Below are positions 1-64,000 of a stretch of DNA of 64,000 bases, piece after piece. The DNA lies in NCBI RefSeq assembly GCF_000423405.1, contig NZ_KE384013.1, positions 183,705-247,704 on the forward strand. Direction: 5' to 3'. This DNA comes from Mesonia mobilis DSM 19841. Its GTDB lineage: Bacteria; Bacteroidota; Bacteroidia; Flavobacteriales; Flavobacteriaceae. The translations under genes and the position numbers were made by a program. The number at the start of each line of letters is the position of its first letter. Position 1 is the stretch's first letter. The notes beneath the pieces were generated by a model, which had not been told where the DNA came from, did no database searches, and saw only the letters and a list, made by a program, of their open reading frames with translations.

Positions 1-720
1 GCGGAAGATTATTTGCATCCGGTGTTGAAGAAAACCGTAAAACAATTAACAGAAGAAACCAAAGACACTTCTGTAATTAAAAAAACTTCTAAAAAATTAG
101 AAAAGCCGAAATTTAAACTACATCCGTTTAATTACCTGGCGATCGAAGGGAATATTGGTGCCGGTAAAACCAGTTTAGCTACGATGATCTCGCAAGATTT
201 TAAAGCAAAGATCATTACCGAACGTTTTAAAGACAATCCTTTTTTACCAAAATTCTATAAAGATCAAGCGCGTTATGCGTTTCCTTTAGAAATGTCTTTT
301 CTAGCCGATCGTTACCAGCAATTACTCGACGATATTTCGCAATACGATCTGTTTAGTGATTTTATGGTGGCCGATTACGATGTGTATAAATCGCTTATTT
401 TTGCGAAAGTAACTTTGCAGGAAGAAGAATATTCGTTGTATAAAAAGTTATTCAACATTATGTATAAAGACTTGGCTAAGCCAGATTTATACGTTTATCT
501 CTACCAAAACACCGATCGTTTGTTGCAGAATATTAAAAAACGTGGCAGAAATTACGAGCAAGATATTCCGGCAGATTATTTAGAGAACATCAATAAAGGT
601 TATCTTGATTTTATTAAAAATCAGCATCATTTAAACGTGAAAATCATCGATATCTCTGAACTCGATTTTGTGAATTTCAGAGAAGATTACCTAAAAGTTC
701 TAGAAGAAATTAATCGTTGA
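1..720 (+). CDS. FolK-deoxynucleoside kinase fusion, 3' part
   Basis: The reading frame is open to the first base of the window, so the start lies upstream. The first visible residues (HPVLKKTVKQL) resemble the end of 6-hydroxymethyl-dihydropterin pyrophosphokinase (FolK). They are followed by a Lys-rich linker and then a deoxynucleoside kinase domain with the P-loop GNIGAGKTS, an ERF motif and a late RGR/YEQ segment (KKRGRNYEQ) typical of the dNK lid. FolK-dNK fusions are known in Bacteroidota; the kinase half would phosphorylate salvaged deoxynucleosides in the cytoplasm. A TTG at 13 could be miscalled as the start, but the similarity to FolK upstream of the kinase argues for a longer protein. 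The kinase is certain; the fusion is inferred from the tail fragment. Confidence 0.8.
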   Translation, partial: AEDYLHPVLKKTVKQLTEETKDTSVIKKTSKKLEKPKFKLHPFNYLAIEGNIGAGKTSLATMISQDFKAKIITERFKDNPFLPKFYKDQARYAFPLEMSFLADRYQQLLDDISQYDLFSDFMVADYDVYKSLIFAKVTLQEEEYSLYKKLFNIMYKDLAKPDLYVYLYQNTDRLLQNIKKRGRNYEQDIPADYLENINKGYLDFIKNQHHLNVKIIDISELDFVNFREDYLKVLEEINR

Positions 721-725
721 TTTGC

Positions 726-755
726 TTGAAATTGAAGTTGAAACTGAAACTGAAT
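726..755. repeat. Hexanucleotide tract (YTGAAR), 5 units
   Basis: Five consecutive 6-bp units of the form TTGAAA/TTGAAG/CTGAAA follow the dNK stop codon. The same unit recurs at 920-931 and, as nine units, at 1712-1765, so this is a local simple-sequence family. No coding role is seen. Confidence 0.7.
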
Positions 756-860
756 TCTCTTTCATTAAATCAATTTGTCATCTTGAACGGAGTCGAAAGG
801 TTTTAATGAAAGTCAAGATGCTAGAACCTAGATTATAGACATTATTTACAATTAAAATTC

Positions 861-931
861 CTTTCCTTAAGGGAAGGTGGCTTCTGTAGCCTTAGCGAAA
901 GAAGTCGGAAGGGTGTTTTCTTGAAATTGAA
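861..931. repeat. Intergenic repeat, copy A
   Basis: About 70 bp closely matching 1649-1723. The shared order is a CCTTAAGGGAAGG hairpin, a divergent middle containing TAGCGAAA, then GGAAGGGTGTTTTC and TTGAAATTGAA. Both copies flank the methyltransferase gene. It is probably a dispersed flavobacterial intergenic element rather than a gene. Confidence 0.7.
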
Positions 932-987
932 TTTGTAATCGAATCTCCTATTCCCTTAAACCCAAAACCTAACACCTACAACCTCAC

Positions 988-1527
988 TTACTGTTGTTTT
1001 ATTTTAGCAAACAAATCCCAAACCACAACGCCGGTACTTACCGAAATATTTAAAGAATGCTTACTTCCAAATTGCGGAATTTCAATAACTCGATCGCTTT
1101 TAGAGACCACTTCTTGTTGCACACCTTTAACTTCGTTGCCAAAAACTACAGCATACGTTTTTCCTGTTTCCGGAGAAAAATCATCAAGCATCGTGGCATT
1201 TTCAGCTTGTTCAATCGCGAGAATTTCAACGTTTTCTTGCTGAAGTTTTTTCATTACATCCAAGGTGTTTTCAGCATATTCCCAAGTCACGGTTTCGGTG
1301 GCGCCCAAAGCGGTTTTATGAATATCTTTATGTGGCGGAGTTGCGGTAATTCCGCAGAGGTAAATTTTTTCAATTAAAAAAGCATCGGCCGTTCTAAATA
1401 CCGAACCAATATTATTTAAACTTCTAATGTTGTCTAAAATAATAATGAGCGGAGTTTTAGCTGAATTTTTAAATTCTTCAACACTCTTACGCTCGAGTTC
1501 GCTGTTTTTTAATTTTCGATGTTCCAT
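988..1527 (-). CDS. SpoU/TrmH family RNA 2'-O-methyltransferase
   Basis: A 179-aa SPOUT-class methyltransferase that would move a methyl group from SAM to a ribose 2'-OH of tRNA or rRNA. The three SpoU motifs are present in order: NIGSVFRTADAF (motif 1, with the catalytic-type Arg) near residue 40, VVFGNEVKGV (motif 2) near 127, and IPQFGSKHSLNISVSTGVV (motif 3, trefoil knot) near 150. It lacks the N-terminal substrate-binding domain of RlmB and is at the short end of the family, so the exact RNA target cannot be assigned. It is monocistronic and bordered on both sides by repeat-bearing spacers. Confidence 0.9.
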   Translation of the reverse strand: MEHRKLKNSELERKSVEEFKNSAKTPLIIILDNIRSLNNIGSVFRTADAFLIEKIYLCGITATPPHKDIHKTALGATETVTWEYAENTLDVMKKLQQENVEILAIEQAENATMLDDFSPETGKTYAVVFGNEVKGVQQEVVSKSDRVIEIPQFGSKHSLNISVSTGVVVWDLFAKIKQQ

Positions 1528-1648
1528 AGCTGCAAAAATATAAAAAAGAAAATGCAGCCCAACGAAAGCTGCATTTTTAGATTTTTGATCAGTAAGAAAT
1601 TAGATTTTAGAATCTAGACTTTAGACCTCTTTTTTTCAATAAACCGTT

Positions 1649-1765
1649 CCTTCCCTTAAGAGGGAAGGTGACTTTTGAAGCGATAGCGAAAAAAGTTGGA
1701 AGGGTGTTTTCTTGAAATTGAAATTGAAGTTGAAACTGAAATTGAAGTTGAAACTGAAACTGAAA
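1649..1765. repeat. Intergenic repeat copy B with 9-unit hexanucleotide tract
   Basis: The second copy of the 861-931 element (1649-1723) runs straight into nine YTGAAR units (1712-1765). Read in the plus direction the tract encodes alternating Lys and Leu, which creates a spurious ORF antisense to the aldo/keto reductase. Unit number differs from the 726-755 tract (9 versus 5), suggesting slippage. Confidence 0.75.
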
Positions 1766-1797
1766 TCAAAAAGTCTTGAGTCTTGTTTCAAAAAAAA

Positions 1798-2817
1798 CTA
1801 CAATTCCCGATCAACTTTAGTCACATCAAGCATCCAACCCGGGTATTCGCGTTCGAGCTTGCTTACTTTTTCTAATTTTTCAAAATCGTCTTTAGAGAAT
1901 TCAATTTTTGAAGCGTTTAGGTTCTCTTCGAGTTGTTCTGTTTTTTTAGCTCCGACAATCACGGTAGAAACGGCTTTTTGTTTTAAAAGCCAGGCAATAG
2001 AAAGTTGCGCCATCGAAACCCCGTTTTCTTTTGCCATTGGGCGTAACACGTCGATAATATTAAAAGCGCGTTCTTCATTTACCGGCGGAAAATCGAAATT
2101 ATCTCGTCGGCCTCCCGATTTTTTCTTGCTGTTTCGATCGTATTTTCCGCTTAATAAACCTCCGGCTAACGGACTCCAAACCATTAAACCTACTTGTTGG
2201 TCTTCTAATAAAGGTATAATTTCTCGCTCTAAATCTCTGCCGGCAAGCGTGTAGTAAGCTTGTAGAGAATTAAAACGTTCTAAATTATTGTAGTAACTGT
2301 AATCTAAAGCTTTCATTAATTGCCAAGCGGCAACATTACTTGCGCCAATATATCTTACTTTACCGCTTCTTACTAAATCGTCTAACGCACGTAGGGTTTC
2401 ATCGATCGGAGTGATCGGGTCGTTAGAATGTATTTGGTATAGATCGATATAATCGGTGTCTAAGCGTTTTAAGCTTGCTTCAACCTGATCGATAATATGC
2501 TTGCGGCTTAAGCCTTTTTGGTTAGGTTTTTCGCCCATCGTCCCGCGAACTTTAGTCGCTAAAATTAACTCGTCACGAGAAATTCCTAAGTGTTTAATGG
2601 CTTTACCGGTCATTTCTTCAGAAATCCCTTCAGAATAAACATTAGCAGTATCGATAAAGTTAACTCCTGCATCGATGGCTTGGGTTACTAAAGCATCGGC
2701 ACCTTTTTGGTCAACGCCGCCAACGGCTGCAAATTTTCCTTTGGCACCAAAAGTCATCGTTCCTAAGCAAATTTCAGAAACCCAAAGTCCGGTTTTTCCT
2801 AGTAAATTATATTTCAT
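1798..2817 (-). CDS. Aldo/keto reductase
   Basis: A 339-aa cytosolic NADPH-dependent oxidoreductase with a TIM-barrel fold. The family tetrad is visible: Asp and Tyr in DTANVYSEG (about residues 56-64), Lys in LATKVRG (about 89) and His in YQIHSND (about 128). The C-terminal VIVGAKKTEQLEEN matches the NADP-binding segment of the family. It most resembles the AKR group of general stress or aldehyde reductases; the natural substrate is unknown. Start is the ATG at 2817. It is transcribed alone and divergently from mutS. Confidence 0.9.
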   Translation of the reverse strand: MKYNLLGKTGLWVSEICLGTMTFGAKGKFAAVGGVDQKGADALVTQAIDAGVNFIDTANVYSEGISEEMTGKAIKHLGISRDELILATKVRGTMGEKPNQKGLSRKHIIDQVEASLKRLDTDYIDLYQIHSNDPITPIDETLRALDDLVRSGKVRYIGASNVAAWQLMKALDYSYYNNLERFNSLQAYYTLAGRDLEREIIPLLEDQQVGLMVWSPLAGGLLSGKYDRNSKKKSGGRRDNFDFPPVNEERAFNIIDVLRPMAKENGVSMAQLSIAWLLKQKAVSTVIVGAKKTEQLEENLNASKIEFSKDDFEKLEKVSKLEREYPGWMLDVTKVDREL

Positions 2818-2956
2818 ATTAGATCGTTTTTACAAAAATACTGAATTCTGAAATTTTAAGATCGGAGTGTTTAAAAGTTTGCATAAGTATTTCCTGCGGA
2901 AGTTTACAAAAAATAGTAGAATTATTATTTTTAACCAGTCTTAAAAACTTACCGAT

Positions 2957-5584
2957 TTGTCTGCAAAAAAAGCCGCAAAAGTTACTCCGTTAATGAAACA
3001 GTACAACGCTATTAAAGCGAAGTACCCCGATGCGATGTTATTGTTTCGGGTGGGAGATTTTTACGAAACCTTTGGTGAAGATGCTGTAAAGGCAGCCAAG
3101 ATCTTAAATATCGTACTCACCAATCGTAATAATGGCGGTGAGCGGTCTGAGCTGGCAGGTTTTCCGCATCACTCCTTAAATACATATTTACCAAAATTGG
3201 TAAAAGCCGGGCAACGTGTGGCGATTTGCGATCAGTTAGAAGATCCTAAACAAACCAAAACCATCGTAAAACGTGGCGTGACAGAATTGGTAACTCCCGG
3301 TGTTGCGCTAAACGATGAAGTTTTACAAAGCAAGACCAATAACTTTTTATGTGCTATTCACGTAGGTAAAAAAAATTACGGAGTCGGGTTTTTAGATGTA
3401 TCGACCGGAGAGTTTTTAACCGCTCAGGGCAATGCAGAATATGTCGATAAGTTGTTGCAAAATTTTAGTCCGAGTGAAGTTTTAATTCCGAAGAAATTTA
3501 AAAAACAGTTTACCGAGCAATTTGGTTCAGATTTTCATACGTATTACTTAGAAGATTGGATTTTTCAGCCCGATTATGCGCACGAAACTTTAAATACGCA
3601 TTTTCAGACCAACTCTTTAAAAGGTTTTGGGATCGAGCAATTAGAAGAAGGCATTATTGCTTCGGGGGCGATCTTATATTATTTAAGTGAAACACAACAT
3701 CACAAATTGCAACACATTACTTCTATTGCCAGAATTGCGGAAGAAGAATATGTGTGGATGGATCGTTTTACCATTCGAAATTTAGAATTGTATCACGCCA
3801 AAGACCAGCACGCGGTTACGCTTTTAAATGTTATCGATAAAACCATTTCGCCAATGGGCGGAAGAATGTTGAAACGTTGGTTGGCGCTTCCGCTTAAAAA
3901 TACTGAAAAGATTGCGCAGCGTCATCAAGTCGTTAATTATTTTATGAAGCATCTTACGCTTCAGCAAAACATTCAGCAACACATCAAGCAAATTGGTGAT
4001 CTGGAGCGCTTGATCTCTAAAGTAGCGACGCAAAAAATTAATCCGCGAGAAGTTGTTCAGCTTAAAAATTCGCTGAATGCGATCGTGCCTATCAAGCAAA
4101 TTATTTCAGAAACCGATAGCGAAGCCTTAAAAGTTTTAGGTGAAAATTTACACGCTTGCGATTTACTTCGAAATAAAATTGAAGAATGTCTGCACGACGA
4201 AGCTCCGGTAAATATTGTGAAAGGAAATGCGGTAGCACCCGGTTTTTCTGAAGAATTAGACGAGCTGCGACAAATTGCTTTTTCGGGTAAAGATTACCTC
4301 GATAAAATGGTCGAGCGAGAAGTAGAAGCAACAGGGATTACCAGTTTGAAAATAGCCAGCAATAATGTGTTTGGCTACTATATAGAAGTTAGAAATACGC
4401 ATAAAGATAAAGTTCCTGAAACTTGGGTAAGAAAGCAAACGCTCGTAAGTTCTGAGCGTTACATTACTGAAGAATTAAAAGAATACGAAGCCAAAATTCT
4501 AGGAGCCGAAGAGAAAATTCATGTATTAGAGCAAGAAATTTTTCAGAAGTTAATTAGTTGGATCAACGATTATATTAAATCGGTGCAGCAAAATGCGATC
4601 CTTGTTGGGCGTATCGATTGTTTATGTTCGTTTGCGCAATTGGCCTTAGAAGAAAACTATTGCATGCCGCAAATTACCGATGGTTATGAGCTGAACATTC
4701 ACGAAGGTCGCCATCCTGTGATCGAAAAGCAATTGCCGGTAGGAGAAGCGTATATTACAAACGATATTCAGTTAGATCGAGAAGAACAGCAGATCGTGAT
4801 GATCACCGGACCCAATATGAGTGGTAAATCGGCTATTTTGCGTCAAACTGCGTTGATCGTTCTCCTAGCTCAGATGGGAAGTTTTGTGCCCGCTAAAACT
4901 GCAGAAATTGGTTTGGTCGATAAAATATTTACCAGAGTAGGAGCGAGCGATAACATTAGTATGGGTGAATCGACGTTTATGGTCGAGATGAATGAGACTG
5001 CCAACATCTTAAATAACATTTCTAATCGTAGTTTGGTGTTGTTAGATGAAATTGGTCGCGGTACGAGTACTTACGACGGGATTTCGATCGCGTGGGCAAT
5101 TAGCGAGTATCTGCATGAGCATCCGGCAAAACCGAAAACACTTTTTGCAACGCATTACCACGAGTTAAATGAAATGACGCAAACCTTTACGCGCATTAAA
5201 AATTATAATGTTTCGGTAAAAGAATTAAAAGATAACGTATTATTTCTGCGGAAGCTCATCCCGGGCGGTAGCGAACATAGTTTTGGGATTCACGTAGCGA
5301 AAATGGCAGGAATGCCACAGCAAGTTTTGCATCGCGCCAATAAGATCTTAAAAAAGCTGGAAAAGTCTCACGGAAGTGAAGAATTGAGCGGAAAATTAAA
5401 AGAAGCGGCAGAACAAGAACCACAGCTAAGTTTTTTTCAGTTAGACGATCCTTTGCTGCAAGAAATTAAAGAAGAAATTTTACATACTGATATTGATACA
5501 CTTACGCCGGTGGAAGCCTTGATGAAGTTGAATGAAATTAAGCGAATGTTACAGCCGGCGAAACCTGAAGCAAAAAAAGTTTGA
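2957..5584 (+). CDS. mutS: DNA mismatch repair protein MutS
   Basis: An 875-aa protein of normal MutS length that recognises mismatches and small loops and starts methyl-independent mismatch repair with MutL. The N-terminal mismatch-binding Phe-x-Glu is seen in DFYETF (about residue 36). The C-terminal ABC-type ATPase carries Walker [10 protein letters not shown] (about 618) and Walker [15 protein letters not shown] (about 695), followed by the ATHYHEL switch. The start is a TTG at 2957: an in-frame TAA lies 15 bp upstream and the first ATG would remove 11 residues ([11 protein letters not shown]) that look native. The last 100 residues form the clamp-binding and tetramerisation tail. Confidence 0.97.
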
Positions 5585-5601
5585 TTTTTTTTGCAAAAAA
5601 G

Positions 5602-5632
5602 TTTGGGTGTATGAAGAAAAGGATTAAATTTG
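5602..5632 (+). promoter_or_regulatory. Bacteroidota-type promoter of the tRNA-Gly/tRNA-Leu operon
   Basis: TTTG at 5602-5605, a 19 bp spacer, then TAAATTTG at 5625-5632 fit the -33/-7 consensus used by the Bacteroidota primary sigma factor. The tRNA-Glu operon at 44.8 kb has the same spacing and an almost identical leader after the -7 box (GCATCCGCATTT). Confidence 0.8.
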
Positions 5633-5673
5633 CATCCGCATTTGAGCAACAACGTTCTTAAACATAGCTTAAC

Positions 5674-5746
5674 GCGAAAATAGCTCAGTTGGTAGAGCGC
5701 CACCTTGCCAAGGTGGAGGTCGCGGGTTCGAATCCCGTTTTTCGCT
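5674..5746 (+). tRNA. tRNA-Gly (GCC)
   Basis: Cloverleaf seen by eye: acceptor GCGAAAA/TTTTCGC, D-arm GCTCAGTTGGTAGAGC, anticodon arm CCACC-TTGCCAA-GGTGG giving anticodon GCC, T-arm with GGTTCGAATCC, discriminator T. The CCA end is not encoded. Co-transcribed with the following tRNA-Leu. Confidence 0.97.
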
Positions 5747-5785
5747 CTGAGTAGACAAGTCTAAATATTATTTAAAAATATATAG

Positions 5786-5869
5786 GCTCGGGTGGTGGAA
5801 TTGGTAGACACGTTGGACTTAAAATCCAATGAACATTAGTTCGTACGGGTTCAAGTCCCGTCCCGAGTA
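5786..5869 (+). tRNA. tRNA-Leu (TAA)
   Basis: A class II tRNA of about 84 nt with a long variable arm. Acceptor GCTCGGG/CCCGAGT (G-U at the first pair), anticodon stem TTGGA/TCCAA with loop CTTAAAA, anticodon TAA, T-arm GGTTCAAGTCC. Its 3' 20 nt are the start of the 68 bp repeat that bounds the integrated element, so this gene is the integration target and remains intact. Confidence 0.97.
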
Positions 5870-5917
5870 CTTTAACCCTCTTTAATCTTACGATTTTAGA
5901 GGGTTTTTTGTTTTTAG
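5850..5917. repeat. attL: left 68 bp direct repeat
   Basis: Identical over 68 bp to 11640-11707. It contains the 3' 20 nt of tRNA-Leu and the downstream terminator hairpin. The crossover should lie inside this identity block. Confidence 0.92.
5874..5909 (+). terminator. Rho-independent terminator after tRNA-Leu
   Basis: AACCCTC and GAGGGTT form a 7 bp stem followed by a T-run. It lies within the attachment repeat, so the same terminator is duplicated at 11664-11699 and also insulates the far end of the element. Confidence 0.85.
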
Positions 5918-5927
5918 TTATCAAGTA

Positions 5928-5946
5928 TGTACGCTAATCTGTACGC
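5928..5946. promoter_or_regulatory. Left arm-type repeats TGTACGC x2
   Basis: Two direct TGTACGC copies with a 12 bp period lie just inside attL. The right end has two copies with an 11 bp period and a third inverted core. Placement near both ends fits integrase arm-binding sites; this is inferred. Confidence 0.55.
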
Positions 5947-6068
5947 AACATTAAAATTAAGAGCAATTTTAAATGATTCTACTTAAAATTTTTATTTCAA
6001 AAGTGAAGTTTTACTAAGTTTAGATTCTCAATCTTAGAATTAATTTTATAAGTTAAACTTGCAGTTAT

Positions 6069-6410
6069 TTAGGTGCTTAAATTTATTCCGTTTCCTAAAT
6101 TAATTATATTGATAGGTTTTTCTAATTTCTGTAAAGTTTCAATATTCGGTATTGGTGCTGAAACTTCGTTATCTTCACTAAAATCTATAAAATTAACGTG
6201 TATTAAATTGGGTAATAAATTTTCTAAGTCTTCAGTTTTATAAAATCGTTTTCCTTTAACTGTATCATAATCAATTTTTCCCTTTACAACCTCATCGCCA
6301 ATACCACGATAAAAATAACCCTTTGCGCTTTCATTATGAGTAAAAAAAATATAGGCTTTACTAATGTCTTCAATTTCTTGTAACAATTTTAATTCTTGCT
6401 TAATTTCCAT
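6069..6410 (-). CDS. Hypothetical protein, 113 aa (element)
   Basis: Not recognised. It is a mostly soluble, mixed alpha/beta-looking protein with an N-terminal amphipathic helix (EIKQELKLLQEIEDISKAY) and an acidic stretch near residue 80. No signal peptide or membrane segment is seen. It is the last gene before attL and its start overlaps the stop of the upstream gene by 11 bp, so the two are probably translated from one message. Function unknown. Confidence 0.65.
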   Translation of the reverse strand: MEIKQELKLLQEIEDISKAYIFFTHNESAKGYFYRGIGDEVVKGKIDYDTVKGKRFYKTEDLENLLPNLIHVNFIDFSEDNEVSAPIPNIETLQKLEKPINIINLGNGINLST

Positions 6411-6714
6411 TTTCTTGTATTTTTTTACTTAGTTCTTTAATACGCTCATGGCGTTCTTGTGGTGTCATATTTAAAATATCTTCCAGTTTGTTCGTTGCCT
6501 TTAATTCCGTTCGGTTTAATTTAGGTAGTGAGTATTCCAATAACTTAGTAAACGTGTCTATACGTTCCTTTGGTGTTAGTTCCCGTAAGTCTTGTAATAT
6601 TTGCTCCCATTGCTCACTAAGTAGGTTTTCTATCTTTTCCCTTAGTTGCTTAGTGTCTTTGTTTGGTGTTCCTTTTTTTCGTCCCCCGTATTTTTTGCCT
6701 GTTGTATTTGCCAT
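6400..6714 (-). CDS. Small basic protein with GGRKKGTPNK motif (element)
   Basis: A 104-aa protein starting with a Gly/Lys/Arg-rich GGRKKGTPNK motif of the kind found near the N-terminus of many phage- and element-encoded small proteins, where it may act like an AT-hook. The remainder is predicted helical (QLREKIENLLSEQWEQILQ) and ends with TPQERHERIKELSKKI. Similar short proteins occur in Bacteroidota mobile elements and sometimes beside terminase genes, but no terminase large subunit is present here. A DNA-binding role is inferred only from the basic motif. Confidence 0.7.
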   Translation of the reverse strand: MANTTGKKYGGRKKGTPNKDTKQLREKIENLLSEQWEQILQDLRELTPKERIDTFTKLLEYSLPKLNRTELKATNKLEDILNMTPQERHERIKELSKKIQENGN

Positions 6715-6747
6715 AACTATTATTAACTATTTTAGTTTAAACCATTT

Positions 6748-7986
6748 TTAAAATAAAGTAGGTTGTTTAAGATTATGTTTTTCAATGTTATTAAAATACC
6801 TATTCCGTACTTGTTTAGATAATTTAGAATAAATACTTTTTTCATATCTGTTTGCTTTCCCTGTAAGTAAGGTTTCAATTAGAAAATTATAATAGGTTGG
6901 ATTTTCTTTTTCTAATACTTTAAACCCTGTATTTGAAAGTAAAAAACTATCTTCTTTTTGTACTGAAATATCTACTCCAGTAATTGGGCAAATTCGATCT
7001 TTTTTTTGACTGCTTTTTTTTGAGGTGTTAGGCGTAATGTTTAACCCTATACTTGAAGTGTTAATTGTTACGCCATTGGGTTTTTTGAAAAGTCGGTTAA
7101 TAGTTACGCCTTTTAGGTTAATTTCTCGCCTAATTTTTTGGTGTAAATTCTTAGAATAATTCATTATAAAACCTTTCAATTTCTTTTTATGCTTATCTCT
7201 ATTTTTCGGCTTCAAATTATAAAGCCAGTATCTAGGATTAGAATAGTTGTTTAAGGTTTCTTTTTGGCGTTTTGTGAAGTTCTTTTTGTTAATTGTATAA
7301 TCGTAGTAAACCACCTCATCAAAACGTTTTAAAAGTGATTTTAACGCATTTTCTAAGGTTCTTTGGTTAATGTCTTCAAAGGTTTTAATATTTAAATTTT
7401 TAAGGTACTCGGCTTTAGTTACTTTTAGTTCAACTCTTACGGTATGTTTACTAATTCCGAATTGTCCAGACTTATTATAAATTTTAATGAAGTATTGTTG
7501 GTGTTCAACTTGTGCGAAATTATTTTCAAAACGATATTCAAAGTTTTTACCATTATGGTATAATAACCCTTTTAGAAATAGTTTAGGTTCAAAATTTGGC
7601 TGTGTATTTACGCCAAACTCTATGTTTTGAAATTGCATTTGTTGAGGTTCGCAATCAAATAATACTTCTAAATGCGTTCTTACTTCTAAGATTTGACTAA
7701 TTGTAAACTGGTTGCCGTTAAACCCTTTGTAAGTTTCCTTTTGCTTCTCGTTATAATTAGGGGCTTTTTGGTTTTTTATTGAATTGTAAAGTTTATGTAT
7801 GCTGCCCGAAAATAAAATTAAACCACTATCATAAATTACGATCTTACAAAAGTGATAGTATGCTGTGTGCTTAGTAGATAAAACGCCTGTTTTTTCTGAA
7901 ACTTCAGTTTTAAATTCCAGTTGTGGCAAATTATACAACCGTTTAAGGTCGATACCTAGTAATAATATTTTAGTGAAATCAATCAA
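6748..7986 (-). CDS. Possible phage/plasmid replication initiator (element)
   Basis: A 412-aa protein with an N-terminal half rich in beta strands (SGLILFSGSIHKLYN, QNIEFGVN, FIKIYNKSGQ, HTVRVELKV) that resembles in layout the II/X family of rolling-circle initiators of filamentous phages and small plasmids. The C-terminus has a Cys-containing CPITGVDISVQKED block and a basic helical tail. No textbook HUH or Tyr motif can be asserted by eye, so the function is tentative. GVTIN occurs twice near residues 293 and 307. The start is a TTG at 7986: an in-frame TAA lies 15 bp upstream. It is followed by the two small genes in the same direction. Confidence 0.7.
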   Translation of the reverse strand: MIDFTKILLLGIDLKRLYNLPQLEFKTEVSEKTGVLSTKHTAYYHFCKIVIYDSGLILFSGSIHKLYNSIKNQKAPNYNEKQKETYKGFNGNQFTISQILEVRTHLEVLFDCEPQQMQFQNIEFGVNTQPNFEPKLFLKGLLYHNGKNFEYRFENNFAQVEHQQYFIKIYNKSGQFGISKHTVRVELKVTKAEYLKNLNIKTFEDINQRTLENALKSLLKRFDEVVYYDYTINKKNFTKRQKETLNNYSNPRYWLYNLKPKNRDKHKKKLKGFIMNYSKNLHQKIRREINLKGVTINRLFKKPNGVTINTSSIGLNITPNTSKKSSQKKDRICPITGVDISVQKEDSFLLSNTGFKVLEKENPTYYNFLIETLLTGKANRYEKSIYSKLSKQVRNRYFNNIEKHNLKQPTLF

Positions 7987-8052
7987 AAGAAAATCTTATA
8001 TTTGTGAATAGGTAATGCGTTGCCAGTATTGCCAACATTTGAACAAAATAAA

Positions 8053-8079
8053 AGAGGGGTTGAACGCCCTCTTTTTTTG
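8053..8079. terminator. Bidirectional-looking terminator inside the element
   Basis: AGAGGG (8053-8058) and CCCTCT (8067-8072) form a 6 bp stem with A-run and T-run flanks. It lies directly downstream of the 138-aa gene on the minus strand and should separate it from the initiator-like gene. Confidence 0.75.
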
Positions 8080-8080
8080 T

Positions 8081-8497
8081 TTATAAACCTTTTTTAATAA
8101 GTTGTTGTAGTTCTTCTTTGTTCTGTGTGTAAAAGTCGTTGTAAACGTCTATGATTAACTTTTTAGCATTTTCATAGAAATAGAATAGAAGTAGATTAGT
8201 AGGCTTTATTTTTCCCTTTTGTTTTACAGGTATATCGCCATAATAAACCATTGGCGTTGAGGTTGGTTTAAGTCCTGTAATTGCTTTACTCCATTTCTTT
8301 TGGTTGGTATCTTTTCCTTTTAGCCAGTAGTCAACATCTTTGGCTTTAGAAAATTTACGGTCTTTAGAAATGTTAATCATCTCATTTAATTGGCGGTTGC
8401 CGTTTGCAACCTCAACAATTAAATAATGTTTTACTTCTTTGTAACGTTCGGGGTTTTGCACCTCGTAAACGTGGCGTATTGGTGTGTGCGTTGCCAT
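8081..8497 (-). CDS. Hypothetical protein, 138 aa (element)
   Basis: Not recognised. The protein is basic, soluble and without signal peptide. It has a central KDVDYWLKGKDTNQKKWSK segment and a C-terminal helical part ending in ELQQLIKKGL. Its start lies 5 bp below the stop of the excisionase-type HTH gene, so the two form a two-gene unit ended by the terminator at 8053-8079. A role in excision or copy control is possible from position only. Confidence 0.7.
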   Translation of the reverse strand: MATHTPIRHVYEVQNPERYKEVKHYLIVEVANGNRQLNEMINISKDRKFSKAKDVDYWLKGKDTNQKKWSKAITGLKPTSTPMVYYGDIPVKQKGKIKPTNLLLFYFYENAKKLIIDVYNDFYTQNKEELQQLIKKGL

Positions 8498-8502
8498 TGG
8501 TT

Positions 8503-8772
8503 TTAGTTTTGAAGTTCTACAAATGCGCTTTCTACTTCTTTACGTTTATAGTAAACACGTGCGCCAATACCAATGGGTTTTAAGATACCCTTTTTGCTCC
8601 AGTTGTGAACGGTGCTAATATCTACACTAAGCATTTTTGCGACCTCGTTACGGGTTAAATACTTAGTAGGTTCTTTGGGTTTAAACTCCTTTTTGAGTTC
8701 TTGAAGTTGTTGTTTGATGCTTGCAAGGTCTTGCAATACATTTTCGGGTAAGGTAATTTGTAAAGTTTGCAT
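8503..8772 (-). CDS. Excisionase-type helix-turn-helix protein (element)
   Basis: An 89-aa protein with a coiled-coil-like N-terminus (LASIKQQLQELKKEFK) and a C-terminal MerR-like winged helix of the HTH_17 class: YLTRNEVAKMLSVDISTVHNWSKKGIL, then the wing PIGIGARVYYKRKEVE. Proteins of this size and fold act as recombination directionality factors or small regulators in Bacteroides integrative elements. Here it lies between the RteC-like gene and the initiator-like gene, which fits an Xis role. Excisionase and simple transcription regulator cannot be told apart from sequence. Confidence 0.85.
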   Translation of the reverse strand: MQTLQITLPENVLQDLASIKQQLQELKKEFKPKEPTKYLTRNEVAKMLSVDISTVHNWSKKGILKPIGIGARVYYKRKEVESAFVELQN

Positions 8773-8843
8773 AACGATTTGTTTTAATGTTATGCAACAA
8801 ATATCTATTTGGTTCTTTCTGTTTAACGGTAAGTTACGTTTAC

Positions 8844-9482
8844 CTAACGTCTATTTTTTTCTTTCTCTAATGAAATGAAATTGTATAAAGATGTTTTTAG
8901 GTCATTTAGAAAAAGTGTTTCACTACCAACATTTCTATTTTTAATATCCTGTATTGTTTTGTCAGGGTTTTTAATTTTGATGTTTAAAAATTGAGAAAGT
9001 GAGGCGATAACATCTTTTTGAAGTCCTTTGATACTTCCGTTCTCTATTAGTGCTTTTGTTAGTTCTATGAATTGGGTTTGTGTGCCTTGCCATTTCAATT
9101 TACTTACAGGTATTTGACTGGTATTATTATCACTTGAAATTCTAGATTTCTTAATTTTAAGTTGGTCTAAAATATTTTCAAAAGTTATTTCTAAATTTTT
9201 GCGTTTAAGTTCATTTGTACCATCTTCATTTTTGTACAAATCTTGTATTTCGGGTATTATATAAACCCCGTAATGATTTGCTTCATTGTCAACCTCATAT
9301 AAACCAAGTTCAGGTATATTTATTATTCTGACATTTTTTAAGCAATGTTTGTAATGATTTTCTAATTCATTTATAAATTGCTTTTTACTGCAATCGATAT
9401 ATTTTTTTTTGTAATTGATAAAATCATTTTCAAAATGATTATTAAAATCTTTTAAAGTAGTACGGGTTTTAATTAAACTCAT
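8844..9482 (-). CDS. RteC-like regulator (element)
   Basis: A 212-aa protein whose C-terminal half resembles the RteC domain: KLKWQGTQTQFIELTKALIENGSI, then a helical stretch with FLNIKIKNPDKTIQDIKNR and FLNDLKTSLYNFI. In the Bacteroides conjugative transposon CTnDOT, RteC activates the excision genes. The N-terminal half (about residues 1-115) is basic and Tyr-rich and was not recognised. Its position just upstream of the excisionase-type gene on the same strand matches the RteC-then-xis logic of CTnDOT, although no tetracycline-response genes are present. The assignment rests on remembered domain pattern, not an alignment. Confidence 0.7.
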   Translation of the reverse strand: MSLIKTRTTLKDFNNHFENDFINYKKKYIDCSKKQFINELENHYKHCLKNVRIINIPELGLYEVDNEANHYGVYIIPEIQDLYKNEDGTNELKRKNLEITFENILDQLKIKKSRISSDNNTSQIPVSKLKWQGTQTQFIELTKALIENGSIKGLQKDVIASLSQFLNIKIKNPDKTIQDIKNRNVGSETLFLNDLKTSLYNFISLEKEKNRR

Positions 9483-9522
9483 TTGAACAATTTTTTTTTG
9501 CGTTGCCTTTTTTTAAGTATTA

Positions 9523-9903
9523 TTAGTTTGTATGTGTTAGGTTTTTGAAGTCGAAAATTTTACATTCATATTCCGTTAAAATTTCTTGTGCAATTTCTTT
9601 AGAGGTTTTACGCTGTCTTGCAGGTTTAGAATAATCGGTTTTAAGGTGTTTCTCGTATATGTTGTGTATTTCGTCTTTTAAAAAATCGTTGTCTTCATTT
9701 ATCATTAATTTGCTAAGTATTCCGTAACCATTGTAATTAGTTATCGGTGCGTTTCCTGAATAAGTATTCTGCGGATCTGCTGAACCTTGCATAAATTCAA
9801 ATCCTTTACTCATACGGTCAAATATGATGCTGTCATTTAAAATCATTAATGCAATTGCATGGGTTGTTTTGAAGTGTTCTTTAATTTGTTTTTGATATGT
9901 CAT
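9523..9903 (-). CDS. Hypothetical protein, 126 aa (element)
   Basis: Not recognised. It is a soluble protein with an N-terminal helical part (KQIKEHFKTTHAIALMILNDS), a Gly/Asn-rich middle (SGNAPITNYNGYGIL) and a basic, charged C-terminal half. It lies between the 46-aa Lys-rich gene and the RteC-like gene, all on the minus strand. Function unknown. Confidence 0.65.
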   Translation of the reverse strand: MTYQKQIKEHFKTTHAIALMILNDSIIFDRMSKGFEFMQGSADPQNTYSGNAPITNYNGYGILSKLMINEDNDFLKDEIHNIYEKHLKTDYSKPARQRKTSKEIAQEILTEYECKIFDFKNLTHTN

Positions 9904-9915
9904 AATAATTAAATG

Positions 9916-10056
9916 TTAGGATTGTTTTTTTCTTTTCTCATTTACGTTTTTCATTGCTATTAGTAGTAATCTTTCACTTCTAGTTAATGGTCTTTTTAAT
10001 ATTCTTCTTTTCTTTTTAAAAGGTCTTTTTTTTTCTTCTTCACTAAGTTTTTTCAT
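9916..10056 (-). CDS. Small Lys/Arg-rich protein, 46 aa (element)
   Basis: A short ORF, MKKLSEEEKKRPF onward, in which well over a third of residues are Lys or Arg. The ATG lies 1 bp beyond the integrase stop codon on the same strand, so it would be translationally coupled to the integrase. That position, plus the downstream gene in the same direction, is the support for a real gene. The charge suggests nucleic-acid binding; nothing more can be said. Confidence 0.5.
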   Translation of the reverse strand: MKKLSEEEKKRPFKKKRRILKRPLTRSERLLLIAMKNVNEKRKKQS

Positions 10057-10057
10057 A

Positions 10058-11431
10058 TTAATGGCTTGATACGTTTTTGATAACGTTTAATTGAGGTTCT
10101 TTGTCTTTTTTAATTTTTTGTAATTCGTAGAAATCGGCTATTTGTTGCGCATAGTCTAAAGAGTTTTTACCAATGTATTTTAAAAACATTTTTTCGGTAC
10201 TGTGGGCGGTTATTTGCATAATAAGGGCGGTTGGTAATGTACCGTAAAGATTAGTTGCAAAAGAACGTCTGCAAACGTGTGTACTAATTAATTCGTGTTT
10301 AGGGTAAATTCCTGTGATGGTTCTTTTAACTCCTTTTTCAATATAGTTGCCTTTCTCGTCTTTAGGTATTTCTTTTCCGTTCTTGTCAACCATTAATATT
10401 TTACTTCCTTTGGTGGGGTGGTCTATTCCTGCAACTTTGCAAACTTCTTTAAAATAGTTGTTAAGGTTTTGAATAGATATTTTTCTAGGTAAACCATTAC
10501 TAAGAATTTCTTTTGTTTTATCCAGTATAGGAATAGTTATATTCTTGCCTGTTTTCTTTTGTTTTAGTTCTATGACTTCTAAACCTTGACGTATAACAAA
10601 ATTGCTTTCTGTTATCTTTAATAAGTCGCTGCCCCTTTGCCCTATGTGGCAACCAAATAAAAGCCATTTACGGGCGTTTTGTAATGTGGGGTTTATAATA
10701 TGTGTTTTTTCTATTTTTTCTAATTCCTGCGGACTTAAGTATATGATATGTTCTTTTTGAGGTTTTCCGCCTTTCACTTTATTTAATTGTGTGCTTGTTT
10801 CTATTCCGTCAATTTCAGCATCTCGACAAACTGTTTTTAAGTCATCTACTTTTTTACGTGCGTAACTTTCTGAATAGTATTGTTTATTAATTAGCCAGTT
10901 TAAAAAGTTTTTGCCAAAACGTATATCTACATCTTTAACCTTGAAAGGGTTTTTTCCTTTTTGGTATTTCTCAATAATTTTTAAAAGATTTTTGTAGGAA
11001 TTAATACGGCTTGTAGATAAGCCCAAGCCTTTTTTGTTATTTTCTCTAACATTAGCGGTATCAATAACATAAGTAATGCAGTCGGCTATTAAATCACTTC
11101 TTTTTTCTTCTTTTACAGGATTGAAATAATCGTGAACGGTGTTTTTCAGCCAGTCTTTATTTTCGGGGTTTGGCTTTTCTTTTTTGTAAACTTTCAAAAT
11201 ACTGTCTTCTAATTCTGAAAGTTCATTGTTTACATCTGAAATAGTTTTTTTATCGGATGCGGTTACGTTCCTTTTTTTGTGTCTTGTCTTTTCCTAAAAT
11301 TCCTTAGTTACTTCCAATTCTGTTTTTGCTTGAAATTGGAATTTTTCCCCTGTGGTGTTTTTATCCTGTAAGCGGATAGTTAAGGGTGCTTTTTTTCGTG
11401 TAGATCGGTATAAAAAATATACGGTTGCCAT
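10058..11431 (-). pseudogene. Tyrosine recombinase/integrase interrupted by an in-frame amber codon
   Basis: From the ATG at 11431 the frame reads MATVYFLYRSTRKKAPLTIR, a typical Bacteroidota integrase arm-binding N-terminus, and stays in one frame through 10058, except for a TAG at 11294-11296 (codon 46). The break falls after VTKEF, where relatives carry Trp (KEFW/KDYW), so a single TGG to TAG change explains it. Downstream are the core-binding domain and the catalytic domain with Arg in HIGQRGSDLL, HVCRRSFATNL (H-x-x-R) and a late Tyr in MFLKYIGKN. A truncated 379-aa product could start at TTG 11197. Either the gene is inactivated, the stop is read through, or the shorter protein is used. 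Confidence 0.88.
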
Positions 11432-11451
11432 AAGTTGAACATTTGAACACT

Positions 11452-11459
11452 CAAATATA
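11452..11459 (-). promoter_or_regulatory. Candidate -7 box of the integrase
   Basis: On the minus strand TATATTTG matches TAnnTTTG, 21 bp from the ATG at 11431. No clear -33 TTTG is seen at 19 bp. The GTACGC repeats lie just upstream, so integrase binding could repress its own promoter. Confidence 0.4.
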
Positions 11460-11469
11460 ATTATTTTGG

Positions 11470-11506
11470 CGTACGATTTTTAATTTTTGTACGCAATCTG
11501 TACGCA
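11470..11506. promoter_or_regulatory. Right arm-type GTACGC repeats
   Basis: An inverted GCGTAC (11470-11475) and two direct TGTACGC copies (11489-11495, 11500-11506; 11 bp period) lie upstream of the integrase. They mirror the pair at 5928-5946. An AT-rich block with repeated TTCAATTT (11511-11550) follows and may bend the DNA. Confidence 0.55.
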
Positions 11507-11639
11507 AAAGTTCAATTTAATGCAATTTTATTCAATTTGCTTCAATAAGATTAATTTTTAAAATAGTTTGTAATGTGTTGATTATGTTGATGTTTTAGTT
11601 TGTTTTGTAGGGGTTTTGAAAATTTGATGAATTGTAATA

Positions 11640-11707
11640 TTCAAGTCCCGTCCCGAGTACTTTAACCCTCTTTAATCTTACGATTTTAGAGGGTTTTTTG
11701 TTTTTAG
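11640..11707. repeat. attR: right 68 bp direct repeat
   Basis: Identical to 5850-5917. It holds the last 20 nt of tRNA-Leu and the terminator hairpin but no complete tRNA. It marks the right edge of the integrated element. Confidence 0.92.
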
Positions 11708-11736
11708 GAGGTTTTTAAAATGAATTTCTTTTCTTC

Positions 11737-11766
11737 GTCATGCTGTGCTTGACACAGCATCTCATC
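11737..11766. repeat. GTCAT-hairpin-ATCTC repeat, copy 1
   Basis: A 30 bp element with a 6 bp stem GCTGTG/CACAGC between GTCAT and ATCTCATC. The copy at 60666-60695 has the same frame with CTGAA/TTCAG in the stem, so the pairs co-vary. A related imperfect palindrome (CACTTCGACTCCGCTCAGTG) lies at 11802-11821. Confidence 0.65.
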
Positions 11767-11923
11767 TTGCTTTTTATAATTTAGATGATCCGCTAAATCG
11801 ACACTTCGACTCCGCTCAGTGTGACAACAGGTGACTTTTAAGCGTTTTCTACAATGGCGATTTATCTCGCGTCATTCTATTTTTTTAAGAGCTCGTGAAT
11901 CGCCATAAGTTAATTTGAATTAT

Positions 11924-14900
11924 TTACGAATTTTCTACAATAGCGATTTCTTCCTCGGTTAGGCCGTAAAGCTCGTACACCATTTGGTCGATTTGGTGGT
12001 CCAGCTGGTTGATTTGTGTTTGTAGTTCTACGGCTTTTTTCTTGTTGTCTTCAAAAAGCTCCATCCACTCAAACTCATCTTTTTTGGTGAGTTTTGGGAT
12101 TTCTGGTTGCTCTTTTTTACGACGCTCACGGTTTGCTGCATTAATAGCTTTATTAAGTTCTTTGATAAACTCACCAAAATCTAACTCGTGCCAGTTTTGG
12201 AGTTTTTTAGAGAGTTTTTCTACCGGAAATTGTGATAATAGATAGTTTTGGAATTTTTCTGTTTTTTCTGAAAACTGTTTGTTCAAGTTAATTAACTGAT
12301 CTACTTTGTCTGAAAATTCATACTGTATTCTTGGGTTAACAAACTTAATAGGTATTGTTTTAAGTTGATATGCATAAATATCTTTATTAAGAAAAAACTT
12401 TAAGAAGATATAATTTATAGTTGAAGAGTTCAAAACTGCTAAAATGAATTTCAGATTAAAGTTTTCATTTTTTTGAATCCCAATTCTAAGTGTATTTGTA
12501 CATAACATAGATTTGTCATCATACGCAGCAATAATTCTTCTTCTTAAAGAGAGATTTCTTATTCTCTGTATTAAAATTTTTGGCTGAATATATATTTCTT
12601 TATTCTTGAAGGTAGAGATGTTATTTTCAAATTTGATAAAACGATTGGAAAAAGTGTAGCTATATCTTGATAAATCTCTTCCAACAAGAAGCTTTTCATG
12701 ATCTGTTTTTAAAACTTCTGAAATTTTATCAGAATTCCCACCGATTTCAATACCTCTTGGGAGATCTAGTATGGAATCAAGAATTTCAGCATTTTTAAAT
12801 AGTTTTTCTAATAATAGGAAATCTCTCTCTTTACAATTAATTTTAAACTCATAATTATTCAATTCATTCCAAAAAAACTTTTGACCAATAAAAGTTATAT
12901 TGTTTTCATCGAAATCTTTCCTGTTTTTAATAATTAAGATACTTCCTTTGTTGTCGATGACTTTCCTAAACCCTATTATTGCCACATCTAAATTTGCATC
13001 TTCAAAAACCGTTTCTCCTAGGTTTACTAGTGTATTTATTTTAGTTTTTGATAATAGCATTTTTCTTAATACAATAAAATCTTTGTTACTTAAAAAAGTA
13101 TTCGATGTAATAAAAGAGAATACACCTTTATCTCTCAATATTTTGTATGACTTTTCAATAAAAAGACCATATAAATCAAACTGACCAATTGCTGTTTGGA
13201 ATTCAGCTTTAAAAAAAGTTTTGCTTTTATTATCAATTTCTTTTGTACTCAAATACGGCGGATTCCCAATCACCACATCAAAACCACCTTTATCAAAAAC
13301 TGCCGGGAATTCTTCTTCCCATTTAAAGGCTTTATCGCCGGCAACGCTTTTAGCGTCGATCAAAGAATTACCACATTTAATATTGCTGCTTAGATCGTTT
13401 AATTTTCTACGCGGTTGCGCGGTACGTAACCAAAGCGAAAGTTTGGCAATTTCTACACTTTCTTCGTTAATATCTACACCGTAAATATTGTTTTCTAAAA
13501 TGGTATTTTCGATATCGCTAAACACGATCGCGCCACCCAAAACTTTGGCTTTAAGCTCGTCGATATAGGCGTGTTCTGCAATAAGAAATTCCAACGCCTG
13601 GTTTAAAAATGCACCCGAGCCACAGGCAGGATCGCAAATAGTAAGCTGCAATAACCAATCTCGATAAGTGTCGAGCGTGGCAAGCAACTTCTTTTTGGTT
13701 GCGGTGTGTGTGCCTTTTTTTACTTCAAAATATTCTTCTTCCCGAAACTCGAGTTCGGTTTTCTTTTCTTCACAAAGCTTACCTACGGTATTTTCAACAA
13801 TATATTTGGTAATATATTTAGGGGTGTAGAAAACACCGTCTTTTTTACGTTTACTCTTCTGCTTATCAAAATTATCACCTTCAATTTCAGCATTTACACT
13901 TTCAATTTCATTTAGCGAATTTTCAAAAATATGTCCCAGAATATTTACATCAACCTGACTTTCAAAATCGTAAGCCGAAAGTTTTGCCGTGTGTTTATAA
14001 AGCAATTCATCATTGATCTCTAAAAGATCTAAAATCGCATCGGGTTTAAAAAGTCCGCCATTATAAGCAAAGATCTCTGCTTTTTTATCGGTGCCTTTTC
14101 GGCCGGTGTCCAGATAACTAAAATAAAGTTTAAAGCGCTCGTAAAGCGGTTGGTTTACATCCAGGTCTTTAAGCTTGTTCCAATCTTCGATGATCTGTAA
14201 AATGGCGTTGGGCGGTAACAGTCCGCGATCTTCAGCAAAAAAGATAAACAGAAAACGATCGATTAATTTCTGTGACTTTTTAAATAAAGTGAGCTTTACG
14301 TTTTTTTCGAGGCGCTGTTGTTCCTGTAATTCCTCAGGAGATCTCTCGAATTCGCTCGAGATGACATTCGATGCGCCAGCTTTTAATTTTTTAGCATTAT
14401 TTCTCACTAAATCGCGATACAATTCACGCTTAAAAACCGAGTAATCTTTATAAAAACCTTTGGTAATCTGGCTTTCTTCTACCAACGAAGCTTCTTTAAT
14501 TTCTAAAGGTAAACCGCTTAAAAAATTATCCTGCTGCAAGCATAAATATAAGAGGGCAAAGCGATCTTCGGTTAAACTAAACAGATCGAATTCTAAGAAC
14601 TCGGTCGCATCGTTAATATAAAATCGAAGTTTTTCGAAATTGGAAGTAATTACATATACACAACCTTTTTGGTTGGCTTTATAATCGAACGCCTGCTGGC
14701 GAATCCCTTCTAAATGTTTGGTGTTGGTACCTTTAAGTTCGATAACGCCTAAGGCTATATTTTCTTTTAAAATGGCACCATCGGCTTTGCGCGAGTTGGT
14801 TTGATTTTTATACTCGGCTACCAGATTATAGTTTGCGTTAGGCTTCATTGTGTAGTCTAAAACCTTTACAAACAACTCGGTAAGAAAAATACCCTGATAT

Positions 14901-15043
14901 TCTTCTTCTTTCGAGCTTTTTATATTTTCCTGAATTTTAGGATCTAAAAAGTACTTGCTAAACTTTCTATACGCCTTAGAAATCTGGTTTTGGTCTTGGG
15001 CTTTAAGGTATTTTTTTAAAACCGAAGTTTGAAATAATGCCAT
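11924..15043 (-). CDS. Type IIG restriction enzyme/adenine methyltransferase (Eco57I-like)
   Basis: A 1039-aa single-chain restriction-modification protein. The N-terminal nuclease shows a PD-(D/E)xK core: Asp88 in RKADGAI and Glu102-Leu-Lys104 in VIELKGT. The gamma-class N6-adenine methyltransferase follows, with motif X GVFYTPKYITKYIV, motif I DPACGSGAF (about 468) and motif IV NPPY (about 591). Residues about 640-930 form the target-recognition region; the DNA there (12300-13240) is visibly more AT-rich than the methylase core, as if swapped in. The C-terminus ends in paired helices (LQTQINQLDHQIDQMVYELYGLTEEE). Residues about 227-237 are encoded by a hairpin repeat. It lies next to attR but outside the element. 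Confidence 0.93.
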   Translation of the reverse strand: MALFQTSVLKKYLKAQDQNQISKAYRKFSKYFLDPKIQENIKSSKEEEYQGIFLTELFVKVLDYTMKPNANYNLVAEYKNQTNSRKADGAILKENIALGVIELKGTNTKHLEGIRQQAFDYKANQKGCVYVITSNFEKLRFYINDATEFLEFDLFSLTEDRFALLYLCLQQDNFLSGLPLEIKEASLVEESQITKGFYKDYSVFKRELYRDLVRNNAKKLKAGASNVISSEFERSPEELQEQQRLEKNVKLTLFKKSQKLIDRFLFIFFAEDRGLLPPNAILQIIEDWNKLKDLDVNQPLYERFKLYFSYLDTGRKGTDKKAEIFAYNGGLFKPDAILDLLEINDELLYKHTAKLSAYDFESQVDVNILGHIFENSLNEIESVNAEIEGDNFDKQKSKRKKDGVFYTPKYITKYIVENTVGKLCEEKKTELEFREEEYFEVKKGTHTATKKKLLATLDTYRDWLLQLTICDPACGSGAFLNQALEFLIAEHAYIDELKAKVLGGAIVFSDIENTILENNIYGVDINEESVEIAKLSLWLRTAQPRRKLNDLSSNIKCGNSLIDAKSVAGDKAFKWEEEFPAVFDKGGFDVVIGNPPYLSTKEIDNKSKTFFKAEFQTAIGQFDLYGLFIEKSYKILRDKGVFSFITSNTFLSNKDFIVLRKMLLSKTKINTLVNLGETVFEDANLDVAIIGFRKVIDNKGSILIIKNRKDFDENNITFIGQKFFWNELNNYEFKINCKERDFLLLEKLFKNAEILDSILDLPRGIEIGGNSDKISEVLKTDHEKLLVGRDLSRYSYTFSNRFIKFENNISTFKNKEIYIQPKILIQRIRNLSLRRRIIAAYDDKSMLCTNTLRIGIQKNENFNLKFILAVLNSSTINYIFLKFFLNKDIYAYQLKTIPIKFVNPRIQYEFSDKVDQLINLNKQFSEKTEKFQNYLLSQFPVEKLSKKLQNWHELDFGEFIKELNKAINAANRERRKKEQPEIPKLTKKDEFEWMELFEDNKKKAVELQTQINQLDHQIDQMVYELYGLTEEEIAIVENS
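14338..14365 (-). repeat. GTCAT-hairpin repeat inside the restriction enzyme gene
   Basis: On the coding strand it reads GTCAT, stem CTCGA-loop-TCGAG, then AGATCTC, matching the design of the intergenic copies. It is translated in frame as VISSEFERS. It is a rare example here of the repeat tolerated within a protein. Confidence 0.6.
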
Positions 15044-15290
15044 TGAATCGGGTTGGAAATGTTCTTGGCTATAAATTTAAAAATTTAATGTTAAAACGAT
15101 AATCTTATTAAAAACTTTATCGCGTTATTTTATTTTGAAAAATGTCAACTAAAAAAAGACTTCTCGATACATTTTATTCTTCCGCTGCGCTTCAAAATAA
15201 AACACTCGAAGTGACAAGGTTGGAGTCTGAATTATTAGAAATAAATAATTGTATTGATATTTAGAACCTCTCTTAAAGTTTATGATAACT

Positions 15291-15366
15291 ATTTACTGAA
15301 ACTGTCAACTGAGAACTGTTTACTGACACTGTAAACTGTCAACTGAAAACTGCATACTGTTAACTA
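15291..15366. repeat. Heptanucleotide ACTG tract in a gene-poor spacer
   Basis: About ten units of the form nnnACTG, mostly 7 bp apart, e.g. TCAACTG, AGAACTG, TTTACTG. The spacer 15044-15525 holds this tract and an imperfect palindromic repeat near 15161-15221 (CTTCTCGATAC ... ACTCGAAGTGACAAGG). No gene was found there. Confidence 0.65.
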
Positions 15367-15525
15367 AAAAAACTTCTGGATATGGTCGTTGGATCTATTG
15401 TTGTAGAAGAATAAAGCTTATGAAGTATAAAAATTTGCGCACAAAAATATAAGCCCGATTATTGAGCTTATATTTCTATGAGCAAATTTTCATTAATAAT
15501 TGTAAGAGGTAAGTAAGGAGTTGAT

Positions 15526-15684
15526 TTAAGAATCAACAGTCTTGCATTCTAGTGCTTTCATTAATAAAGTTTCAACCATATTGTTAAACGTTCTATTCTC
15601 TTCGATAGCAAGTTGTTCAATATTTTCACAAATTTCAGTTTTTAGTCTAATTGATCTCTGACGAGATTTCATCTCTTTCTTCAT
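15526..15684 (-). CDS. Small ribbon-helix-helix protein, 52 aa
   Basis: Begins MKKEMKSRQRSIRLKTEICENI. The pattern fits a CopG/Arc ribbon-helix-helix: a beta strand RSIRLKTEI, helix 1 ENIEQLAIEENR, a turn and helix 2 TFNNMVETLLMKAL. Such proteins bind DNA as dimers, often as antitoxins or autoregulators. No toxin gene is adjacent: upstream is a 250 bp AT-rich spacer and downstream the repeat-bearing spacer. It is therefore an orphan regulator or a remnant of a mobile region beside the restriction enzyme. Confidence 0.7.
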   Translation of the reverse strand: MKKEMKSRQRSIRLKTEICENIEQLAIEENRTFNNMVETLLMKALECKTVDS

Positions 15685-15957
15685 TGATTTGTTTTAGTGG
15701 GGTTATTAATAAGGATAATATAGTAGTTAATATTTGTTACTTAAACGATTTTTTAGATAATTATTAACATTAAGTGTTTATATGCTAAGTAGTTGTGATT
15801 TTAATTGAAGTGTAAGTATTTTAGATAAATTGCAATATTAAAGTATAGTTATTCATAAATGTAGTTAATATTGATAAATTTTAGTTATTATTTATTTTAA
15901 ATCATAAAAATAATCGATCGCTGTTGATAACTAATGTTTGTTAATTTCAAAGATAAT

Positions 15958-16485
15958 ATGTTTAAAATCAATTTACAAAGGTCTAAGTATTACCTAAGAT
16001 CGATTAATAGTTCTGATCTATCGATGATATTTAAAGGCTTGTCTCATCCCGATGTTATTAAACATTATGGGGTTAGTTTTGCATCGTTAGAAGAAACCAA
16101 AGCCCAATTGCAATGGTATAAAAATTTAGAACTGTCGGGTAGTGGTAAATGGTTTGCGATCTGCGAACTAAATACAGACCAATTTTTAGGAGCTGTTGGG
16201 TTAAACGATCTGATCGAATTACACCAAAAAGCAGAAATAGGTATTTGGCTTTTACCTGAACATTGGGGTAAAGGTATTTTGCAGGAAGTAATGCCGAAAA
16301 TTGTCGCGTATGGTTTTAACGAACTTCAGCTTCATCGTATCGAAGGTTTTGTAGAAAGCGAAAATACCAAATGCCGGCGAGCGATAGCAAAAACAGGTTT
16401 TACTTACGAAGGAACGATGAAAGATTGTGAACAAAAAGACGGTAAGTGGATCAGCCTTAGTGTTTACGCCATTTTAAACCCGTAA
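15958..16485 (+). CDS. GNAT family N-acetyltransferase (RimJ/RimL-like)
   Basis: A GNAT-fold acetyltransferase of about 175 aa using acetyl-CoA. Visible are the N-terminal YYLRSINSSDLSMIF strand-helix, the central EIGIWLLPEHWGKGILQEV with the acetyl-CoA pyrophosphate loop (W-G-K-G), and HRIEGFVESENTKCRRAIAKTGFTYEGTMKD, typical of RimJ/RimL protein and small-molecule acetyltransferases. An ATG at 15934 would add eight residues; I prefer 15958 because the family usually starts close to the first strand. It ends 1 bp before the convergent NTF2-like gene, with no terminator between. Confidence 0.88.
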   Translation: MFKINLQRSKYYLRSINSSDLSMIFKGLSHPDVIKHYGVSFASLEETKAQLQWYKNLELSGSGKWFAICELNTDQFLGAVGLNDLIELHQKAEIGIWLLPEHWGKGILQEVMPKIVAYGFNELQLHRIEGFVESENTKCRRAIAKTGFTYEGTMKDCEQKDGKWISLSVYAILNP

Positions 16486-16914
16486 CTATTTTAATTTATA
16501 GGCTTGGCGAGCAATTAGCTTCCAGCGATTATTTTGCCATTGCCAAACCAAAAGATTACCAATTTTCACATTGCCGGGCTTACCGGAGTCATTGGTTTTA
16601 GCTTCTAGAATATGATGAACAATGGCTGTTTGATCGTGAAGTTTTATTTTTTGATCGCTAAAACTTAACGTTACAAAATCAGATTTTCCTGAAAGTAAGG
16701 TAGCGATAAACGTTTCTTGATCTTCATAATTGCCAGAAGAATGCCAGTAATCTAAGTCTTTAGCGGTAAGTTCTAGCAATTCCTCTTCAGTAGGTTCAAT
16801 TAACACCTTTCTAAATTCTTCTACGGTCTGTTCTAACTGCTGTTGGGTTTGTGCTTGCGTAAGCGTAAAAGCTGCAATGAAGAAGCATCCTAAAAGTGAA
16901 ATAATCGTTCTCAT
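16486..16914 (-). CDS. Exported NTF2/SnoaL-like (DUF4440-type) protein
   Basis: A 142-aa protein with a Sec signal peptide (MRTIISLLGCFFIAAFTLTQ, cleavage near AQAQ). The mature part resembles the NTF2-like cone fold of DUF4440 proteins: an N-terminal helix, KDLDYWHSSGN, and closing strands LLVWQWQNNRWKLIARQAYKL. The role is unknown; relatives are small ligand-binding or hydrolytic proteins. It is last of three same-strand genes with the phosphodiesterase (15 bp upstream) and an exported protein. Confidence 0.75.
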   Translation of the reverse strand: MRTIISLLGCFFIAAFTLTQAQTQQQLEQTVEEFRKVLIEPTEEELLELTAKDLDYWHSSGNYEDQETFIATLLSGKSDFVTLSFSDQKIKLHDQTAIVHHILEAKTNDSGKPGNVKIGNLLVWQWQNNRWKLIARQAYKLK

Positions 16915-16929
16915 AAGTTAATTGTTTAG

Positions 16930-17760
16930 TTAAAGATAGTGATCTCGAATGTTGATCGCAAGTTCAGGATAATCACTAATAATTCCGTCAACACCAAACT
17001 CCATCATTTGCTGAAGATCTTTTGTGGTATTTACCGTCCACGGAATTACTTTTATCTTTTGCTGCTGTAATTTTTTTACTTTTTGTGAAGAAACTAAAGT
17101 GAAATGCGGACTATAAATGGAAGGTGTAAAACTCAGCTTTTTCAGGTTAGCTGTTGCTTCGCCATCTTCTACTAAATAAGCAAGCGTGAAAGAAGGATGT
17201 TGTTGATGAATTTCTTCTAAAATTTGAATGTCGAACGATTGTAAGATCACTCGATTTTCAATTTGATGATCTTTTAAAACCTGAGCCACTAAATGAACAA
17301 ATTCTTCAGGTTCAGGCTGAAAAATACCATAATCTTCTACTTCAGATTTTAGTTCGATATTGTATTTTACCGAAGAGAGTTGGTGCTTTTCGATGAAATT
17401 TTCAACTGCGCTAATCACTTCTGAAAGCAAAGGTTTGTAGGTTTTTATTTTTTGTTGCTGAAGAAATTTAGGATTTATTTTCGAGCCGCCATCAAACTGC
17501 TTAATAACTTCATAATCCATTTGATAAAGGTTGAAGTTTTTTTCTTCATTTTTCAAGATACTTTTTCCGTTGGGTTGAAGCATATAAAGTGAAGCCATAA
17601 AAGGCTCGTGCGAAACCACAACTTGCTTGTCTTTAGAAATAACCACATCCATTTCTAATACGTCGACACCTTTTTGCAAGGCACTTAAAAACGCGGGAAT
17701 ACTATTTTCAGGAAAATGCCCACGATCGCCACGATGACCGTGAATTTCAACTTTTTTCAA
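16930..17760 (-). CDS. Glycerophosphodiester phosphodiesterase
   Basis: A 276-aa GDPD-family enzyme that hydrolyses glycerophosphodiesters to glycerol-3-phosphate and an alcohol. Signature pieces: HGHRGDRGHFPENSIPAF (catalytic His and metal-binding Glu), VLEMDVVISKD and VVSHEP (second catalytic His), YNIELKSE, and the C-terminal VIPWTVNTTKDLQQMMEFGVDGIISDYPE. No signal peptide is seen, so it is likely cytoplasmic like UgpQ, although the neighbours are exported. The gene starts 18 bp below the stop of the upstream exported protein. Confidence 0.93.
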   Translation of the reverse strand: MKKVEIHGHRGDRGHFPENSIPAFLSALQKGVDVLEMDVVISKDKQVVVSHEPFMASLYMLQPNGKSILKNEEKNFNLYQMDYEVIKQFDGGSKINPKFLQQQKIKTYKPLLSEVISAVENFIEKHQLSSVKYNIELKSEVEDYGIFQPEPEEFVHLVAQVLKDHQIENRVILQSFDIQILEEIHQQHPSFTLAYLVEDGEATANLKKLSFTPSIYSPHFTLVSSQKVKKLQQQKIKVIPWTVNTTKDLQQMMEFGVDGIISDYPELAINIRDHYL

Positions 17761-17778
17761 GATTTATAAAATGAAATT

Positions 17779-18327
17779 TTAGTTTCTTAACGTAGAAACC
17801 ATTACTGCGCTCATCACTCCGGCGCCAACACCGGTAGAAATTGCCTCTAAGGTTTCTGTTTTATTTTTTAACCATTTGCCTTTTTGAAAAAGTAACCACA
17901 CTTCAAATAATTCTTTGGCTTCTTCAGATAATTCAAGTTGGTTTACTTCAGTAATTTCTATCGCGTTCGGAAATAACTTTTTTGTTTTGCGAATGGTAAA
18001 TAAAACCTCGCCGCTATTTTTATCGATTACTTTAGCTTTTTTGAGTGACATAAATTTTCCTCTAAAAGCAAATTCATTTCCTTCTAGCTCTAATTTTCTT
18101 CCTCGAAAGCTAATTAATTCTTCGCCGTCTTCAGAAATTTTGTTGTCTTCAATTTCGTAATCTTCGTAGATAAACGAATCGTCTTTATAGTAATATTCAG
18201 CTTTTACTTCTTTTAATTCATCAAAAAACACAACGCCGTTTTTCACCACGGTGTAGTCTTCTTCACTTTGAGCAATGCTAAAAAATCCTGTAAAAAGTAT
18301 TGCAAGTAGAGTAATTTGTTGTTTCAT
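17779..18327 (-). CDS. Exported hypothetical protein, 182 aa
   Basis: Not recognised. It has a clear Sec signal (MKQQITLLAILFTGFFSIAQ) and a charged, strand-rich mature domain with many Glu/Lys/Asp (VVFFDELKEVKAEYYYKDD), ending in a Gly/Ala-rich hydrophobic segment GVGAGVMSAVMVSTL that could insert in a membrane. It is the first gene of the three-gene minus-strand group with the phosphodiesterase. Confidence 0.75.
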   Translation of the reverse strand: MKQQITLLAILFTGFFSIAQSEEDYTVVKNGVVFFDELKEVKAEYYYKDDSFIYEDYEIEDNKISEDGEELISFRGRKLELEGNEFAFRGKFMSLKKAKVIDKNSGEVLFTIRKTKKLFPNAIEITEVNQLELSEEAKELFEVWLLFQKGKWLKNKTETLEAISTGVGAGVMSAVMVSTLRN

Positions 18328-18524
18328 AAACTTTGGATTTTTTAATTACTGTTAAATATATAAAAAATATAGATTTACTCAACTTTAGAAGCTGAAGAAA
18401 TATGAATTTAACATACTCAATAAATGTTCAATTTGAATATGAACTTGAAATACTTCAGCAATAATTCATCTATAAAATATTGATTTAATGCTGAATGAAG
18501 ACTACCGAAAAACCTTGTGATATT

Positions 18525-18565
18525 AAAAAACCATTCAAGTAAAGTTTGCTTGAATGGCTTTTATT
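18525..18565. terminator. Terminator of the LacI-family gene
   Basis: A perfect 9 bp stem CCATTCAAG (18531-18539) and CTTGAATGG (18549-18557) with T-runs on both strands. It lies 20 bp below the LacI-family stop codon. Confidence 0.85.
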
Positions 18566-18584
18566 ATTTTTTATGAATTGAAAA

Positions 18585-19595
18585 TTATTTGGAAGTATCT
18601 TTTTTAACGATTTCTGTTTTAATGATCTCTTGGGTAATTTTCTTTTGATCCTGTTTAAGGTTGCTTATTAAAAGCTCGACGGCTTTTTCTCCTACTTTTT
18701 CAGGATATTGATTAATGTAAGAAACCCTTGGGAATTGTAATTCGTTTTGTTTTTTGTTTACGTAACCAATTAACGAGATCTCATCGATAAACTTTAATTT
18801 ATTTCGAGAAATACTTGCGCTAGCAATCGAGGTCGACTCAATATCGGCTCCTAAAATGGCATCGATATTCGGTTGAGAATCGTCGGTGATTCTCGCTTCA
18901 ATTTTTTTACGAAGTTCGTCTAGATCGTGTTCTTCGATAGTTTCACCGGTAACAGAAGTATTGTTTTCTATAAATCCGGTAAAAGTTCTTCTTCGGGTTT
19001 TACCCACCGAAAGCCAACCGATCGATGAAACAAATAAAATGTTTTTAGCATCGGTGCTTTGAAAATGATCGCAAGCCTTTAAAATACTTTGGTCGTCATC
19101 TACAGAAACAGAGTTAAAATTCAACTCTTTGTGTAATCTGTCGAAAGTGACGATAGGTGTAGTTTCGGCAATATTTTTAAAATGCTCGAATTGTCGTTCG
19201 ACAAAAGTTTCTTCAGAAGGGCAAACAATAATACCTTCTACCATTCCATTTGATAGAATATTGAGGCTTTCTCGTTCTTCTTTTAATTTTTCACCGGTAA
19301 AGAAAGTTATAATTCGGTAACCATTTTTCTTAGCGTGAACTTCAATATTTTTTAATACTTCAGCTAAAAAGGAGTTTTGTATATCGGGTATAATTACTCC
19401 TATATTAAAAGTAGACTGGTTTTTTAAACTTACGGCAATGTGGTTAGGTACGTAACCGTAAAACTTAGCCAGTTCTTTTACTTTCTTTTTGGTTTTTTCA
19501 CTTATCTCGGGGCTATCATTCATTGCTTTAGATACGGTTGATACAGAGACCATTAAGATTTTAGCAATTTCTTTGATTGTGATTTTCTTTTTCAT
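18585..19595 (-). CDS. LacI family transcriptional regulator
   Basis: A repressor-type regulator of about 336 aa. The N-terminal LacI helix-turn-helix and hinge are clear: ITIKEIAKILMVSVSTVSKAMNDSPEISEKTKKKV, then YVPNHIAVSLK. A periplasmic-binding-protein-like sensor follows (FNIGVIIPDIQNSFLAEVLKNIE). The start at 19595 is preferred because an in-frame ATG at 19613 would add only MKHLFA. It is divergent from the FAD protein. Regulators of this kind in Flavobacteriaceae often control sugar genes, but none is adjacent; the laminarin locus 3 kb away has its own regulator. Confidence 0.92.
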   Translation of the reverse strand: MKKKITIKEIAKILMVSVSTVSKAMNDSPEISEKTKKKVKELAKFYGYVPNHIAVSLKNQSTFNIGVIIPDIQNSFLAEVLKNIEVHAKKNGYRIITFFTGEKLKEERESLNILSNGMVEGIIVCPSEETFVERQFEHFKNIAETTPIVTFDRLHKELNFNSVSVDDDQSILKACDHFQSTDAKNILFVSSIGWLSVGKTRRRTFTGFIENNTSVTGETIEEHDLDELRKKIEARITDDSQPNIDAILGADIESTSIASASISRNKLKFIDEISLIGYVNKKQNELQFPRVSYINQYPEKVGEKAVELLISNLKQDQKKITQEIIKTEIVKKDTSK

Positions 19596-19756
19596 AGCAA
19601 ATAAATGTTTCAATAAGAGATAATGAACGTCAAAAATACTAAAAATACACGTTCTTTAAACTTTTTAAAGCAGATCTGCAGAAAAACTAAAGTTTTTATA
19701 AACTTTTGAGCAGCTTTAAGGCATTGGTTAACTTCAGGTTTCTTAAAATTATTTCA

Positions 19757-21271
19757 ATGAAAAATATCACCATTGTTGGCGGTGGCGCTTGTGGTTCTGC
19801 TGTGTTTATCGAACTGGTAATTCAAATTTTAGCAGAAGAACTTCAGGAAAAAGTAAGATTAACTTTAATAGAAAAAGATAAAAAAATAGGCTATGGCTTG
19901 GCCTTTGGTACGCAGCAAAAAAGTCATTTACTCAATACGCAAGCCGATCTCATGGGCATTTTTGGAGAAGAGCCCGAACATTTTGTGACTTGGTTAAAAG
20001 AGAAGCGAAAGAATTTTGAGACTTATAGAACATCATCAGAAGCAGAAGAAACCTATACCAGTCGTTTACTTTATGGCGATTATGTAGCTGAACAATTTTC
20101 AGTTTTTAAAGAAAAAGCAGTACAAGGCGGTATTCAAGTGAATTTTTTAGAGGGTGAAGTCGTTAATGTTGAAAAAAATAAAACTGAAGCTTTTACACTT
20201 AGTTTCGCCAACCAAGAACAGATTACTTCAGATTATGTAGTGTTAGCCTTAGGAACACCAAAACCCAATACGTTTAAAGATTGTGAACAATATAAAGAGT
20301 TTATCAACTTCCCCTGGCCGGTAGAAAATTTAAAGCAAAAAATAAGTCCTGAAGATACGGTCGGCGTTTTAGGAACCAGTTTAAGCGCGATCGACACGGT
20401 TCTTACACTTATCGACCAAAACCATAAAGGGAAAATAAAATTAATCTCTCCTGAAGGTTTATTGCCGCGCGTCCAACCTTTGCAAAACAATGAGATCGAC
20501 AGGAAATTTATTACGCTTTCAAACATTCATCAACTTAAAAGAGATGAAACTAGAAAGCCTAAAGTAAAAGAGCTTTTTAAACTTTTTATGCAAGAAGTAG
20601 AAGCTCTAGAAGGTTTCAGCTTAGATTGGAATGCGTTAAAACGTGACGATCGTAGTGCAGAAGAGTTTTTAGAGATCGATATTTATGCTGCTGAAAATAA
20701 CGGAGATTCACTATTAAATTTAGCCTATGCTTTGCGTCACGATGCTTCAACCATTTGGAGTTGGCTTTCAACAGAACAAAAAAAGCATTTTGGAGATTGG
20801 ATCGGGAAGTATTGGCAAATTAACCGTCACGCAATGCCTCTACATAATGCGTATAAACTGAAAAAGTTGATGGAAAACAATCAACTAGAAGTAATAGGCG
20901 GTTACCAAGAAGCCAATTATATTGAAAATAACGGTTTTGAAATTAAGCTTGAAAAGGCTGAAAGTTTTAAAGTTGATAAATTAGTAAATGCTACAGGAAC
21001 GCCTTCAAGTGTAGAAAGTATGGAGAATGCGTTAATTCAGAATTTATTAAAAAGCCAAACGATTATTCCGCACGAGATTGGAGGTATTTATATTGATGAG
21101 CGAACAATGCGTGTCGTGACTCCTAAACAAGATCTGCCGCTTTACGCTTTAGGCCATATTAATAACGGAATGTTGCTCGATGTAAATTCAGTTTGGTTCA
21201 ACGTAAAAACTTCGATGATCGCCGCAAAAGATATTCTATTTAAAATACAGATGAATGAACGTCTTTCTTGA
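19757..21271 (+). CDS. FAD/NAD(P)-binding oxidoreductase-like protein
   Basis: About 504 aa with an N-terminal Rossmann dinucleotide-binding loop ITIVGGGACGSAVF and the GYGLAFG / LLNTQADLMG pattern of the FAD-NAD(P)-binding (NAD_binding_9, HpsN/YdhS-like) family. A second Gly motif sits in TVGVLGTSLSAIDT (about residue 200), and the protein ends with VTPKQDLPLYALGHINNG. The substrate is unknown. The ATG at 19757 is preferred over 19706, since the glycine motif should be close to the N-terminus. Its stop overlaps the transporter start by 17 bp, so the two are coupled. Confidence 0.85.
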   Translation: MKNITIVGGGACGSAVFIELVIQILAEELQEKVRLTLIEKDKKIGYGLAFGTQQKSHLLNTQADLMGIFGEEPEHFVTWLKEKRKNFETYRTSSEAEETYTSRLLYGDYVAEQFSVFKEKAVQGGIQVNFLEGEVVNVEKNKTEAFTLSFANQEQITSDYVVLALGTPKPNTFKDCEQYKEFINFPWPVENLKQKISPEDTVGVLGTSLSAIDTVLTLIDQNHKGKIKLISPEGLLPRVQPLQNNEIDRKFITLSNIHQLKRDETRKPKVKELFKLFMQEVEALEGFSLDWNALKRDDRSAEEFLEIDIYAAENNGDSLLNLAYALRHDASTIWSWLSTEQKKHFGDWIGKYWQINRHAMPLHNAYKLKKLMENNQLEVIGGYQEANYIENNGFEIKLEKAESFKVDKLVNATGTPSSVESMENALIQNLLKSQTIIPHEIGGIYIDERTMRVVTPKQDLPLYALGHINNGMLLDVNSVWFNVKTSMIAAKDILFKIQMNERLS

Positions 21272-22169
21272 TTTATATAAAACCTTAATTCCTTATTTAT
21301 TATGTATTCCTATTGGATATGTGTTAGCTAGAAAAAATATCATTCCGAAGAATATTGTATCTAAACCATTGCTGTATTTTTTTATGCCGGTTTTGGTGAT
21401 CAATCACGTGTTAGAAGCTTCGGTTGAAAATTTAACCATTTTACCGATTATCTCTTTTGCCCTTTCGGTAGCGATGATTTTGCCCGCTACCATCGTACAT
21501 AAAACTTTTGGTAAAGGCGAAAGTAGAAGTTTATTAAAAAGCGGATTTTCTTTTTTTAATGTAGCCTTTTTTGGGATTCCTGTGGTTAATGCACTTTTTG
21601 GGAAAGAAGCGATCACCACGCTTATTTGTATTTATATTGGTTCTGCGTTGTACGGAAATATAATAGGTTATTTTCAAGTAGCGCGAACTCGCTTCAGTAG
21701 AAAACATTCGATAAAAGAGATTTTTAAAGTTCCTTTTATTTATGTTTTTATACTCGCAGTAATTTTAAAAATATTTGGTTTTGAAACGCCAAGCGCAGTA
21801 GAACCGGTCGTCGATGTTTTTAGCGTGATTGTTTCGGTAGCAGGAATGTTAATTATCGGGATAAATATTGAGCAGGTAGATTTTAAAGCGCTTAAGTGGA
21901 GTTACTATTTAAAACTTTTAGGAGTTCGAGTGATCGCTTCAGTAGTAATTATGGCGGCTTTAATTGGGCTTGAATATGCGTTTGTAAACGGTTTAAATAC
22001 AGAAGAAACTCACGTATTAATTCTTTTAGCTTTATTCCCGATTGCAGCAAATCTTACGGTTTTCGCTTCCTTTTTAAAATCGAATGAAAAGCAATCGGCA
22101 CTACTTGTTTTACTGTCGATGTTGATCTCGTTAATTCTGGTTCCGTTGGCTGCAATGTTTTTTCAATAA
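21255..22169 (+). CDS. AEC family transporter
   Basis: A 304-aa membrane protein with about ten hydrophobic segments in two halves, as in auxin efflux carrier/malonate-type (MleP, MdcF) permeases. Typical are the N-terminal LIPYLLCIPIGYVLARK, FFNVAFFGIPVVNALFG (first discontinuous helix) and LLALFPIAANLTVFA near the C-terminus. Substrates in the family are organic anions. The 17 bp overlap with the FAD protein suggests transport and oxidation of the same small molecule; that link is inferred. Confidence 0.9.
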   Translation: MNVFLDLYKTLIPYLLCIPIGYVLARKNIIPKNIVSKPLLYFFMPVLVINHVLEASVENLTILPIISFALSVAMILPATIVHKTFGKGESRSLLKSGFSFFNVAFFGIPVVNALFGKEAITTLICIYIGSALYGNIIGYFQVARTRFSRKHSIKEIFKVPFIYVFILAVILKIFGFETPSAVEPVVDVFSVIVSVAGMLIIGINIEQVDFKALKWSYYLKLLGVRVIASVVIMAALIGLEYAFVNGLNTEETHVLILLALFPIAANLTVFASFLKSNEKQSALLVLLSMLISLILVPLAAMFFQ

Positions 22170-22173
22170 AAAA

Positions 22174-22205
22174 AGCCGAATTAAAAAAAATCGGCTTCAT
22201 AGATT
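22174..22205 (-). terminator. Terminator of the acidic lipoprotein gene
   Basis: AGCCGA (22174-22179) and TCGGCT (22191-22196) form a stem. On the minus strand the stem is followed by a run of seven T, so it ends the 22220-22537 gene. Confidence 0.7.
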
Positions 22206-22219
22206 GGTTGAAGTAAGGC

Positions 22220-22537
22220 TTAGTGAACGTCGTCGTCTTCGTGCACTTCTTCGTGAATTTCTTCTTCAGCTTCTTCCTCTGCATTTTCAGCAGCGTCTTC
22301 TACATTATCGGCTCCTCTTTCGATGGCATCGCCGGTTTTTTCAGCTCCTTCTTCGATAGCGTCACCGGTTTCTTCAACACCTTCTTCAATAGCGTTTCCT
22401 GTTTCTTCTGCAGCGTTTTCTACATCTTCACCAATAGCTTCAGCAGCTTCTTCGGTTTTTTCTTGAGTAGTTTCTCTACAAGAAGTAGTGGCTAAAAGAA
22501 TTGATAATGCAGAAAATGCAATGAATAATTTTTTCAT
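22220..22537 (-). CDS. Acidic 11-residue-repeat lipoprotein, 105 aa
   Basis: A lipoprotein signal (MKKLFIAFSALSILLATTSC; lipobox ATTSC) is followed by an extremely acidic, Ala/Gly-containing helical region built of 11-residue units of the type EETGDAIEEGA (about residues 45-85) and a His/Asp-rich tail. Eleven-residue periodicity is typical of amphipathic LEA- or apolipoprotein-like helices. A clear relative lies at 37217-37570 and a smaller one at 37604-37828, so a small family flanks the glycan locus. Function unknown; cell-envelope stress protection or cation binding would fit. Confidence 0.8.
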   Translation of the reverse strand: MKKLFIAFSALSILLATTSCRETTQEKTEEAAEAIGEDVENAAEETGNAIEEGVEETGDAIEEGAEKTGDAIERGADNVEDAAENAEEEAEEEIHEEVHEDDDVH

Positions 22538-22602
22538 AATAATTAGCTTTAAAAAATTGTTATGTGTAAAATTAATACATTTAAGGTCAAGTATAAAAGC
22601 CT

Positions 22603-25392
22603 ATGAGATTTCTTTATATATATTTTTTCTTTCTTTTAACATATTCTTCATATTCTCAGGAGTTACCACCGATCTTAAATTTTTCAACAAAAGATTATTT
22701 GGCAGGAAATCAAAACTGGATGATCGCTCAAGATGAAGAAGAAGATATTTATGCTGCAAATAATGCCGGTTTGTTAAGATTTGATGGAGAGCGTTGGCAG
22801 CTCCACCAGTTACCAGAAGGTTCTTTTATACGTTCTATTGCTGTAGCCGACGATAAGATTTTCTCTGGAGCTTATATGGATTTTGGGTATTGGCAAAAAG
22901 ATGAAACCGGAAAGCTAAATTATACTAGTCTTAAAGAATTGGTCGACACGCCGTTTATCGATGGCGAACAGTTTTGGCATATCGAAGCAGTGAATAATTA
23001 TGTGGTATTTCAGAGTTTAAGTCGGTTATATAGTTACAATATAAAAACCAATAAAGTGGTGTTGTTGCCCACAACCAATACGATCACAAATCTTTTTAAG
23101 CTGAATAATAAAATTTATTACCAAGTTGCCGATGAAGGTTTGTATGTTATAGAAAACGGGCAGGATCACGTTTACATTTCTAATGCCGAACTCAACAACC
23201 AAATCGTCGTTGGTTTTTTTGAATATAAAAATAGTCGCTACCTCATTACGCGTACTAATCAAATCTATAGAATTGAAGGTGAAAAGTTAAAAGAGTATCA
23301 TTTTGAAAACTTAGATTTAGCTTCTGATGAATCTATTTTTGTTGCTGAATTAACGACCAATTCAACCTTAGCTTTAGGAACAATTGGTAATGGTTTAAAA
23401 TTATATGATCTTGATGATAAAACCTTAACGCATTTTAGACAACCCAGCATATTAAATAATACGGTTTTGTCTTTATTTACAGATAGCCACGGAAATCTTT
23501 GGAGCGGTTTAGATAACGGGATTAGTTTGGTTAATTTAAATAGTTCGGTTAAAATTTTTAGCGATACGTTTGGCGAAATAGGAACCGTTTATTGCAGTTT
23601 TCGCGATAACAATATTCTTTATTTAGGGACTAATCAGGGTTTGTATGCTAAAACAATTGCGAGTCAAGAAGATTTTAAACTGATCCCGAAAACTAGCGGA
23701 CAAGTTTGGAGCATACAGAAAATTAATAATCATCTTTTGGTAGGGCACGATAAAGGAACTTTTTTAATTGAAAAATTTCAAGCTCAACCTATTTTCGAAC
23801 AAACCGGAACTTGGGAAGTGAAAGCCTACAAAAACGGACTCCTACAAGGTCATTACAACGGGATGTCTTATGCTGAAATTGATAACGGAGAAATTCAGCA
23901 ATTTCAGCGTTTTACTAATTACGATCTCTCTTCACGTAATTTAGTTATCGATAGTTTAGAGAATCAGGTTTGGGTGGGGCACGATCACAAAGGGATTTAT
24001 AAGTTGAATGTTGATGAATCTGCCAAAACGATCGAGGTGGTAGATAATTACAGTTTGCCCACGCAAGAAGGTACCGGTTTGAGCGTATTTAAATTTTATA
24101 ATGAATTATATGTGTCGACTGCAAAATTAATCTACCAATATAATTCTTCTATTAATTCGTTCGAAAAAGCAGAACGGTTCAATTCACTTTTCAAAGGGCA
24201 TCAACGTATTACCGGTGTTTCAAAAGTGATAGATGGTAATACCTGGTGGAGTTTTGGGCAAGAAAATATCTTTCAGATCGCCAAGGATGCTTTACAAGAC
24301 GACTATGTGCTCAACACGATCACGATCCCTAATAGTTTAAGAGGGATTGCAACCAGTTTCGAAAATATTTCAGCAATAGATAATAACAAGTTTCTAATAG
24401 GTTCAAACTTGGGTTATATCACCTTTCAGCTTCCGTTTAGATCTCCGGAAGTTTCCGAGTTAAAAATCAATAATATCGCCATCGCTAATAAAGGAGAAAA
24501 TTATAGTAGCCTAGCGATCAATGCTAATGATATAGAAATACCCTTCAAAGATAATTTTATTCGTTTTTCTTATACCATTCCGCATTACAACTTATTGAGT
24601 GATGTAGAATATAGTACGATGTTAGTAGGTTATGACGATCATTGGTCTAACTGGAATACGACAGGGAAAACCAGTTTTAAAAATTTGCCTTATGGATCTT
24701 ATATTTTTAAAGTGAAAGGTAATCTTAATGGCAAAGAAACCGCTGTTGAAGAATACCGATTCACCATAGCAAAACCTTGGTATGTATCGACACTCGCCAT
24801 AATTATTTACGCAATCATCTTTCTGTTAATTATTTACCTTACCAATCGATTTTATAATAATTACTACAAAAAAGAGCAAAATAAGATCATTGCTGAAAAT
24901 AAGAAGCAATTAGAATTACAAGAGATCACGGCGCAACGAGAAATTGTGACCTTAAAAAATCAACAATTAGAAACTGAAGTTGCTTCTAAAAACCGAGAAT
25001 TGGCTGCTTCAACGATGAATATTATTCGTAAAAATGAATTTCTTTCAGAATTAAAGCAAAAACTGAATAAAGCAAATACAAATGAAGATGTTGAAGAAGT
25101 GATTTCGATCATCAATAAAAATATTGCTGAAAAAGATAACTGGAAATTATTCAAAGAAGCATTCGATAATGCCGATAAAGACTTTTTACAGTCGGTAAAA
25201 GAAAAACACCCCAACTTAACATCTAACGATTTAAAACTATGTGCTTATTTAAGGTTGAATTTAAGTTCAAAAGAAATTGCACCAATGCTCAATATCTCAG
25301 TTAGAAGCGTTGAGATAAAACGATATCGTTTGCGTAAAAAAATGGATTTAGCGCATGAAGAAGGCTTAGTAGAATATATTTTAACTTTCTAA
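22603..25392 (+). CDS. Membrane-spanning regulator: beta-propeller, Y_Y_Y domain, LuxR-type HTH
   Basis: A 929-aa protein with a signal peptide, a large periplasmic part of beta-propeller repeats of the two-component-regulator type (about 25-620, e.g. LWSGLDNGISLVNL), a Y_Y_Y domain (about 650-720), one membrane helix (IIIYAIIFLLIIYL, about 730), a coiled coil and a C-terminal LuxR/GerE-like helix-turn-helix (LRLNLSSKEIAPMLNISVRSVEIKRYRLRKK, about 885-915). No kinase domain is present, so the sensed oligosaccharide would control DNA binding directly through the membrane, as in SusR-like regulators. It is the first gene of the laminarin locus, 239 bp before susC. Confidence 0.92.
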   Translation: MRFLYIYFFFLLTYSSYSQELPPILNFSTKDYLAGNQNWMIAQDEEEDIYAANNAGLLRFDGERWQLHQLPEGSFIRSIAVADDKIFSGAYMDFGYWQKDETGKLNYTSLKELVDTPFIDGEQFWHIEAVNNYVVFQSLSRLYSYNIKTNKVVLLPTTNTITNLFKLNNKIYYQVADEGLYVIENGQDHVYISNAELNNQIVVGFFEYKNSRYLITRTNQIYRIEGEKLKEYHFENLDLASDESIFVAELTTNSTLALGTIGNGLKLYDLDDKTLTHFRQPSILNNTVLSLFTDSHGNLWSGLDNGISLVNLNSSVKIFSDTFGEIGTVYCSFRDNNILYLGTNQGLYAKTIASQEDFKLIPKTSGQVWSIQKINNHLLVGHDKGTFLIEKFQAQPIFEQTGTWEVKAYKNGLLQGHYNGMSYAEIDNGEIQQFQRFTNYDLSSRNLVIDSLENQVWVGHDHKGIYKLNVDESAKTIEVVDNYSLPTQEGTGLSVFKFYNELYVSTAKLIYQYNSSINSFEKAERFNSLFKGHQRITGVSKVIDGNTWWSFGQENIFQIAKDALQDDYVLNTITIPNSLRGIATSFENISAIDNNKFLIGSNLGYITFQLPFRSPEVSELKINNIAIANKGENYSSLAINANDIEIPFKDNFIRFSYTIPHYNLLSDVEYSTMLVGYDDHWSNWNTTGKTSFKNLPYGSYIFKVKGNLNGKETAVEEYRFTIAKPWYVSTLAIIIYAIIFLLIIYLTNRFYNNYYKKEQNKIIAENKKQLELQEITAQREIVTLKNQQLETEVASKNRELAASTMNIIRKNEFLSELKQKLNKANTNEDVEEVISIINKNIAEKDNWKLFKEAFDNADKDFLQSVKEKHPNLTSNDLKLCAYLRLNLSSKEIAPMLNISVRSVEIKRYRLRKKMDLAHEEGLVEYILTF

Positions 25393-25631
25393 GTACTCAA
25401 CAAATTCAAAAAACACCTCAACATTACCACAACATTTATATAAAATGTTTAAAATCAATCCGTTTCTTTTAGACTAAATCGCTTTGCGAAATCCTTACTT
25501 TAAAGGCTTCAAAATTGTTTTATCTTAAAAAATAGGGATGAATTTTTAAGATGTATATTTTTTGTTGAGGTAGATTTTATTTGGAGTTAACACTTTATTA
25601 ATACATTGCTTTCAAATCAAATCATCAACAA

Positions 25632-28600
25632 ATGAATAAAAATCTATTATTAATTTTAATGTTTTTGGCTCCATTTGTGTCGATTGCTCAAACGTTTTCG
25701 GTTTCGGGAACTGTTGTTGAAGCAGAGACAGAAATGCCGATGCCGGGAGTAAATGTTTTGGTCAAAAATTCGACTAAAGGTGTAGTTACCGATTTTGATG
25801 GTAATTACACGTTAGACAACCTAGAAGAAGGCGATATAATTGTTTTCTCTTATATAGGTTTCGAAACCCAAGAAGTACCATTTACAAATCAGTCAACTAT
25901 TAATGTTTCGTTACAGCCAGATTCGCAAGCTTTAGATGAAATTGTTTTGGTAGGTTACGGTCAACAAGTAAAGAAGCAAGTGACTGGTTCTGTTTCTACT
26001 GTAGGTGATGAGACCATCGATAATTTAGAGCCTACCAATGCTGCGCAAGCTTTGCAAGGAACAACCTCTGGTGTAAATGTGGCTATGAATGGCGGTGCAC
26101 CGGGATCGAATGCTAATATTCGTATTCGTGGAGTTTCGACCAACGGTCAAAGTAAACCATTAATTATTTTAGATGGTTTTCAATATGAAGGAGGTCTAAA
26201 TTCGATCAACCCGGCAGATATTGAGAGTTTTACCGTTTTAAAAGATGCTCAAGCTGCAATTTACGGAACCATTGGTGCGAACGGAGTAATTTTGATCACA
26301 ACCAAAAAAGGTAGAAAAAATCAAAAAGTTCGTGTGGAATATGAAGGTTATACCGGGATACAACAAACTACTCGAAAATTACCTTTACTTAATGCTAAAG
26401 AGTATGCACTTTATTTAAATGAAGCTTATGCGAATGCAGGTCAAGATGTTCCTTTTACTAATGTAAACGATTTAGGTACAGAAACAGATTGGCAAGATGA
26501 AGTTTTTGATCAGGCGATGATGAGAAGTCATAACCTTTCTTTTCGTGGAGGAGAAGAAAATGTAAGTTATAGTTTAAGTGCTAGTAATTTATATCAAGAA
26601 GGTATTGTATCGCCAAGTAAATCTAATTTTGAACGTAGTACTGCAAAACTTTCACTAGATGTAGATTTGTCTGAAAAAATAAATGTTTCTACTAAACTTT
26701 TCTATAGTAGTGTAGATGTAAAAGATATTAATTCTTTTGCGCTAGGTTCAGTTCTTTTCAATGCTAATAATATTGCGCCAATCATCGATCCAAGTCAAGA
26801 TAATTTAGACGGAACGATCGATTTAGGTAACGAGGTGGTGAATCCGCTAACGCAAACTAGAAATACTTACAATAGTAGTTTAATAGATCGATTAAGTGGT
26901 ACGGTACAGGCAAGTATCGATTATGCAAAAAATCTTAATTTACAAGGACGTATAGGTTTTAACAGTACAAACACAAGACATCGTGATTTTACACCAGAAT
27001 TTAATTATGGTGCCGGTAAAATTTATACGACGCCAACAAGTTCTGTTACCTTAGGTAAAATTAACGATTACGATTATACGTTCGATTTATTCAATACATA
27101 TGAAAATACTTTTGGTGAAAATCATGATGTAACCTTTTTATTAGGAGCCACTGTTTATCAAACTAAAGGTGAAGGACTTTATGGGAGTAGAAATGATGTT
27201 AATGCTAATAGTTGGGATTTTGCAGACCTAAGTTCTGCTACCGGTGTAGGAGAAGATCAAACCAATAGTTCTTATTCATATGTTGTAAGAAGATTGTCAT
27301 ACTTCGGTAGGTTACAGTATAGCTTTAAAGATAAGTTTCTATTCTCGGCGATGTTAAGAAGGGATGCATCTACTCAATTCGGTCCTAGCAATAGAGTAGG
27401 GTATTTCCCATCTGTAACTGCTGGTTATGTACTTTCTGAAGAGGATTTTTTCGATTCAGATTTCTTCAATCTATTTAAGGTAAGAGGTAGTTATGGGGTT
27501 TTGGGTAATGATCAGTTTGGCTCTTTTCAATACCTAGCCTTGTTGAATGGTGAAGCTACTTATGTTTTAGGTCCAGATCAGTCGTTAGTTAATGGTAATG
27601 CTTTGGGAGTGCTAGCAAATCAAGATCTACAATGGGAAGAAGCTAAAAAACTAGATGTAGGGGTTGATATTGAATTTTTAGAAAATAAATTCTCGATCGT
27701 TGCCGATTATTTTCATAACAGAAGAGATAACCTGTTAATTCCAGATATTGGAGTTTCTGGTATTTATGGTACGGGAGCTCCGGGAGCAGGAAGTCCTACG
27801 ATAAATGCAGGAGAAGTAGTAAATAAAGGATGGGAATTTGCGTTGAATTTTAATGAAAAAGTTTCTGAAGATTTTTCTCTCTCTGCCAACTACAATATAA
27901 GCTTTTTAGATAATGAAGTGACTGAAGTACAGAATGGTTTAGGCTACTTAGAAGGTGGTGGTTTTGGCGTAGGTCAACCGGCTCCTTCAAGAATGGAAGT
28001 TGGCTTCCCAATGGGGTATTTTTACGGTTATCAAACCAACGGAATTTTTCAAACTCAAGAAGAAGTAAATGCGCATCCATCTCAAGGAGCTCTTGGTGCA
28101 GAAGCACAACCGGGAGATATTCGCTTTGTTGATATTAACGGAGATGGAGTGATCGATGAAAACGATAGAACCAACTTAGGAGATCCTATTCCTGAGGTTA
28201 CTATGGGATTCAACTTACAAGTTAATTATAAGAATTTTGATTTGTCAGCTTATTCATTTGCAAGTTTAGGGCAAGAGATCGTGAGAAATTACGAGAGAAA
28301 TCAACCTAATGTAAACAGAATGCGTTACCGATTAGATCGTTGGACGGGTCCGGGAACCAGTAACAGCGTACCAAGAGCAACTGTAGCTTCAACTTCTAAC
28401 AACGCGTTTTCAGACTTTTTTGTCGAAGATGGTTCTTTCTTAAGAATTCAGGCAGTGACTTTAGGTTATACTATTCCGAAGGAAGTAACAGAAAAAATTT
28501 ACTTAGATAAATTTAGAGTTTACGGTAAAGTAGATAACATATACACATTTACAAAATATATGGGTTACGATCCTACTGCTTCAACAGGAGATCCAATTGG

Positions 28601-28670
28601 TCAAGGGATCGATTACGGTTTTTATCCGTTGCCAAGAACATTTTCTATTGGTATAAACCTTCAATTCTAA
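25632..28670 (+). CDS. SusC-like TonB-dependent receptor
   Basis: A 1012-aa outer-membrane transporter that imports oligosaccharides with energy from TonB. It has a signal peptide (LLILMFLAPFVSIAQ), a carboxypeptidase-regulatory-like domain (VSGTVVEAETEMPMPGVNVL, about 23-105), a plug (QQVKKQVTGSVSTV ... NIRIRGVSTNG ... LIILDGF) and a 22-strand barrel ending in the aromatic INLQF. The gene is followed 9 bp later by its SusD partner. The substrate, beta-1,3-glucan oligosaccharides, is inferred from the GH16 and GH3 neighbours. Confidence 0.96.
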   Translation: MNKNLLLILMFLAPFVSIAQTFSVSGTVVEAETEMPMPGVNVLVKNSTKGVVTDFDGNYTLDNLEEGDIIVFSYIGFETQEVPFTNQSTINVSLQPDSQALDEIVLVGYGQQVKKQVTGSVSTVGDETIDNLEPTNAAQALQGTTSGVNVAMNGGAPGSNANIRIRGVSTNGQSKPLIILDGFQYEGGLNSINPADIESFTVLKDAQAAIYGTIGANGVILITTKKGRKNQKVRVEYEGYTGIQQTTRKLPLLNAKEYALYLNEAYANAGQDVPFTNVNDLGTETDWQDEVFDQAMMRSHNLSFRGGEENVSYSLSASNLYQEGIVSPSKSNFERSTAKLSLDVDLSEKINVSTKLFYSSVDVKDINSFALGSVLFNANNIAPIIDPSQDNLDGTIDLGNEVVNPLTQTRNTYNSSLIDRLSGTVQASIDYAKNLNLQGRIGFNSTNTRHRDFTPEFNYGAGKIYTTPTSSVTLGKINDYDYTFDLFNTYENTFGENHDVTFLLGATVYQTKGEGLYGSRNDVNANSWDFADLSSATGVGEDQTNSSYSYVVRRLSYFGRLQYSFKDKFLFSAMLRRDASTQFGPSNRVGYFPSVTAGYVLSEEDFFDSDFFNLFKVRGSYGVLGNDQFGSFQYLALLNGEATYVLGPDQSLVNGNALGVLANQDLQWEEAKKLDVGVDIEFLENKFSIVADYFHNRRDNLLIPDIGVSGIYGTGAPGAGSPTINAGEVVNKGWEFALNFNEKVSEDFSLSANYNISFLDNEVTEVQNGLGYLEGGGFGVGQPAPSRMEVGFPMGYFYGYQTNGIFQTQEEVNAHPSQGALGAEAQPGDIRFVDINGDGVIDENDRTNLGDPIPEVTMGFNLQVNYKNFDLSAYSFASLGQEIVRNYERNQPNVNRMRYRLDRWTGPGTSNSVPRATVASTSNNAFSDFFVEDGSFLRIQAVTLGYTIPKEVTEKIYLDKFRVYGKVDNIYTFTKYMGYDPTASTGDPIGQGIDYGFYPLPRTFSIGINLQF

Positions 28671-28679
28671 AAAAAAATA

Positions 28680-30176
28680 ATGATGAGAAAATTAAATAAT
28701 AAAATTGTAGCATTCGTTGTGGCAACACTAGCTTTAGTGAGTTGTTCAGACGATTTTACAGAAGTAAATCCTCCTTACGGGATTAATTCAGAATCATATT
28801 TTGCTGCAGAAGATGATTATTACAATGCATTAATTGGTGCTTACGATGTTTTACAATCGACTTACGTTAATGTGATTTTAGGTGAAATAGCCTCAGATAA
28901 CGCAAATGCAGGTGGTGAAAGCGCAAATGATGTTGTGGGTTGGCAACAAGTAGACCGTATGCAGCATACGCCAATAAATGATAATTTAGACGATATCTGG
29001 GATTGGAACTTTGCGGGTGTACAAAGAGCAGCATTTATCATTCAAAATGAAGATAAAATCGATTTTGATGGGAAAGCGCAAATTATTGCCGAAGCTCGAT
29101 TCTTAAGAGCCTATTTTAATTTTGAATTATTAAAATGGTTTGGTCCAATACCAATTAAACCAGAGGGACAATTTGTGTTGGGCGATGTTACCTCTTTTCC
29201 TAGATCTCCAGAAGAAGAAGTATATGCTTTTATTGAAGAAGATCTCACTATTGCGATCGAAAACTTAGCAGCAGTAGCTCCGGAAGTAGGAAGAGCCACA
29301 AAAGGTTCTGCACAAGCTTTATTAGGTAAAGTCTATTTATATGAAGAAAATTTTGCCGGTGCCGCAGCGCAATTACAAGAAGTAATTAACTCTGGTCAAT
29401 ATCATTTATATGGTACAGAAGCAGACGAGAACTATGAAAATCTGTTTGAATATATGGCAGAAAACGGACCAGAATCTGTTTTTGAAATTCAATATACCGG
29501 AGCAGAAGGAGCAGGTTTCGAATGTTTACAATGTAGTGAAGGTAATGTGATGGTTGGTTTTAGTGGAATAAGAGGTTATAGTGGTCCGGTTTTCGAATCA
29601 GGTTACGGTTTCAATTTACCAACAGAAGAAGCTTTGAATTCTTTTGAAAGTGGAGATGCAAGACAAGAAGTGACAGTTCTCGATATCGAAGCTTGGGCAA
29701 GTGCTAATAGCGAGGTAACCTATAATATCGGGAATCAAGACCCAAATACTGGCCATACAGGTTATTATAACAGAAAATATTTACCAAGGCAGAGTGAAAA
29801 TCTAGGAGATGCAAACCTTACGCAGCCTAATAACTATCGAGCTATTCGTTATGCAGATGTATTATTAATGGCTGCAGAAGCAATGGTGAGAGGTAATTTA
29901 GATGAAGGTCAAGCACGTAATTACCTAAATATGGTAAGAAATCGCGCCGGTTTAGATAACGTAGATTCTAGTGGAAACGCTTTATTAGAAGATATCTATG
30001 CAGATAGAAGATCAGAAATGATGGGTGAAGGTCACCGTTTCTTCGATTTAGTTCGTACAGGTCGTGCCGCAGAAAACATTGATGGGTTTACAGCAGGTAA
30101 ACACGAAGTTTTCCCTATTCCTTTAGAAGAGATGCAATTTGCCAATGGAAATTGGGAGCAAAATTCAGGATACTAA
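28680..30176 (+). CDS. SusD-like glycan-binding lipoprotein
   Basis: A 498-aa RagB/SusD family surface lipoprotein acting as the lid on the SusC barrel. The lipobox is LALVSC at the N-terminus. TPR-like helices follow (IIAEARFLRAYFNFELLKWFG is the classic SusD segment), then RYADVLLMAAEAMVR, YLNMVRNRAGL and the C-terminal DRRSEMMGEGHRFFDLVRTG. The start may be either of two adjacent ATG codons (28680 or 28683). It is in one unit with susC and the PKD lipoprotein. Confidence 0.96.
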   Translation: MMRKLNNKIVAFVVATLALVSCSDDFTEVNPPYGINSESYFAAEDDYYNALIGAYDVLQSTYVNVILGEIASDNANAGGESANDVVGWQQVDRMQHTPINDNLDDIWDWNFAGVQRAAFIIQNEDKIDFDGKAQIIAEARFLRAYFNFELLKWFGPIPIKPEGQFVLGDVTSFPRSPEEEVYAFIEEDLTIAIENLAAVAPEVGRATKGSAQALLGKVYLYEENFAGAAAQLQEVINSGQYHLYGTEADENYENLFEYMAENGPESVFEIQYTGAEGAGFECLQCSEGNVMVGFSGIRGYSGPVFESGYGFNLPTEEALNSFESGDARQEVTVLDIEAWASANSEVTYNIGNQDPNTGHTGYYNRKYLPRQSENLGDANLTQPNNYRAIRYADVLLMAAEAMVRGNLDEGQARNYLNMVRNRAGLDNVDSSGNALLEDIYADRRSEMMGEGHRFFDLVRTGRAAENIDGFTAGKHEVFPIPLEEMQFANGNWEQNSGY

Positions 30177-30180
30177 AAAT

Positions 30181-32295
30181 ATGAATATGAAAAATAAAAT
30201 TCAATACCTATTATTCAGTTTGTTGTTTATTGCAATAGCAGGCTGTTCAGACGATGATGGTTTAGATACAGTAACCAGTAGTGAGCCTACCAATATTTCG
30301 GTCGATTTTAATATTGAGCAAGATAATTCAGGAGAAGTTACGCTGTATCCGAGTGCAGAAAACGCCAATTCATTTGTGATCAATTATGGTGATGGCAGTG
30401 AAATTTCAGAAGAAATAGCGACGGGAGATAATGTGATGCATACCTATGAAGAAGGTACCTATCAAGTAGAAGTTACAGCAATGAATTTAGCGGGAGAAAC
30501 GGCTAGCATTACACAAACTTTAGAGGTTTCTTTTAGAGCTCCTGAAAATTTAGACGTTACCATTACCAAAGATGCAAGTAATCCTTTTATCGTAAACGTA
30601 ACTGCTAGTGCAGATTATGCTGCAGCTTTCGAAGTTTATTTTGGTGATGTTACCGATGAAGACCCAACAATGATGATGATAGGTGAAACCTTAACACACG
30701 AATATGCAAATATTGGAAGTTATACAATTACAGTAATAGCATTGAGTGGTGGTGAAGAAACTACAACCTACACAGAAGTCGTAGAAATTGTAGACCCTTT
30801 ATTATTACCGGTAACATTTGAATCTCAAACCGTAGCTTACACATTTTACAATTTTGGAGGTGGTGAAGGCGCAGGAGTTCCAACGGTTGCAAACCCAGCT
30901 TCAGATGCGGTAAATGATAGTCAAAATGTAGGAGCTTATACAAAAGTAGCAGGTGCTGAAACTTGGGCTGGTACGGTAACGACCTTAAATGAGCCGATCG
31001 ATTTTACATCGACAACCACAATGGCGATCGATGTATATTCTCCGGCAGCGGGTGTTCCGGTTCTTTTCAAAATTGAAGATACTGACGATGCAGAAAATAA
31101 TTTCGTAGAAGTTCAAGCTACAACAACTGTAGCAAATCAATGGGAAACTTTAGTGTTCGATTTTTCTGTGATCGATGCAAGTTTAACTTACGAAAACTTA
31201 GTTTTATTCTTCAATTATGAAATTGCTGGAACAGGTGAGACCTATTATTTCGATAATATTAGAATGTACAATCCTGTGTTCTTAGAATTACCGATTACTT
31301 TCGATGATCCTGCGGTTAATTATACATTTACCACATTTAATGGAGCAAGTTATAATGTAATTCAAAATCCAGATTTAAGCGGAAGCAATACCGATCAAAA
31401 TTTAGTGGGAGAAATTGTGAATGCTGGAGTAAACTGGGAAGGTGGTTCTTTTAATTTAGGAGTTCCGGTAGATTTTAGTTCAAGTGATAAAACCATAACT
31501 ATGGACTTTTGGGCAAATATTCCGGTTTCCATCTTATTGAAATTTGAAGGAGGCGTTAACGGTGAACGTGAAAATGAAGTAACAGTGAACCATACCGGTT
31601 CTGGTTGGGAAGAAATTAGCTTCGATTTTGCCAACGATGCCGTTAAAAGTTATATTAATGGTAATCAAGGTGTAGGAGATCCTTTTGTGCCAACAGGTCA
31701 ATATTCTACGATGACAATTTTTGTAGATGGCGCAGGTACAACCGCTGGTTCTTTTTATGTGGATAATATTTCAAAAGAAGGAGCAGGAGCATCAAATCAG
31801 CCAACATCTGGAGCTCCAGATCCTCAATTACCGGCATCAGATGTGATCTCTATGTTCTCAGATGTTTATAACGATGTTCCGGTTGCTACTTGGGCAGCAA
31901 GTTGGTCAGATGCTACTTATGCAGAAGTATCAATTGCAGGTAATCCAACAAAAAAATATTCAGCATTAGATTATGTAGGTATAGAAACACCTTCGCCTTA
32001 TTTAGATGCGAGTTCAATGACGCATTTTCATACAGATGTCTGGACGGCAGATGCTACTCAAATTAGAATTAAATTAGTAGATTTTGGTGCCGATGGTGCA
32101 TATGGTGGTGGTGATGATGTTGAACACGAAGTGGCCATAGATAATTTTAATCAAGGTGAATGGATTCAATTAGATATTCCGTTATCAGATTTTACAAATC
32201 TTACGACTACTGGGCACATCGGTCAGTTAATTTATTCTGGTAATCCAACTGGTGCTCATACGATATATGTAGATAACATATATTTTCATAATTAA
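30181..32295 (+). CDS. PKD-domain surface glycan-binding lipoprotein
   Basis: About 704 aa with a lipobox (FIAIAGC) just after a short signal. Residues about 30-205 hold two PKD-like Ig folds (e.g. SFVINYGDGSEIS, HTYEEGTYQVEVTA). Three jelly-roll, carbohydrate-binding-like modules follow: about 220-370 and 375-535 are related to each other (ITFDDPAVNYTF, YYFDNIRMYN, FYVDNISKE), and 575-704 ends in TIYVDNIYFHN. No catalytic domain is present. The position after susD is that of a SusE/F-type surface glycan-binding protein, presumably for laminarin. The start at 30181 (or 30187) is chosen because it lies just beyond the SusD stop. Confidence 0.88.
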   Translation: MNMKNKIQYLLFSLLFIAIAGCSDDDGLDTVTSSEPTNISVDFNIEQDNSGEVTLYPSAENANSFVINYGDGSEISEEIATGDNVMHTYEEGTYQVEVTAMNLAGETASITQTLEVSFRAPENLDVTITKDASNPFIVNVTASADYAAAFEVYFGDVTDEDPTMMMIGETLTHEYANIGSYTITVIALSGGEETTTYTEVVEIVDPLLLPVTFESQTVAYTFYNFGGGEGAGVPTVANPASDAVNDSQNVGAYTKVAGAETWAGTVTTLNEPIDFTSTTTMAIDVYSPAAGVPVLFKIEDTDDAENNFVEVQATTTVANQWETLVFDFSVIDASLTYENLVLFFNYEIAGTGETYYFDNIRMYNPVFLELPITFDDPAVNYTFTTFNGASYNVIQNPDLSGSNTDQNLVGEIVNAGVNWEGGSFNLGVPVDFSSSDKTITMDFWANIPVSILLKFEGGVNGERENEVTVNHTGSGWEEISFDFANDAVKSYINGNQGVGDPFVPTGQYSTMTIFVDGAGTTAGSFYVDNISKEGAGASNQPTSGAPDPQLPASDVISMFSDVYNDVPVATWAASWSDATYAEVSIAGNPTKKYSALDYVGIETPSPYLDASSMTHFHTDVWTADATQIRIKLVDFGADGAYGGGDDVEHEVAIDNFNQGEWIQLDIPLSDFTNLTTTGHIGQLIYSGNPTGAHTIYVDNIYFHN

Positions 32296-32311
32296 TTAAA
32301 ACTCAATAGAG

Positions 32312-34006
32312 ATGAAAAATATATATAAACTAAGTTTTTTAATGTTGTTTTCGCTGGCTGCGTTATATAGCTGTCAAGAAGACGATCAAGAATTTGGTGA
32401 GGTGGTTGCCCCAACAAATTTAACCTTAGATGCAACTGTTTTAAATACATCTGCGGAGTTTCCTAATGGTGATGGTGGTGGTTTGGTAAGCTTTACGGCA
32501 AGTGCAGACGATGTGATCACTTTTGAATATCGTTTTGATGATGGTACTTCTTCAACAATAACGAGCGGAGAGATTACGCATCCATTTACAAGAACAGGAA
32601 CGAACACCTATAATGTAACGGTAATTGCAAAAGGAACTGGCGGAGCTAGTTCTAGTACAACAAAAGAAGTGACTGTGTTTACTTCTTTCGACGATCCTGT
32701 TTCTAAAATGGGATTAACAGGAGCAAATCAAGCTTACCTAGATGGTACAGAAGGACCTTATGCGGGAGTAGAAGGAGATTCAATTCCAACAAAAGTTTGG
32801 AGAATTGCAGATGCGATGCCGGGACACTTATCTTTAGGTCCGGCAGAAAGTACCGAGCCTATTTGGTATTCTGCAGCTCCTTTTGAAAAAGAAGGTGGTT
32901 GTTTTTATGATGACAGAATTAGTTTTGCACTTAATCTAGATGGTGATATTATTTTTGAACACGATAATAACGGTCAAACATTTTTTAATACCAATTATTT
33001 AAATGTTGGAGGAGGTACAAATGGAACTGGCGATGAGTGTTTTGATTTTGATACCTCTGGAGAAAAGTCGGTAAGTCTTGCAGCTGCAAATTCAATTTTC
33101 CCGGAAGATGCTACAACAGGAACTCAAATGATTATTTCAGATGGCGGTTTTATGAGCTACTACTTAGGAACAAATAACGGCTATGAAATTTTAGAAATTA
33201 CTGATGATTATTTGTACATAAGAACCATTTCTGGAGCAAATCCTGCTGAAGCTTGGTATTTAAAACTTACTGCGGAAGGTGATAGCCCTTTTGAAACAGA
33301 ATTTCCGGGAGATTCAGAAGAAGAAGCGGCTTGGTCTCAAGAATTTGAAGGTTCTTCTTTAGATACCAGTATTTGGAATTACGAAATTGGGAATGGTGAT
33401 AATGGTTGGGGTAATGGTGAAGCTCAATATTACACCGATCAAAATACAGAAGTAAGTAACGGGACTTTAAAAATTAATGCGATTGCAGAACCGACTAATG
33501 GTTACAATTATTCTTCTGCAAGAATAACAACGCAAGATAATTTTGAATTTCAATATGGTAGAATTGAAGTGAGAGCTAAACTTCCATCAGCTGGTGGGAC
33601 TTGGCCGGCAATCTGGATGTTAGGTTCGACTTTTGATACTGAAGGATGGCCAAACTGTGGTGAAATCGATATTATGGAACACGTAGGTAATGAGTTAGGA
33701 GAAGTTTTAGGAACTTTACATTTCCCGGGTAATTCTGGAGGTGATGCGGTTTCTCAAGGAACCAACGTAGAAAATGTGGCGACAGAATTTCATAAATATA
33801 CGATGGAGTGGACCGAAGATCACATTGTTTTCCTAGTTGATGGAGAGGTTTACCATGAGTTTACCAATATGGCAGGAACACCATTTGTAGATCACGAATT
33901 TTTCTTGATCCTGAATGTAGCGATGGGCGGAACTTTAGGAGGAACTATCGATCCGGCGTTTACACAAGATACAATGGAAATTGATTACGTTCGAGTATAT
34001 CAATAA
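32312..34006 (+). CDS. GH16 endo-beta-1,3-glucanase lipoprotein with PKD and binding domain
   Basis: A 564-aa surface lipoprotein (lipobox LAALYSC). Residues about 30-130 form a PKD-like domain, about 130-325 a SusE/F-like glycan-binding domain (PTKVWRIADAMPGHLSLGP, YLYIRTISGANPAEAWYLKL), and about 335-564 a GH16 catalytic domain. The retaining active site is GEIDIMEHVG (about 450), the ExDxxE form with the extra Met that is characteristic of laminarinases and lichenases; WPAIWMLG precedes it. It would cut beta-1,3-glucan at the cell surface before SusCD uptake. The fusion of a binding protein with GH16 is noteworthy. Confidence 0.94.
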   Translation: MKNIYKLSFLMLFSLAALYSCQEDDQEFGEVVAPTNLTLDATVLNTSAEFPNGDGGGLVSFTASADDVITFEYRFDDGTSSTITSGEITHPFTRTGTNTYNVTVIAKGTGGASSSTTKEVTVFTSFDDPVSKMGLTGANQAYLDGTEGPYAGVEGDSIPTKVWRIADAMPGHLSLGPAESTEPIWYSAAPFEKEGGCFYDDRISFALNLDGDIIFEHDNNGQTFFNTNYLNVGGGTNGTGDECFDFDTSGEKSVSLAAANSIFPEDATTGTQMIISDGGFMSYYLGTNNGYEILEITDDYLYIRTISGANPAEAWYLKLTAEGDSPFETEFPGDSEEEAAWSQEFEGSSLDTSIWNYEIGNGDNGWGNGEAQYYTDQNTEVSNGTLKINAIAEPTNGYNYSSARITTQDNFEFQYGRIEVRAKLPSAGGTWPAIWMLGSTFDTEGWPNCGEIDIMEHVGNELGEVLGTLHFPGNSGGDAVSQGTNVENVATEFHKYTMEWTEDHIVFLVDGEVYHEFTNMAGTPFVDHEFFLILNVAMGGTLGGTIDPAFTQDTMEIDYVRVYQ

Positions 34007-34037
34007 TAATAGGTTTGTTTTCATATTTTAAATAGCA

Positions 34038-34075
34038 GAAAAAGGCAGGAGTTGAGTTAAGCCTGCCTTTTTCAT
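34038..34075 (+). terminator. Terminator inside the glycan locus
   Basis: AAAGGCAGG (34041-34049) and CCTGCCTTT (34062-34070) form a 9 bp stem followed by T-runs. It separates susC-susD-PKD-GH16 from GH3-GH16, so the enzymes downstream need readthrough or a second promoter. Confidence 0.85.
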
Positions 34076-34092
34076 TTTTATTCAACAAAGAG

Positions 34093-36381
34093 ATGAAAAA
34101 AAATATCATTCTTTTCGTCGTGGGGGTTGCTTTGTCTTTAAATGCCTGTAAAGTCTCAAGTCAATCCAAAAAAACACCACAACAAGAAAAAAATATCGAA
34201 CAAAAAGTAGATTCTGTATTGGCGCTAATGACACTTGAAGAAAAAGTTGGGCAAATGGTACAGTACAACGGGAGTTGGGATGTTACCGGTCCCGCTACAG
34301 GAACTACGAACGAGAAAAAACTTCAGCGTTTAAAAAATGGTTTGGTAGGATCGATGCTTAACGTAGTTTCAGTGGAATCTACAAGAGAAGCACAGCGCTT
34401 AACGATGGAGAATTCAAGACTAAAAATTCCTTTAATTTTCGGTTACGATGTAATTCACGGTTATAAAACCATGTTTCCGGTTCCGTTGGGAGAAACTGCC
34501 AGTTGGGATATGATTTTAGCTGAAAAAACTGCCGCCGCAGCAGCACGCGAAACTGCTGCTTCAGGTGTGCATTGGACGTTTGCACCGATGATGGATATTT
34601 CTCGTGATGCTCGTTGGGGTAGAATTATGGAAGGCGCGGGTGAAGACCCATTTTTAAATGCTGAAATTGCAGTTGCCAGAGTAAAAGGTTTTCAAGGTTC
34701 AGACCTAGCAAGTGAAAAAACTATTGCAGCTTGTGCTAAGCATTTTGCTGGTTATGGTTTTGCGGAAGCCGGGAGAGATTACAACACGGTAAATATTGGT
34801 GTGCACGAATTGCATAACACGATTTTACCACCTTTTAAAGCCGCAGCGAAAGCCGGAGTAGCCACGTTTATGAACTCTTTTAACGAGATTGATGGCGTTC
34901 CTGCAACTTCAAGTAGTTATCTGCAAAGAGAATTATTAAAAGACGGTTGGGCTTGGGATGGTTTTATCGTTTCCGACTGGGGTTCAATTTCAGAAATGAT
35001 TCCGCACGGGATTGCTCGCAATAAAAAAGAAGCGGCACTTTTAGCCGTAAAAGGCGGCAGCGATATGGATATGGAAGGCGGTGCTTACGAGTCTTCTTTA
35101 GAAAGTTTAGTTGAAGAAGATAAAATCTCAGAAACTTTACTCGATGATTCTGTAAGAAGAATTTTGCGCGTAAAATTTCAATTAGGACTTTTTGATGACC
35201 CTTATAAATATTGTGATGAAAGTTTTGAGGAGACCGAACTTTATTCTGAAGAAAATCAAGATTTAGCTTTAGAAGCAGCCAAAAAATCGATTGTTTTACT
35301 GAAGAATGAAAATGAAATTCTACCGATTAAAAATTCAGTAAAATCGATAGCCGTTATTGGTCCATTAGCAGATGATAAAGATTCACCTTTAGGGAATTGG
35401 CGCGCACAAGCAGAAGCAAATTCTGCAGTTTCAGTTTTAGAAGGTGTAAAAAATTATGCGCCTAAAAACGTACAAATTAATTATGCGGAAGGCGTAAAGT
35501 TAAGTACAGGCGAGCGTAGTTTTTTAAAGCCATTAAGTTTAAATCAAACCGATAAAAGCGGATTTGAGCAAGCGATCAATTTGGCAAAAACTTCAGATTT
35601 AGTTGTTTTAGTGGTTGGTGAAGATGCTTACCAAACCGGTGAAGGTAGAAGCCAAACCGATGTTGGGTTTTTAGGTTTGCAAGATGAATTAATGGCTGAA
35701 ATTCAAAAAGTGAATCCTAACGTCGTGATGATTTTAATGAATGGAAGACCGATGGATTTAACGTGGAGCGATGAAAACTTTCCGGCTATTTTAGAAACTT
35801 GGTTGTTGGGTTCTCAACACGGTAATGCGGTTGCAGAAGTTTTATTTGGGAAGCACAATCCTTCAGGGAAACTTCCGGTTTCATTCCCTAGAAATGTTGG
35901 TCAGGAGCCATTGTATTACAATCAAAAAAGTACAGGACGACCAAATGCTAATGCAGAAGTTACCTATTCACATTACACAGATTCAGATCGTGATGCGTTG
36001 TTTCCGTTTGGTTTCGGCTTAAGTTATACCGATTTTGAATATGGCAAAATTCAACTTTCAAAAAATAAATTTTCAGCTTCCGAAGAAATTACAGCTTCAA
36101 TAGAAGTGAAAAATACAGGAGATATGGCAGGAGAAGAAGTGGTTCAGCTTTACATTCGTGATTTGTTTGCAAGCATCACAAGACCAATTAAAGAGCTAAA
36201 AGGTTTCGAGAAAATTAGTTTGCAACCGGGCGAATCGAAAACGGTAAGTTTTACGATCGATGCAGAATTGTTGAGTTACTTCGGAGGAGATAAAAAATGG
36301 GTAACCGATCCCGGAAAATTTCAGTTGTTTATTGGCGGAAATTCTGTAGATCTTCAACAAATAGAATTTGAATATGAATAA
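34093..36381 (+). CDS. GH3 beta-glucosidase
   Basis: A 762-aa glycoside hydrolase family 3 enzyme of the BglX type, releasing glucose from the non-reducing end of beta-glucan oligosaccharides. The signal ends in a lipobox-like SLNAC. The first domain holds GYDVIHGYKTMFP, KHFAGYG and the nucleophile Asp in GFIVSDWGS (about 296); the second domain has VVGEDAYQTGEGRSQTD with the acid/base region, and a fibronectin-III-like C-terminal domain follows (ASIEVKNTGDMAGEEVVQLYIRD). It is probably periplasmic or inner-leaflet anchored. It overlaps or abuts the second GH16 gene. Confidence 0.95.
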   Translation: MKKNIILFVVGVALSLNACKVSSQSKKTPQQEKNIEQKVDSVLALMTLEEKVGQMVQYNGSWDVTGPATGTTNEKKLQRLKNGLVGSMLNVVSVESTREAQRLTMENSRLKIPLIFGYDVIHGYKTMFPVPLGETASWDMILAEKTAAAAARETAASGVHWTFAPMMDISRDARWGRIMEGAGEDPFLNAEIAVARVKGFQGSDLASEKTIAACAKHFAGYGFAEAGRDYNTVNIGVHELHNTILPPFKAAAKAGVATFMNSFNEIDGVPATSSSYLQRELLKDGWAWDGFIVSDWGSISEMIPHGIARNKKEAALLAVKGGSDMDMEGGAYESSLESLVEEDKISETLLDDSVRRILRVKFQLGLFDDPYKYCDESFEETELYSEENQDLALEAAKKSIVLLKNENEILPIKNSVKSIAVIGPLADDKDSPLGNWRAQAEANSAVSVLEGVKNYAPKNVQINYAEGVKLSTGERSFLKPLSLNQTDKSGFEQAINLAKTSDLVVLVVGEDAYQTGEGRSQTDVGFLGLQDELMAEIQKVNPNVVMILMNGRPMDLTWSDENFPAILETWLLGSQHGNAVAEVLFGKHNPSGKLPVSFPRNVGQEPLYYNQKSTGRPNANAEVTYSHYTDSDRDALFPFGFGLSYTDFEYGKIQLSKNKFSASEEITASIEVKNTGDMAGEEVVQLYIRDLFASITRPIKELKGFEKISLQPGESKTVSFTIDAELLSYFGGDKKWVTDPGKFQLFIGGNSVDLQQIEFEYE

Positions 36382-36382
36382 G

Positions 36383-37147
36383 ATGAAGAGAATAGCACTA
36401 ATTGCAGTAATGGCTTGCGGAATTACCTTTTCTGCTTCAGCACAAGAAAAGCAATTAATTTGGGAAGAAAGTTTTGCCGGTGATACTCTCAATATGGAAA
36501 ACTGGAGCTACGAGTTTGGAGACGGTTGTCCAAATATTTGCGGCTGGGGAAATAACGAACGCCAGATCTATCATAAAGATTATCTGGAAGTAAAAGACGG
36601 GATGTTAGTGATCACCGCCAATAAAGTTGGTGATACCTATTACAGCGGAAAAATTAATACCAAAGATAAGTTTGAGTTTAAATATGGCACGACAGAAATT
36701 AGAGCTAAAGTTCCCGGTGGTCACGGTTTATGGCCGGCAATTTGGATGTTAGGCGATAATATTAGTGAAGTAGGTTGGCCGGCTTCCGGTGAGATCGATA
36801 TTATGGAGTTTGTGGGCAGAAAACCCGACACCATTTACACCTCGTTACATACTCAGGCAAGTCACGGAGAAACTATTAATTCGAAACAAACTCGTGTAGA
36901 AAATGTGACCGAAGACTTTCATACTTATAAGATCGATTGGAATGAAAATTCGATCGTGTTTTATATCGATAATAAAATGGTGTATACTTTTTCACCAAAA
37001 ACTAAGAATGATGAGACTTACCCATATCGCCACAAATTCTATTTTTTATTGAATATGGCTATTGGCGGTAATTTTGGTGGTCCCGAGGTCGACGACGCTA
37101 TATTTCCGCAACGGTTTTATATAGATTACATTCGAGTTTATCAATAA
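36383..37147 (+). CDS. GH16 endo-beta-1,3-glucanase (laminarinase), compact
   Basis: About 254 aa, with a signal peptide (MKRIALIAVMACGITFSASA) and a single GH16 domain. Active site GEIDIMEFVG (about 136), preceded by GLWPAIWMLGDN and followed by HTYKIDWNENSIVFYIDN and YIDYIRVYQ. There is no lipobox and no accessory domain, so it is likely periplasmic or secreted, complementing the surface GH16. Candidate ATGs are at 36374 (overlapping the GH3 stop) and 36383 (1 bp after it); the latter gives a normal signal peptide. Translation is likely coupled to GH3. Confidence 0.94.
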   Translation: MKRIALIAVMACGITFSASAQEKQLIWEESFAGDTLNMENWSYEFGDGCPNICGWGNNERQIYHKDYLEVKDGMLVITANKVGDTYYSGKINTKDKFEFKYGTTEIRAKVPGGHGLWPAIWMLGDNISEVGWPASGEIDIMEFVGRKPDTIYTSLHTQASHGETINSKQTRVENVTEDFHTYKIDWNENSIVFYIDNKMVYTFSPKTKNDETYPYRHKFYFLLNMAIGGNFGGPEVDDAIFPQRFYIDYIRVYQ

Positions 37148-37165
37148 ATTAAAAATTTAAGGCAT

Positions 37166-37197
37166 AAAAAAACCTCTTCAATTTGAAGAGGTTTTTC
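37166..37197 (+). terminator. Terminator at the end of the glycan locus
   Basis: A stem of about ten pairs, AACCTCTTCA with TGAAGAGGTT, followed by a T-run, 20 bp after the second GH16 gene. It probably also serves the convergent lipoprotein gene. Confidence 0.85.
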
Positions 37198-37216
37198 GTT
37201 CTTATCGAAAAGAAGA

Positions 37217-37570
37217 TTACATATCGTCGTTTCCTTCAACTTCGTCTTCTACTTCTTGAGCTCCTTTACTTACTGCATCTCCTGTTGCGTTAGCTGCTTT
37301 TTTTACAGCGTCACCAGTTTCGTTAGCAGCATTTTCGATAGCGTCTCCGGTATCTTCAGCAGCTTCTTCAATATCGTCCATGGCAGAATCTGCATCATCA
37401 TCAAGATCGTCCATCTCGTCTTCCATATCTTCACCAGCTTCTTCCATGTCGTTTTCCATTTCGTTAGCTTCTTGTTCTACTTCTTCTTCAGCATTTTTTG
37501 TATCTCTACAAGATGTGAAAGTAGTACTAAAAGCAAACAACATTGCTAGAAATAAAATTGATTTTTTCAT
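37217..37570 (-). CDS. Acidic 11-residue-repeat lipoprotein, 117 aa
   Basis: A lipoprotein signal (LAMLFAFSTTFTSC) and a region of almost only Glu/Asp/Ala/Met (EEVEQEANEMENDMEEAGEDM), followed by 11-residue units NETGDAVKKAA, NATGDAVSKGA that are the same design as the 22220-22537 protein. The whole mature chain should be one long amphipathic helix. Convergent with the glycan locus and 33 bp from the next small lipoprotein. Confidence 0.8.
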   Translation of the reverse strand: MKKSILFLAMLFAFSTTFTSCRDTKNAEEEVEQEANEMENDMEEAGEDMEDEMDDLDDDADSAMDDIEEAAEDTGDAIENAANETGDAVKKAANATGDAVSKGAQEVEDEVEGNDDM

Positions 37571-37603
37571 GATTTTTGGTTTTAAATTAATTTGTAATTT
37601 GGT

Positions 37604-37828
37604 TTAGTTATCGTCTCCTATTTTATCTATTTCTTCGTTAACCTCTTTAGAGACTTCTTGGTCAACCTTTTCTCCGGCACGTTCTAAAATGCCTTTTTCT
37701 TCTTTTTCTACTTCAACCTCTCTTACTTCTACTTCTCTAACAACTTCTTTAGTTTCTGCTTCTTCTCTACAGGAAGTAATTGCAAGTAATGAAATTGAGC
37801 AACTAAGTATTAAAAATAGCTTTTTCAT
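37604..37828 (-). CDS. Small charged lipoprotein, 74 aa
   Basis: Signal MKKLFLILSCSISLLAITSC with lipobox AITSC, then alternating Glu/Lys/Val helix (VVREVEVREVEVEKEEKG). The start (MKKLF ... TSCRE) matches that of the 22220-22537 lipoprotein closely, so it belongs to the same family but has lost or never gained the GDAIEEGA units. Upstream of the 117-aa relative on the same strand; probably co-transcribed. Confidence 0.75.
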   Translation of the reverse strand: MKKLFLILSCSISLLAITSCREEAETKEVVREVEVREVEVEKEEKGILERAGEKVDQEVSKEVNEEIDKIGDDN

Positions 37829-37953
37829 AATTATATAAGTATGGTTAATAGATGCTAAAGTATAGATTTTAACATTTGAGTTGTAATATTGAATGATAAA
37901 CTTTTATTAAAATTATATTCAACAAAATAAGGATTTAGCTGAATTAGTTGCGA

Positions 37954-39201
37954 TTACAATAATTTTTCTTCGCTTAAATAATTGATTACTTTTTGAGTAG
38001 CTCCGGTGTTTTCTAAGATAAAATTTCTACAAATATCTCCTTTTTGAGTTCTATAGGTTTCGTTCTCAATTAGTTTATCAAGTTCTTTTTTAAATTCAAC
38101 AGAATCACTTATCGCAGTTAGACCGCCTAGTTCTTGTAAAGTTTTCGCTTCGGGAAATTTTTCAAAATGATTCCCGATCATAATAGGCATCCCGAAAACT
38201 GCTGGTTCAAGAATATTGTGTAAGCCGGTATTTCCTAAGGCTCCGCCAACGTATGCAATAGACGCGTAGCTATATATTTTTGAAAGTAATCCAACATTGT
38301 CGATAATTAAAACATCGTAGGTAGAAAGGTTTTGCTCTTCAATTTCTGAATATCGAATGCATTTTTTCTGAATTTTCTGTTGAAGTGCATCAATTTTTTC
38401 AGCCTTAATTTGATGCGGAGCGATAATATATTTCGCCTCATTTTCTGCTGAATTAATATAGGCTGAAATAAAATTTTCTCCTTCTGGCCACGTACTGCCA
38501 AAAACTACCGTTAGTTTTTTTTGAGTGAATTGTTCAATGATCGGTAAACGGTTGTCTTTTTGAAGCTGAAGTTGAACCCGATCGAACCTCGTATCGCCAC
38601 TTACAGAAGCATTTTCAATTTGATGTTGTTGTAAAACTTTTAGAGAAGCTTCATTCTGAACAAATAAATGCAGAAAACTTTGTAAAGCTTTGAATAAAAA
38701 CCTTCCGTAGCCTTTAAAATAAATTTGCTGTTCGCGAAAAAGTCCGGAAATTAATAATGCCGGTATCTTCTTTTGCTGAAGAACTTTTAGATAATTTGGC
38801 CAAATTTCATATTTAATAAAAAACGCTATTTTGGGGTGAATTGCTTCAATAAATTTCTGTGCATTTTTAGGAGTATCGAGCGGTAAATAAAACACAAAAT
38901 CAGCGATCGAGTTGTTTTTTTTAACCTCGTAACCCGAAGGCGAAAAGAAAGTCACCAGTAATTTGTAATTGGGATAACGTTCTTTAACAGCTTCCATAAT
39001 TGGTAAGCCTTGTTCATATTCACCTAAGGAAGCGGCGTGAAACCAAATGACTTGGTGTTTCGATAGTTCTGTTGAAGCAATTTGCTGAAATAAACCTTTT
39101 CTTCCGCTAGTAAATTTTTTCAGTTTACCGCTAAAAAGTCCGGCAATGGGTAAACCGACTTTTTCTGTTAGCCAAATAAAAAAGTTATAAAGAAGCTTCA
39201 A
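37954..39201 (-). CDS. waaA: 3-deoxy-D-manno-octulosonic acid transferase
   Basis: A 415-aa inner-membrane GT-B glycosyltransferase that adds Kdo to lipid A precursor. It has an N-terminal hydrophobic anchor (FIWLTEKVGLPIAGLF), the acceptor-side motif IWFHAASLGEYEQGLP with the catalytic Glu, the FGSTWPEGE donor-side loop, and IAYVGGALGNTGLHNILEPAVFGMPIMIGNH in the C-terminal nucleotide-sugar-binding domain. Normal length for the family. Divergent from the DegT-type aminotransferase. Confidence 0.94.
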   Translation of the reverse strand: MKLLYNFFIWLTEKVGLPIAGLFSGKLKKFTSGRKGLFQQIASTELSKHQVIWFHAASLGEYEQGLPIMEAVKERYPNYKLLVTFFSPSGYEVKKNNSIADFVFYLPLDTPKNAQKFIEAIHPKIAFFIKYEIWPNYLKVLQQKKIPALLISGLFREQQIYFKGYGRFLFKALQSFLHLFVQNEASLKVLQQHQIENASVSGDTRFDRVQLQLQKDNRLPIIEQFTQKKLTVVFGSTWPEGENFISAYINSAENEAKYIIAPHQIKAEKIDALQQKIQKKCIRYSEIEEQNLSTYDVLIIDNVGLLSKIYSYASIAYVGGALGNTGLHNILEPAVFGMPIMIGNHFEKFPEAKTLQELGGLTAISDSVEFKKELDKLIENETYRTQKGDICRNFILENTGATQKVINYLSEEKLL

Positions 39202-39250
39202 CGTATAATAAATTTGTGCTAAAATAAAGCTTTACTTAAAATTTGGATGC

Positions 39251-39277
39251 TTGTGGTAGCTTAATTTCTTATTTTTG
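39251..39277 (+). promoter_or_regulatory. Promoter of the DegT-type aminotransferase
   Basis: TTG at 39251 and TATTTTTG at 39270-39277 match the Bacteroidota consensus, though the spacer is 16 bp. It ends 20 bp before the ATG at 39297 and supports that start. Confidence 0.5.
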
Positions 39278-39296
39278 TGAACAGAAAAAGAATACC

Positions 39297-40424
39297 ATGA
39301 AAAAAATTCAGATGGTCGACCTTAAAGGTCAGTACCAAGAAATAAAAGAACAAGTAGATAGTTCGATTCAAAATATTATTGAAAACACCTCATTTATTAA
39401 TGGTCCTGAGGTTCATCAATTTCAAAAAGACCTTGAAGAATATTTAGGAGTAAAACACGTGATTCCATGTGCCAATGGTACCGATGCTTTGCAGATCGCG
39501 ATGATGGGCTTAGGCTTAAAACCGGGTGATGAGGTGATTACGGCAGATTTTACGTTTGCGGCAACTGTTGAGGTAATTGCCTTATTAAATTTAACTCCGG
39601 TATTGGTCGATGTAGATAAAGATTCGTTCAATATTAATGTTGAAGCGATCGAAGCTGCGATCACGCCAAAAACTAAAGCGATCGTTCCGGTACATTTATA
39701 CGGGCAACCGGCAAATATGGAAGCGATTTTAAAAATTGCCAAAAAGCACGATCTTCTCGTGATTGAAGATAATGCGCAAGCGATCGGTGCTAATTACCAT
39801 TTAAAAGATGGTTCTACAAAAAAAGCAGGAACTTTAGGTCACGTTGGAGCAACTTCATTTTTCCCTTCTAAAAACTTAGGAGCTTATGGTGATGGTGGAG
39901 CGATTTTTACGAACGATGACGATTTAGCGCATATCATTAGAGGAATTGTAAATCACGGAATGTACGAAAGATACCATCACGATGTGGTAGGTGTAAATTC
40001 TAGATTAGATAGTTTTCAGGCTGCAGTTTTAAGAGCGAAATTACCTTTGTTAGATCGTTATAATTCAGCCAGAAGAAATTCAGCAAAATTATATACACAA
40101 CATTTAAGTGAGAATGAAAATGTAGTGACGCCTGCGATTCTAGGAGAAGACGATAGTCACGTTTTTCACCAATACACGATAAGAATTACTAACGGTAAAC
40201 GTGATGAGTTGGCAAAGGTTTTTCAGGAAAACAATATTCCGTTTGGTATTTATTATCCAATCCCATTGCATTTACAAAAAGCTTATCAGGATGAGCGTTA
40301 CGAAGAGCAAAATTTTGTGAATACCAATGAGTTGGTTAAAGAAGTAATATCGTTACCGATGCATACCGAGTTAGATGAAGAACAAATTGAATATATCACA
40401 TCAATAATTAATAAAGTGGTGTAA
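39297..40424 (+). CDS. DegT/DnrJ/EryC1/StrS family PLP aminotransferase
   Basis: About 375 aa, a PLP-dependent sugar aminotransferase of the WecE/QdtB type that aminates nucleotide-linked keto-sugars for surface polysaccharide. Seen are IPCANGTDALQIAMMGLGL, VPVHLYGQPA, IEDNAQAIGA and the PLP Lys in TSFFPSKNLGAYGDGGAI (about 190). The C-terminal part has YYPIPLHLQKAYQ, common in this group. The ATG at 39297 is preferred over 39243, which would place 18 non-family residues upstream and overlap the promoter. No other polysaccharide genes are adjacent except waaA. Confidence 0.93.
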   Translation: MKKIQMVDLKGQYQEIKEQVDSSIQNIIENTSFINGPEVHQFQKDLEEYLGVKHVIPCANGTDALQIAMMGLGLKPGDEVITADFTFAATVEVIALLNLTPVLVDVDKDSFNINVEAIEAAITPKTKAIVPVHLYGQPANMEAILKIAKKHDLLVIEDNAQAIGANYHLKDGSTKKAGTLGHVGATSFFPSKNLGAYGDGGAIFTNDDDLAHIIRGIVNHGMYERYHHDVVGVNSRLDSFQAAVLRAKLPLLDRYNSARRNSAKLYTQHLSENENVVTPAILGEDDSHVFHQYTIRITNGKRDELAKVFQENNIPFGIYYPIPLHLQKAYQDERYEEQNFVNTNELVKEVISLPMHTELDEEQIEYITSIINKVV

Positions 40425-40444
40425 GTTCAAAATATAAGATGATA

Positions 40445-40483
40445 ACAAAAAAGCCTCTAGAATTATTCTAGAGGCTTTTTTGT
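40445..40483. terminator. Bidirectional terminator between convergent genes
   Basis: AAAAGCCTCTAGAAT and ATTCTAGAGGCTTTTTT form a long perfect stem with T-runs on both strands, serving the aminotransferase (+) and the FadL-like gene (-). Confidence 0.9.
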
Positions 40484-40501
40484 TATTATAATTTATTGTT
40501 C

Positions 40502-42037
40502 TTATAGGTTTACCGAGAAGGTTGCTGCTATATTAGAAAGTGTTCTTTCATTATAAGCATTGTTAAAACTTGTTTGATATAAGCTTTGTCTAGCGTCTTG
40601 GTTTGATCGAAAATAAGAAATGTCAATTTTCATACCCCCTAAATTGTAACCTAAACCTAATGAATAAGTATTTAGGTTTCCTACTATAGATTCATCGATA
40701 TAAGGAGTTTCTGTATATTGGTAACCTGTACGAACGCTCCATCTTTTAATTCTATATTCACCACCCACTTTTAAAGAAGAAGTGGAAGTAAATGAATTTT
40801 CGATGGTTGAATTTAAATTGTTGAAGTTATAATCGTCTGAAGAGTATTCAATAGCTGAATAATCTTTGTAAGTATATTCAAAGCTAATTATTCCTGTTTT
40901 ACCAAAGACTAAGGCTAAACTTCCGCTAAGTTTTCCGGGAGTTCTGTAATTATATTCAGGATAAACATTAATAATTTGCGGATCAAAAACAATACTTTCA
41001 GCACCAAGTGTACTTACATCTCCGGTATTTCTTAAGAAATGAGAAGTCTCGTCATGAATAGTGTACCAAGTAGGTGAGCTATAATTAGCTCCAATTCTTA
41101 CGGTGTTTGAAAGTCTATAGATGGCTCCGACATCAAGTGAAAAACCTCTACCTAACGTGAGATTACTGTGTGCATAATACGAAGATGCAATGGTGTTTGA
41201 AGTGTTTACATTTTCGTAAAAAGCGGTATTTCTTTCGTAATTAATAATATGTCCGTTAAGGTTTAAACCTAAATGGAGTTTATTTTTAATTGCTAAAGAA
41301 GCATTCCCGGTAAATTTACCATTAAAACCGGTTGACATATAATCGTATTCTTGGTCGTAACTACTTCCGTTAACATTCGATACGTAATTTGTATTTTCTA
41401 CATCGTTATTTACCGGATTAATTAAGAAGTTTTGGTAACCCATATAAGCCGTTTGCGCTTGTGCATTCGTGAAATTTTCATTCGAAAAATCTGCATAAAA
41501 TAAGCGGTCATAGTTTTGGTATAGCATTCCACCGGCAGATTCTAATTCACCTAATGGAATTCCTTGTGCTTGATCAACAAAAAAGTTCGCTAAAGAGTTG
41601 TTTGTGTTTCCGCTCCACGTGTAAAAGTTCTCCAGACTTTTTGTTTTATCGTAGGTAAAACCTAATGCAAATTTATTGATAAAGGCTTTTTTGTTATAGT
41701 TGTTGAATACAAATACAGCTCCAATTTGGCTAACGTCTAGATCATTATCTCTAGAGGATGAAAAATTATTTTCGATTGACAAATCATTCGTGTAAGTTTC
41801 AACACTTAAGGTTCCCGATAAATAATTATTCAAGAATATAGCAGAACCTGCAGGGTTATCTTTTAATGCAGAAATATCTCCACCAAGTGCACCAAACGCG
41901 CCACCCATTGCTGTATATCTCGCAGTTCCGTTTAACGATGAAGAAGAAAAATTATAAGCTTCCTGTAAGTTTTGTGCTTGGCTATAAAAACTTATCAAAG
42001 TAAATATAGCCAAGTATAAAAATTTAGATTTTATCAT
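40502..42037 (-). CDS. OmpP1/FadL-family outer-membrane protein
   Basis: A 511-aa beta-barrel protein with a signal peptide (LYLAIFTLISFYSQAQ). The family hatch segment appears as NFSSSSLNGTARYTAMGGAFGALGGDISALKDNPAG, followed by many alternating amphipathic strands rich in Tyr/Asn/Ser and a closing Leu/Phe-terminal strand (NIAATFSVNL). FadL-like proteins move hydrophobic compounds such as fatty acids across the outer membrane. The gene starts 2 bp after the stop of the Tyr/Trp-rich lipoprotein, so the two are co-transcribed. Confidence 0.92.
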   Translation of the reverse strand: MIKSKFLYLAIFTLISFYSQAQNLQEAYNFSSSSLNGTARYTAMGGAFGALGGDISALKDNPAGSAIFLNNYLSGTLSVETYTNDLSIENNFSSSRDNDLDVSQIGAVFVFNNYNKKAFINKFALGFTYDKTKSLENFYTWSGNTNNSLANFFVDQAQGIPLGELESAGGMLYQNYDRLFYADFSNENFTNAQAQTAYMGYQNFLINPVNNDVENTNYVSNVNGSSYDQEYDYMSTGFNGKFTGNASLAIKNKLHLGLNLNGHIINYERNTAFYENVNTSNTIASSYYAHSNLTLGRGFSLDVGAIYRLSNTVRIGANYSSPTWYTIHDETSHFLRNTGDVSTLGAESIVFDPQIINVYPEYNYRTPGKLSGSLALVFGKTGIISFEYTYKDYSAIEYSSDDYNFNNLNSTIENSFTSTSSLKVGGEYRIKRWSVRTGYQYTETPYIDESIVGNLNTYSLGLGYNLGGMKIDISYFRSNQDARQSLYQTSFNNAYNERTLSNIAATFSVNL

Positions 42038-42039
42038 AA

Positions 42040-43155
42040 TTATCGTCTTGAAGATCTACCGCTTGAACTTCTTCCTCGAGAACTGCTACCGGAACTTCTT
42101 GTTCCTGAAGATCTTGAAGAAGAGCTAGGGCTATAAGTCCTATTATTTCTAGAAGAAGAATTAGTTCTGTTATAAGTACGAGTGTTTGAACTTCTGGTTC
42201 TTACCGTATTATTTGAACTTCTTGTAGAACTATTATAATAGCCGCTTCTGGTTCGAGTAGTATTATTTCTGACCGCAGAATTATTAATTCTAGTTCTTGG
42301 ATTGGCATTAATATTACTAGAATTTCTTACTCGTTCTCTTGTGCTTGCTGTTCTACTGTTGCTAGCATTAGATCTCGATACATTAGATCGGTTAGATCTA
42401 GCAGAATAATTACTTCTGTTGGTCCTAGAAGAACTCCTGTCGAAATTACTTCTTCCAGAATTATAAGCTACGCGAGATCTTCTGTTGTAATAATAATTAT
42501 TGTTATGGTAATGGTTGTAATAGTAAGGATTGTAGTAGTTGTAGTAACCACCCCAACCCCAAGGTCGGTAGTAGTTGCCCCAACCCCAAGAAAAACCAAT
42601 TCCCCAATTGTTGTAAGGGTAATAACCACCCCAACCCCAACCGGTTCCCCAGCCGTAGTTCCAAGAATTGTAAGGTCCCCAACCATAACCACCATACCAA
42701 TTGTTAAATCCAGTATTAATATAATTTACTTCGAAAGATGTTGGGTTAGATCCCCAGGCAGCACCTTCCGTATAATATCTCGGTTCTTCATTATAAACTA
42801 CATTTTCTTGGTAGTTAATAGTGTCTTGAACGTTTTCAGATGAATAAGATTCTACATCTGTAAAAACTTGACTTCCTTGATTGTATTGTTGTGCTTCAGA
42901 AATTTGTTCACCTTGAGAAGCAAAATAATTTTGATAATATGCGCCGTCTTTTTCGGTATTAGGATTTACGTCGCGGTTAGAAACTTGAGCAGTTTCTTCG
43001 GCTGAGTAATTAGAATCATTTGGGTTAGGAGCATAGATGCCATCATTATTATAACTTGAATTATTATAAGAACCACAAGAGATAAGTAATAAAGAGCATG
43101 CTAAACCACCAATTAATTTTATGTTGCTATTTATGAAATTGGAAAGAGGTCGCAT
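42040..43155 (-). CDS. Low-complexity Tyr/Trp/Gly-rich lipoprotein with Arg/Ser tail
   Basis: A 371-aa probable lipoprotein (lipobox LLISC near residue 27). Residues about 30-135 are polar and Asn/Ser/Tyr-rich. About 135-235 is an aromatic tract built of GWG, NYY and NHY units; about 235-371 is almost only Ser, Arg, Asn and Thr, ending in SGRSSRR. Nothing enzymatic is visible. Such proteins are commonly found beside proS in Flavobacteriaceae and have been mislabelled from that neighbourhood. A surface-exposed adhesive or RNA/polyanion-binding role is possible. It is in one unit with the FadL-like porin. Confidence 0.8.
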   Translation of the reverse strand: MRPLSNFINSNIKLIGGLACSLLLISCGSYNNSSYNNDGIYAPNPNDSNYSAEETAQVSNRDVNPNTEKDGAYYQNYFASQGEQISEAQQYNQGSQVFTDVESYSSENVQDTINYQENVVYNEEPRYYTEGAAWGSNPTSFEVNYINTGFNNWYGGYGWGPYNSWNYGWGTGWGWGGYYPYNNWGIGFSWGWGNYYRPWGWGGYYNYYNPYYYNHYHNNNYYYNRRSRVAYNSGRSNFDRSSSRTNRSNYSARSNRSNVSRSNASNSRTASTRERVRNSSNINANPRTRINNSAVRNNTTRTRSGYYNSSTRSSNNTVRTRSSNTRTYNRTNSSSRNNRTYSPSSSSRSSGTRSSGSSSRGRSSSGRSSRR

Positions 43156-43257
43156 ATCTCGGGATTTTTTATTGTTCTACATATCAAATTTAGTTAGTTT
43201 TGTCGTAACTAAAAAAGCTATTAACATTAGCACAACATTTGTGCCAAATACCAGATA

Positions 43258-44736
43258 ATGAGCAAAAAGCTAACGCCTAGAGAAAAAGATTATTCTAAAT
43301 GGTATAACGAGTTGGTGATCGAAGCCAACTTAGCAGAAAATTCTGCCGTAAGAGGTTGTATGGTTATCAAACCTTATGGTTATTCGATTTGGGAAAAAAT
43401 GCAAGCAGAATTAGATTCAAAATTTAAAGAAACAGGTCACGAAAATGCCTATTTCCCATTATTTGTGCCTAAAAGTCTTTTTGAAGCTGAAGAAAAAAAT
43501 GCTGAAGGTTTTGCAAAAGAATGTGCGGTAGTCACGCATTATCGCTTAAAAACAGATCCGGAAGATGCGAGTAAGCTTATTGTAGATCCAGACGCGAAGT
43601 TAGAAGAGGAGTTGGTTGTAAGACCAACTTCAGAAGCAATTATCTGGAATACTTATAAAGGCTGGATCCAATCTTATAGAGATTTGCCAATTCTTATCAA
43701 TCAATGGGCAAATGTAGTTCGTTGGGAAATGAGAACACGTTTGTTTTTAAGAACTGCTGAATTTTTATGGCAAGAAGGGCATACCGCTCATGCTACGAAA
43801 GAAGAAGCTCTAGCAGAAACTGAACAGATGAATAATATCTATGCAGAATTTGCTGAAAACTTTATGGCAATCCCGGTAATTAAAGGAAGAAAAACCGATA
43901 GCGAACGTTTTGCCGGAGCAGAAGAAACTTATTGTATTGAAGCGCTAATGCAAGACGGGAAAGCTTTACAGGCAGGAACATCACATTTCTTAGGTCAAAA
44001 TTTTGCGAAAGCTTTTGATGTGAAGTTTGCTTCCAAGGAAGGAGATTTAAAACACGTTTGGGCAACCAGTTGGGGAGTTTCTACCCGATTAATGGGTGCG
44101 CTTATCATGACGCATAGTGATGATAAAGGTTTAGTGTTACCGCCAAAACTTGCGCCGGTTCAGGTAGTGATTGTGCCAATCTATAAAGGAGAAGAGCAGT
44201 TAAATCAAATTTCTGAAGTCGCTAATCAATTAGTGAAAGATTTAAGAGCAGTTGGCGTTTCTGTGAAATTCGATAATCGTGATACACACAAACCAGGATG
44301 GAAATTTGCACAGTACGAATTACAAGGTGTTCCGGTAAGATTGGCAATTGGTCCTAAAGATCTAGAAAAGGGAACGGTTGAGTTAGCTCGAAGAGATACC
44401 CTAACCAAAGAATTTGTAGAGCGAGATAGCGTTGTTGAAAAAATACAAGACTTAATGGTTGAAATTCAAGATCATTTATTTGGGAAGGCAAAAGCATATC
44501 GTGATAATCATATTACAGAAGTAGAAACCTTCGATGAGTTTAAAGAGGTTTTAAAGGTAAAAGGCGGATTTATTTCAGCACATTGGGATGGAACTCCAGA
44601 AACTGAAAATAAGATCAAAGAATTAACCAAAGCAACGATTAGATGTATTCCTTTTGAAGGAAAAAAAGAAGAAGGGAAATGTGTGTTAACTGGCGAAAAA
44701 TCTAGTCAGCGAGTGTTGTTTGCAAAAGCCTATTAA
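43258..44736 (+). CDS. proS: Proline--tRNA ligase
   Basis: A 492-aa class II aminoacyl-tRNA synthetase that charges tRNA-Pro. It is the eukaryote/archaeal-type form: no YbaK-like editing insert, and a C-terminal zinc-like domain ([23 protein letters not shown]) that ends in FAKAY. Class II motifs: the start [44 protein letters not shown] (motif 2) and [15 protein letters not shown] (motif 3). Start at ATG 43258. Confidence 0.96.
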
Positions 44737-44764
44737 AAAAATCTAAAAAAAAATTAATTAATTG

Positions 44765-44795
44765 TTTGTGGCATTCAAAATAAGTTTTATTTTTG
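44765..44795 (+). promoter_or_regulatory. Promoter of the tRNA-Glu operon
   Basis: TTTG at 44765-44768, 19 bp spacer, TATTTTTG at 44788-44795. The bases after the -7 box (GCATCCGCATTT) are identical to those at the tRNA-Gly promoter. Confidence 0.8.
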
Positions 44796-44817
44796 CATCC
44801 GCATTTTAGCAATTAAT

Positions 44818-44889
44818 GGTCCGTTCGTCTAGGGGTTAGGACGCCAGGTTTTCATCCTGGTAACAGGGGTTCGATTCCCCTACGGACTA
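44818..44889 (+). tRNA. tRNA-Glu (TTC), copy 1
   Basis: Acceptor GGTCCGT/ACGGACT (first pair G-U), anticodon arm CCAGG-TTTTCAT-CCTGG giving TTC, T-arm AGGGG-TTCGATT-CCCCT, discriminator A. The following copy is identical. Confidence 0.97.
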
Positions 44890-44932
44890 CGAAAGATTTC
44901 AGAGTGAAGTCTAATTTGAAATAATGAATTAT

Positions 44933-45004
44933 GGTCCGTTCGTCTAGGGGTTAGGACGCCAGGTTTTCATCCTGGTAACAGGGGTTCGATTCCCCTACGG
45001 ACTA
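44933..45004 (+). tRNA. tRNA-Glu (TTC), copy 2
   Basis: Identical over 72 nt to 44818-44889, separated by 43 bp. Both lie ahead of rpsT on the same strand and may be transcribed together with it. Confidence 0.97.
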
Positions 45005-45038
45005 CTATTTTTAGAAATTAAGAAATAAACAAAGGGTT

Positions 45039-45287
45039 ATGGCAAATCATAAGTCGGCATTAAAAAGAATTAGAAACAGTGAGGTAAAGCGTTTAAGAAA
45101 CCGTTACCAGCACAAGACTACACGTAATGCCATTAAAAAATTGAAAGGTGCAGAGAAGAAGGAAGCTGAAACTATGTTGCCTGGTGTAGTTTCTATGATC
45201 GACAAATTAGCAAAGAATAATATTATTCACGCTAATAAAGCATCGAACTTAAAATCAAAATTGACTAAGCACGTAGCTGCTCTTTAA
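45039..45287 (+). CDS. rpsT: 30S ribosomal protein S20
   Basis: An 82-aa basic, helical ribosomal protein that binds 16S r[26 protein letters not shown] is the conserved start, and [15 protein letters not shown] the conserved end. It lies 34 bp after the second tRNA-Glu with no terminator between, so it may share their transcript. Confidence 0.97.
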
Positions 45288-45316
45288 GAGTAACTCGTAG
45301 TATTAGTGTTCAAAAT

Positions 45317-45347
45317 AATGAGCTCCTTTTATAAGGGGCTTTTTTTG
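45317..45347 (+). terminator. Terminator after rpsT
   Basis: AGCTCC and GGGGCT form a short stem (45321-45339) followed by seven T. Confidence 0.75.
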
Positions 45348-45427
45348 TTGACTTTTATTAAGGTTTAGGTGAATTATTGAATCGAATCATTCATTAATTT
45401 AGATTCTGTTTTATAAAAAAAATATAA

Positions 45428-45460
45428 AAAAAAGCGATACAGATCTGTATCGCTTTTTTG
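45428..45460. terminator. Terminator after rho
   Basis: A 26 bp perfect palindrome, AAAGCGATACAGA with its complement (45431-45456), followed by T-runs on both strands. It lies 17 bp beyond the rho stop. Confidence 0.85.
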
Positions 45461-45476
45461 TTATTGTTATTTGGTT

Positions 45477-47138
45477 TTAACCATTCATAGAGATTAAAAA
45501 CTCTTCGTTATTCTTAGTTTGCTTAATTCTCTCGCTCATAAACTCCATCGCTTCAACAGGATTCATATCGGCAAGATATTTACGCATTACCCACATTCTT
45601 TGTACAGTGTTTTCATCGAGTAATAGATCATCTCTTCTTGTACTAGATGAAGTAAGGTCGATCGCAGGGAAGATTCTTCTGTTAGCGATCTTACGATCTA
45701 ACTGAAGCTCCATGTTCCCGGTTCCTTTAAATTCTTCAAAAATCACTTCATCCATTTTAGAACCGGTATCGGTTAATGCTGTTGCGATGATTGAAAGTGA
45801 ACCGCCGCCTTCAATATTTCTTGCGGCACCAAAGAAACGTTTTGGTTTGTGTAAAGCGTTAGCGTCTACACCACCACTTAAAACTTTTCCACTGGCAGGT
45901 TGTACGGTGTTGTATGCTCTGGCTAAACGAGTGATCGAATCTAAAAGGATCACTACATCGTGACCACATTCTACCAAGCGTTTTGCTTTTTCTAATACAA
46001 TATTCGCAACTCTTACGTGTTCATGTGCTTCTTTATCGAATGTAGAAGCAACCACTTCACCTTTTACATTACGTTGCATATCGGTAACCTCTTCAGGGCG
46101 TTCATCGATTAAAAGAACGATCTGGTAAACTTCCGGATGGTTTGCAGCAATTGCGTTAGCAACGTCTTTAAGTAGCATCGTCTTACCGGTCTTTGGTTGC
46201 GATACGATCATACCACGTTGTCCTTTTCCGATAGGAGAAAATAAATCAATAATTCTTGTCGAAATCGTACTCTGTCTTTCTGCTAAGTTAAATTTCTCTT
46301 GCGGAAATAACGGTGTAAGATGTTCAAAAGAAACACGGTCTCTTACCACTTGTGGGTCTAAGCCGTTTATCTTGTTAATTTTGATTAATGGAAAATATTT
46401 TTCACCTTCTTTTGGAGGTCTAACTTGACCTAAAACAGTATCTCCGGTCTTTAAACCAAATAATCTAATCTGAGATTGTGATAAATAAATATCATCTGGA
46501 GATGAAAGGTAATTGTAGTCTGAAGATCTTAAGAAACCATAGCCATCTTGCATGATATCTAAAACACCTTCACTTTCAATAATTGCATCAAACTCATAAT
46601 CGGGCTCTTTGTAGCGATTTCTGTTGTCGCGATTCCCGTTATTTTTAGAATTATTATTGTTGTTGTTGTTCTGGTGATTGTTACTTCTTGACTTTGAGTT
46701 AGACTTATTATTGTCTTTTTTATTTTCTACTGAAGAAGATTTTTTCTCTTTAGGAGCATTTTTTGCAGGTTTGCTTACTTTTTGTGAGTCAGCAGTCTTA
46801 TTTTCTGTAGGTTCTGCTTTCTTCCTTTTCGGTTCAGCTTTTTTAGGAGCTTCAGATTTCTCGCTCTTTTCAGGCGGTTTGCTTACCGCTCCAGGAATAG
46901 TTCTGGTTCTTTTAGTGCGAGGTCGTTTGTTGTCTGTTTTTTCTGGAGTTTCTTTGCTCGAGTTCGAGTCTTCAGTAAGTGCTTCTTGCGCTTTTTTAGG
47001 ATTTGCAGCTTGGTAATCTAAAATTTGGTAAACTAGATCTAATTTCTTTAAAGTCCTGTATTTTGGTACGTTTAAAGTTTTAGCAATCTCCTGAAGCTCT
47101 GGGAGTTTCTTTGCCTTTAATTCTGAAATTTCTAACAT
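45477..47138 (-). CDS. rho: Transcription termination factor Rho
   Basis: A 553-aa hexameric RNA-dependent ATPase. The N-terminal Rho_N helix bundle ([21 protein letters not shown], residues 5-50) is followed by an extended low-complexity insert rich in Lys, Ser, Asn and Pro (about 55-175, including a run of Asn), typical of Bacteroidota Rho. Then come the cold-shock-like RNA-binding domain ([21 protein letters not shown]) and the ATPase with Walker A QPKTGKTM (about 315), Walker [17 protein letters not shown] and the Q/R loops ([10 protein letters not shown]). The insert may phase-separate, as proposed for Bacteroides Rho; that is inference. Confidence 0.96.
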
Positions 47139-47336
47139 TTATTCAAAAATATATAAAAGTTGTTTTTTATAGGGTTTGTTTTTTTCTTTCTAACGAAGAA
47201 TAAAAAAATGAAGTTGTAAGTAACCTTTATTGAAGTGGTTACGAATTGTATATGCAATTATACAACTTTATTTTAATTTTTAAAGTGCTATTTTAAAAAG
47301 AATCTTTTATTTTTGTTTTCAGTTTTTGAAAAAATT

Positions 47337-47747
47337 ATGATTCAAAGAATACAAAGTATATATTTATTATTGGTAGTTTTGTTGAGCGCAGTAGGTGTTT
47401 TTTTATTACCTCTATGGTATAAAGAAGATGGTTCGGCTGTGTTGGCTTTAGATCAATTAACGACTTTGGCATTTTTTGGGGTGAGTGCGGTTTTAGCCTT
47501 GATCACCATTTTTTTATTTAAAAATAGAAAGCTTCAATTTGTATTGGGGCGTTTAAATATAATATTAAACTTTATTTTACTAGGATTTTTTGTTTACTGG
47601 TCGCAAGCGCTACCTGGAGAAATGCAAATTTCAGAGAAAGGTATTGGGATGCTAACTCCGGTGCTTTCTATCGTTTTTTTAGTGTTGGCCAATAAGGCCG
47701 TTAAAAAGGATGAAGCTCTCGTAAAATCTGCAGACCGTTTACGATAA
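47337..47747 (+). CDS. DUF4293 family membrane protein
   Basis: About 136 aa with four hydrophobic helices (IYLLLVVLLSAVGVFLL, LAFFGVSAVLALITIFLF, LNIILNFILLGFFVYW, LTPVLSIVFLVLANKAV) and a basic C-terminal tail KKDEALVKSADRLR. The opening MIQRIQSIYLLLV is the hallmark of DUF4293, a Bacteroidota-only family of unknown function, usually next to rho as here. The ATG at 47337 is preferred to a non-ATG at 47313, which would add residues outside the family. Confidence 0.9.
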   Translation: MIQRIQSIYLLLVVLLSAVGVFLLPLWYKEDGSAVLALDQLTTLAFFGVSAVLALITIFLFKNRKLQFVLGRLNIILNFILLGFFVYWSQALPGEMQISEKGIGMLTPVLSIVFLVLANKAVKKDEALVKSADRLR

Positions 47748-47773
47748 ACCTAACATCTTAGTAGTATTAGTGC

Positions 47774-47812
47774 GTAAAAACCCAAAAGCTTTGTCTTTTG
47801 GGTTTTTTAGTT
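47774..47812. terminator. Bidirectional terminator between convergent genes
   Basis: AAACCCAAAAG and CTTTTGGGTTT form an 11 bp stem with T- and A-runs, between DUF4293 (+) and the phosphoesterase (-). Confidence 0.85.
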
Positions 47813-48307
47813 TTAGCGTTTTCCTAATTCAATCACTTCTAGGTTGTCTATTTTTTTACCATCGATGGTAAATCGTAACATCGTACGAACCTGATGAAAA
47901 CCGTGTTTACCGCAAGCTCCGGGGTTCATATGTAATAGTCCTAACTTTTTATCGTGCATTACTTTTAAGATATGCGAGTGACCGCTAATAAATAACTGCG
48001 GAGGTTTTTGCTGAATTTCTTCTCTAATAGCCTGCGAGTATTTTCCTGGGTAACCGCCAATATGAGTAATAAGCACTTCAACTTCTTCACAATAAAAACG
48101 ATTCACTAATGGGAATTCTTTTCTTGCTTTGTGATTGTCAATATTACCAAAGACTGCTTTTAATGGAGCTTTTTCTGCTAAGGCATCGCTAACTTTTAAG
48201 TCGCCAATATCGCCGGCGTGCCAAATTTCATCGGCAGCTTCAGCATAAGATAAAATTCGATCATCAATATAACTATGGTTGTCGCTAAGGAGAAGTATTT
48301 TTTTCAA
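47813..48307 (-). CDS. YfcE/MJ0936-type metallophosphoesterase
   Basis: A 164-aa calcineurin-like phosphodiesterase. The metal-binding motifs are in order: ILLLSDNHS (Asp, His), IWHAGDIGD (Asp), VFGNIDNHK (Asn, His), ITHIGGYPG (His) and SGHSH (two His). Family members hydrolyse phosphodiesters such as bis-pNPP in vitro; the physiological substrate is unknown. It is divergent from truA by 71 bp. Confidence 0.93.
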   Translation of the reverse strand: MKKILLLSDNHSYIDDRILSYAEAADEIWHAGDIGDLKVSDALAEKAPLKAVFGNIDNHKARKEFPLVNRFYCEEVEVLITHIGGYPGKYSQAIREEIQQKPPQLFISGHSHILKVMHDKKLGLLHMNPGACGKHGFHQVRTMLRFTIDGKKIDNLEVIELGKR

Positions 48308-48350
48308 AATGAATTAAAAGGGTTTCGTTACTTAGAAATTTTTGTTTAAG

Positions 48351-48358
48351 TATCTTTG
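48351..48358 (+). promoter_or_regulatory. -7 box of truA
   Basis: TATCTTTG fits TAnnTTTG, 20 bp before the TTG start of truA. The -33 element is not clear. Confidence 0.4.
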
Positions 48359-48378
48359 CCGAGCAAAAATAAGAAACC

Positions 48379-49125
48379 TTGAGGTATTTTATAGATTTAG
48401 CTTACGATGGTTCTGCATTTCACGGTTGGCAAATACAACCCAATGCTATTTCTGTACAAGAAATTCTCGAGAAAGCATTGTCGATAGCTTTTCAGCAAAA
48501 TATTGCGGTGGTTGGCGCCGGACGTACCGATGCCGGTGTTCACGCCAAACAGCTTATTGCACATGTTGATGTTGAAGATAAAATTAATGAAGCGCAACTT
48601 CAGTTTAAACTGAATACCTTGTTACCCGATGAAGTGGCGATCAATTCCATCTATCAGGTTCAAGAAGAAGCGCACGCTCGTTTTGATGCGGTGGCGAGAC
48701 AATATAAATATTACGTAAGTACGAGCAAAGACCCTTTTAGTAGAGATTATTCGTATTACATCAAGAAAAGTTTAGATATCGATAAGATGAATGAAGCTGC
48801 GAAGATCTTATACGATTACAAAGATTTTAAATGCTTTTCAAAGTCTAAAACCGATGTTTTTACGTACAATTGCGACATTAGTTTTGCAGCGTGGGAGCAA
48901 AAAGAAAATTTGTTGGTTTTTACCATTAAAGCCGACAGATTTCTGAGAAATATGGTGCGTGCCATTGTAGGAACACTTCTCGAAATTGGTTTGCATAAGC
49001 TCGATGTTGAAGATTTACACCATATCATAAAAAGTAGAAACCGTAGCGAAGCAGGAAAATCTGTCGATGCAAAAGGTTTATTTTTAACCCAAGTAGAATA
49101 CCCTAATTCGATTTTAATAAAGTAA
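48379..49125 (+). CDS. truA: tRNA pseudouridine synthase A
   Basis: A 248-aa enzyme that makes pseudouridine at positions 38-40 of tRNA anticodon arms. The catalytic Asp51 lies in AGRTDAGVHA. RYFIDLAYDGSAFHGWQIQP is the conserved start and FLRNMVRAIVGTLLEIG a conserved late motif. The start is a TTG at 48379; an in-frame TAA lies 9 bp upstream, and the next ATG is far inside the fold. It is followed 1 bp later by the ABC exporter gene. Confidence 0.95.
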   Translation: MRYFIDLAYDGSAFHGWQIQPNAISVQEILEKALSIAFQQNIAVVGAGRTDAGVHAKQLIAHVDVEDKINEAQLQFKLNTLLPDEVAINSIYQVQEEAHARFDAVARQYKYYVSTSKDPFSRDYSYYIKKSLDIDKMNEAAKILYDYKDFKCFSKSKTDVFTYNCDISFAAWEQKENLLVFTIKADRFLRNMVRAIVGTLLEIGLHKLDVEDLHHIIKSRNRSEAGKSVDAKGLFLTQVEYPNSILIK

Positions 49126-49126
49126 T

Positions 49127-50893
49127 ATGGCTGGCAAGAGCGGTAATGCATTCGATTTTGATTTATTTAAAAGGTTACTAAGGTATACCCAACCTTATAA
49201 ACTAACTTTTTATTTTGTAGCCATTGCTGCGATCTTACTTTCTGGTTTTGCGGTGGCAAGACCTTACCTTACCAAATTAACGATTGATGAAAGTATTGTG
49301 CCCAAAGATGGTGGCAATCTGCTATTATATGTGGGCTTAATGATCGGTGCTTTAGTTTTAGAAGTAATTTGTCAATTCAGTTTTATCTTTTTTGCTAACT
49401 GGTTAGGGCAACAGGTAGTAAGAGATATTCGGGTGAATTTATTCGAACATATGCTTAATTTTAAAAAGCAATATTACGATAAATCGGCAGTAGGAAGATT
49501 AGTGACGCGCGCCGTAAGTGATATAGAAACAATTGCCAGTATATTTAGTCAGGGCTTGTTTATGATCATTAGTGATTTGCTAAAAATGTTGGTGGTGTTA
49601 GGCGTGATGTTTTTTATGAGTTGGAAGCTTACGCTACTTGTTTTAGCAGTTTTACCTTTTATTTTGTACGCCACACGCGTATTTCAGAAAAAAATGAAAG
49701 TCGCTTTTGAAGAAGTTCGAACACAAGTTTCTAATCTAAATTCTTTTGTGCAAGAGCGAATCACGGGTATGAAAATCGTTCAAATTTTTGGTCGTGAAGA
49801 AACCGAATACGAACGTTTTAAAGATATAAACGATAAACACAGAAATGCTTGGGTAAGAACCGTTTGGTATAACTCTATCTTTTTTCCGATTGCAGAAATT
49901 TCTTCTTCGATCACCATCGGACTTATTGTGTGGTTTGGTGGTTTACGCGTGGTAGAAAGCAATACGCTTTCGCTAGGTGTAATTATAATGTTTATTGAAT
50001 TAGCACAAATGCTTTTTAGACCGCTTCGTCAAATTGCCGATAAATTTAATACCCTACAAATGGGAATGGTCGCTGCAAATCGTGTCTTCGGAATTTTAGA
50101 TACCGAATCGACTATTGAAAACAATGGAACCAAAGAAGCGAAAAATTTAGTAGGAGAAATTCAGTTTAAGGATGTTCGCTTCAGCTATATTGAAAATGAA
50201 GAAGTTTTAAAAGGAATTTCTTTTGAAGTGAAAGCCGGAGAAACCATTGCGATCGTGGGAGCAACAGGTGCCGGAAAAAGTACGATTATTAACCTATTAA
50301 GCAGATTTTACGAAATTGACAGCGGAAGCATTTCCGTAGATAATATCAATATCAAAGATTTTACGTTAAAATCTCTTCGTAATGAAATTGCCGTCGTATT
50401 GCAAGATGTGTTCTTATTTGCCGATACAATTATGAGCAATATCACCCTGAATAATGAAAATATTACCGAAGCAGAAGTAATCGAAGCCGCGAAACAAATT
50501 GGTGTAAATAAGTTTATTGAAACTTTACCTAACGGTTATTATTACAATGTGAAAGAGCGTGGAGTGATGTTATCTTCCGGTCAGCGACAGCTTATTGCGT
50601 TTTTAAGAGCTTATGTGAGCAACCCGAGTATTTTGGTGTTAGATGAAGCTACTTCTTCTGTCGATAGTTATAGCGAGCAACTTATACAAGAAGCAACCGA
50701 TAAAATCACTAAAGGAAGAACTTCGATCGTGATCGCACACCGCTTGGCAACTGTAAAAAAAGCCGATAAAATTATAGTGATGGATGCCGGTAAAATCGTA
50801 GAGATTGGTAATCATCAGCAATTACTTCAGCAAGAAAACGGTTATTACCGTAATCTTTATGAAGTACAGTTTATGCAAGAAGAAGAGGCTTAA
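49127..50893 (+). CDS. ABC exporter, fused permease-ATPase (MsbA-like)
   Basis: A 588-aa half-transporter with six membrane helices (about 20-310) and an ATPase domain: Walker A GATGAGKST (about 379), signature LSSGQRQ (LSGGQ with Ser at position 3), Walker B ILVLDEATSSVDS and the H-loop IVIAHRLATVKKADK. Such exporters flip lipids, glycolipids or drugs. It works as a dimer. Its ATG lies just after the truA stop, an arrangement often seen in Bacteroidota. MsbA is possible but unproven. Confidence 0.92.
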   Translation: MAGKSGNAFDFDLFKRLLRYTQPYKLTFYFVAIAAILLSGFAVARPYLTKLTIDESIVPKDGGNLLLYVGLMIGALVLEVICQFSFIFFANWLGQQVVRDIRVNLFEHMLNFKKQYYDKSAVGRLVTRAVSDIETIASIFSQGLFMIISDLLKMLVVLGVMFFMSWKLTLLVLAVLPFILYATRVFQKKMKVAFEEVRTQVSNLNSFVQERITGMKIVQIFGREETEYERFKDINDKHRNAWVRTVWYNSIFFPIAEISSSITIGLIVWFGGLRVVESNTLSLGVIIMFIELAQMLFRPLRQIADKFNTLQMGMVAANRVFGILDTESTIENNGTKEAKNLVGEIQFKDVRFSYIENEEVLKGISFEVKAGETIAIVGATGAGKSTIINLLSRFYEIDSGSISVDNINIKDFTLKSLRNEIAVVLQDVFLFADTIMSNITLNNENITEAEVIEAAKQIGVNKFIETLPNGYYYNVKERGVMLSSGQRQLIAFLRAYVSNPSILVLDEATSSVDSYSEQLIQEATDKITKGRTSIVIAHRLATVKKADKIIVMDAGKIVEIGNHQQLLQQENGYYRNLYEVQFMQEEEA

Positions 50894-50901
50894 TTCTTCA
50901 A

Positions 50902-51649
50902 TTAATTTAAATTTTCAAAAGCACCAGACTGGTATAAATAAAATGCCCATAGAACGCTGCCTGCTATAAAAGTTATAGTTAGTATGAGAAAGAAAAGTAG
51001 TGTTCCTATCATCGTTTCCTTCATATTTATGGCAAATAGTTTTTTGTAGGTAATCATTGTATAAACAATAAGAAGAATATTTAAGAGGTTACCAATCAAA
51101 TAAAAATTGAGACCCAATGCGCTCGATAAAATGATAAGTAGGGTAGAAGTAATGGTAAATTGTCCTACCACGTAAGCCATAATTACCAAGTGCTCGACAT
51201 AGTTGAATTTTTTCTGTCGGAAAAAAGAAATCTTAGCAATAAAAGCGCTAATTGGTATATTTAAGAAAAAGAAGAGCGTTTGATAATCAAAGAACCAATC
51301 CGTATTCATCGGATTGTATTCACTACCTTGAATTTGCGAAATATCTAAAGTTTCCGGATAAAAGTTTTTTAGTATAAAAACCTGCCAATGTTAAAGCGAT
51401 GGTGATGTAGCTTACTACATTTAAATATTTTTTTCGAACTCCATTTATATAATCGCCTATAACAAAATGAGGTTGCGTAAATAAGTGAGCGTAGGTTTTT
51501 AAAAAGGTATTGTCGTAATTGAGAAAAATTGTACTAAACTCACCTCAAGCGTGCTTAAAAGTTAATCGTCTATTAATTATTTTAGCACCACATTCATGGC
51601 AATAATGGTCAGTTACCTTTAGTGAAATCTGGCAATTCTTGCAATTCAT
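50902..51649 (-). pseudogene. DUF3667 membrane protein, broken by a TGA and a frameshift
   Basis: From ATG 51649 the frame starts MNCKNCQISLKVTDHYCHEC, a zinc ribbon with four Cys as in DUF3667. At 51545-51547 a TGA replaces the expected Trp (HA-stop-GEFSTIF). The same frame continues through FLNYDNTFLKTYAHLF to LTLAGFYT. Near 51365-51377 the frame must shift to give LKNFYPETLDISQIQGSEYN and then the intact C-terminal part (ATG 51309 to 50902) with four membrane helices. Two independent lesions argue for decay rather than sequencing error. It starts 2 bp after the cdaA stop on the same strand. Confidence 0.82.
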
Positions 51650-51651
51650 TT

Positions 51652-52437
51652 TTATTTTAGATCGGCATTTAATTTTTTACCTAATTCTTCATAGGTATCA
51701 AATATTTCAAAAGAACCGTTTTTAATGTACGAGGTTTGTCCGGTTTCTTCACTTACCACCAACGCAAGGGCATCGGTTTTTTCAGTGATTCCAACGGCGG
51801 CACGGTGTCTAAGTCCAAAACGAAGCGGGATACTTCTATCGTTAGAAACCGGTAAAATTACCCGAGTTGCCGTAATTTTATTGTCTTCAATCACCATCGC
51901 GCCATCGTGTAAAGTACTGTTTTTATAAAAAATAGATTCGATAATGGGTTGGTTTAGTTCAATATCCATCACGTCTCCAGATGTTTTTACAAAATCGAGT
52001 TGGGTGTTTCTTCGAATAACAATTAATGCTCCGGTATTGGTTTTTCCCATACTTTCGCAAGCCTTTACGATCGCATTGATATTGGTTGAAATCTCTTGCT
52101 CATCGTCACGCATAAATTTTAACTGACGTAAAAAATTGCGTTTATTCCCGAAATGGGTAGAACCTACCATTAAAAGAAACTTTCTAATTTCTTGCTGAAA
52201 GACTACAATTAATGCAAACATTCCTGCACCAATAAATTGCCCGAGTATGCTACTTAACATTTCCATTTTTAGAAGCTGGGTGAGTTTCCAGGCGAGGTAA
52301 ACGATCACGATTCCAATAAAAATATTAATAGCAGCGCTACCCTTTACGAGCTTGTAAATGTAGTAAAGCAATACGGCTACAAGCACAATATCGATGACAT
52401 CTAAAATTCGTAAGTCTAAAAAATCAAGAGATTCCAA
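51652..52437 (-). CDS. cdaA: Membrane diadenylate cyclase CdaA
   Basis: A 261-aa enzyme that makes cyclic di-AMP from two ATP. Three N-terminal membrane helices (about 10-90) precede the DisA_N cyclase domain, in which the active-site motifs STLHDGAMVIE (about 175) and RFGLRHRAAVG (about 205) are intact. C-di-AMP controls turgor and potassium handling. It is on the same strand as folP, which is upstream with 29 bp between, a common pair in Bacteroidota. Confidence 0.95.
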   Translation of the reverse strand: MESLDFLDLRILDVIDIVLVAVLLYYIYKLVKGSAAINIFIGIVIVYLAWKLTQLLKMEMLSSILGQFIGAGMFALIVVFQQEIRKFLLMVGSTHFGNKRNFLRQLKFMRDDEQEISTNINAIVKACESMGKTNTGALIVIRRNTQLDFVKTSGDVMDIELNQPIIESIFYKNSTLHDGAMVIEDNKITATRVILPVSNDRSIPLRFGLRHRAAVGITEKTDALALVVSEETGQTSYIKNGSFEIFDTYEELGKKLNADLK

Positions 52438-52465
52438 AAGCGTCTTTTTTGTAAATGTACTAAAA

Positions 52466-53290
52466 TTAGTTTTTAAGTTGTTCGTATAATTTTACACATT
52501 CTACGGCTTCTTTTACATCGTGAACTCTCAAGATTTTAGTGCCGGCAAGTAGCGAAACGGTGTTTAGAAAGGTAGTTCCGTTGAGTGCTTCTTGGGGTTG
52601 AAGATCTAAGGTTTTATAAATCATCGATTTTCGAGAAATACCGACAAGCATTGGTAATTCTAGCGCATTTAATTCACTTAAATGATTCATCAATTCAAAA
52701 TTTTGTGCAGTGTCTTTAGCAAAACCAAATCCGGGATCTATAATAATATCATTCAGCTTTAATTCACGTAGTTGAGCAACTTTTTCAGAAAAATAAAAAA
52801 TGATCTCTTGTAGCATATGCTGGTAGCTATTTTCATTTTTCATGGTTTGCGGTGTTCCTTTCATATGCATTAAAATATAAGGAACTTGAAGATTTGCCAC
52901 GGTTTCGAACATTTGTTCATCTAAACTTCCGCCGGAAATATCGTTGATAATCGCTGCTCCGGTATTTACGGTTTCTTGTGCAACTTTACTTCTAAAGGTA
53001 TCGATGGAAAGTAAAATTTCAGGAAATTCTTTCACTAATAATTCAATGATCGGTACAATTCGATTTAACTCTTCTTCTTCAGTAATATGTTGAGCATCGG
53101 GACGAGAACTGTATGCGCCAACATCGATAAAAGTAGCGCCTTCTTTCAGCATTCTTTCAGTTTGTTCTAAAACAGTTTTCGGAGTTGAATATCTTCCGCC
53201 GTCATAAAAAGAATCGGGGGTTAAGTTTAAAATTCCCATTACTTTGGGAGTGGTAAGATCTAAAAGTTGCCCTTTGCAGTTGATATTCAT
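52466..53290 (-). CDS. folP: Dihydropteroate synthase
   Basis: A 274-aa TIM-barrel enzyme of folate synthesis that joins 6-hydroxymethyl-dihydropterin pyrophosphate and p-aminobenzoate. Signature pieces: MGILNLTPDSFYDGGRY, FIDVGAYSSRPDA, IINDISGG, YILMHMKGTPQTM, IIDPGFGFAK and the C-terminal RVHDVKEA. The start at 53290 (MNINCKGQLLDL) is chosen; the open frame to 53380 overlaps the divergent DUF1599 gene and adds no family sequence. Confidence 0.95.
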   Translation of the reverse strand: MNINCKGQLLDLTTPKVMGILNLTPDSFYDGGRYSTPKTVLEQTERMLKEGATFIDVGAYSSRPDAQHITEEEELNRIVPIIELLVKEFPEILLSIDTFRSKVAQETVNTGAAIINDISGGSLDEQMFETVANLQVPYILMHMKGTPQTMKNENSYQHMLQEIIFYFSEKVAQLRELKLNDIIIDPGFGFAKDTAQNFELMNHLSELNALELPMLVGISRKSMIYKTLDLQPQEALNGTTFLNTVSLLAGTKILRVHDVKEAVECVKLYEQLKN

Positions 53291-53359
53291 CGAGAATTTT
53301 GAATTAAATTTGGTGTAACTTAAAATTTCTCCGAAATTTACGCAAAATACAGCGTTTCT

Positions 53360-53896
53360 ATGCAAAATACCTCTACGCAATACGATGCGATCATTGAAAA
53401 GTGTCGTGATTTGTTTTTAAAAAAGATGAAAGATTATGGTTGTGCTTGGCGAATTTTACGTTTGCCATCGTTAACCGATCAAATTTTTATTAAAGCACAA
53501 CGTATTCGTGGACTTCAGGAAAACGCTGAACGTAAAGTAGATGAAGGAGAAGTGCCGGAGTTTATCGGGATTATTAATTATTCGATCATGGCGTTAATTC
53601 AGCTAGAAAAAGGAGTGGTCGAGCAACCCGATTTGGGAGAAGAAGAAGCCACACAGCTTTACGATAAAATGGTAGCAGCAACCAAGAAACTCATGGAAAA
53701 TAAAAACCATGATTATGGGGAAGCTTGGCGCGATATGCGAGTAAGTTCACTTACAGATTTAATTTTGCAAAAGTTACTTCGCGTAAAACAGATTGAAGAC
53801 AATAAAGGAAAAACTTTAGTAAGTGAAGGTATCGATGCTAATTATCAAGATATGATCAATTACTCGATTTTTGCACTTATTTTATTAGAGAATTAA
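53360..53896 (+). CDS. DUF1599 (nucleotide modification associated) protein
   Basis: A 178-aa cytosolic protein made of two related halves of about 80 aa. Each has a K-x-x-DYG-x-AWR core (KMKDYGCAWRILRLPSLTDQI near 30; NKNHDYGEAWRDMRVSSLTDLI near 115) and ends in an INYSIxALIxLE helix. DUF1599 is found across Bacteroidota near folP and tpiA. It has been proposed to be linked to nucleotide modification; the reaction is unknown. The duplication is visible directly. Confidence 0.9.
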   Translation: MQNTSTQYDAIIEKCRDLFLKKMKDYGCAWRILRLPSLTDQIFIKAQRIRGLQENAERKVDEGEVPEFIGIINYSIMALIQLEKGVVEQPDLGEEEATQLYDKMVAATKKLMENKNHDYGEAWRDMRVSSLTDLILQKLLRVKQIEDNKGKTLVSEGIDANYQDMINYSIFALILLEN

Positions 53897-53936
53897 TAAC
53901 AAAAACCAAAAGACAAAATCCAAATTCCATTTCATT

Positions 53937-54284
53937 TTGAGTAAAAGTTACGATTTAGAAGATAGAACTTTTCAGTTTGCTAAAAACTGTAGAGCTTTAA
54001 TAAAATCTTTAAAATCGACACTTTCAAATATAGAAGACGTAAAACAATTAATTAGGTCTTCGGGTTCTGTGGGGCCAAATTATATAGAGGCAAATGAAAA
54101 GTTGGGGCAAAAAGATTTAATCTTTAGATTGAAGATTGCAAGAAAAGAAGCTAAAGAATCTTTATTTTGGTTAAAGCTATTAAAAGAATTTAATCAAGAA
54201 TTTGCTGAAATAGATGAATTAATTAAAGAGTCTGTAGAGTTACGTAAAATACTTTCTTCAATAATTAATAAAGTTCAGGCGTAA
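53937..54284 (+). CDS. Four-helix-bundle S23/IVS-type protein
   Basis: A 115-aa helical protein of the family originally found in 23S rRNA intervening sequences. DLEDRTFQFAKNCRALIKSL, QLIRSSGSVGPNYIEANE (the conserved RSSxSVxxNYxEA motif), RLKIARKEAKESLFWLKLL and a final helix are all present. Start is the TTG at 53937; no nearby ATG exists. Such proteins in Bacteroidota are of unknown function, often scattered singly, and suggest insertion between DUF1599 and BT_3928. Confidence 0.88.
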   Translation: MSKSYDLEDRTFQFAKNCRALIKSLKSTLSNIEDVKQLIRSSGSVGPNYIEANEKLGQKDLIFRLKIARKEAKESLFWLKLLKEFNQEFAEIDELIKESVELRKILSSIINKVQA

Positions 54285-54332
54285 ATAATAGTTTGGAATT
54301 TGTATTTTAAAATTTGGAATTTAACATAGAAT

Positions 54333-55301
54333 ATGAAAGCAATAGTAGGCATCGCAAGAATATTTGTAGGTATATTTTTTATCATTAGTGGTTTTATTAA
54401 AATGAATGATCCGGTAGGGTTTTCATATAAACTGCAAGAATATTTTGGAGAAGACGTTTTAAACTTACCTTTTTTACAACCATTTGCTTTAGGGATCGCT
54501 GTTTTTGTAGTGATCTATGAGTTGCTTTTGGGAGTGATGCTCATTTTGGGTTATCGCAAAAAGTTTACGATGTGGAGTTTATTGTTAATGATTATTTTCT
54601 TCACTTTCCTTACGTTCTATTCGGCTTACTTTAATAAAGTGACCGATTGTGGTTGTTTTGGTGATGCCTTGCCTTTAACACCGTGGCAATCGTTTTGGAA
54701 AGATGTGGTGTTACTCGTTTTAATTTTACTCATCTTTATAAAAGGAAAATATTTTAAACCTTTGTTTGAGCCTTCTTCTGCTAATAAATGGATTGTCTTT
54801 TTAGTCTTTATCGGTTGTTTAGGTTTTACCTATCACGTACTCATGCATCTGCCGGCGATCGATTTTAGAGCTTATAAAGAAGGTACGGTAATTCGAGAAG
54901 GAATGCAGCCTAAAGAAGGAGAGATCATTCCGCCGATCCATGATTTTGGTTTTTATAATCGTGAAGGAGACGACACCGACGAAATTTTAGAGGAAGAAAA
55001 AGTATTATTAGTCGTGGCTTACAACCTTTCAAAATCTGAAAATCAAGGCTGGTCAAAAATAAAGTCTGCTGTGCAAAAAGCAGAAAAAAAAGGTTATCGA
55101 GTAGTGGCTTTATCAGCTTCCGGACCTACCGAGACTAATCAAGTTAAAGAAACTTACGGCTTTAATTTTCCTTTCTATTTTACCGATGAAACGGCTATAA
55201 AAACCATTGTGCGTTCTAATCCGGGATTAGTGACCATTGAAGATGGAGTAATTATTCAGAAAGTGCATTATAACGATGCAGACGATTTAGAGTTGAAATA
55301 A
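54333..55301 (+). CDS. BT_3928 family (DoxX-like) membrane protein
   Basis: A 322-aa protein with four DoxX/MauE-type membrane helices (IVGIARIFVGIFFIISGFIK, FALGIAVFVVIYELLLGVML, LLLMIIFFTFLTFYSAYF, VVLLVLILLIFIK) and a Cys pair TDCGCFGD typical of MauE-like redox proteins. After a fifth helix comes a thioredoxin-like region (KVLLVVAYNLSKSENQGWSKIKSAV, FPFYFTDETAIKTI). A role in thiol redox is inferred from the family. Confidence 0.9.
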   Translation: MKAIVGIARIFVGIFFIISGFIKMNDPVGFSYKLQEYFGEDVLNLPFLQPFALGIAVFVVIYELLLGVMLILGYRKKFTMWSLLLMIIFFTFLTFYSAYFNKVTDCGCFGDALPLTPWQSFWKDVVLLVLILLIFIKGKYFKPLFEPSSANKWIVFLVFIGCLGFTYHVLMHLPAIDFRAYKEGTVIREGMQPKEGEIIPPIHDFGFYNREGDDTDEILEEEKVLLVVAYNLSKSENQGWSKIKSAVQKAEKKGYRVVALSASGPTETNQVKETYGFNFPFYFTDETAIKTIVRSNPGLVTIEDGVIIQKVHYNDADDLELK

Positions 55302-55320
55302 TTAAAGTGAAAATATCAAG

Positions 55321-55545
55321 ATGAAAAAAGCACTTCCATACCTACTTCAAATTCTCTGTTTTATTGCGTTAGCATTGCCGGTAATGCTGTTTGCGGAATT
55401 TGTTTTACACATAGATTTAGCTTCTTGGCATATTGCCATCATTGCGGCACTCATTACGTTGATTGCCCCACAATTTAAAAATGTCGAAACACCATCCGGT
55501 ACAAAACTACAGGTAAAATGGAGGTTCAATTCGGCTAGAAAATAA
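55321..55545 (+). CDS. Small two-helix membrane protein, 74 aa
   Basis: Not recognised beyond its shape: two hydrophobic helices (LQILCFIALALPVMLFAEFVL, IAIIAALITLIAPQF) and a basic C-terminus (VKWRFNSARK). It lies between the BT_3928 protein and an ABC permease, all on the plus strand with short gaps (19 and 5 bp), so it is probably expressed with them. Confidence 0.75.
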   Translation: MKKALPYLLQILCFIALALPVMLFAEFVLHIDLASWHIAIIAALITLIAPQFKNVETPSGTKLQVKWRFNSARK

Positions 55546-55550
55546 CGTAT

Positions 55551-56627
55551 TTGCTCAGTTATATCTTAAATAAAATCGGTTATGCCATACTCACTTTATT
55601 TGGAGTAACCACGGTTATATTTTTTCTTTTTAATGTCTTACCGGGCGATCCTGCCCAAATGATGTTGGGACAAAACGAAAGTGAGGAGCAACTGCAAGCC
55701 GTTCGAGCAAAGTATGGTTTCGATCAGCCATTATCAACACAATATTTTTATTACTTAAATGATCTTTCACCCATATCATTTCATTCTACTCAAAAAGAAG
55801 ATTACACATATTTAGCAGAAGAAAAATATCATGCCGCAGTTCTTTTTAGTTTAAATGAAACGGATGTCGCTTTAAAAACACCATATTTGCGAGAATCTTT
55901 TCAGAAAAACGGACAAAAAGTATCGAGTGTTATTGCCGAAACTTTGCCCAATACATTTGTCTTGGCAGTTTCAGCCATCGTAATTGCTTTGCTAATTGGT
56001 ATCTTCTTCGGAATCATTTCAGCCTTAAAAAAAGATTCAGCTTTAGATAAAACTATTCAGGTATTGAGCACTTTAGGGATGAGCGTTCCTTCATTTTTTA
56101 GCGCCATTCTTTTTGCTTGGTTGTTTGGTTATGTGTTGCACGAATACACGCATTTAAATATGACCGGAAGTTTATATGAGCTCGACGATTTTGGAGAACA
56201 AAATCAACTTCAGTTTAAAAATTTAATTTTACCGGCTTTAGTTTTAGGGATTAGACCTTTAGCCGTCGTTATTCAATTAATGCGAAATTCTTTGCTGGAA
56301 GTCTTGCAGCAAGATTACATTAGAACCGCCAGAGCAAAAGGACTTTCTTCCGCACAAATTATTAGAAAACACGCTTTAAAAAATGCATTGAATCCGGTGG
56401 TCACCGCAATTTCCGGTTGGTTTGCTTCGATGTTAGCAGGAGCCGTTTTTGTAGAATATATTTTCGGTTGGAATGGCTTAGGGAAAGAAATTGTAGATGC
56501 TTTAAATACCTTAGATTTACCGATAATTATGGGTGCGGTGTTAATCATTGCGCTTATGTTCATATTAATCAATATTTTTGTAGATATTATTTATGGGTGG
56601 TTAGACCCAAAAATCACTAACACTTAA
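55551..56627 (+). CDS. Oligopeptide/dipeptide-type ABC transporter permease (DppB-like)
   Basis: A 358-aa inner-membrane permease. LFGVTTVIFFLFNVLPGDPAQMMLG is the classic start, and the EAA loop LQQDYIRTARAKGLSSAQIIRKHALKNAL (about 250) contacts the ATPase. An insert of about 60 residues (about 65-120) lies in the periplasmic loop between helices 1 and 2. The start is a TTG at 55551. No DppC, ATPase or binding-protein gene is near, so partners must be elsewhere. Confidence 0.92.
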   Translation: MLSYILNKIGYAILTLFGVTTVIFFLFNVLPGDPAQMMLGQNESEEQLQAVRAKYGFDQPLSTQYFYYLNDLSPISFHSTQKEDYTYLAEEKYHAAVLFSLNETDVALKTPYLRESFQKNGQKVSSVIAETLPNTFVLAVSAIVIALLIGIFFGIISALKKDSALDKTIQVLSTLGMSVPSFFSAILFAWLFGYVLHEYTHLNMTGSLYELDDFGEQNQLQFKNLILPALVLGIRPLAVVIQLMRNSLLEVLQQDYIRTARAKGLSSAQIIRKHALKNALNPVVTAISGWFASMLAGAVFVEYIFGWNGLGKEIVDALNTLDLPIIMGAVLIIALMFILINIFVDIIYGWLDPKITNT

Positions 56628-56652
56628 AATTCAAACCAAAACAAACACGATA

Positions 56653-57408
56653 ATGAGAGAAAAAATTGTAGCCGGAAACTGGAAAATGAACTGCGACCTA
56701 GCAGAAATGGAAGAACTTTTAGGCGGACTTAAAAATAAAGCAGAAAGCATCCCAAGCGATGTGAAATTAATGGTAGCGCCGTCGTTTACCAATTTATACC
56801 CTGCATTTCAATCGACTAAAGAAACGCCGATCACGGTTGTTGCTCAAAATATGCACCAGAACGAAAACGGAGCTTTTACAGGAGAAGTTTCTCCGAGTAT
56901 GTTAAAAAGCGTTGGCGTAGAAACTGTCATTCTTGGGCATAGCGAGCGTCGTTCTATCTTTCACGAAAGCGATGAGCTGTTAGCAGAAAAAGTAAATACT
57001 GCTCTAAAACACGATATGAAAGTGATTTTTTGCTTCGGTGAGGAGTTAAAAGATCGTAAAGCAGACAAGCATTTTGAAGTGGTAAAAGAGCAATTACAAA
57101 ACGGACTTTTTCACATTGAAGCCAGCGCTTGGAAAAATATCGTATTAGCTTACGAACCGGTTTGGGCGATTGGTACAGGAGAAACCGCTTCACCAGAGCA
57201 AGCGCAAGAAATGCATGCAGAAATTAGAAAAATGATTGCAGAAGCCTTCAACCAAGAAATCGCCGATCAAGTGGCTATACTTTACGGAGGTAGTGTAAAG
57301 CCTGCAAATGCGAAAGAAATTTTTGCTAAGCCAGACGTAGACGGAGGTTTAATTGGTGGAGCTTCTTTAAAAGCAGACGACTTTTTAGCGATCGCTAATT
57401 CTTACTAA
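56653..57408 (+). CDS. tpiA: Triose-phosphate isomerase
   Basis: A 251-aa TIM-barrel enzyme of glycolysis that interconverts dihydroxyacetone phosphate and glyceraldehyde-3-phosphate. Catalytic Lys in VAGNWKMN (about 11), His in ILGHSERRS (about 97), Glu in LAYEPVWAIGTG (about 168), and the phosphate loop LYGGSVKPAN. The gene follows the permease by 25 bp. Confidence 0.97.
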   Translation: MREKIVAGNWKMNCDLAEMEELLGGLKNKAESIPSDVKLMVAPSFTNLYPAFQSTKETPITVVAQNMHQNENGAFTGEVSPSMLKSVGVETVILGHSERRSIFHESDELLAEKVNTALKHDMKVIFCFGEELKDRKADKHFEVVKEQLQNGLFHIEASAWKNIVLAYEPVWAIGTGETASPEQAQEMHAEIRKMIAEAFNQEIADQVAILYGGSVKPANAKEIFAKPDVDGGLIGGASLKADDFLAIANSY

Positions 57409-57416
57409 ACTATTCT

Positions 57417-57513
57417 GGGCGCAACCCTAGCGGGTCGGGCTGTACGTTATATCTTTTTCAACTTCCTGCGCATGCAGGAATCTAAAAAAGGATGTCACTT
57501 CCATCCCTTGCGC
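57417..57513. other. Structured intergenic element (candidate ncRNA or MITE-like repeat)
   Basis: A nested fold is visible: outer GCGCAA (57419-57424) with TTGCGC (57508-57513), small hairpin ACCC-tagc-GGGT, an arm ATCTTTTT with AAAAAAGGAT that encloses a perfect 7 bp hairpin TTCCTGC-gcat-GCAGGAA (57463-57480), and GGATG-CATCC. Similar elements are, from memory, common between genes in Flavobacteria; identity with the described Flavo-1 RNA is a guess. Confidence 0.5.
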
Positions 57514-57525
57514 AAAAAATAGCAA

Positions 57526-57557
57526 AAGCTTTACTTTATTTAAGTGAGGCTTTTTTC
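57526..57557 (+). terminator. Terminator after tpiA
   Basis: GCTTTACTT (57528-57536) pairs with AAGTGAGGC (57542-57550) over nine positions, with two G-U pairs, then six T. Confidence 0.7.
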
Positions 57558-57579
57558 GTATTTAAAATTTAGTATTCCG

Positions 57580-57587
57580 TACTTTTG
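57580..57587 (+). promoter_or_regulatory. -7 box of prmA
   Basis: TACTTTTG matches TAnnTTTG, 20 bp before the prmA ATG. It overlaps the end of the terminator spacer. Confidence 0.45.
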
Positions 57588-57607
57588 CAGCAAATTATTT
57601 AAAGAGT

Positions 57608-58441
57608 ATGAATCCATCGTATAAAGGCTTTTATTTTACAGTAGAGCCCATACAACCCGCCACCGAAATTCTTATTGCCGAATTAGGAGAGTTAGGCTTC
57701 GAAAGTTTTGTAGAAACAGAAACCGGTTTGCAAGCTTTTATTATTGCTGAAGATTTTCAAGAAAATATGTTAGACGAAGTTCAGATCTTGACTTCCGAAG
57801 AATTCGAGATCACTTACACTTCAGAAGATATAGAACAAGTGAATTGGAATGAAGAATGGGAGAAAAACTTTTCACCGATCATCGTCGATGAGCTTTGCCA
57901 AGTTCGCGCGCCTTTTCATCCAAAATTAGAAACTGAATTTGATATAGTGATCGAACCTAAAATGTCTTTTGGTACCGGGCATCACGCGACCACGCATATG
58001 ATGATTCAGCATATTTTGAAAGAAAACTGGCACGATCAAAAAGTATTAGATATGGGTTGTGGTACCGGAGTTTTAGCCATTTTAGCCGAAATGAAAGGAG
58101 CAAAACCCCTCGATGCGATCGATATTGATAATTGGTGTTACCTAAATACTATTGAAAATATTGAAAGAAATAATTGTGAAAACATCACCGCTTATGAAGG
58201 TGATGCGACTTTGCTAGAGGGTAAAAATTACGATGCGATTATAGCAAACATCAATCGCAACATTTTGTTAAACGATATGGCAACCTATGTCAATTGCCTA
58301 AATGCTAACGGAAAATTATTTTTAAGTGGTTTTTATCAAGAAGATTTAAAAATTATTCAAGAATCTTGTGAAAATCTAGGATTAACTTACGAAAGTCACT
58401 TAGAACGAGAAGGTTGGATTGCAGCGAAATTTGTTAAATAA
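57608..58441 (+). CDS. prmA: Ribosomal protein L11 methyltransferase
   Basis: A 277-aa SAM-dependent enzyme that trimethylates ribosomal protein L11. An N-terminal substrate-binding domain (about 1-90) is followed by the methyltransferase core with MSFGTGHHATTHMM (about 120) and KVLDMGCGTGVLAILA (about 147); IIANINRNILL is the N-P-P-Y-like active-site motif of PrmA. Its C-terminal part ends in REGWIAAKFVK. Precedes clpS on the same strand. Confidence 0.95.
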   Translation: MNPSYKGFYFTVEPIQPATEILIAELGELGFESFVETETGLQAFIIAEDFQENMLDEVQILTSEEFEITYTSEDIEQVNWNEEWEKNFSPIIVDELCQVRAPFHPKLETEFDIVIEPKMSFGTGHHATTHMMIQHILKENWHDQKVLDMGCGTGVLAILAEMKGAKPLDAIDIDNWCYLNTIENIERNNCENITAYEGDATLLEGKNYDAIIANINRNILLNDMATYVNCLNANGKLFLSGFYQEDLKIIQESCENLGLTYESHLEREGWIAAKFVK

Positions 58442-58491
58442 TTTATTTTTTGAAGATTGTTTATTAATTTTAAGAGGTTAAAATCTTAGAT

Positions 58492-58767
58492 ATGAGTGTA
58501 CAAGAAGAAGTTTTAGAAGAGTTACTCACGCAAACAGAGGAAACAAGACAGAATGAAATCGTGGTTTTTAACGACGATGTAAATACATTTGATTACGTTA
58601 TCGAAATGCTCATGAATACGTGTGATCACGATCCTTTACAAGCAGAACAATGTACGATGCTTATTCATTATAAAGGCAAATGTGCCGTTAAAACAGGAGA
58701 TTACGACGATCTAGAACCGCGTTGCAGTGCACTATTAGAAGCAGGTTTGAGTGCAGAAATTCAATAA
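58492..58767 (+). CDS. clpS: ClpS protease adaptor
   Basis: A 91-aa protein that delivers N-degron substrates to ClpAP or ClpCP. The conserved IVVFNDDVNTFDYVIEMLMNTC (about 24-45) carries the Asn-Asp-Asp and Met-type residues of the N-degron pocket; DPLQAEQCTMLIHYKGKCAVKTGDYD follows. Normal length for Bacteroidota ClpS. Confidence 0.95.
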   Translation: MSVQEEVLEELLTQTEETRQNEIVVFNDDVNTFDYVIEMLMNTCDHDPLQAEQCTMLIHYKGKCAVKTGDYDDLEPRCSALLEAGLSAEIQ

Positions 58768-58811
58768 TTAGATATTGTCCTAAGCTAATCTTAGTATAAA
58801 TTTAGAATACA

Positions 58812-58846
58812 AAAATCCTTTTTAGTCAAGCTGAAAAGGATTTTTT
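58812..58846 (+). terminator. Terminator after clpS
   Basis: AAATCCTTTT and AAAAGGATTT form a 10 bp stem followed by T-runs. The stem overlaps the last codons of the convergent methyltransferase (stop at 58826). Confidence 0.8.
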
Positions 58847-59572
58847 CTTTCCTAGTCGTAGTAAAACAGGAAAAGTAACTTTTCGTTTTTTAGCTTCCCA
58901 AGTTTCTTTTAAATGATGTTGAATTAGAAGTAGCGGACTTTCATTCTTTTCCTTTTCATAATGTTTTACAGCAGACCAAGTGTTGAGGTAATTCAGAAGA
59001 TCTTCTGCCGTCCACTCATAGGTAATTTCAAATTTTGGAGTGGTAATTTCTTCAAATGAAAACGGAATCGTTTCATAGTTTTCTTCAATGTATTTTCGCT
59101 CTTCATCCCAATAGTCACCAATAACATCATTGTAAAAATGATGAATAATGTGATCTATTTCCAGAGAAATACTTAGTAAACCATAACCAATAACGGCTAA
59201 AATTCCGTTGGGTTTTAAAGTTCGGTTGACTTCAGCATAAAACTTTTCAAAATCAAACCAATGGATTGCTTGAGCAACGGTAATTAAATCGAATTGATCT
59301 TTTTCAAATTTTGTTTGCTCTGCCGGTTGAATTGAATAATGAATATGAGCCAATTTGGGAGCTTGTTCGAGCTGTGAAACACTAATGTCGGTGGCTTCAA
59401 CTATTTGAAATTCCTTAGCCAATTGTGTGGCGACTTGCCCATTACCGGTAGCGCAATCCCAAGCTTGATCTTTAGTTTCAAGTAAACTAAAAATATAAGT
59501 GAACAAAGCAGAAGGATAAGTGGGTCGATACTTTGCGTAGAGATGAGAATCTTTAGAGAAATTATCTTTCAT
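58826..59572 (-). CDS. Class I SAM-dependent methyltransferase
   Basis: A 248-aa methyltransferase of the UbiE/Coq5-like type. AWDCATGNGQVATQLA (motif I, about 38; ATGNG in place of GxGxG) is followed by EATDIS (motif II), FDLITVAQAIHWF (motif IV, about 110) and LKPNGILAVIGYG. The C-terminal 100 residues look like a small-molecule-binding lid. Substrate unknown; the family includes trans-aconitate methyltransferase-like enzymes. The final residues lie within the clpS terminator. Confidence 0.88.
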   Translation of the reverse strand: MKDNFSKDSHLYAKYRPTYPSALFTYIFSLLETKDQAWDCATGNGQVATQLAKEFQIVEATDISVSQLEQAPKLAHIHYSIQPAEQTKFEKDQFDLITVAQAIHWFDFEKFYAEVNRTLKPNGILAVIGYGLLSISLEIDHIIHHFYNDVIGDYWDEERKYIEENYETIPFSFEEITTPKFEITYEWTAEDLLNYLNTWSAVKHYEKEKNESPLLLIQHHLKETWEAKKRKVTFPVLLRLGKKKSFSA

Positions 59573-59583
59573 ATTTAAAAATA

Positions 59584-59614
59584 AAAAAAGCTTAGCAATT
59601 TGCTAAGCTTTTAC
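59584..59614 (-). terminator. Terminator of the 41-aa small gene
   Basis: AAAAGCTTAGCAA (59586-59598) and its exact complement (59600-59612) form a 13 bp stem followed on the minus strand by seven T and a T-rich tract. It lies between the small ORF and the methyltransferase start. Confidence 0.75.
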
Positions 59615-59642
59615 GCCGTTGATTGATGAATGAGAACAATTT

Positions 59643-59768
59643 TTAACTAATTAAATATCGGCGTTTGCTGTTCCAAAACTTTTTACGGCTATTCACGCTT
59701 GAATAGTGGCTATCGTTTTCTAAAGTTTTTGTACTTGCTTGGTCTAGTGATAAATTTACAGTATTCAT
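59643..59768 (-). CDS. Small protein, 41 aa, of unknown function
   Basis: A short ORF, MNTVNLSLDQASTKTL onward, ending in a basic KFWNSKRRYLIS tail. It sits alone in the 315 bp gap between two minus-strand genes and has its own strong terminator 31 bp downstream (59584-59614). The independent transcription unit is the main argument that it is real. No homologue was recognised. Confidence 0.5.
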   Translation of the reverse strand: MNTVNLSLDQASTKTLENDSHYSSVNSRKKFWNSKRRYLIS

Positions 59769-59887
59769 AATATTATGTTTTTGATTGTTGATGAATGATT
59801 TATACTAGTATGACGCTGAAGAATAAAATTTGTTACAGTACTTGGTAATGCAAAGTAATGATTTAAGATTTATTTAACATTTTAATC

Positions 59888-60643
59888 TTATAAATATTTT
59901 TCACTTAAATACTTCCAATAGCGTTTGGGGACGTGTTGTTGGTGGAGTTTGGTGTTTTTTCTAGATTTAATATTAGTGCTGTCAAAATAATTTTTCCATA
60001 AGTGTTGAAACTGAATTTCTTCCGTCGTAAAAAAATCGGTAGAAGTTTCTAAAATAGAAGCGGGGAGATCAAGCTGAATAATTTCTACTTTCTCCAGATC
60101 GTAAAAAATTCCGTAGTTTCTCTTTAAATCGTAAATGCACCATTTTTGGTCGGCGTAGCGATTTTTAAAATGTTTGGCATTGAGCGGTAAGACATTAAAA
60201 TCGGGTTCTACTGTGGCAAAATAAATAGCATCTTTTGTTTTTCTGAAGCGTACAAAAGCATCCATTCGGTGTTTTTCACGGCCAACTTGTTTTACGGTTT
60301 GTGCTACTTTTAAAATCGCAGGATGTGCATAGTCTTTAGTGATATCTTTAGTGGAAGCTAAAGCATGTTGAATATATTGAAATAAAGTATTTTCAATTTC
60401 ATCCAATTCACTTAAAAATGCCCAATAAATTTGTTGACTTCCACGAGAACCACATTTAGTATTTAGCTTTTTCCAAACGCGAGTTGCTCTTTCTTCAGAA
60501 GTGATGACCTCTTCAACTTCTTCAAAAAAATCACCCATAAATTTTTCTTTCTTTACAATTTTGGGCTGCTTGCATTTATATTCATAAGCCATAAAAACTG
60601 CCGAAAGAAAACCTTCAAAAGAAGCGTCATAAATAAAGATCAT
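59888..60643 (-). CDS. TIGR03915 family putative DNA repair protein (DUF4130)
   Basis: A 251-aa protein of the family that always pairs with a radical SAM protein (here 92 bp upstream, same strand). FIYDASFEGFLSAVFMAYE is the conserved start, with DYAHPAILKVAQTVKQVGREKHRMDAFVRF in the middle and WCIYDLKRNYGIFYD after it. The family is proposed to act on DNA damage and resembles part of uracil-DNA-glycosylase fusions in other bacteria. The precise chemistry is unknown. Confidence 0.92.
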   Translation of the reverse strand: MIFIYDASFEGFLSAVFMAYEYKCKQPKIVKKEKFMGDFFEEVEEVITSEERATRVWKKLNTKCGSRGSQQIYWAFLSELDEIENTLFQYIQHALASTKDITKDYAHPAILKVAQTVKQVGREKHRMDAFVRFRKTKDAIYFATVEPDFNVLPLNAKHFKNRYADQKWCIYDLKRNYGIFYDLEKVEIIQLDLPASILETSTDFFTTEEIQFQHLWKNYFDSTNIKSRKNTKLHQQHVPKRYWKYLSEKYL

Positions 60644-60665
60644 TTTTTATTTCAATTTTAATGTC

Positions 60666-60695
60666 GTCATGCTGAACTTGTTTCAGTATCTCATC
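60666..60695. repeat. GTCAT-hairpin-ATCTC repeat, copy 2
   Basis: 30 bp, matching 11737-11766 at 24 positions. The stem is CTGAA/TTCAG and the differing bases are mostly paired changes. It lies between the two DNA repair genes. Confidence 0.65.
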
Positions 60696-60734
60696 CTAAT
60701 TTTAAAATTAGTTGAAGTTTTTCTTACTTCTATG

Positions 60735-62021
60735 CTAATACTGAATCAACGCATCTTGTTTATCAAATAAATTCAGCTGATTATTATACGTATTTCTGAA
60801 TTTACTGCTCGAATTTTGCAAGATTAAACTTTTAATATTCATTGCTGAAAGGTCTTTTTTCTCCCAATCTTTCGAATTGCAAACCATAAAATATTTAGCG
60901 CGATTGAGCGCAACGCCGATTTTTTTTAAATGTTCCCAATTTAGATTCCGATATTTTCTAGCGCCTAAAATTTTGTAAACAGATTTCATTCCGAGTCCGG
61001 GTATTCTCGCCAGCATTTGCTTATCGGCTTTATTCACATCTACCGGGAATAAATGTAAATTTCGCAACGCCCAACCCAGTTTCGGGTCTACATCACTGTC
61101 GAGATTTGGATGTTCTTTGTTGAGTAATTCTTCAATAGAAAATCCGTAGAAACGCATTAACCAATCAGCTTGATACAATCGATTTTCTCGTAATAAAGGC
61201 ACATCGGTACCAATCGAAGGTAATCTGGGATCGTAACTCACCGGAATATAACCCGAATAATAAACCCGTTTCATCTGGTACTTTTTATAAAAATAAGCAG
61301 CGGTATACATCACTTGAGCATCGGTTTCGTTAGTCGCGCCGACAATCATTTGTGTGCTTTGCCCCGCGGGAGCAAATTTGGGAGTACTTTTAATGATTTT
61401 CTTTTCAGATTTGTGCCGAATAATTTCATCTTTTACCTTTTTCATAGGTTGAAGAAAATCTTTTCGGTCTTTATCGGGCGCTAGCAATTTAAGACCTTCT
61501 CGTGTGGGAATTTCAATATTCACAGAAAGCCGATCGGCATATAAACCTGCTTCGTGCATCAGCTCATCACTCGCTCCGGGAATTGATTTCAAATGAATGT
61601 AACCATTAAAATTTTCTTCTAACCGAAGCTTTTTGGCTACTTGCACCAAACGTTCCATCGTGGTGTCGGGACTTTTAAAAATACCTGAACTCAAAAAAAG
61701 TCCTTCAATATAATTTCGACGATAAAAATTAATCGTTAGATCGACTACTTCTTGCACTTTAAACGCTGCTCGTTGAATGTCATTACTTTTTCGAGTTATA
61801 CAATAAGCGCAATCGAAAATACAATGGTTGGTGAGCAAAATTTTTAATAAGGAAACACAACGCCCATCTTCGGTATAACTATGGCAAATACCCATTCCGC
61901 TAGAATCCCCAAGTCCTTTACCTTTATTTTGCCGTTTGCTTCCGCTGCTGGAACACGAAACATCGTACTTCGCAGCATCGGCAAGAATATTAAGTTTTTC
62001 TTTTATTCTATCAAAATTCAT
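60735..62021 (-). CDS. Putative DNA modification/repair radical SAM protein (TIGR03916)
   Basis: A 428-aa radical SAM enzyme. The cluster-binding Cys are C67, C71 and C74 in NHCIFDCAYCITRKSND; LFLSSGIFKSPDTTMERL and IHLKSIPGA are family blocks. A helix-hairpin-helix DNA-binding element appears at about 336-375 (MLARIPGLGMKSVYKILGARK). The pair with TIGR03915 is conserved in many bacteria and thought to repair or modify DNA. Divergent from an S24 repressor, which may regulate it. Confidence 0.93.
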   Translation of the reverse strand: MNFDRIKEKLNILADAAKYDVSCSSSGSKRQNKGKGLGDSSGMGICHSYTEDGRCVSLLKILLTNHCIFDCAYCITRKSNDIQRAAFKVQEVVDLTINFYRRNYIEGLFLSSGIFKSPDTTMERLVQVAKKLRLEENFNGYIHLKSIPGASDELMHEAGLYADRLSVNIEIPTREGLKLLAPDKDRKDFLQPMKKVKDEIIRHKSEKKIIKSTPKFAPAGQSTQMIVGATNETDAQVMYTAAYFYKKYQMKRVYYSGYIPVSYDPRLPSIGTDVPLLRENRLYQADWLMRFYGFSIEELLNKEHPNLDSDVDPKLGWALRNLHLFPVDVNKADKQMLARIPGLGMKSVYKILGARKYRNLNWEHLKKIGVALNRAKYFMVCNSKDWEKKDLSAMNIKSLILQNSSSKFRNTYNNQLNLFDKQDALIQY

Positions 62022-62048
62022 ATTGATATGGATATATTACAAACTTAT

Positions 62049-62101
62049 GGAATAATTCGTTAATTAGGGAAATAGTCCGATGAATAATTAGGATTTATTC
62101 C
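62049..62101. promoter_or_regulatory. Divergent promoter region with inverted GGAATAA/TTATTCC
   Basis: The 101 bp between the radical SAM and S24 repressor genes holds GGAATAA (62049-62055) and TTATTCC (62095-62101), a 7 bp inverted repeat 39 bp apart, and TAACTTTA (62109-62116), near the -7 consensus for the plus-strand gene. An operator is possible. Confidence 0.3.
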
Positions 62102-62122
62102 TTTAATTGTTAACTTTACGAT

Positions 62123-62884
62123 ATGGAATTAGGAATCGAGATTAAACGTTTTAAAGAAATAAGAGACGAAAATCAGTTTACACAAGCTGAATTTGCCGAG
62201 CGTCTTGGAGTAAAAAATACTACTGCCGATATAGAACGCGGTCGTACTAAACTCTCCGGAACGGTGGTGATGGAATTGTTGAAACAATTCAACATTAATC
62301 CACTTTGGTTATACGGGCAGAGTCATCAAAAGCATTTGCCATTGCATCAGGTCGACACCATGCCAAAAGTAATTACGGTCGATGTAGAAGATAACGAAAA
62401 TATTACGATGGTTAACCAAAAAGCTGCTGCCGGCTATCCGCATAATATTCAAGATGTAGATTGGTACCGACAGTTGCCGGCCTTCGATTTTCCGCTTCCA
62501 CAGTATAGAAACGCTACTTATCGTGGTTTTCAAGTAGAAGGAGATAGTATGATGCCGAATTTAAGGCCTGAAGATTGGGTGTTGGCAAAAGCCATCCCAA
62601 GTTTATCGGATGCGAGTGATCATAAAATTTATGTAGTCGTGATGTACGATACGGTGGTAGTAAAAAAATTACACAAATTAGCAGACCCTTCTAAAATACG
62701 ATTGGTTTCTTTAAATGAAGAATATGCTCCTTTTGAAGTGAAAGTTTCTGATATTCAAGAGTTGTGGCAAGTAACGAGTAAACTCACCTTTAGTTTAGAT
62801 GCGAACTCAGAAAATAGTATGCTTCGACAATTACAAGCTTCAATGGAAGAATTAAAATCACAGCTTAATTCTTTTAAACGATAA
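62123..62884 (+). CDS. XRE-S24 family LexA-like repressor
   Basis: A 253-aa regulator with an N-terminal Cro/CI-type HTH (FKEIRDENQFTQAEFAERLGVKNTTADIERGRTKLSG, about 10-46) and a C-terminal S24 peptidase domain. Ser142 in VEGDSMMP and Lys181/182 in VVVKKLH form the Ser-Lys dyad; the self-cleavage site is probably Ala103-Gly104 in KAAAGY. A C-terminal coiled-coil-like extension (MLRQLQASMEELKSQLNSFK) is unusual for LexA. It is likely to respond to DNA damage through RecA, and lies divergent from the radical SAM repair pair. Confidence 0.9.
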   Translation: MELGIEIKRFKEIRDENQFTQAEFAERLGVKNTTADIERGRTKLSGTVVMELLKQFNINPLWLYGQSHQKHLPLHQVDTMPKVITVDVEDNENITMVNQKAAAGYPHNIQDVDWYRQLPAFDFPLPQYRNATYRGFQVEGDSMMPNLRPEDWVLAKAIPSLSDASDHKIYVVVMYDTVVVKKLHKLADPSKIRLVSLNEEYAPFEVKVSDIQELWQVTSKLTFSLDANSENSMLRQLQASMEELKSQLNSFKR

Positions 62885-62885
62885 C

Positions 62886-62920
62886 AAAAAAGGCTTTCAA
62901 AATCTGAAAGCCTTTTTTAT
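62886..62920. terminator. Bidirectional terminator between convergent genes
   Basis: AAAAAGGCTTTCA and TGAAAGCCTTTTT form a 13 bp stem with T-runs on both strands, between the S24 repressor (+) and the NmrA-like gene (-). Confidence 0.9.
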
Positions 62921-62936
62921 GGAGATTATTTAAAAT

Positions 62937-63815
62937 TTACTTCCCATAAGTATCCGCTAAAAAAGTTTTTAAAGAAGTGGGTTCATTACCGGTGAAATCT
63001 CTGTAGGTTGTTGCTGTTTCATCAAATTCACCTTGAGCAATTCCTTTAGCAAACATCACAGTCATATCGATGGCCGGTTGAGGTACGCCATAACCTTGTA
63101 AAGTCTCTGCAAATTCTTCAGGATTTGGAGAAACATAATTAATTTCTGTTCCGCTTACTTCAGAAATAAGCGCTGCAATTTCAGCAAAGGTGAATGCTTT
63201 TTCGGCACTCACTTCGTAAGTTTTGTTTTCATGACCTTCACTGGTTAAAATTTCAGCAGCAAGAACAGCCATATCTTTTCTGGCCATAAATCCGGTTTTT
63301 CCATCTTTAGCAGGTAAGAAAAGCGTTTTACTTTCTAATAAATTCTCTCCGGCAAAAAGCGGGATGACTTCCATATATAAATTATGCTTTAAAATGGTGT
63401 AATCTAAAGAAGCATTCTTTAGAGCATCTTCGGCCGCTAAATGCCCTTTTGCTACGGGGTAAATCGGTGAATTTTCAGATTCATCTTTTCTACCGAAACT
63501 TGTATACACCACATGTTTTACACCTGCTTTTTCTGCAGCAGCAACAATGTTTTTGTGCTGAGCAACTCGCTTGTCTAAATCATTTCCCGAGATAAAATAG
63601 ATTTTTTCAACGCCACTAAAGGCTTTTTCTAACGAGCCTTCATCATCATAATTCCCTTCACGAATATCGATCCCTTTAGCTTGTAAAACTTCAGCTTTGT
63701 TGGTATCTCTTACTAAACCTGCGATTTGATTTGCTTCAATTTTGCTTAATAAGGCATCGATCACTAAACCTCCTAAATTTCCGGTAGCTCCGGTAATTAA
63801 AATTTTTCCTTTCAT
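62937..63815 (-). CDS. NmrA-like NAD(P)H-dependent oxidoreductase (QorB/YtfG type)
   Basis: A 292-aa atypical short-chain dehydrogenase with the Rossmann loop ILITGATGNLGGLVIDAL at the N-terminus and YTSFGRKDESENSPIYPVAKGHLAAEDAL, the family's replacement for the Tyr-x-x-x-Lys site. Relatives are QorB/YtfG quinone reductases. It is divergent from a truncated HxlR-type regulator, the same pairing as E. coli ytfG/ytfH, so redox or electrophile-inducible expression is likely. Confidence 0.9.
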   Translation of the reverse strand: MKGKILITGATGNLGGLVIDALLSKIEANQIAGLVRDTNKAEVLQAKGIDIREGNYDDEGSLEKAFSGVEKIYFISGNDLDKRVAQHKNIVAAAEKAGVKHVVYTSFGRKDESENSPIYPVAKGHLAAEDALKNASLDYTILKHNLYMEVIPLFAGENLLESKTLFLPAKDGKTGFMARKDMAVLAAEILTSEGHENKTYEVSAEKAFTFAEIAALISEVSGTEINYVSPNPEEFAETLQGYGVPQPAIDMTVMFAKGIAQGEFDETATTYRDFTGNEPTSLKTFLADTYGK

Positions 63816-63839
63816 AACTATAATTTATTTAAGTTTGTT

Positions 63840-63856
63840 ACTTACTTTTGGTAAGT
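63840..63856. promoter_or_regulatory. Candidate operator, ACTTAC-5-GTAAGT
   Basis: A perfect 6 bp inverted repeat (63840-63845, 63851-63856) lies 25 bp upstream of the NmrA-like start, between the two divergent genes. HxlR/QorR-type regulators bind palindromes of similar TTACT/AGTAA form, so this may be the site of the adjacent regulator. Confidence 0.5.
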
Positions 63857-63947
63857 CAAAGATATTTAGTAATTAAGTATTAAACAAGAAGGCACTAAAA
63901 AGTAAAGTAGTTACTTAGAGGTTAGTTTTATTGAAAATCAATGAATT

Positions 63948-64000
63948 ATGAGATCAGAAAATTTGAAAATTTTTGCGGAAGCAGAAACTTGTCCTGCCAG
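63948..64000 (+). CDS. Probable HxlR family regulator, 5' fragment
   Basis: The ATG at 63948 opens a frame of 17 residues (MRSENLKIFAEAETCPA) to the window end. The Cys-Pro placed about 15 residues in fits HxlR regulators, which sense oxidants or aldehydes through this Cys. Its divergent position with an NmrA-like reductase supports the call. Another ATG at 63941 is in a different frame and gives a less family-like peptide. Confidence 0.5.
   Translation, partial: MRSENLKIFAEAETCPA

Follow-up and report, generated by a model that had tools for sequence, protein, structure and literature searches.

The locus analyzed here raises the question of which kind of mobile DNA has settled in a tRNA-Leu gene and how it spreads between hosts. 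An earlier sequence-only reading of the window (the whole stretch of DNA that was analyzed, 64 kb in length) had described a discrete integrated element with all genes on one strand and an integrase at the far end, bounded by an exact 68-bp direct repeat with a complete tRNA on the left only, and had left an integrated plasmid, a phage satellite, and a minimal mobilizable element as options.

This anatomy was recovered in full (Table 1). The element measures 5790 bp from repeat start to repeat start and 5858 bp including both repeats (5850–11707). A third copy of the 21-bp tRNA part of the repeat was absent from the 64-kb window even with 3 mismatches allowed (mean of 0.00 in the shuffle control). 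In the congener G404, which is approximately 97–98% identical to the window (97% over the 971 bp ending with the tRNA), the 68-mer occurs as a single copy followed directly by the right flank of the window, corresponding to an empty site. Of 16 genomes from the genus, the host genome itself among them, only the latter contained the whole element, in one copy, and three of the 15 other congeners showed just short matches to it (62–312 bp at 66–78%). The element is an insertion at the 3′ end of tRNA-Leu that left a 68-bp repeat, and it is not shared by the congeners searched. The perfect repeats and the empty site in so similar a congener indicate that the insertion is recent. Because the 68-bp stretch is identical in G404 alone among the 15 congener loci, with 83–96% matches over 60–68 bp in six, matches restricted to 21–31 bp at the tRNA end in seven, and no match in one (L071), the last source of the element was probably a close relative, unless the repeats have been equalized since. 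We discounted a type IIG RM gene next to attR as cargo, because its position is beyond the repeat and G404, with its empty site, has the gene as well.

Table 1. Features of the element and its insertion site (positions in the window).
Feature	Position	Strand	Basis or remark
tRNA-Leu(taa)	5786..5870	+	ARAGORN; complete; element sits in its 3′ end
attL, copy of the 68-bp repeat	5850..5917	+	21 bp of tRNA 3′ end and 47 bp with the terminator-like hairpin of the tRNA
Candidate integrase arm sites, left end: two TGTACGC(T/A)A copies 12 bp apart	5928..5948		
113-aa protein	6069..6410	-	ORF; no meaningful family match
104-aa protein, candidate small-terminase-like (packaging)	6400..6714	-	Homologues adjoining large terminase in some phages
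412-aa Rep_trans-like rolling-circle initiator (predicted)	6748..7986	-	TTG start; structure model and conserved residues
Hairpin with GTTCAA loop, candidate double-strand origin or plain terminator	8050..8075	-	Just upstream of rep
138-aa protein	8081..8497	-	blastp cluster of 6 members among 18 compared elements
89-aa HTH_17 protein, AlpA/excisionase type	8503..8772	-	PF12728 (E 5e-11); phrog_66
212-aa RteC-family regulator	8844..9482	-	PF09357 (E 4e-12)
126-aa protein	9523..9903	-	ORF; relative in L094
46-aa ORF, uncertain	9916..10056	-	ORF
Tyrosine integrase, interrupted by TAG	10058..11431	-	PF00589 and PF13102
Candidate integrase arm sites, right end: GCGTACGA and two TGTACGCAA 11 bp apart (11488, 11499)	11469..11507		
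attR, copy of the 68-bp repeat	11640..11707	+	Exact copy of attL

The recognized genes all lie on the minus strand in the series integrase, 46-aa ORF, 126-aa protein, RteC, HTH_17, 138-aa protein, 412-aa Rep, 104-aa protein, and 113-aa protein, and the RteC-like and excisionase-type genes of the earlier reading were both supported by Pfam. No convincing match to a capsid or conjugation family was obtained for the element genes in Pfam, PHROGs, or NCBIfam, and no canonical relaxase in Pfam or NCBIfam. Ten pieces of the element gave no convincing match to capsid, portal, or large terminase in Pfam or PHROGs, and thus the element is not a complete prophage. The proposed lack of conjugation and capsid genes was therefore retained, while that of packaging genes may not hold, as the 104-aa gene may be packaging-related. 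No recognized cargo was found in the window copy by Pfam, PHROGs, NCBIfam, and further scans of the element genes.

The 412-aa gene retrieved nothing meaningful by sequence from Pfam, PHROGs, NCBIfam, PADLOC, or the PDB sequences, in line with the earlier reading, which could assign the gene set to no family that it could name. As the gene could not be named by sequence, structure was used. The predicted structure contains the crescent, TBP-like fold of RepDE and RepSTK1. Residues D3, E123, K168-x-Y170-x-K172, and R184-x-E186 are conserved (alignments A1 and A7), and the Y-x-K and R-x-E motifs with the three metal-binding acids match the residues named in PMC4797284, the mapping onto RepDE being one of order and spacing with no printed superposition. 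A filamentous-phage-like HUH Rep was set aside, as the model fits the Rep_trans/TBP-like fold. The prediction that the 412-aa protein is a divergent Rep_trans-type initiator is well supported by the model and the conserved residues. The protein begins at the catalytic fold without an N-terminal HTH. The PF02486 profile matched neither the window Rep nor any of 16 relatives, which were likewise not recognized by Pfam or PHROGs, so that Rep represents a replication protein missed by the profile libraries used here. According to PMC13107129, the RepSNJ2/Rep-Arvir archaeal viruses similarly integrate and use a divergent Rep_trans-like initiator, found by structure where sequence failed, to replicate after excision; these are, however, archaeal pleolipoviruses, and the motif around the tyrosine differs.

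Of 397 Flavobacteriaceae genomes, 29 (own included) contained Rep, with stops inside the best match in five (G288, G138, G319, G164, and G030), and a profile search across the phylum retrieved 20 of 395 genomes (own included). We compared 22 wide loci: 20 came from the 28 family genomes other than the host, and the remaining two from a Kordia MAG and from Flavobacterium sp. 11. An integrase lay within reach of Rep in 20 of the 22 and an HTH_17 relative in 18; tblastn accounted for 19 and 16, respectively, and clustering added the integrase of L081 and the HTH of L078 and L081. Neither gene was found in L090 and L096, and the HTH was missing from L082 (contig end) and L093. An exact repeat of 16–66 bp overlapping a tRNA 3′ end brackets Rep and integrase in 11 of the 22 loci, delimiting relatives of 5.3–11.8 kb from start to start in tRNA-Leu (three anticodons), Arg, Phe, Asn, and Met; G252, G054, and G125 use a Gly-Leu tRNA pair, as in the window. 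The recurrence of an integrase, an AlpA/excisionase HTH, and a Rep_trans-type Rep across the bacterial family, often at tRNA genes, is thus well supported. The element is ordinary in anatomy, yet it is a member of a recurrent family around an unrecognized Rep_trans-like initiator and is therefore not just an isolated island.

Searches of the open-licence literature gave no description of a Rep_trans-like integrase/HTH_17 element family and no such element from Flavobacteria, aside from the islands of Riemerella anatipestifer, which were compared in part. The latter, according to sections of PMC9745183, are integrase islands in a host placed in Flavobacteriaceae: the 50K island lies beside a tRNA with 19-bp repeats and is a defective RAP44-like prophage, and a 10K island is also mentioned. 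The family appears to consist of widespread, apparently undescribed small elements, and its chassis (integrase, HTH_17, and Rep_trans-like Rep) is directly searchable.

With regard to spread, we propose, at a probability of roughly one half, that the element is a satellite-like hitchhiker that replicates as a rolling circle and is packaged by a helper tailed phage. The integrase and the HTH protein would excise a circle. Rep would nick one strand via Tyr170, with the metal held by D3, E123, and E186, and would drive rolling-circle synthesis yielding circles and concatemers. The DNA would leave the cell in helper tailed-phage particles, a step that the 104-aa small-terminase-like protein might direct, and the exported element would re-integrate at tRNA-Leu. 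Neither a helper phage nor a circle nor a particle was observed.

The link to phages comes from Rep and from the 104-aa protein. The Rep family was present in IMG/VR contigs with tailed-phage genes; in a scan of ten chosen genes of the Rep-bearing contigs, terminase, portal, and head were called in L101, terminase and head in L102, a terminase in L103, and a baseplate gene in L106. Rep directly follows an HTH gene in L103 and L108. In a tree of 25 Reps, that of the phage contig L101, on a long branch, groups with the small-element Reps (98/96), and four other viral contigs form a separate clade. No relative turned up when viral contigs were scanned with just the window Rep or with the sub-alignments A3 and A6, and the search of a phage collection with three Rep queries returned one record (MT835707), which is unannotated.

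The 104-aa protein falls in PHROG 15261 with proteins encoded immediately upstream of the large terminase gene and overlapping its start in MW202462 and MW202710, and the same overlap with the large terminase is seen in MW202544, whose length equals that of MW202462. The best relative of the 104-aa protein in the genomes (G086, 45% over 62 aa) lies in a prophage-like region, where it overlaps a gene for the large terminase; it has itself no PHROG match. A second element with a copy of the gene is L083. Homologues occupy the TerS position in three phage records and one prophage-like locus, and occur in other contexts too: a large terminase was recognized beside one of 12 other genome places, with just three neighbors of the other 11 places included in the scan, and the Bacteroides phage BF1-TP2 carries the family with no annotated terminase within 5 kb on either side. 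The 104-aa family is promiscuous in genomic context, and the position of its homologues makes the protein a candidate small-terminase-like protein that may act in packaging.

Most of what is known about satellites and mobilizable islands comes from Proteobacteria and Firmicutes. PICIs are defined by terS or another packaging-redirecting gene and a primase-type replication gene, whereas the present element has a Rep_trans-like initiator and no primase-type replication gene. The element is similar to PICMIs, described in part of PMC10803314 as small islands with an integrase, an AlpA-type HTH, a replication gene, a defence gene, and no capsid genes. The PICMI combination of an integrase (PF00589) with AlpA (PF05930 or PF12728) is present here as PF00589 and PF12728, and PICMIs undergo rolling-circle replication and are packaged as a concatemer (same excerpts of PMC10803314). 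In contrast to the PICMI primase (DUF3987/DUF5906), which had no match in any element gene, the initiator here is Rep_trans-like; the element is inserted in tRNA-Leu rather than next to fis, its hosts are Bacteroidota, and its helper is a proposal.

An integrative and mobilizable element was the best-placed alternative, although we consider it unlikely. Rep would then be a MOBT-like relaxase, perhaps also acting as the initiator, and the circle would be moved by a co-resident T4SS under RteC control. RteC is a regulator of conjugative elements, and such a gene is encoded in the element. A tRNA-Leu site is also used by NBU1. The host genome contains a TraG/K/M/N-type T4SS cluster of the Bacteroides/Flavobacterium type, in which just TraG scored above the cut-off. 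Thus, of the helpers that the sequence-only reading had envisaged in the same genome, a T4SS cluster is present, and a phage terminase is represented by just one weak phrog_2 match, to a profile that matches 11 of 14 control genomes too; PF03237 and phrog_9 retrieved nothing from the host genome.

The same reading draws on the kinship of MOBT relaxases with Rep_trans proteins, set out in parts of PMC6499999 and PMC5704250, by which ICEBs1, Tn916, ICESt3, and streptococcal mobilizable elements resemble the present one in being integrated and in the Rep_trans fold and active site of their key enzyme. MOBT relaxases, however, carry an N-terminal HTH (PMC6499999), whereas Rep here starts at the catalytic fold, has no PF02486 match, and comes from a different phylum; neither a coupling protein nor a T4SS is encoded in the element. 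Mobilizable elements are known in Bacteroidetes, including NBU1, which shares with the element a tyrosine integrase and a directionality factor in Bacteroidota; as far as the sections of PMC5704250 go, the few found in Bacteroidetes encode canonical relaxases, and the MobP relaxase of NBU1 has no counterpart here. The Pfam Relaxase (MOBP) profile gave no match in the host genome or inside 20 related Rep loci, its matches in the related genomes (11 places in seven of 20) all lying outside the Rep loci; other MOB families were covered by the Pfam and NCBIfam scans of the element, and ten further mid-sized genes of relatives included no relaxase. No oriT was identified, and the presence of the same Rep family in tailed-phage contigs also speaks against this alternative. 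Weighing the phage-contig Rep, the PICMI-like layout, and the 104-aa gene against RteC, the MOBT fold kinship, and the T4SS, we favor the satellite over the mobilizable element at odds a little under two to one.

It is improbable that the element is an integrated plasmid or a self-sufficient replicon transferred solely by transformation or vesicles. Such an origin would suit a small element without transfer genes named by Pfam or NCBIfam, and Rep_trans initiators are plasmid proteins in Firmicutes (PMC4797284), but three Rep queries matched none of 72,556 plasmid records, and the integrase, HTH, and end-repeat anatomy is common to the tRNA-integrated relatives. Of the three earlier options, the satellite and the mobilizable element stand, and the integrated plasmid is disfavored. 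Least probable is a larger prophage that lost its structural genes and is now an inert island, as the in-frame stop in the integrase and a Rep found in tailed-phage contigs, twice directly after an HTH gene (L103 and L108), would fit it, but a compact 5.3–11.8 kb layout recurs at tRNA genes in many genera, which argues that the small form constitutes a separate lineage, and the repeats are perfect with the site empty in a 97–98% identical congener.

The integrase gene (11431–10058) has one in-frame TAG at 11294–11296, which leaves a 45-aa N-terminal piece and an open remainder of 411 codons. A frameshift was rejected as the cause because both pieces are in one frame with the TAG between them; the frame is open from 11479 to 10061 apart from the TAG. 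The integrase is uninterrupted in 15 aligned relatives (421–486 codons), and L091, which was left out of the alignment, has a split integrase and a split Rep. As the genome is a draft of 59 contigs, the TAG could be a sequence error; unless this is the case or an integrase acts in trans, the copy may be unable to excise.

Candidate arm sites for the integrase were found at both ends of the element. TGTACGCNA occurs twice at the left end and twice at the right end, and the 64 kb contain one further copy, against 1.1 copies expected in total. Both ends share a word of 11–22 bp, about equally far from the att repeat, in 11 of 12 delimited elements; such a word was reached in 0–6 of 200 shuffles for nine elements and in 10–12 of 200 for L089 and L092, and no such word was found in L091. 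The end-shared words look like integrase arm sites.

A hairpin (AAAAGAGGG-CGTTCAAC-CCCTCTTTT, read from 8075 to 8050) precedes rep and could be the nick site (double-strand origin) or a terminator. A hairpin with the GTTCAA loop upstream of rep was clear in three of 21 scanned elements (window, L098, and L099), the place and the loop being the same in all three and the stem differing in L099; L094 has a weak 5-bp hairpin there, and the rest have none. Weak GTTCAA hairpins also occur elsewhere, and thus the rep hairpin may reflect chance or a terminator. When eight elements were searched for shared words that might mark a common origin, no convincing candidate emerged.

In its general form, which we hold only tentatively and at less than even odds, the satellite proposal is that a hitherto undescribed group of Bacteroidota phage satellites, minimal islands in tRNA genes, excise, replicate as rolling circles by a divergent Rep_trans-like Rep shared with tailed phages, use a small-terminase-like protein of their own (in the present element at least) to redirect packaging, and carry the anti-phage systems type IIG RM, Tmn, and STAND NTPases from host to host. 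It is well supported that the cargo on the recurring chassis changes between elements and includes anti-phage genes, which makes the element family a possible carrier of defence systems within Flavobacteriaceae. Among ten large genes picked by size from nine loci, PADLOC identified a type IIG RM in L079 (E 2e-269), Tmn in L097 (9e-91), and PDC-S49 (1e-68) and PDC-S02 (6e-13) in L095, with weak matches in L087 and L091 and no match for four of the ten. Pfam identified nSTAND3 in L087 and a serine-hydrolase-type gene (PF00144) in L092; it also recognized NTPase and TPR domains in L091, and L100 yielded a tape-measure-like domain. The ten further mid-sized genes of relatives included an SDH-type protease and an RteC match just below the cut-off.

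A possible trace of earlier activity at the insertion site lies in its outer right flank, where a Type IIG restriction-modification gene lies beside attR, the right copy of the 68-bp repeat. A homolog of this gene (73% amino acid identity) is present in G404, the congener with the empty site, and none was found in the tRNA-Leu loci of the 14 remaining congeners, although one of these loci stops about 320 bp beyond the tRNA. The element of L079, one of the loci bearing a Rep relative, also carries a relative of the gene as cargo (62% over 784 aa), and the gene beside attR may therefore be what remains of an insertion that took place earlier at this hotspot. Additional partial att/terminator copies were observed downstream of tRNA-Leu in three congener loci, which suggests that this tRNA gene has been hit by insertions repeatedly.

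Coordinates of the features discussed
Feature	Location	Strand	Remark
Type IIG restriction-modification gene	window 11924-15043	-	adjoins attR on its outer side
Rep gene	window 7986-6748	-	C-terminal domain, residues about 345-412
Partial att/terminator copies	L073 1698-1756 and 2094-2150		
Partial att/terminator copy	L074 1393-1451		
Partial att/terminator copy	L064 2263-2307		
Compact conjugative T4SS cluster	G000:C1 about 448920-455662 (L137 10921-17663)		TraG, TraK, TraM and TraN matches

The C-terminal domain of Rep, the putative rolling-circle initiator, is variable among relatives: it is of the CPITG type in the window and zinc-finger-like (C-x2-C...C-x3-C) in L086, L088, and L095, and fragments in genomes G057 and G396 match the C-terminal part only. 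A Rep relative was identified in MT835707.1 (5419-6099; 29% identity over residues 35-261 of the L095 Rep query), a phage sequence that originates from human faecal samples and has no annotation. On the IMG/VR contig L100 (70-1560 and 3133-4569), a tape-measure-like gene (PF10145) adjoins a Rep-family gene and a tRNA-Leu(tag).

A search of the Rep-bearing element of G288 (L078) for an exact 16-bp att repeat found none; a tmRNA gene lies nearby (13503-13897). In the T4SS cluster of the host genome, the NCBI cut-off was passed by TraG only, with TraK, TraM, and TraN below it.
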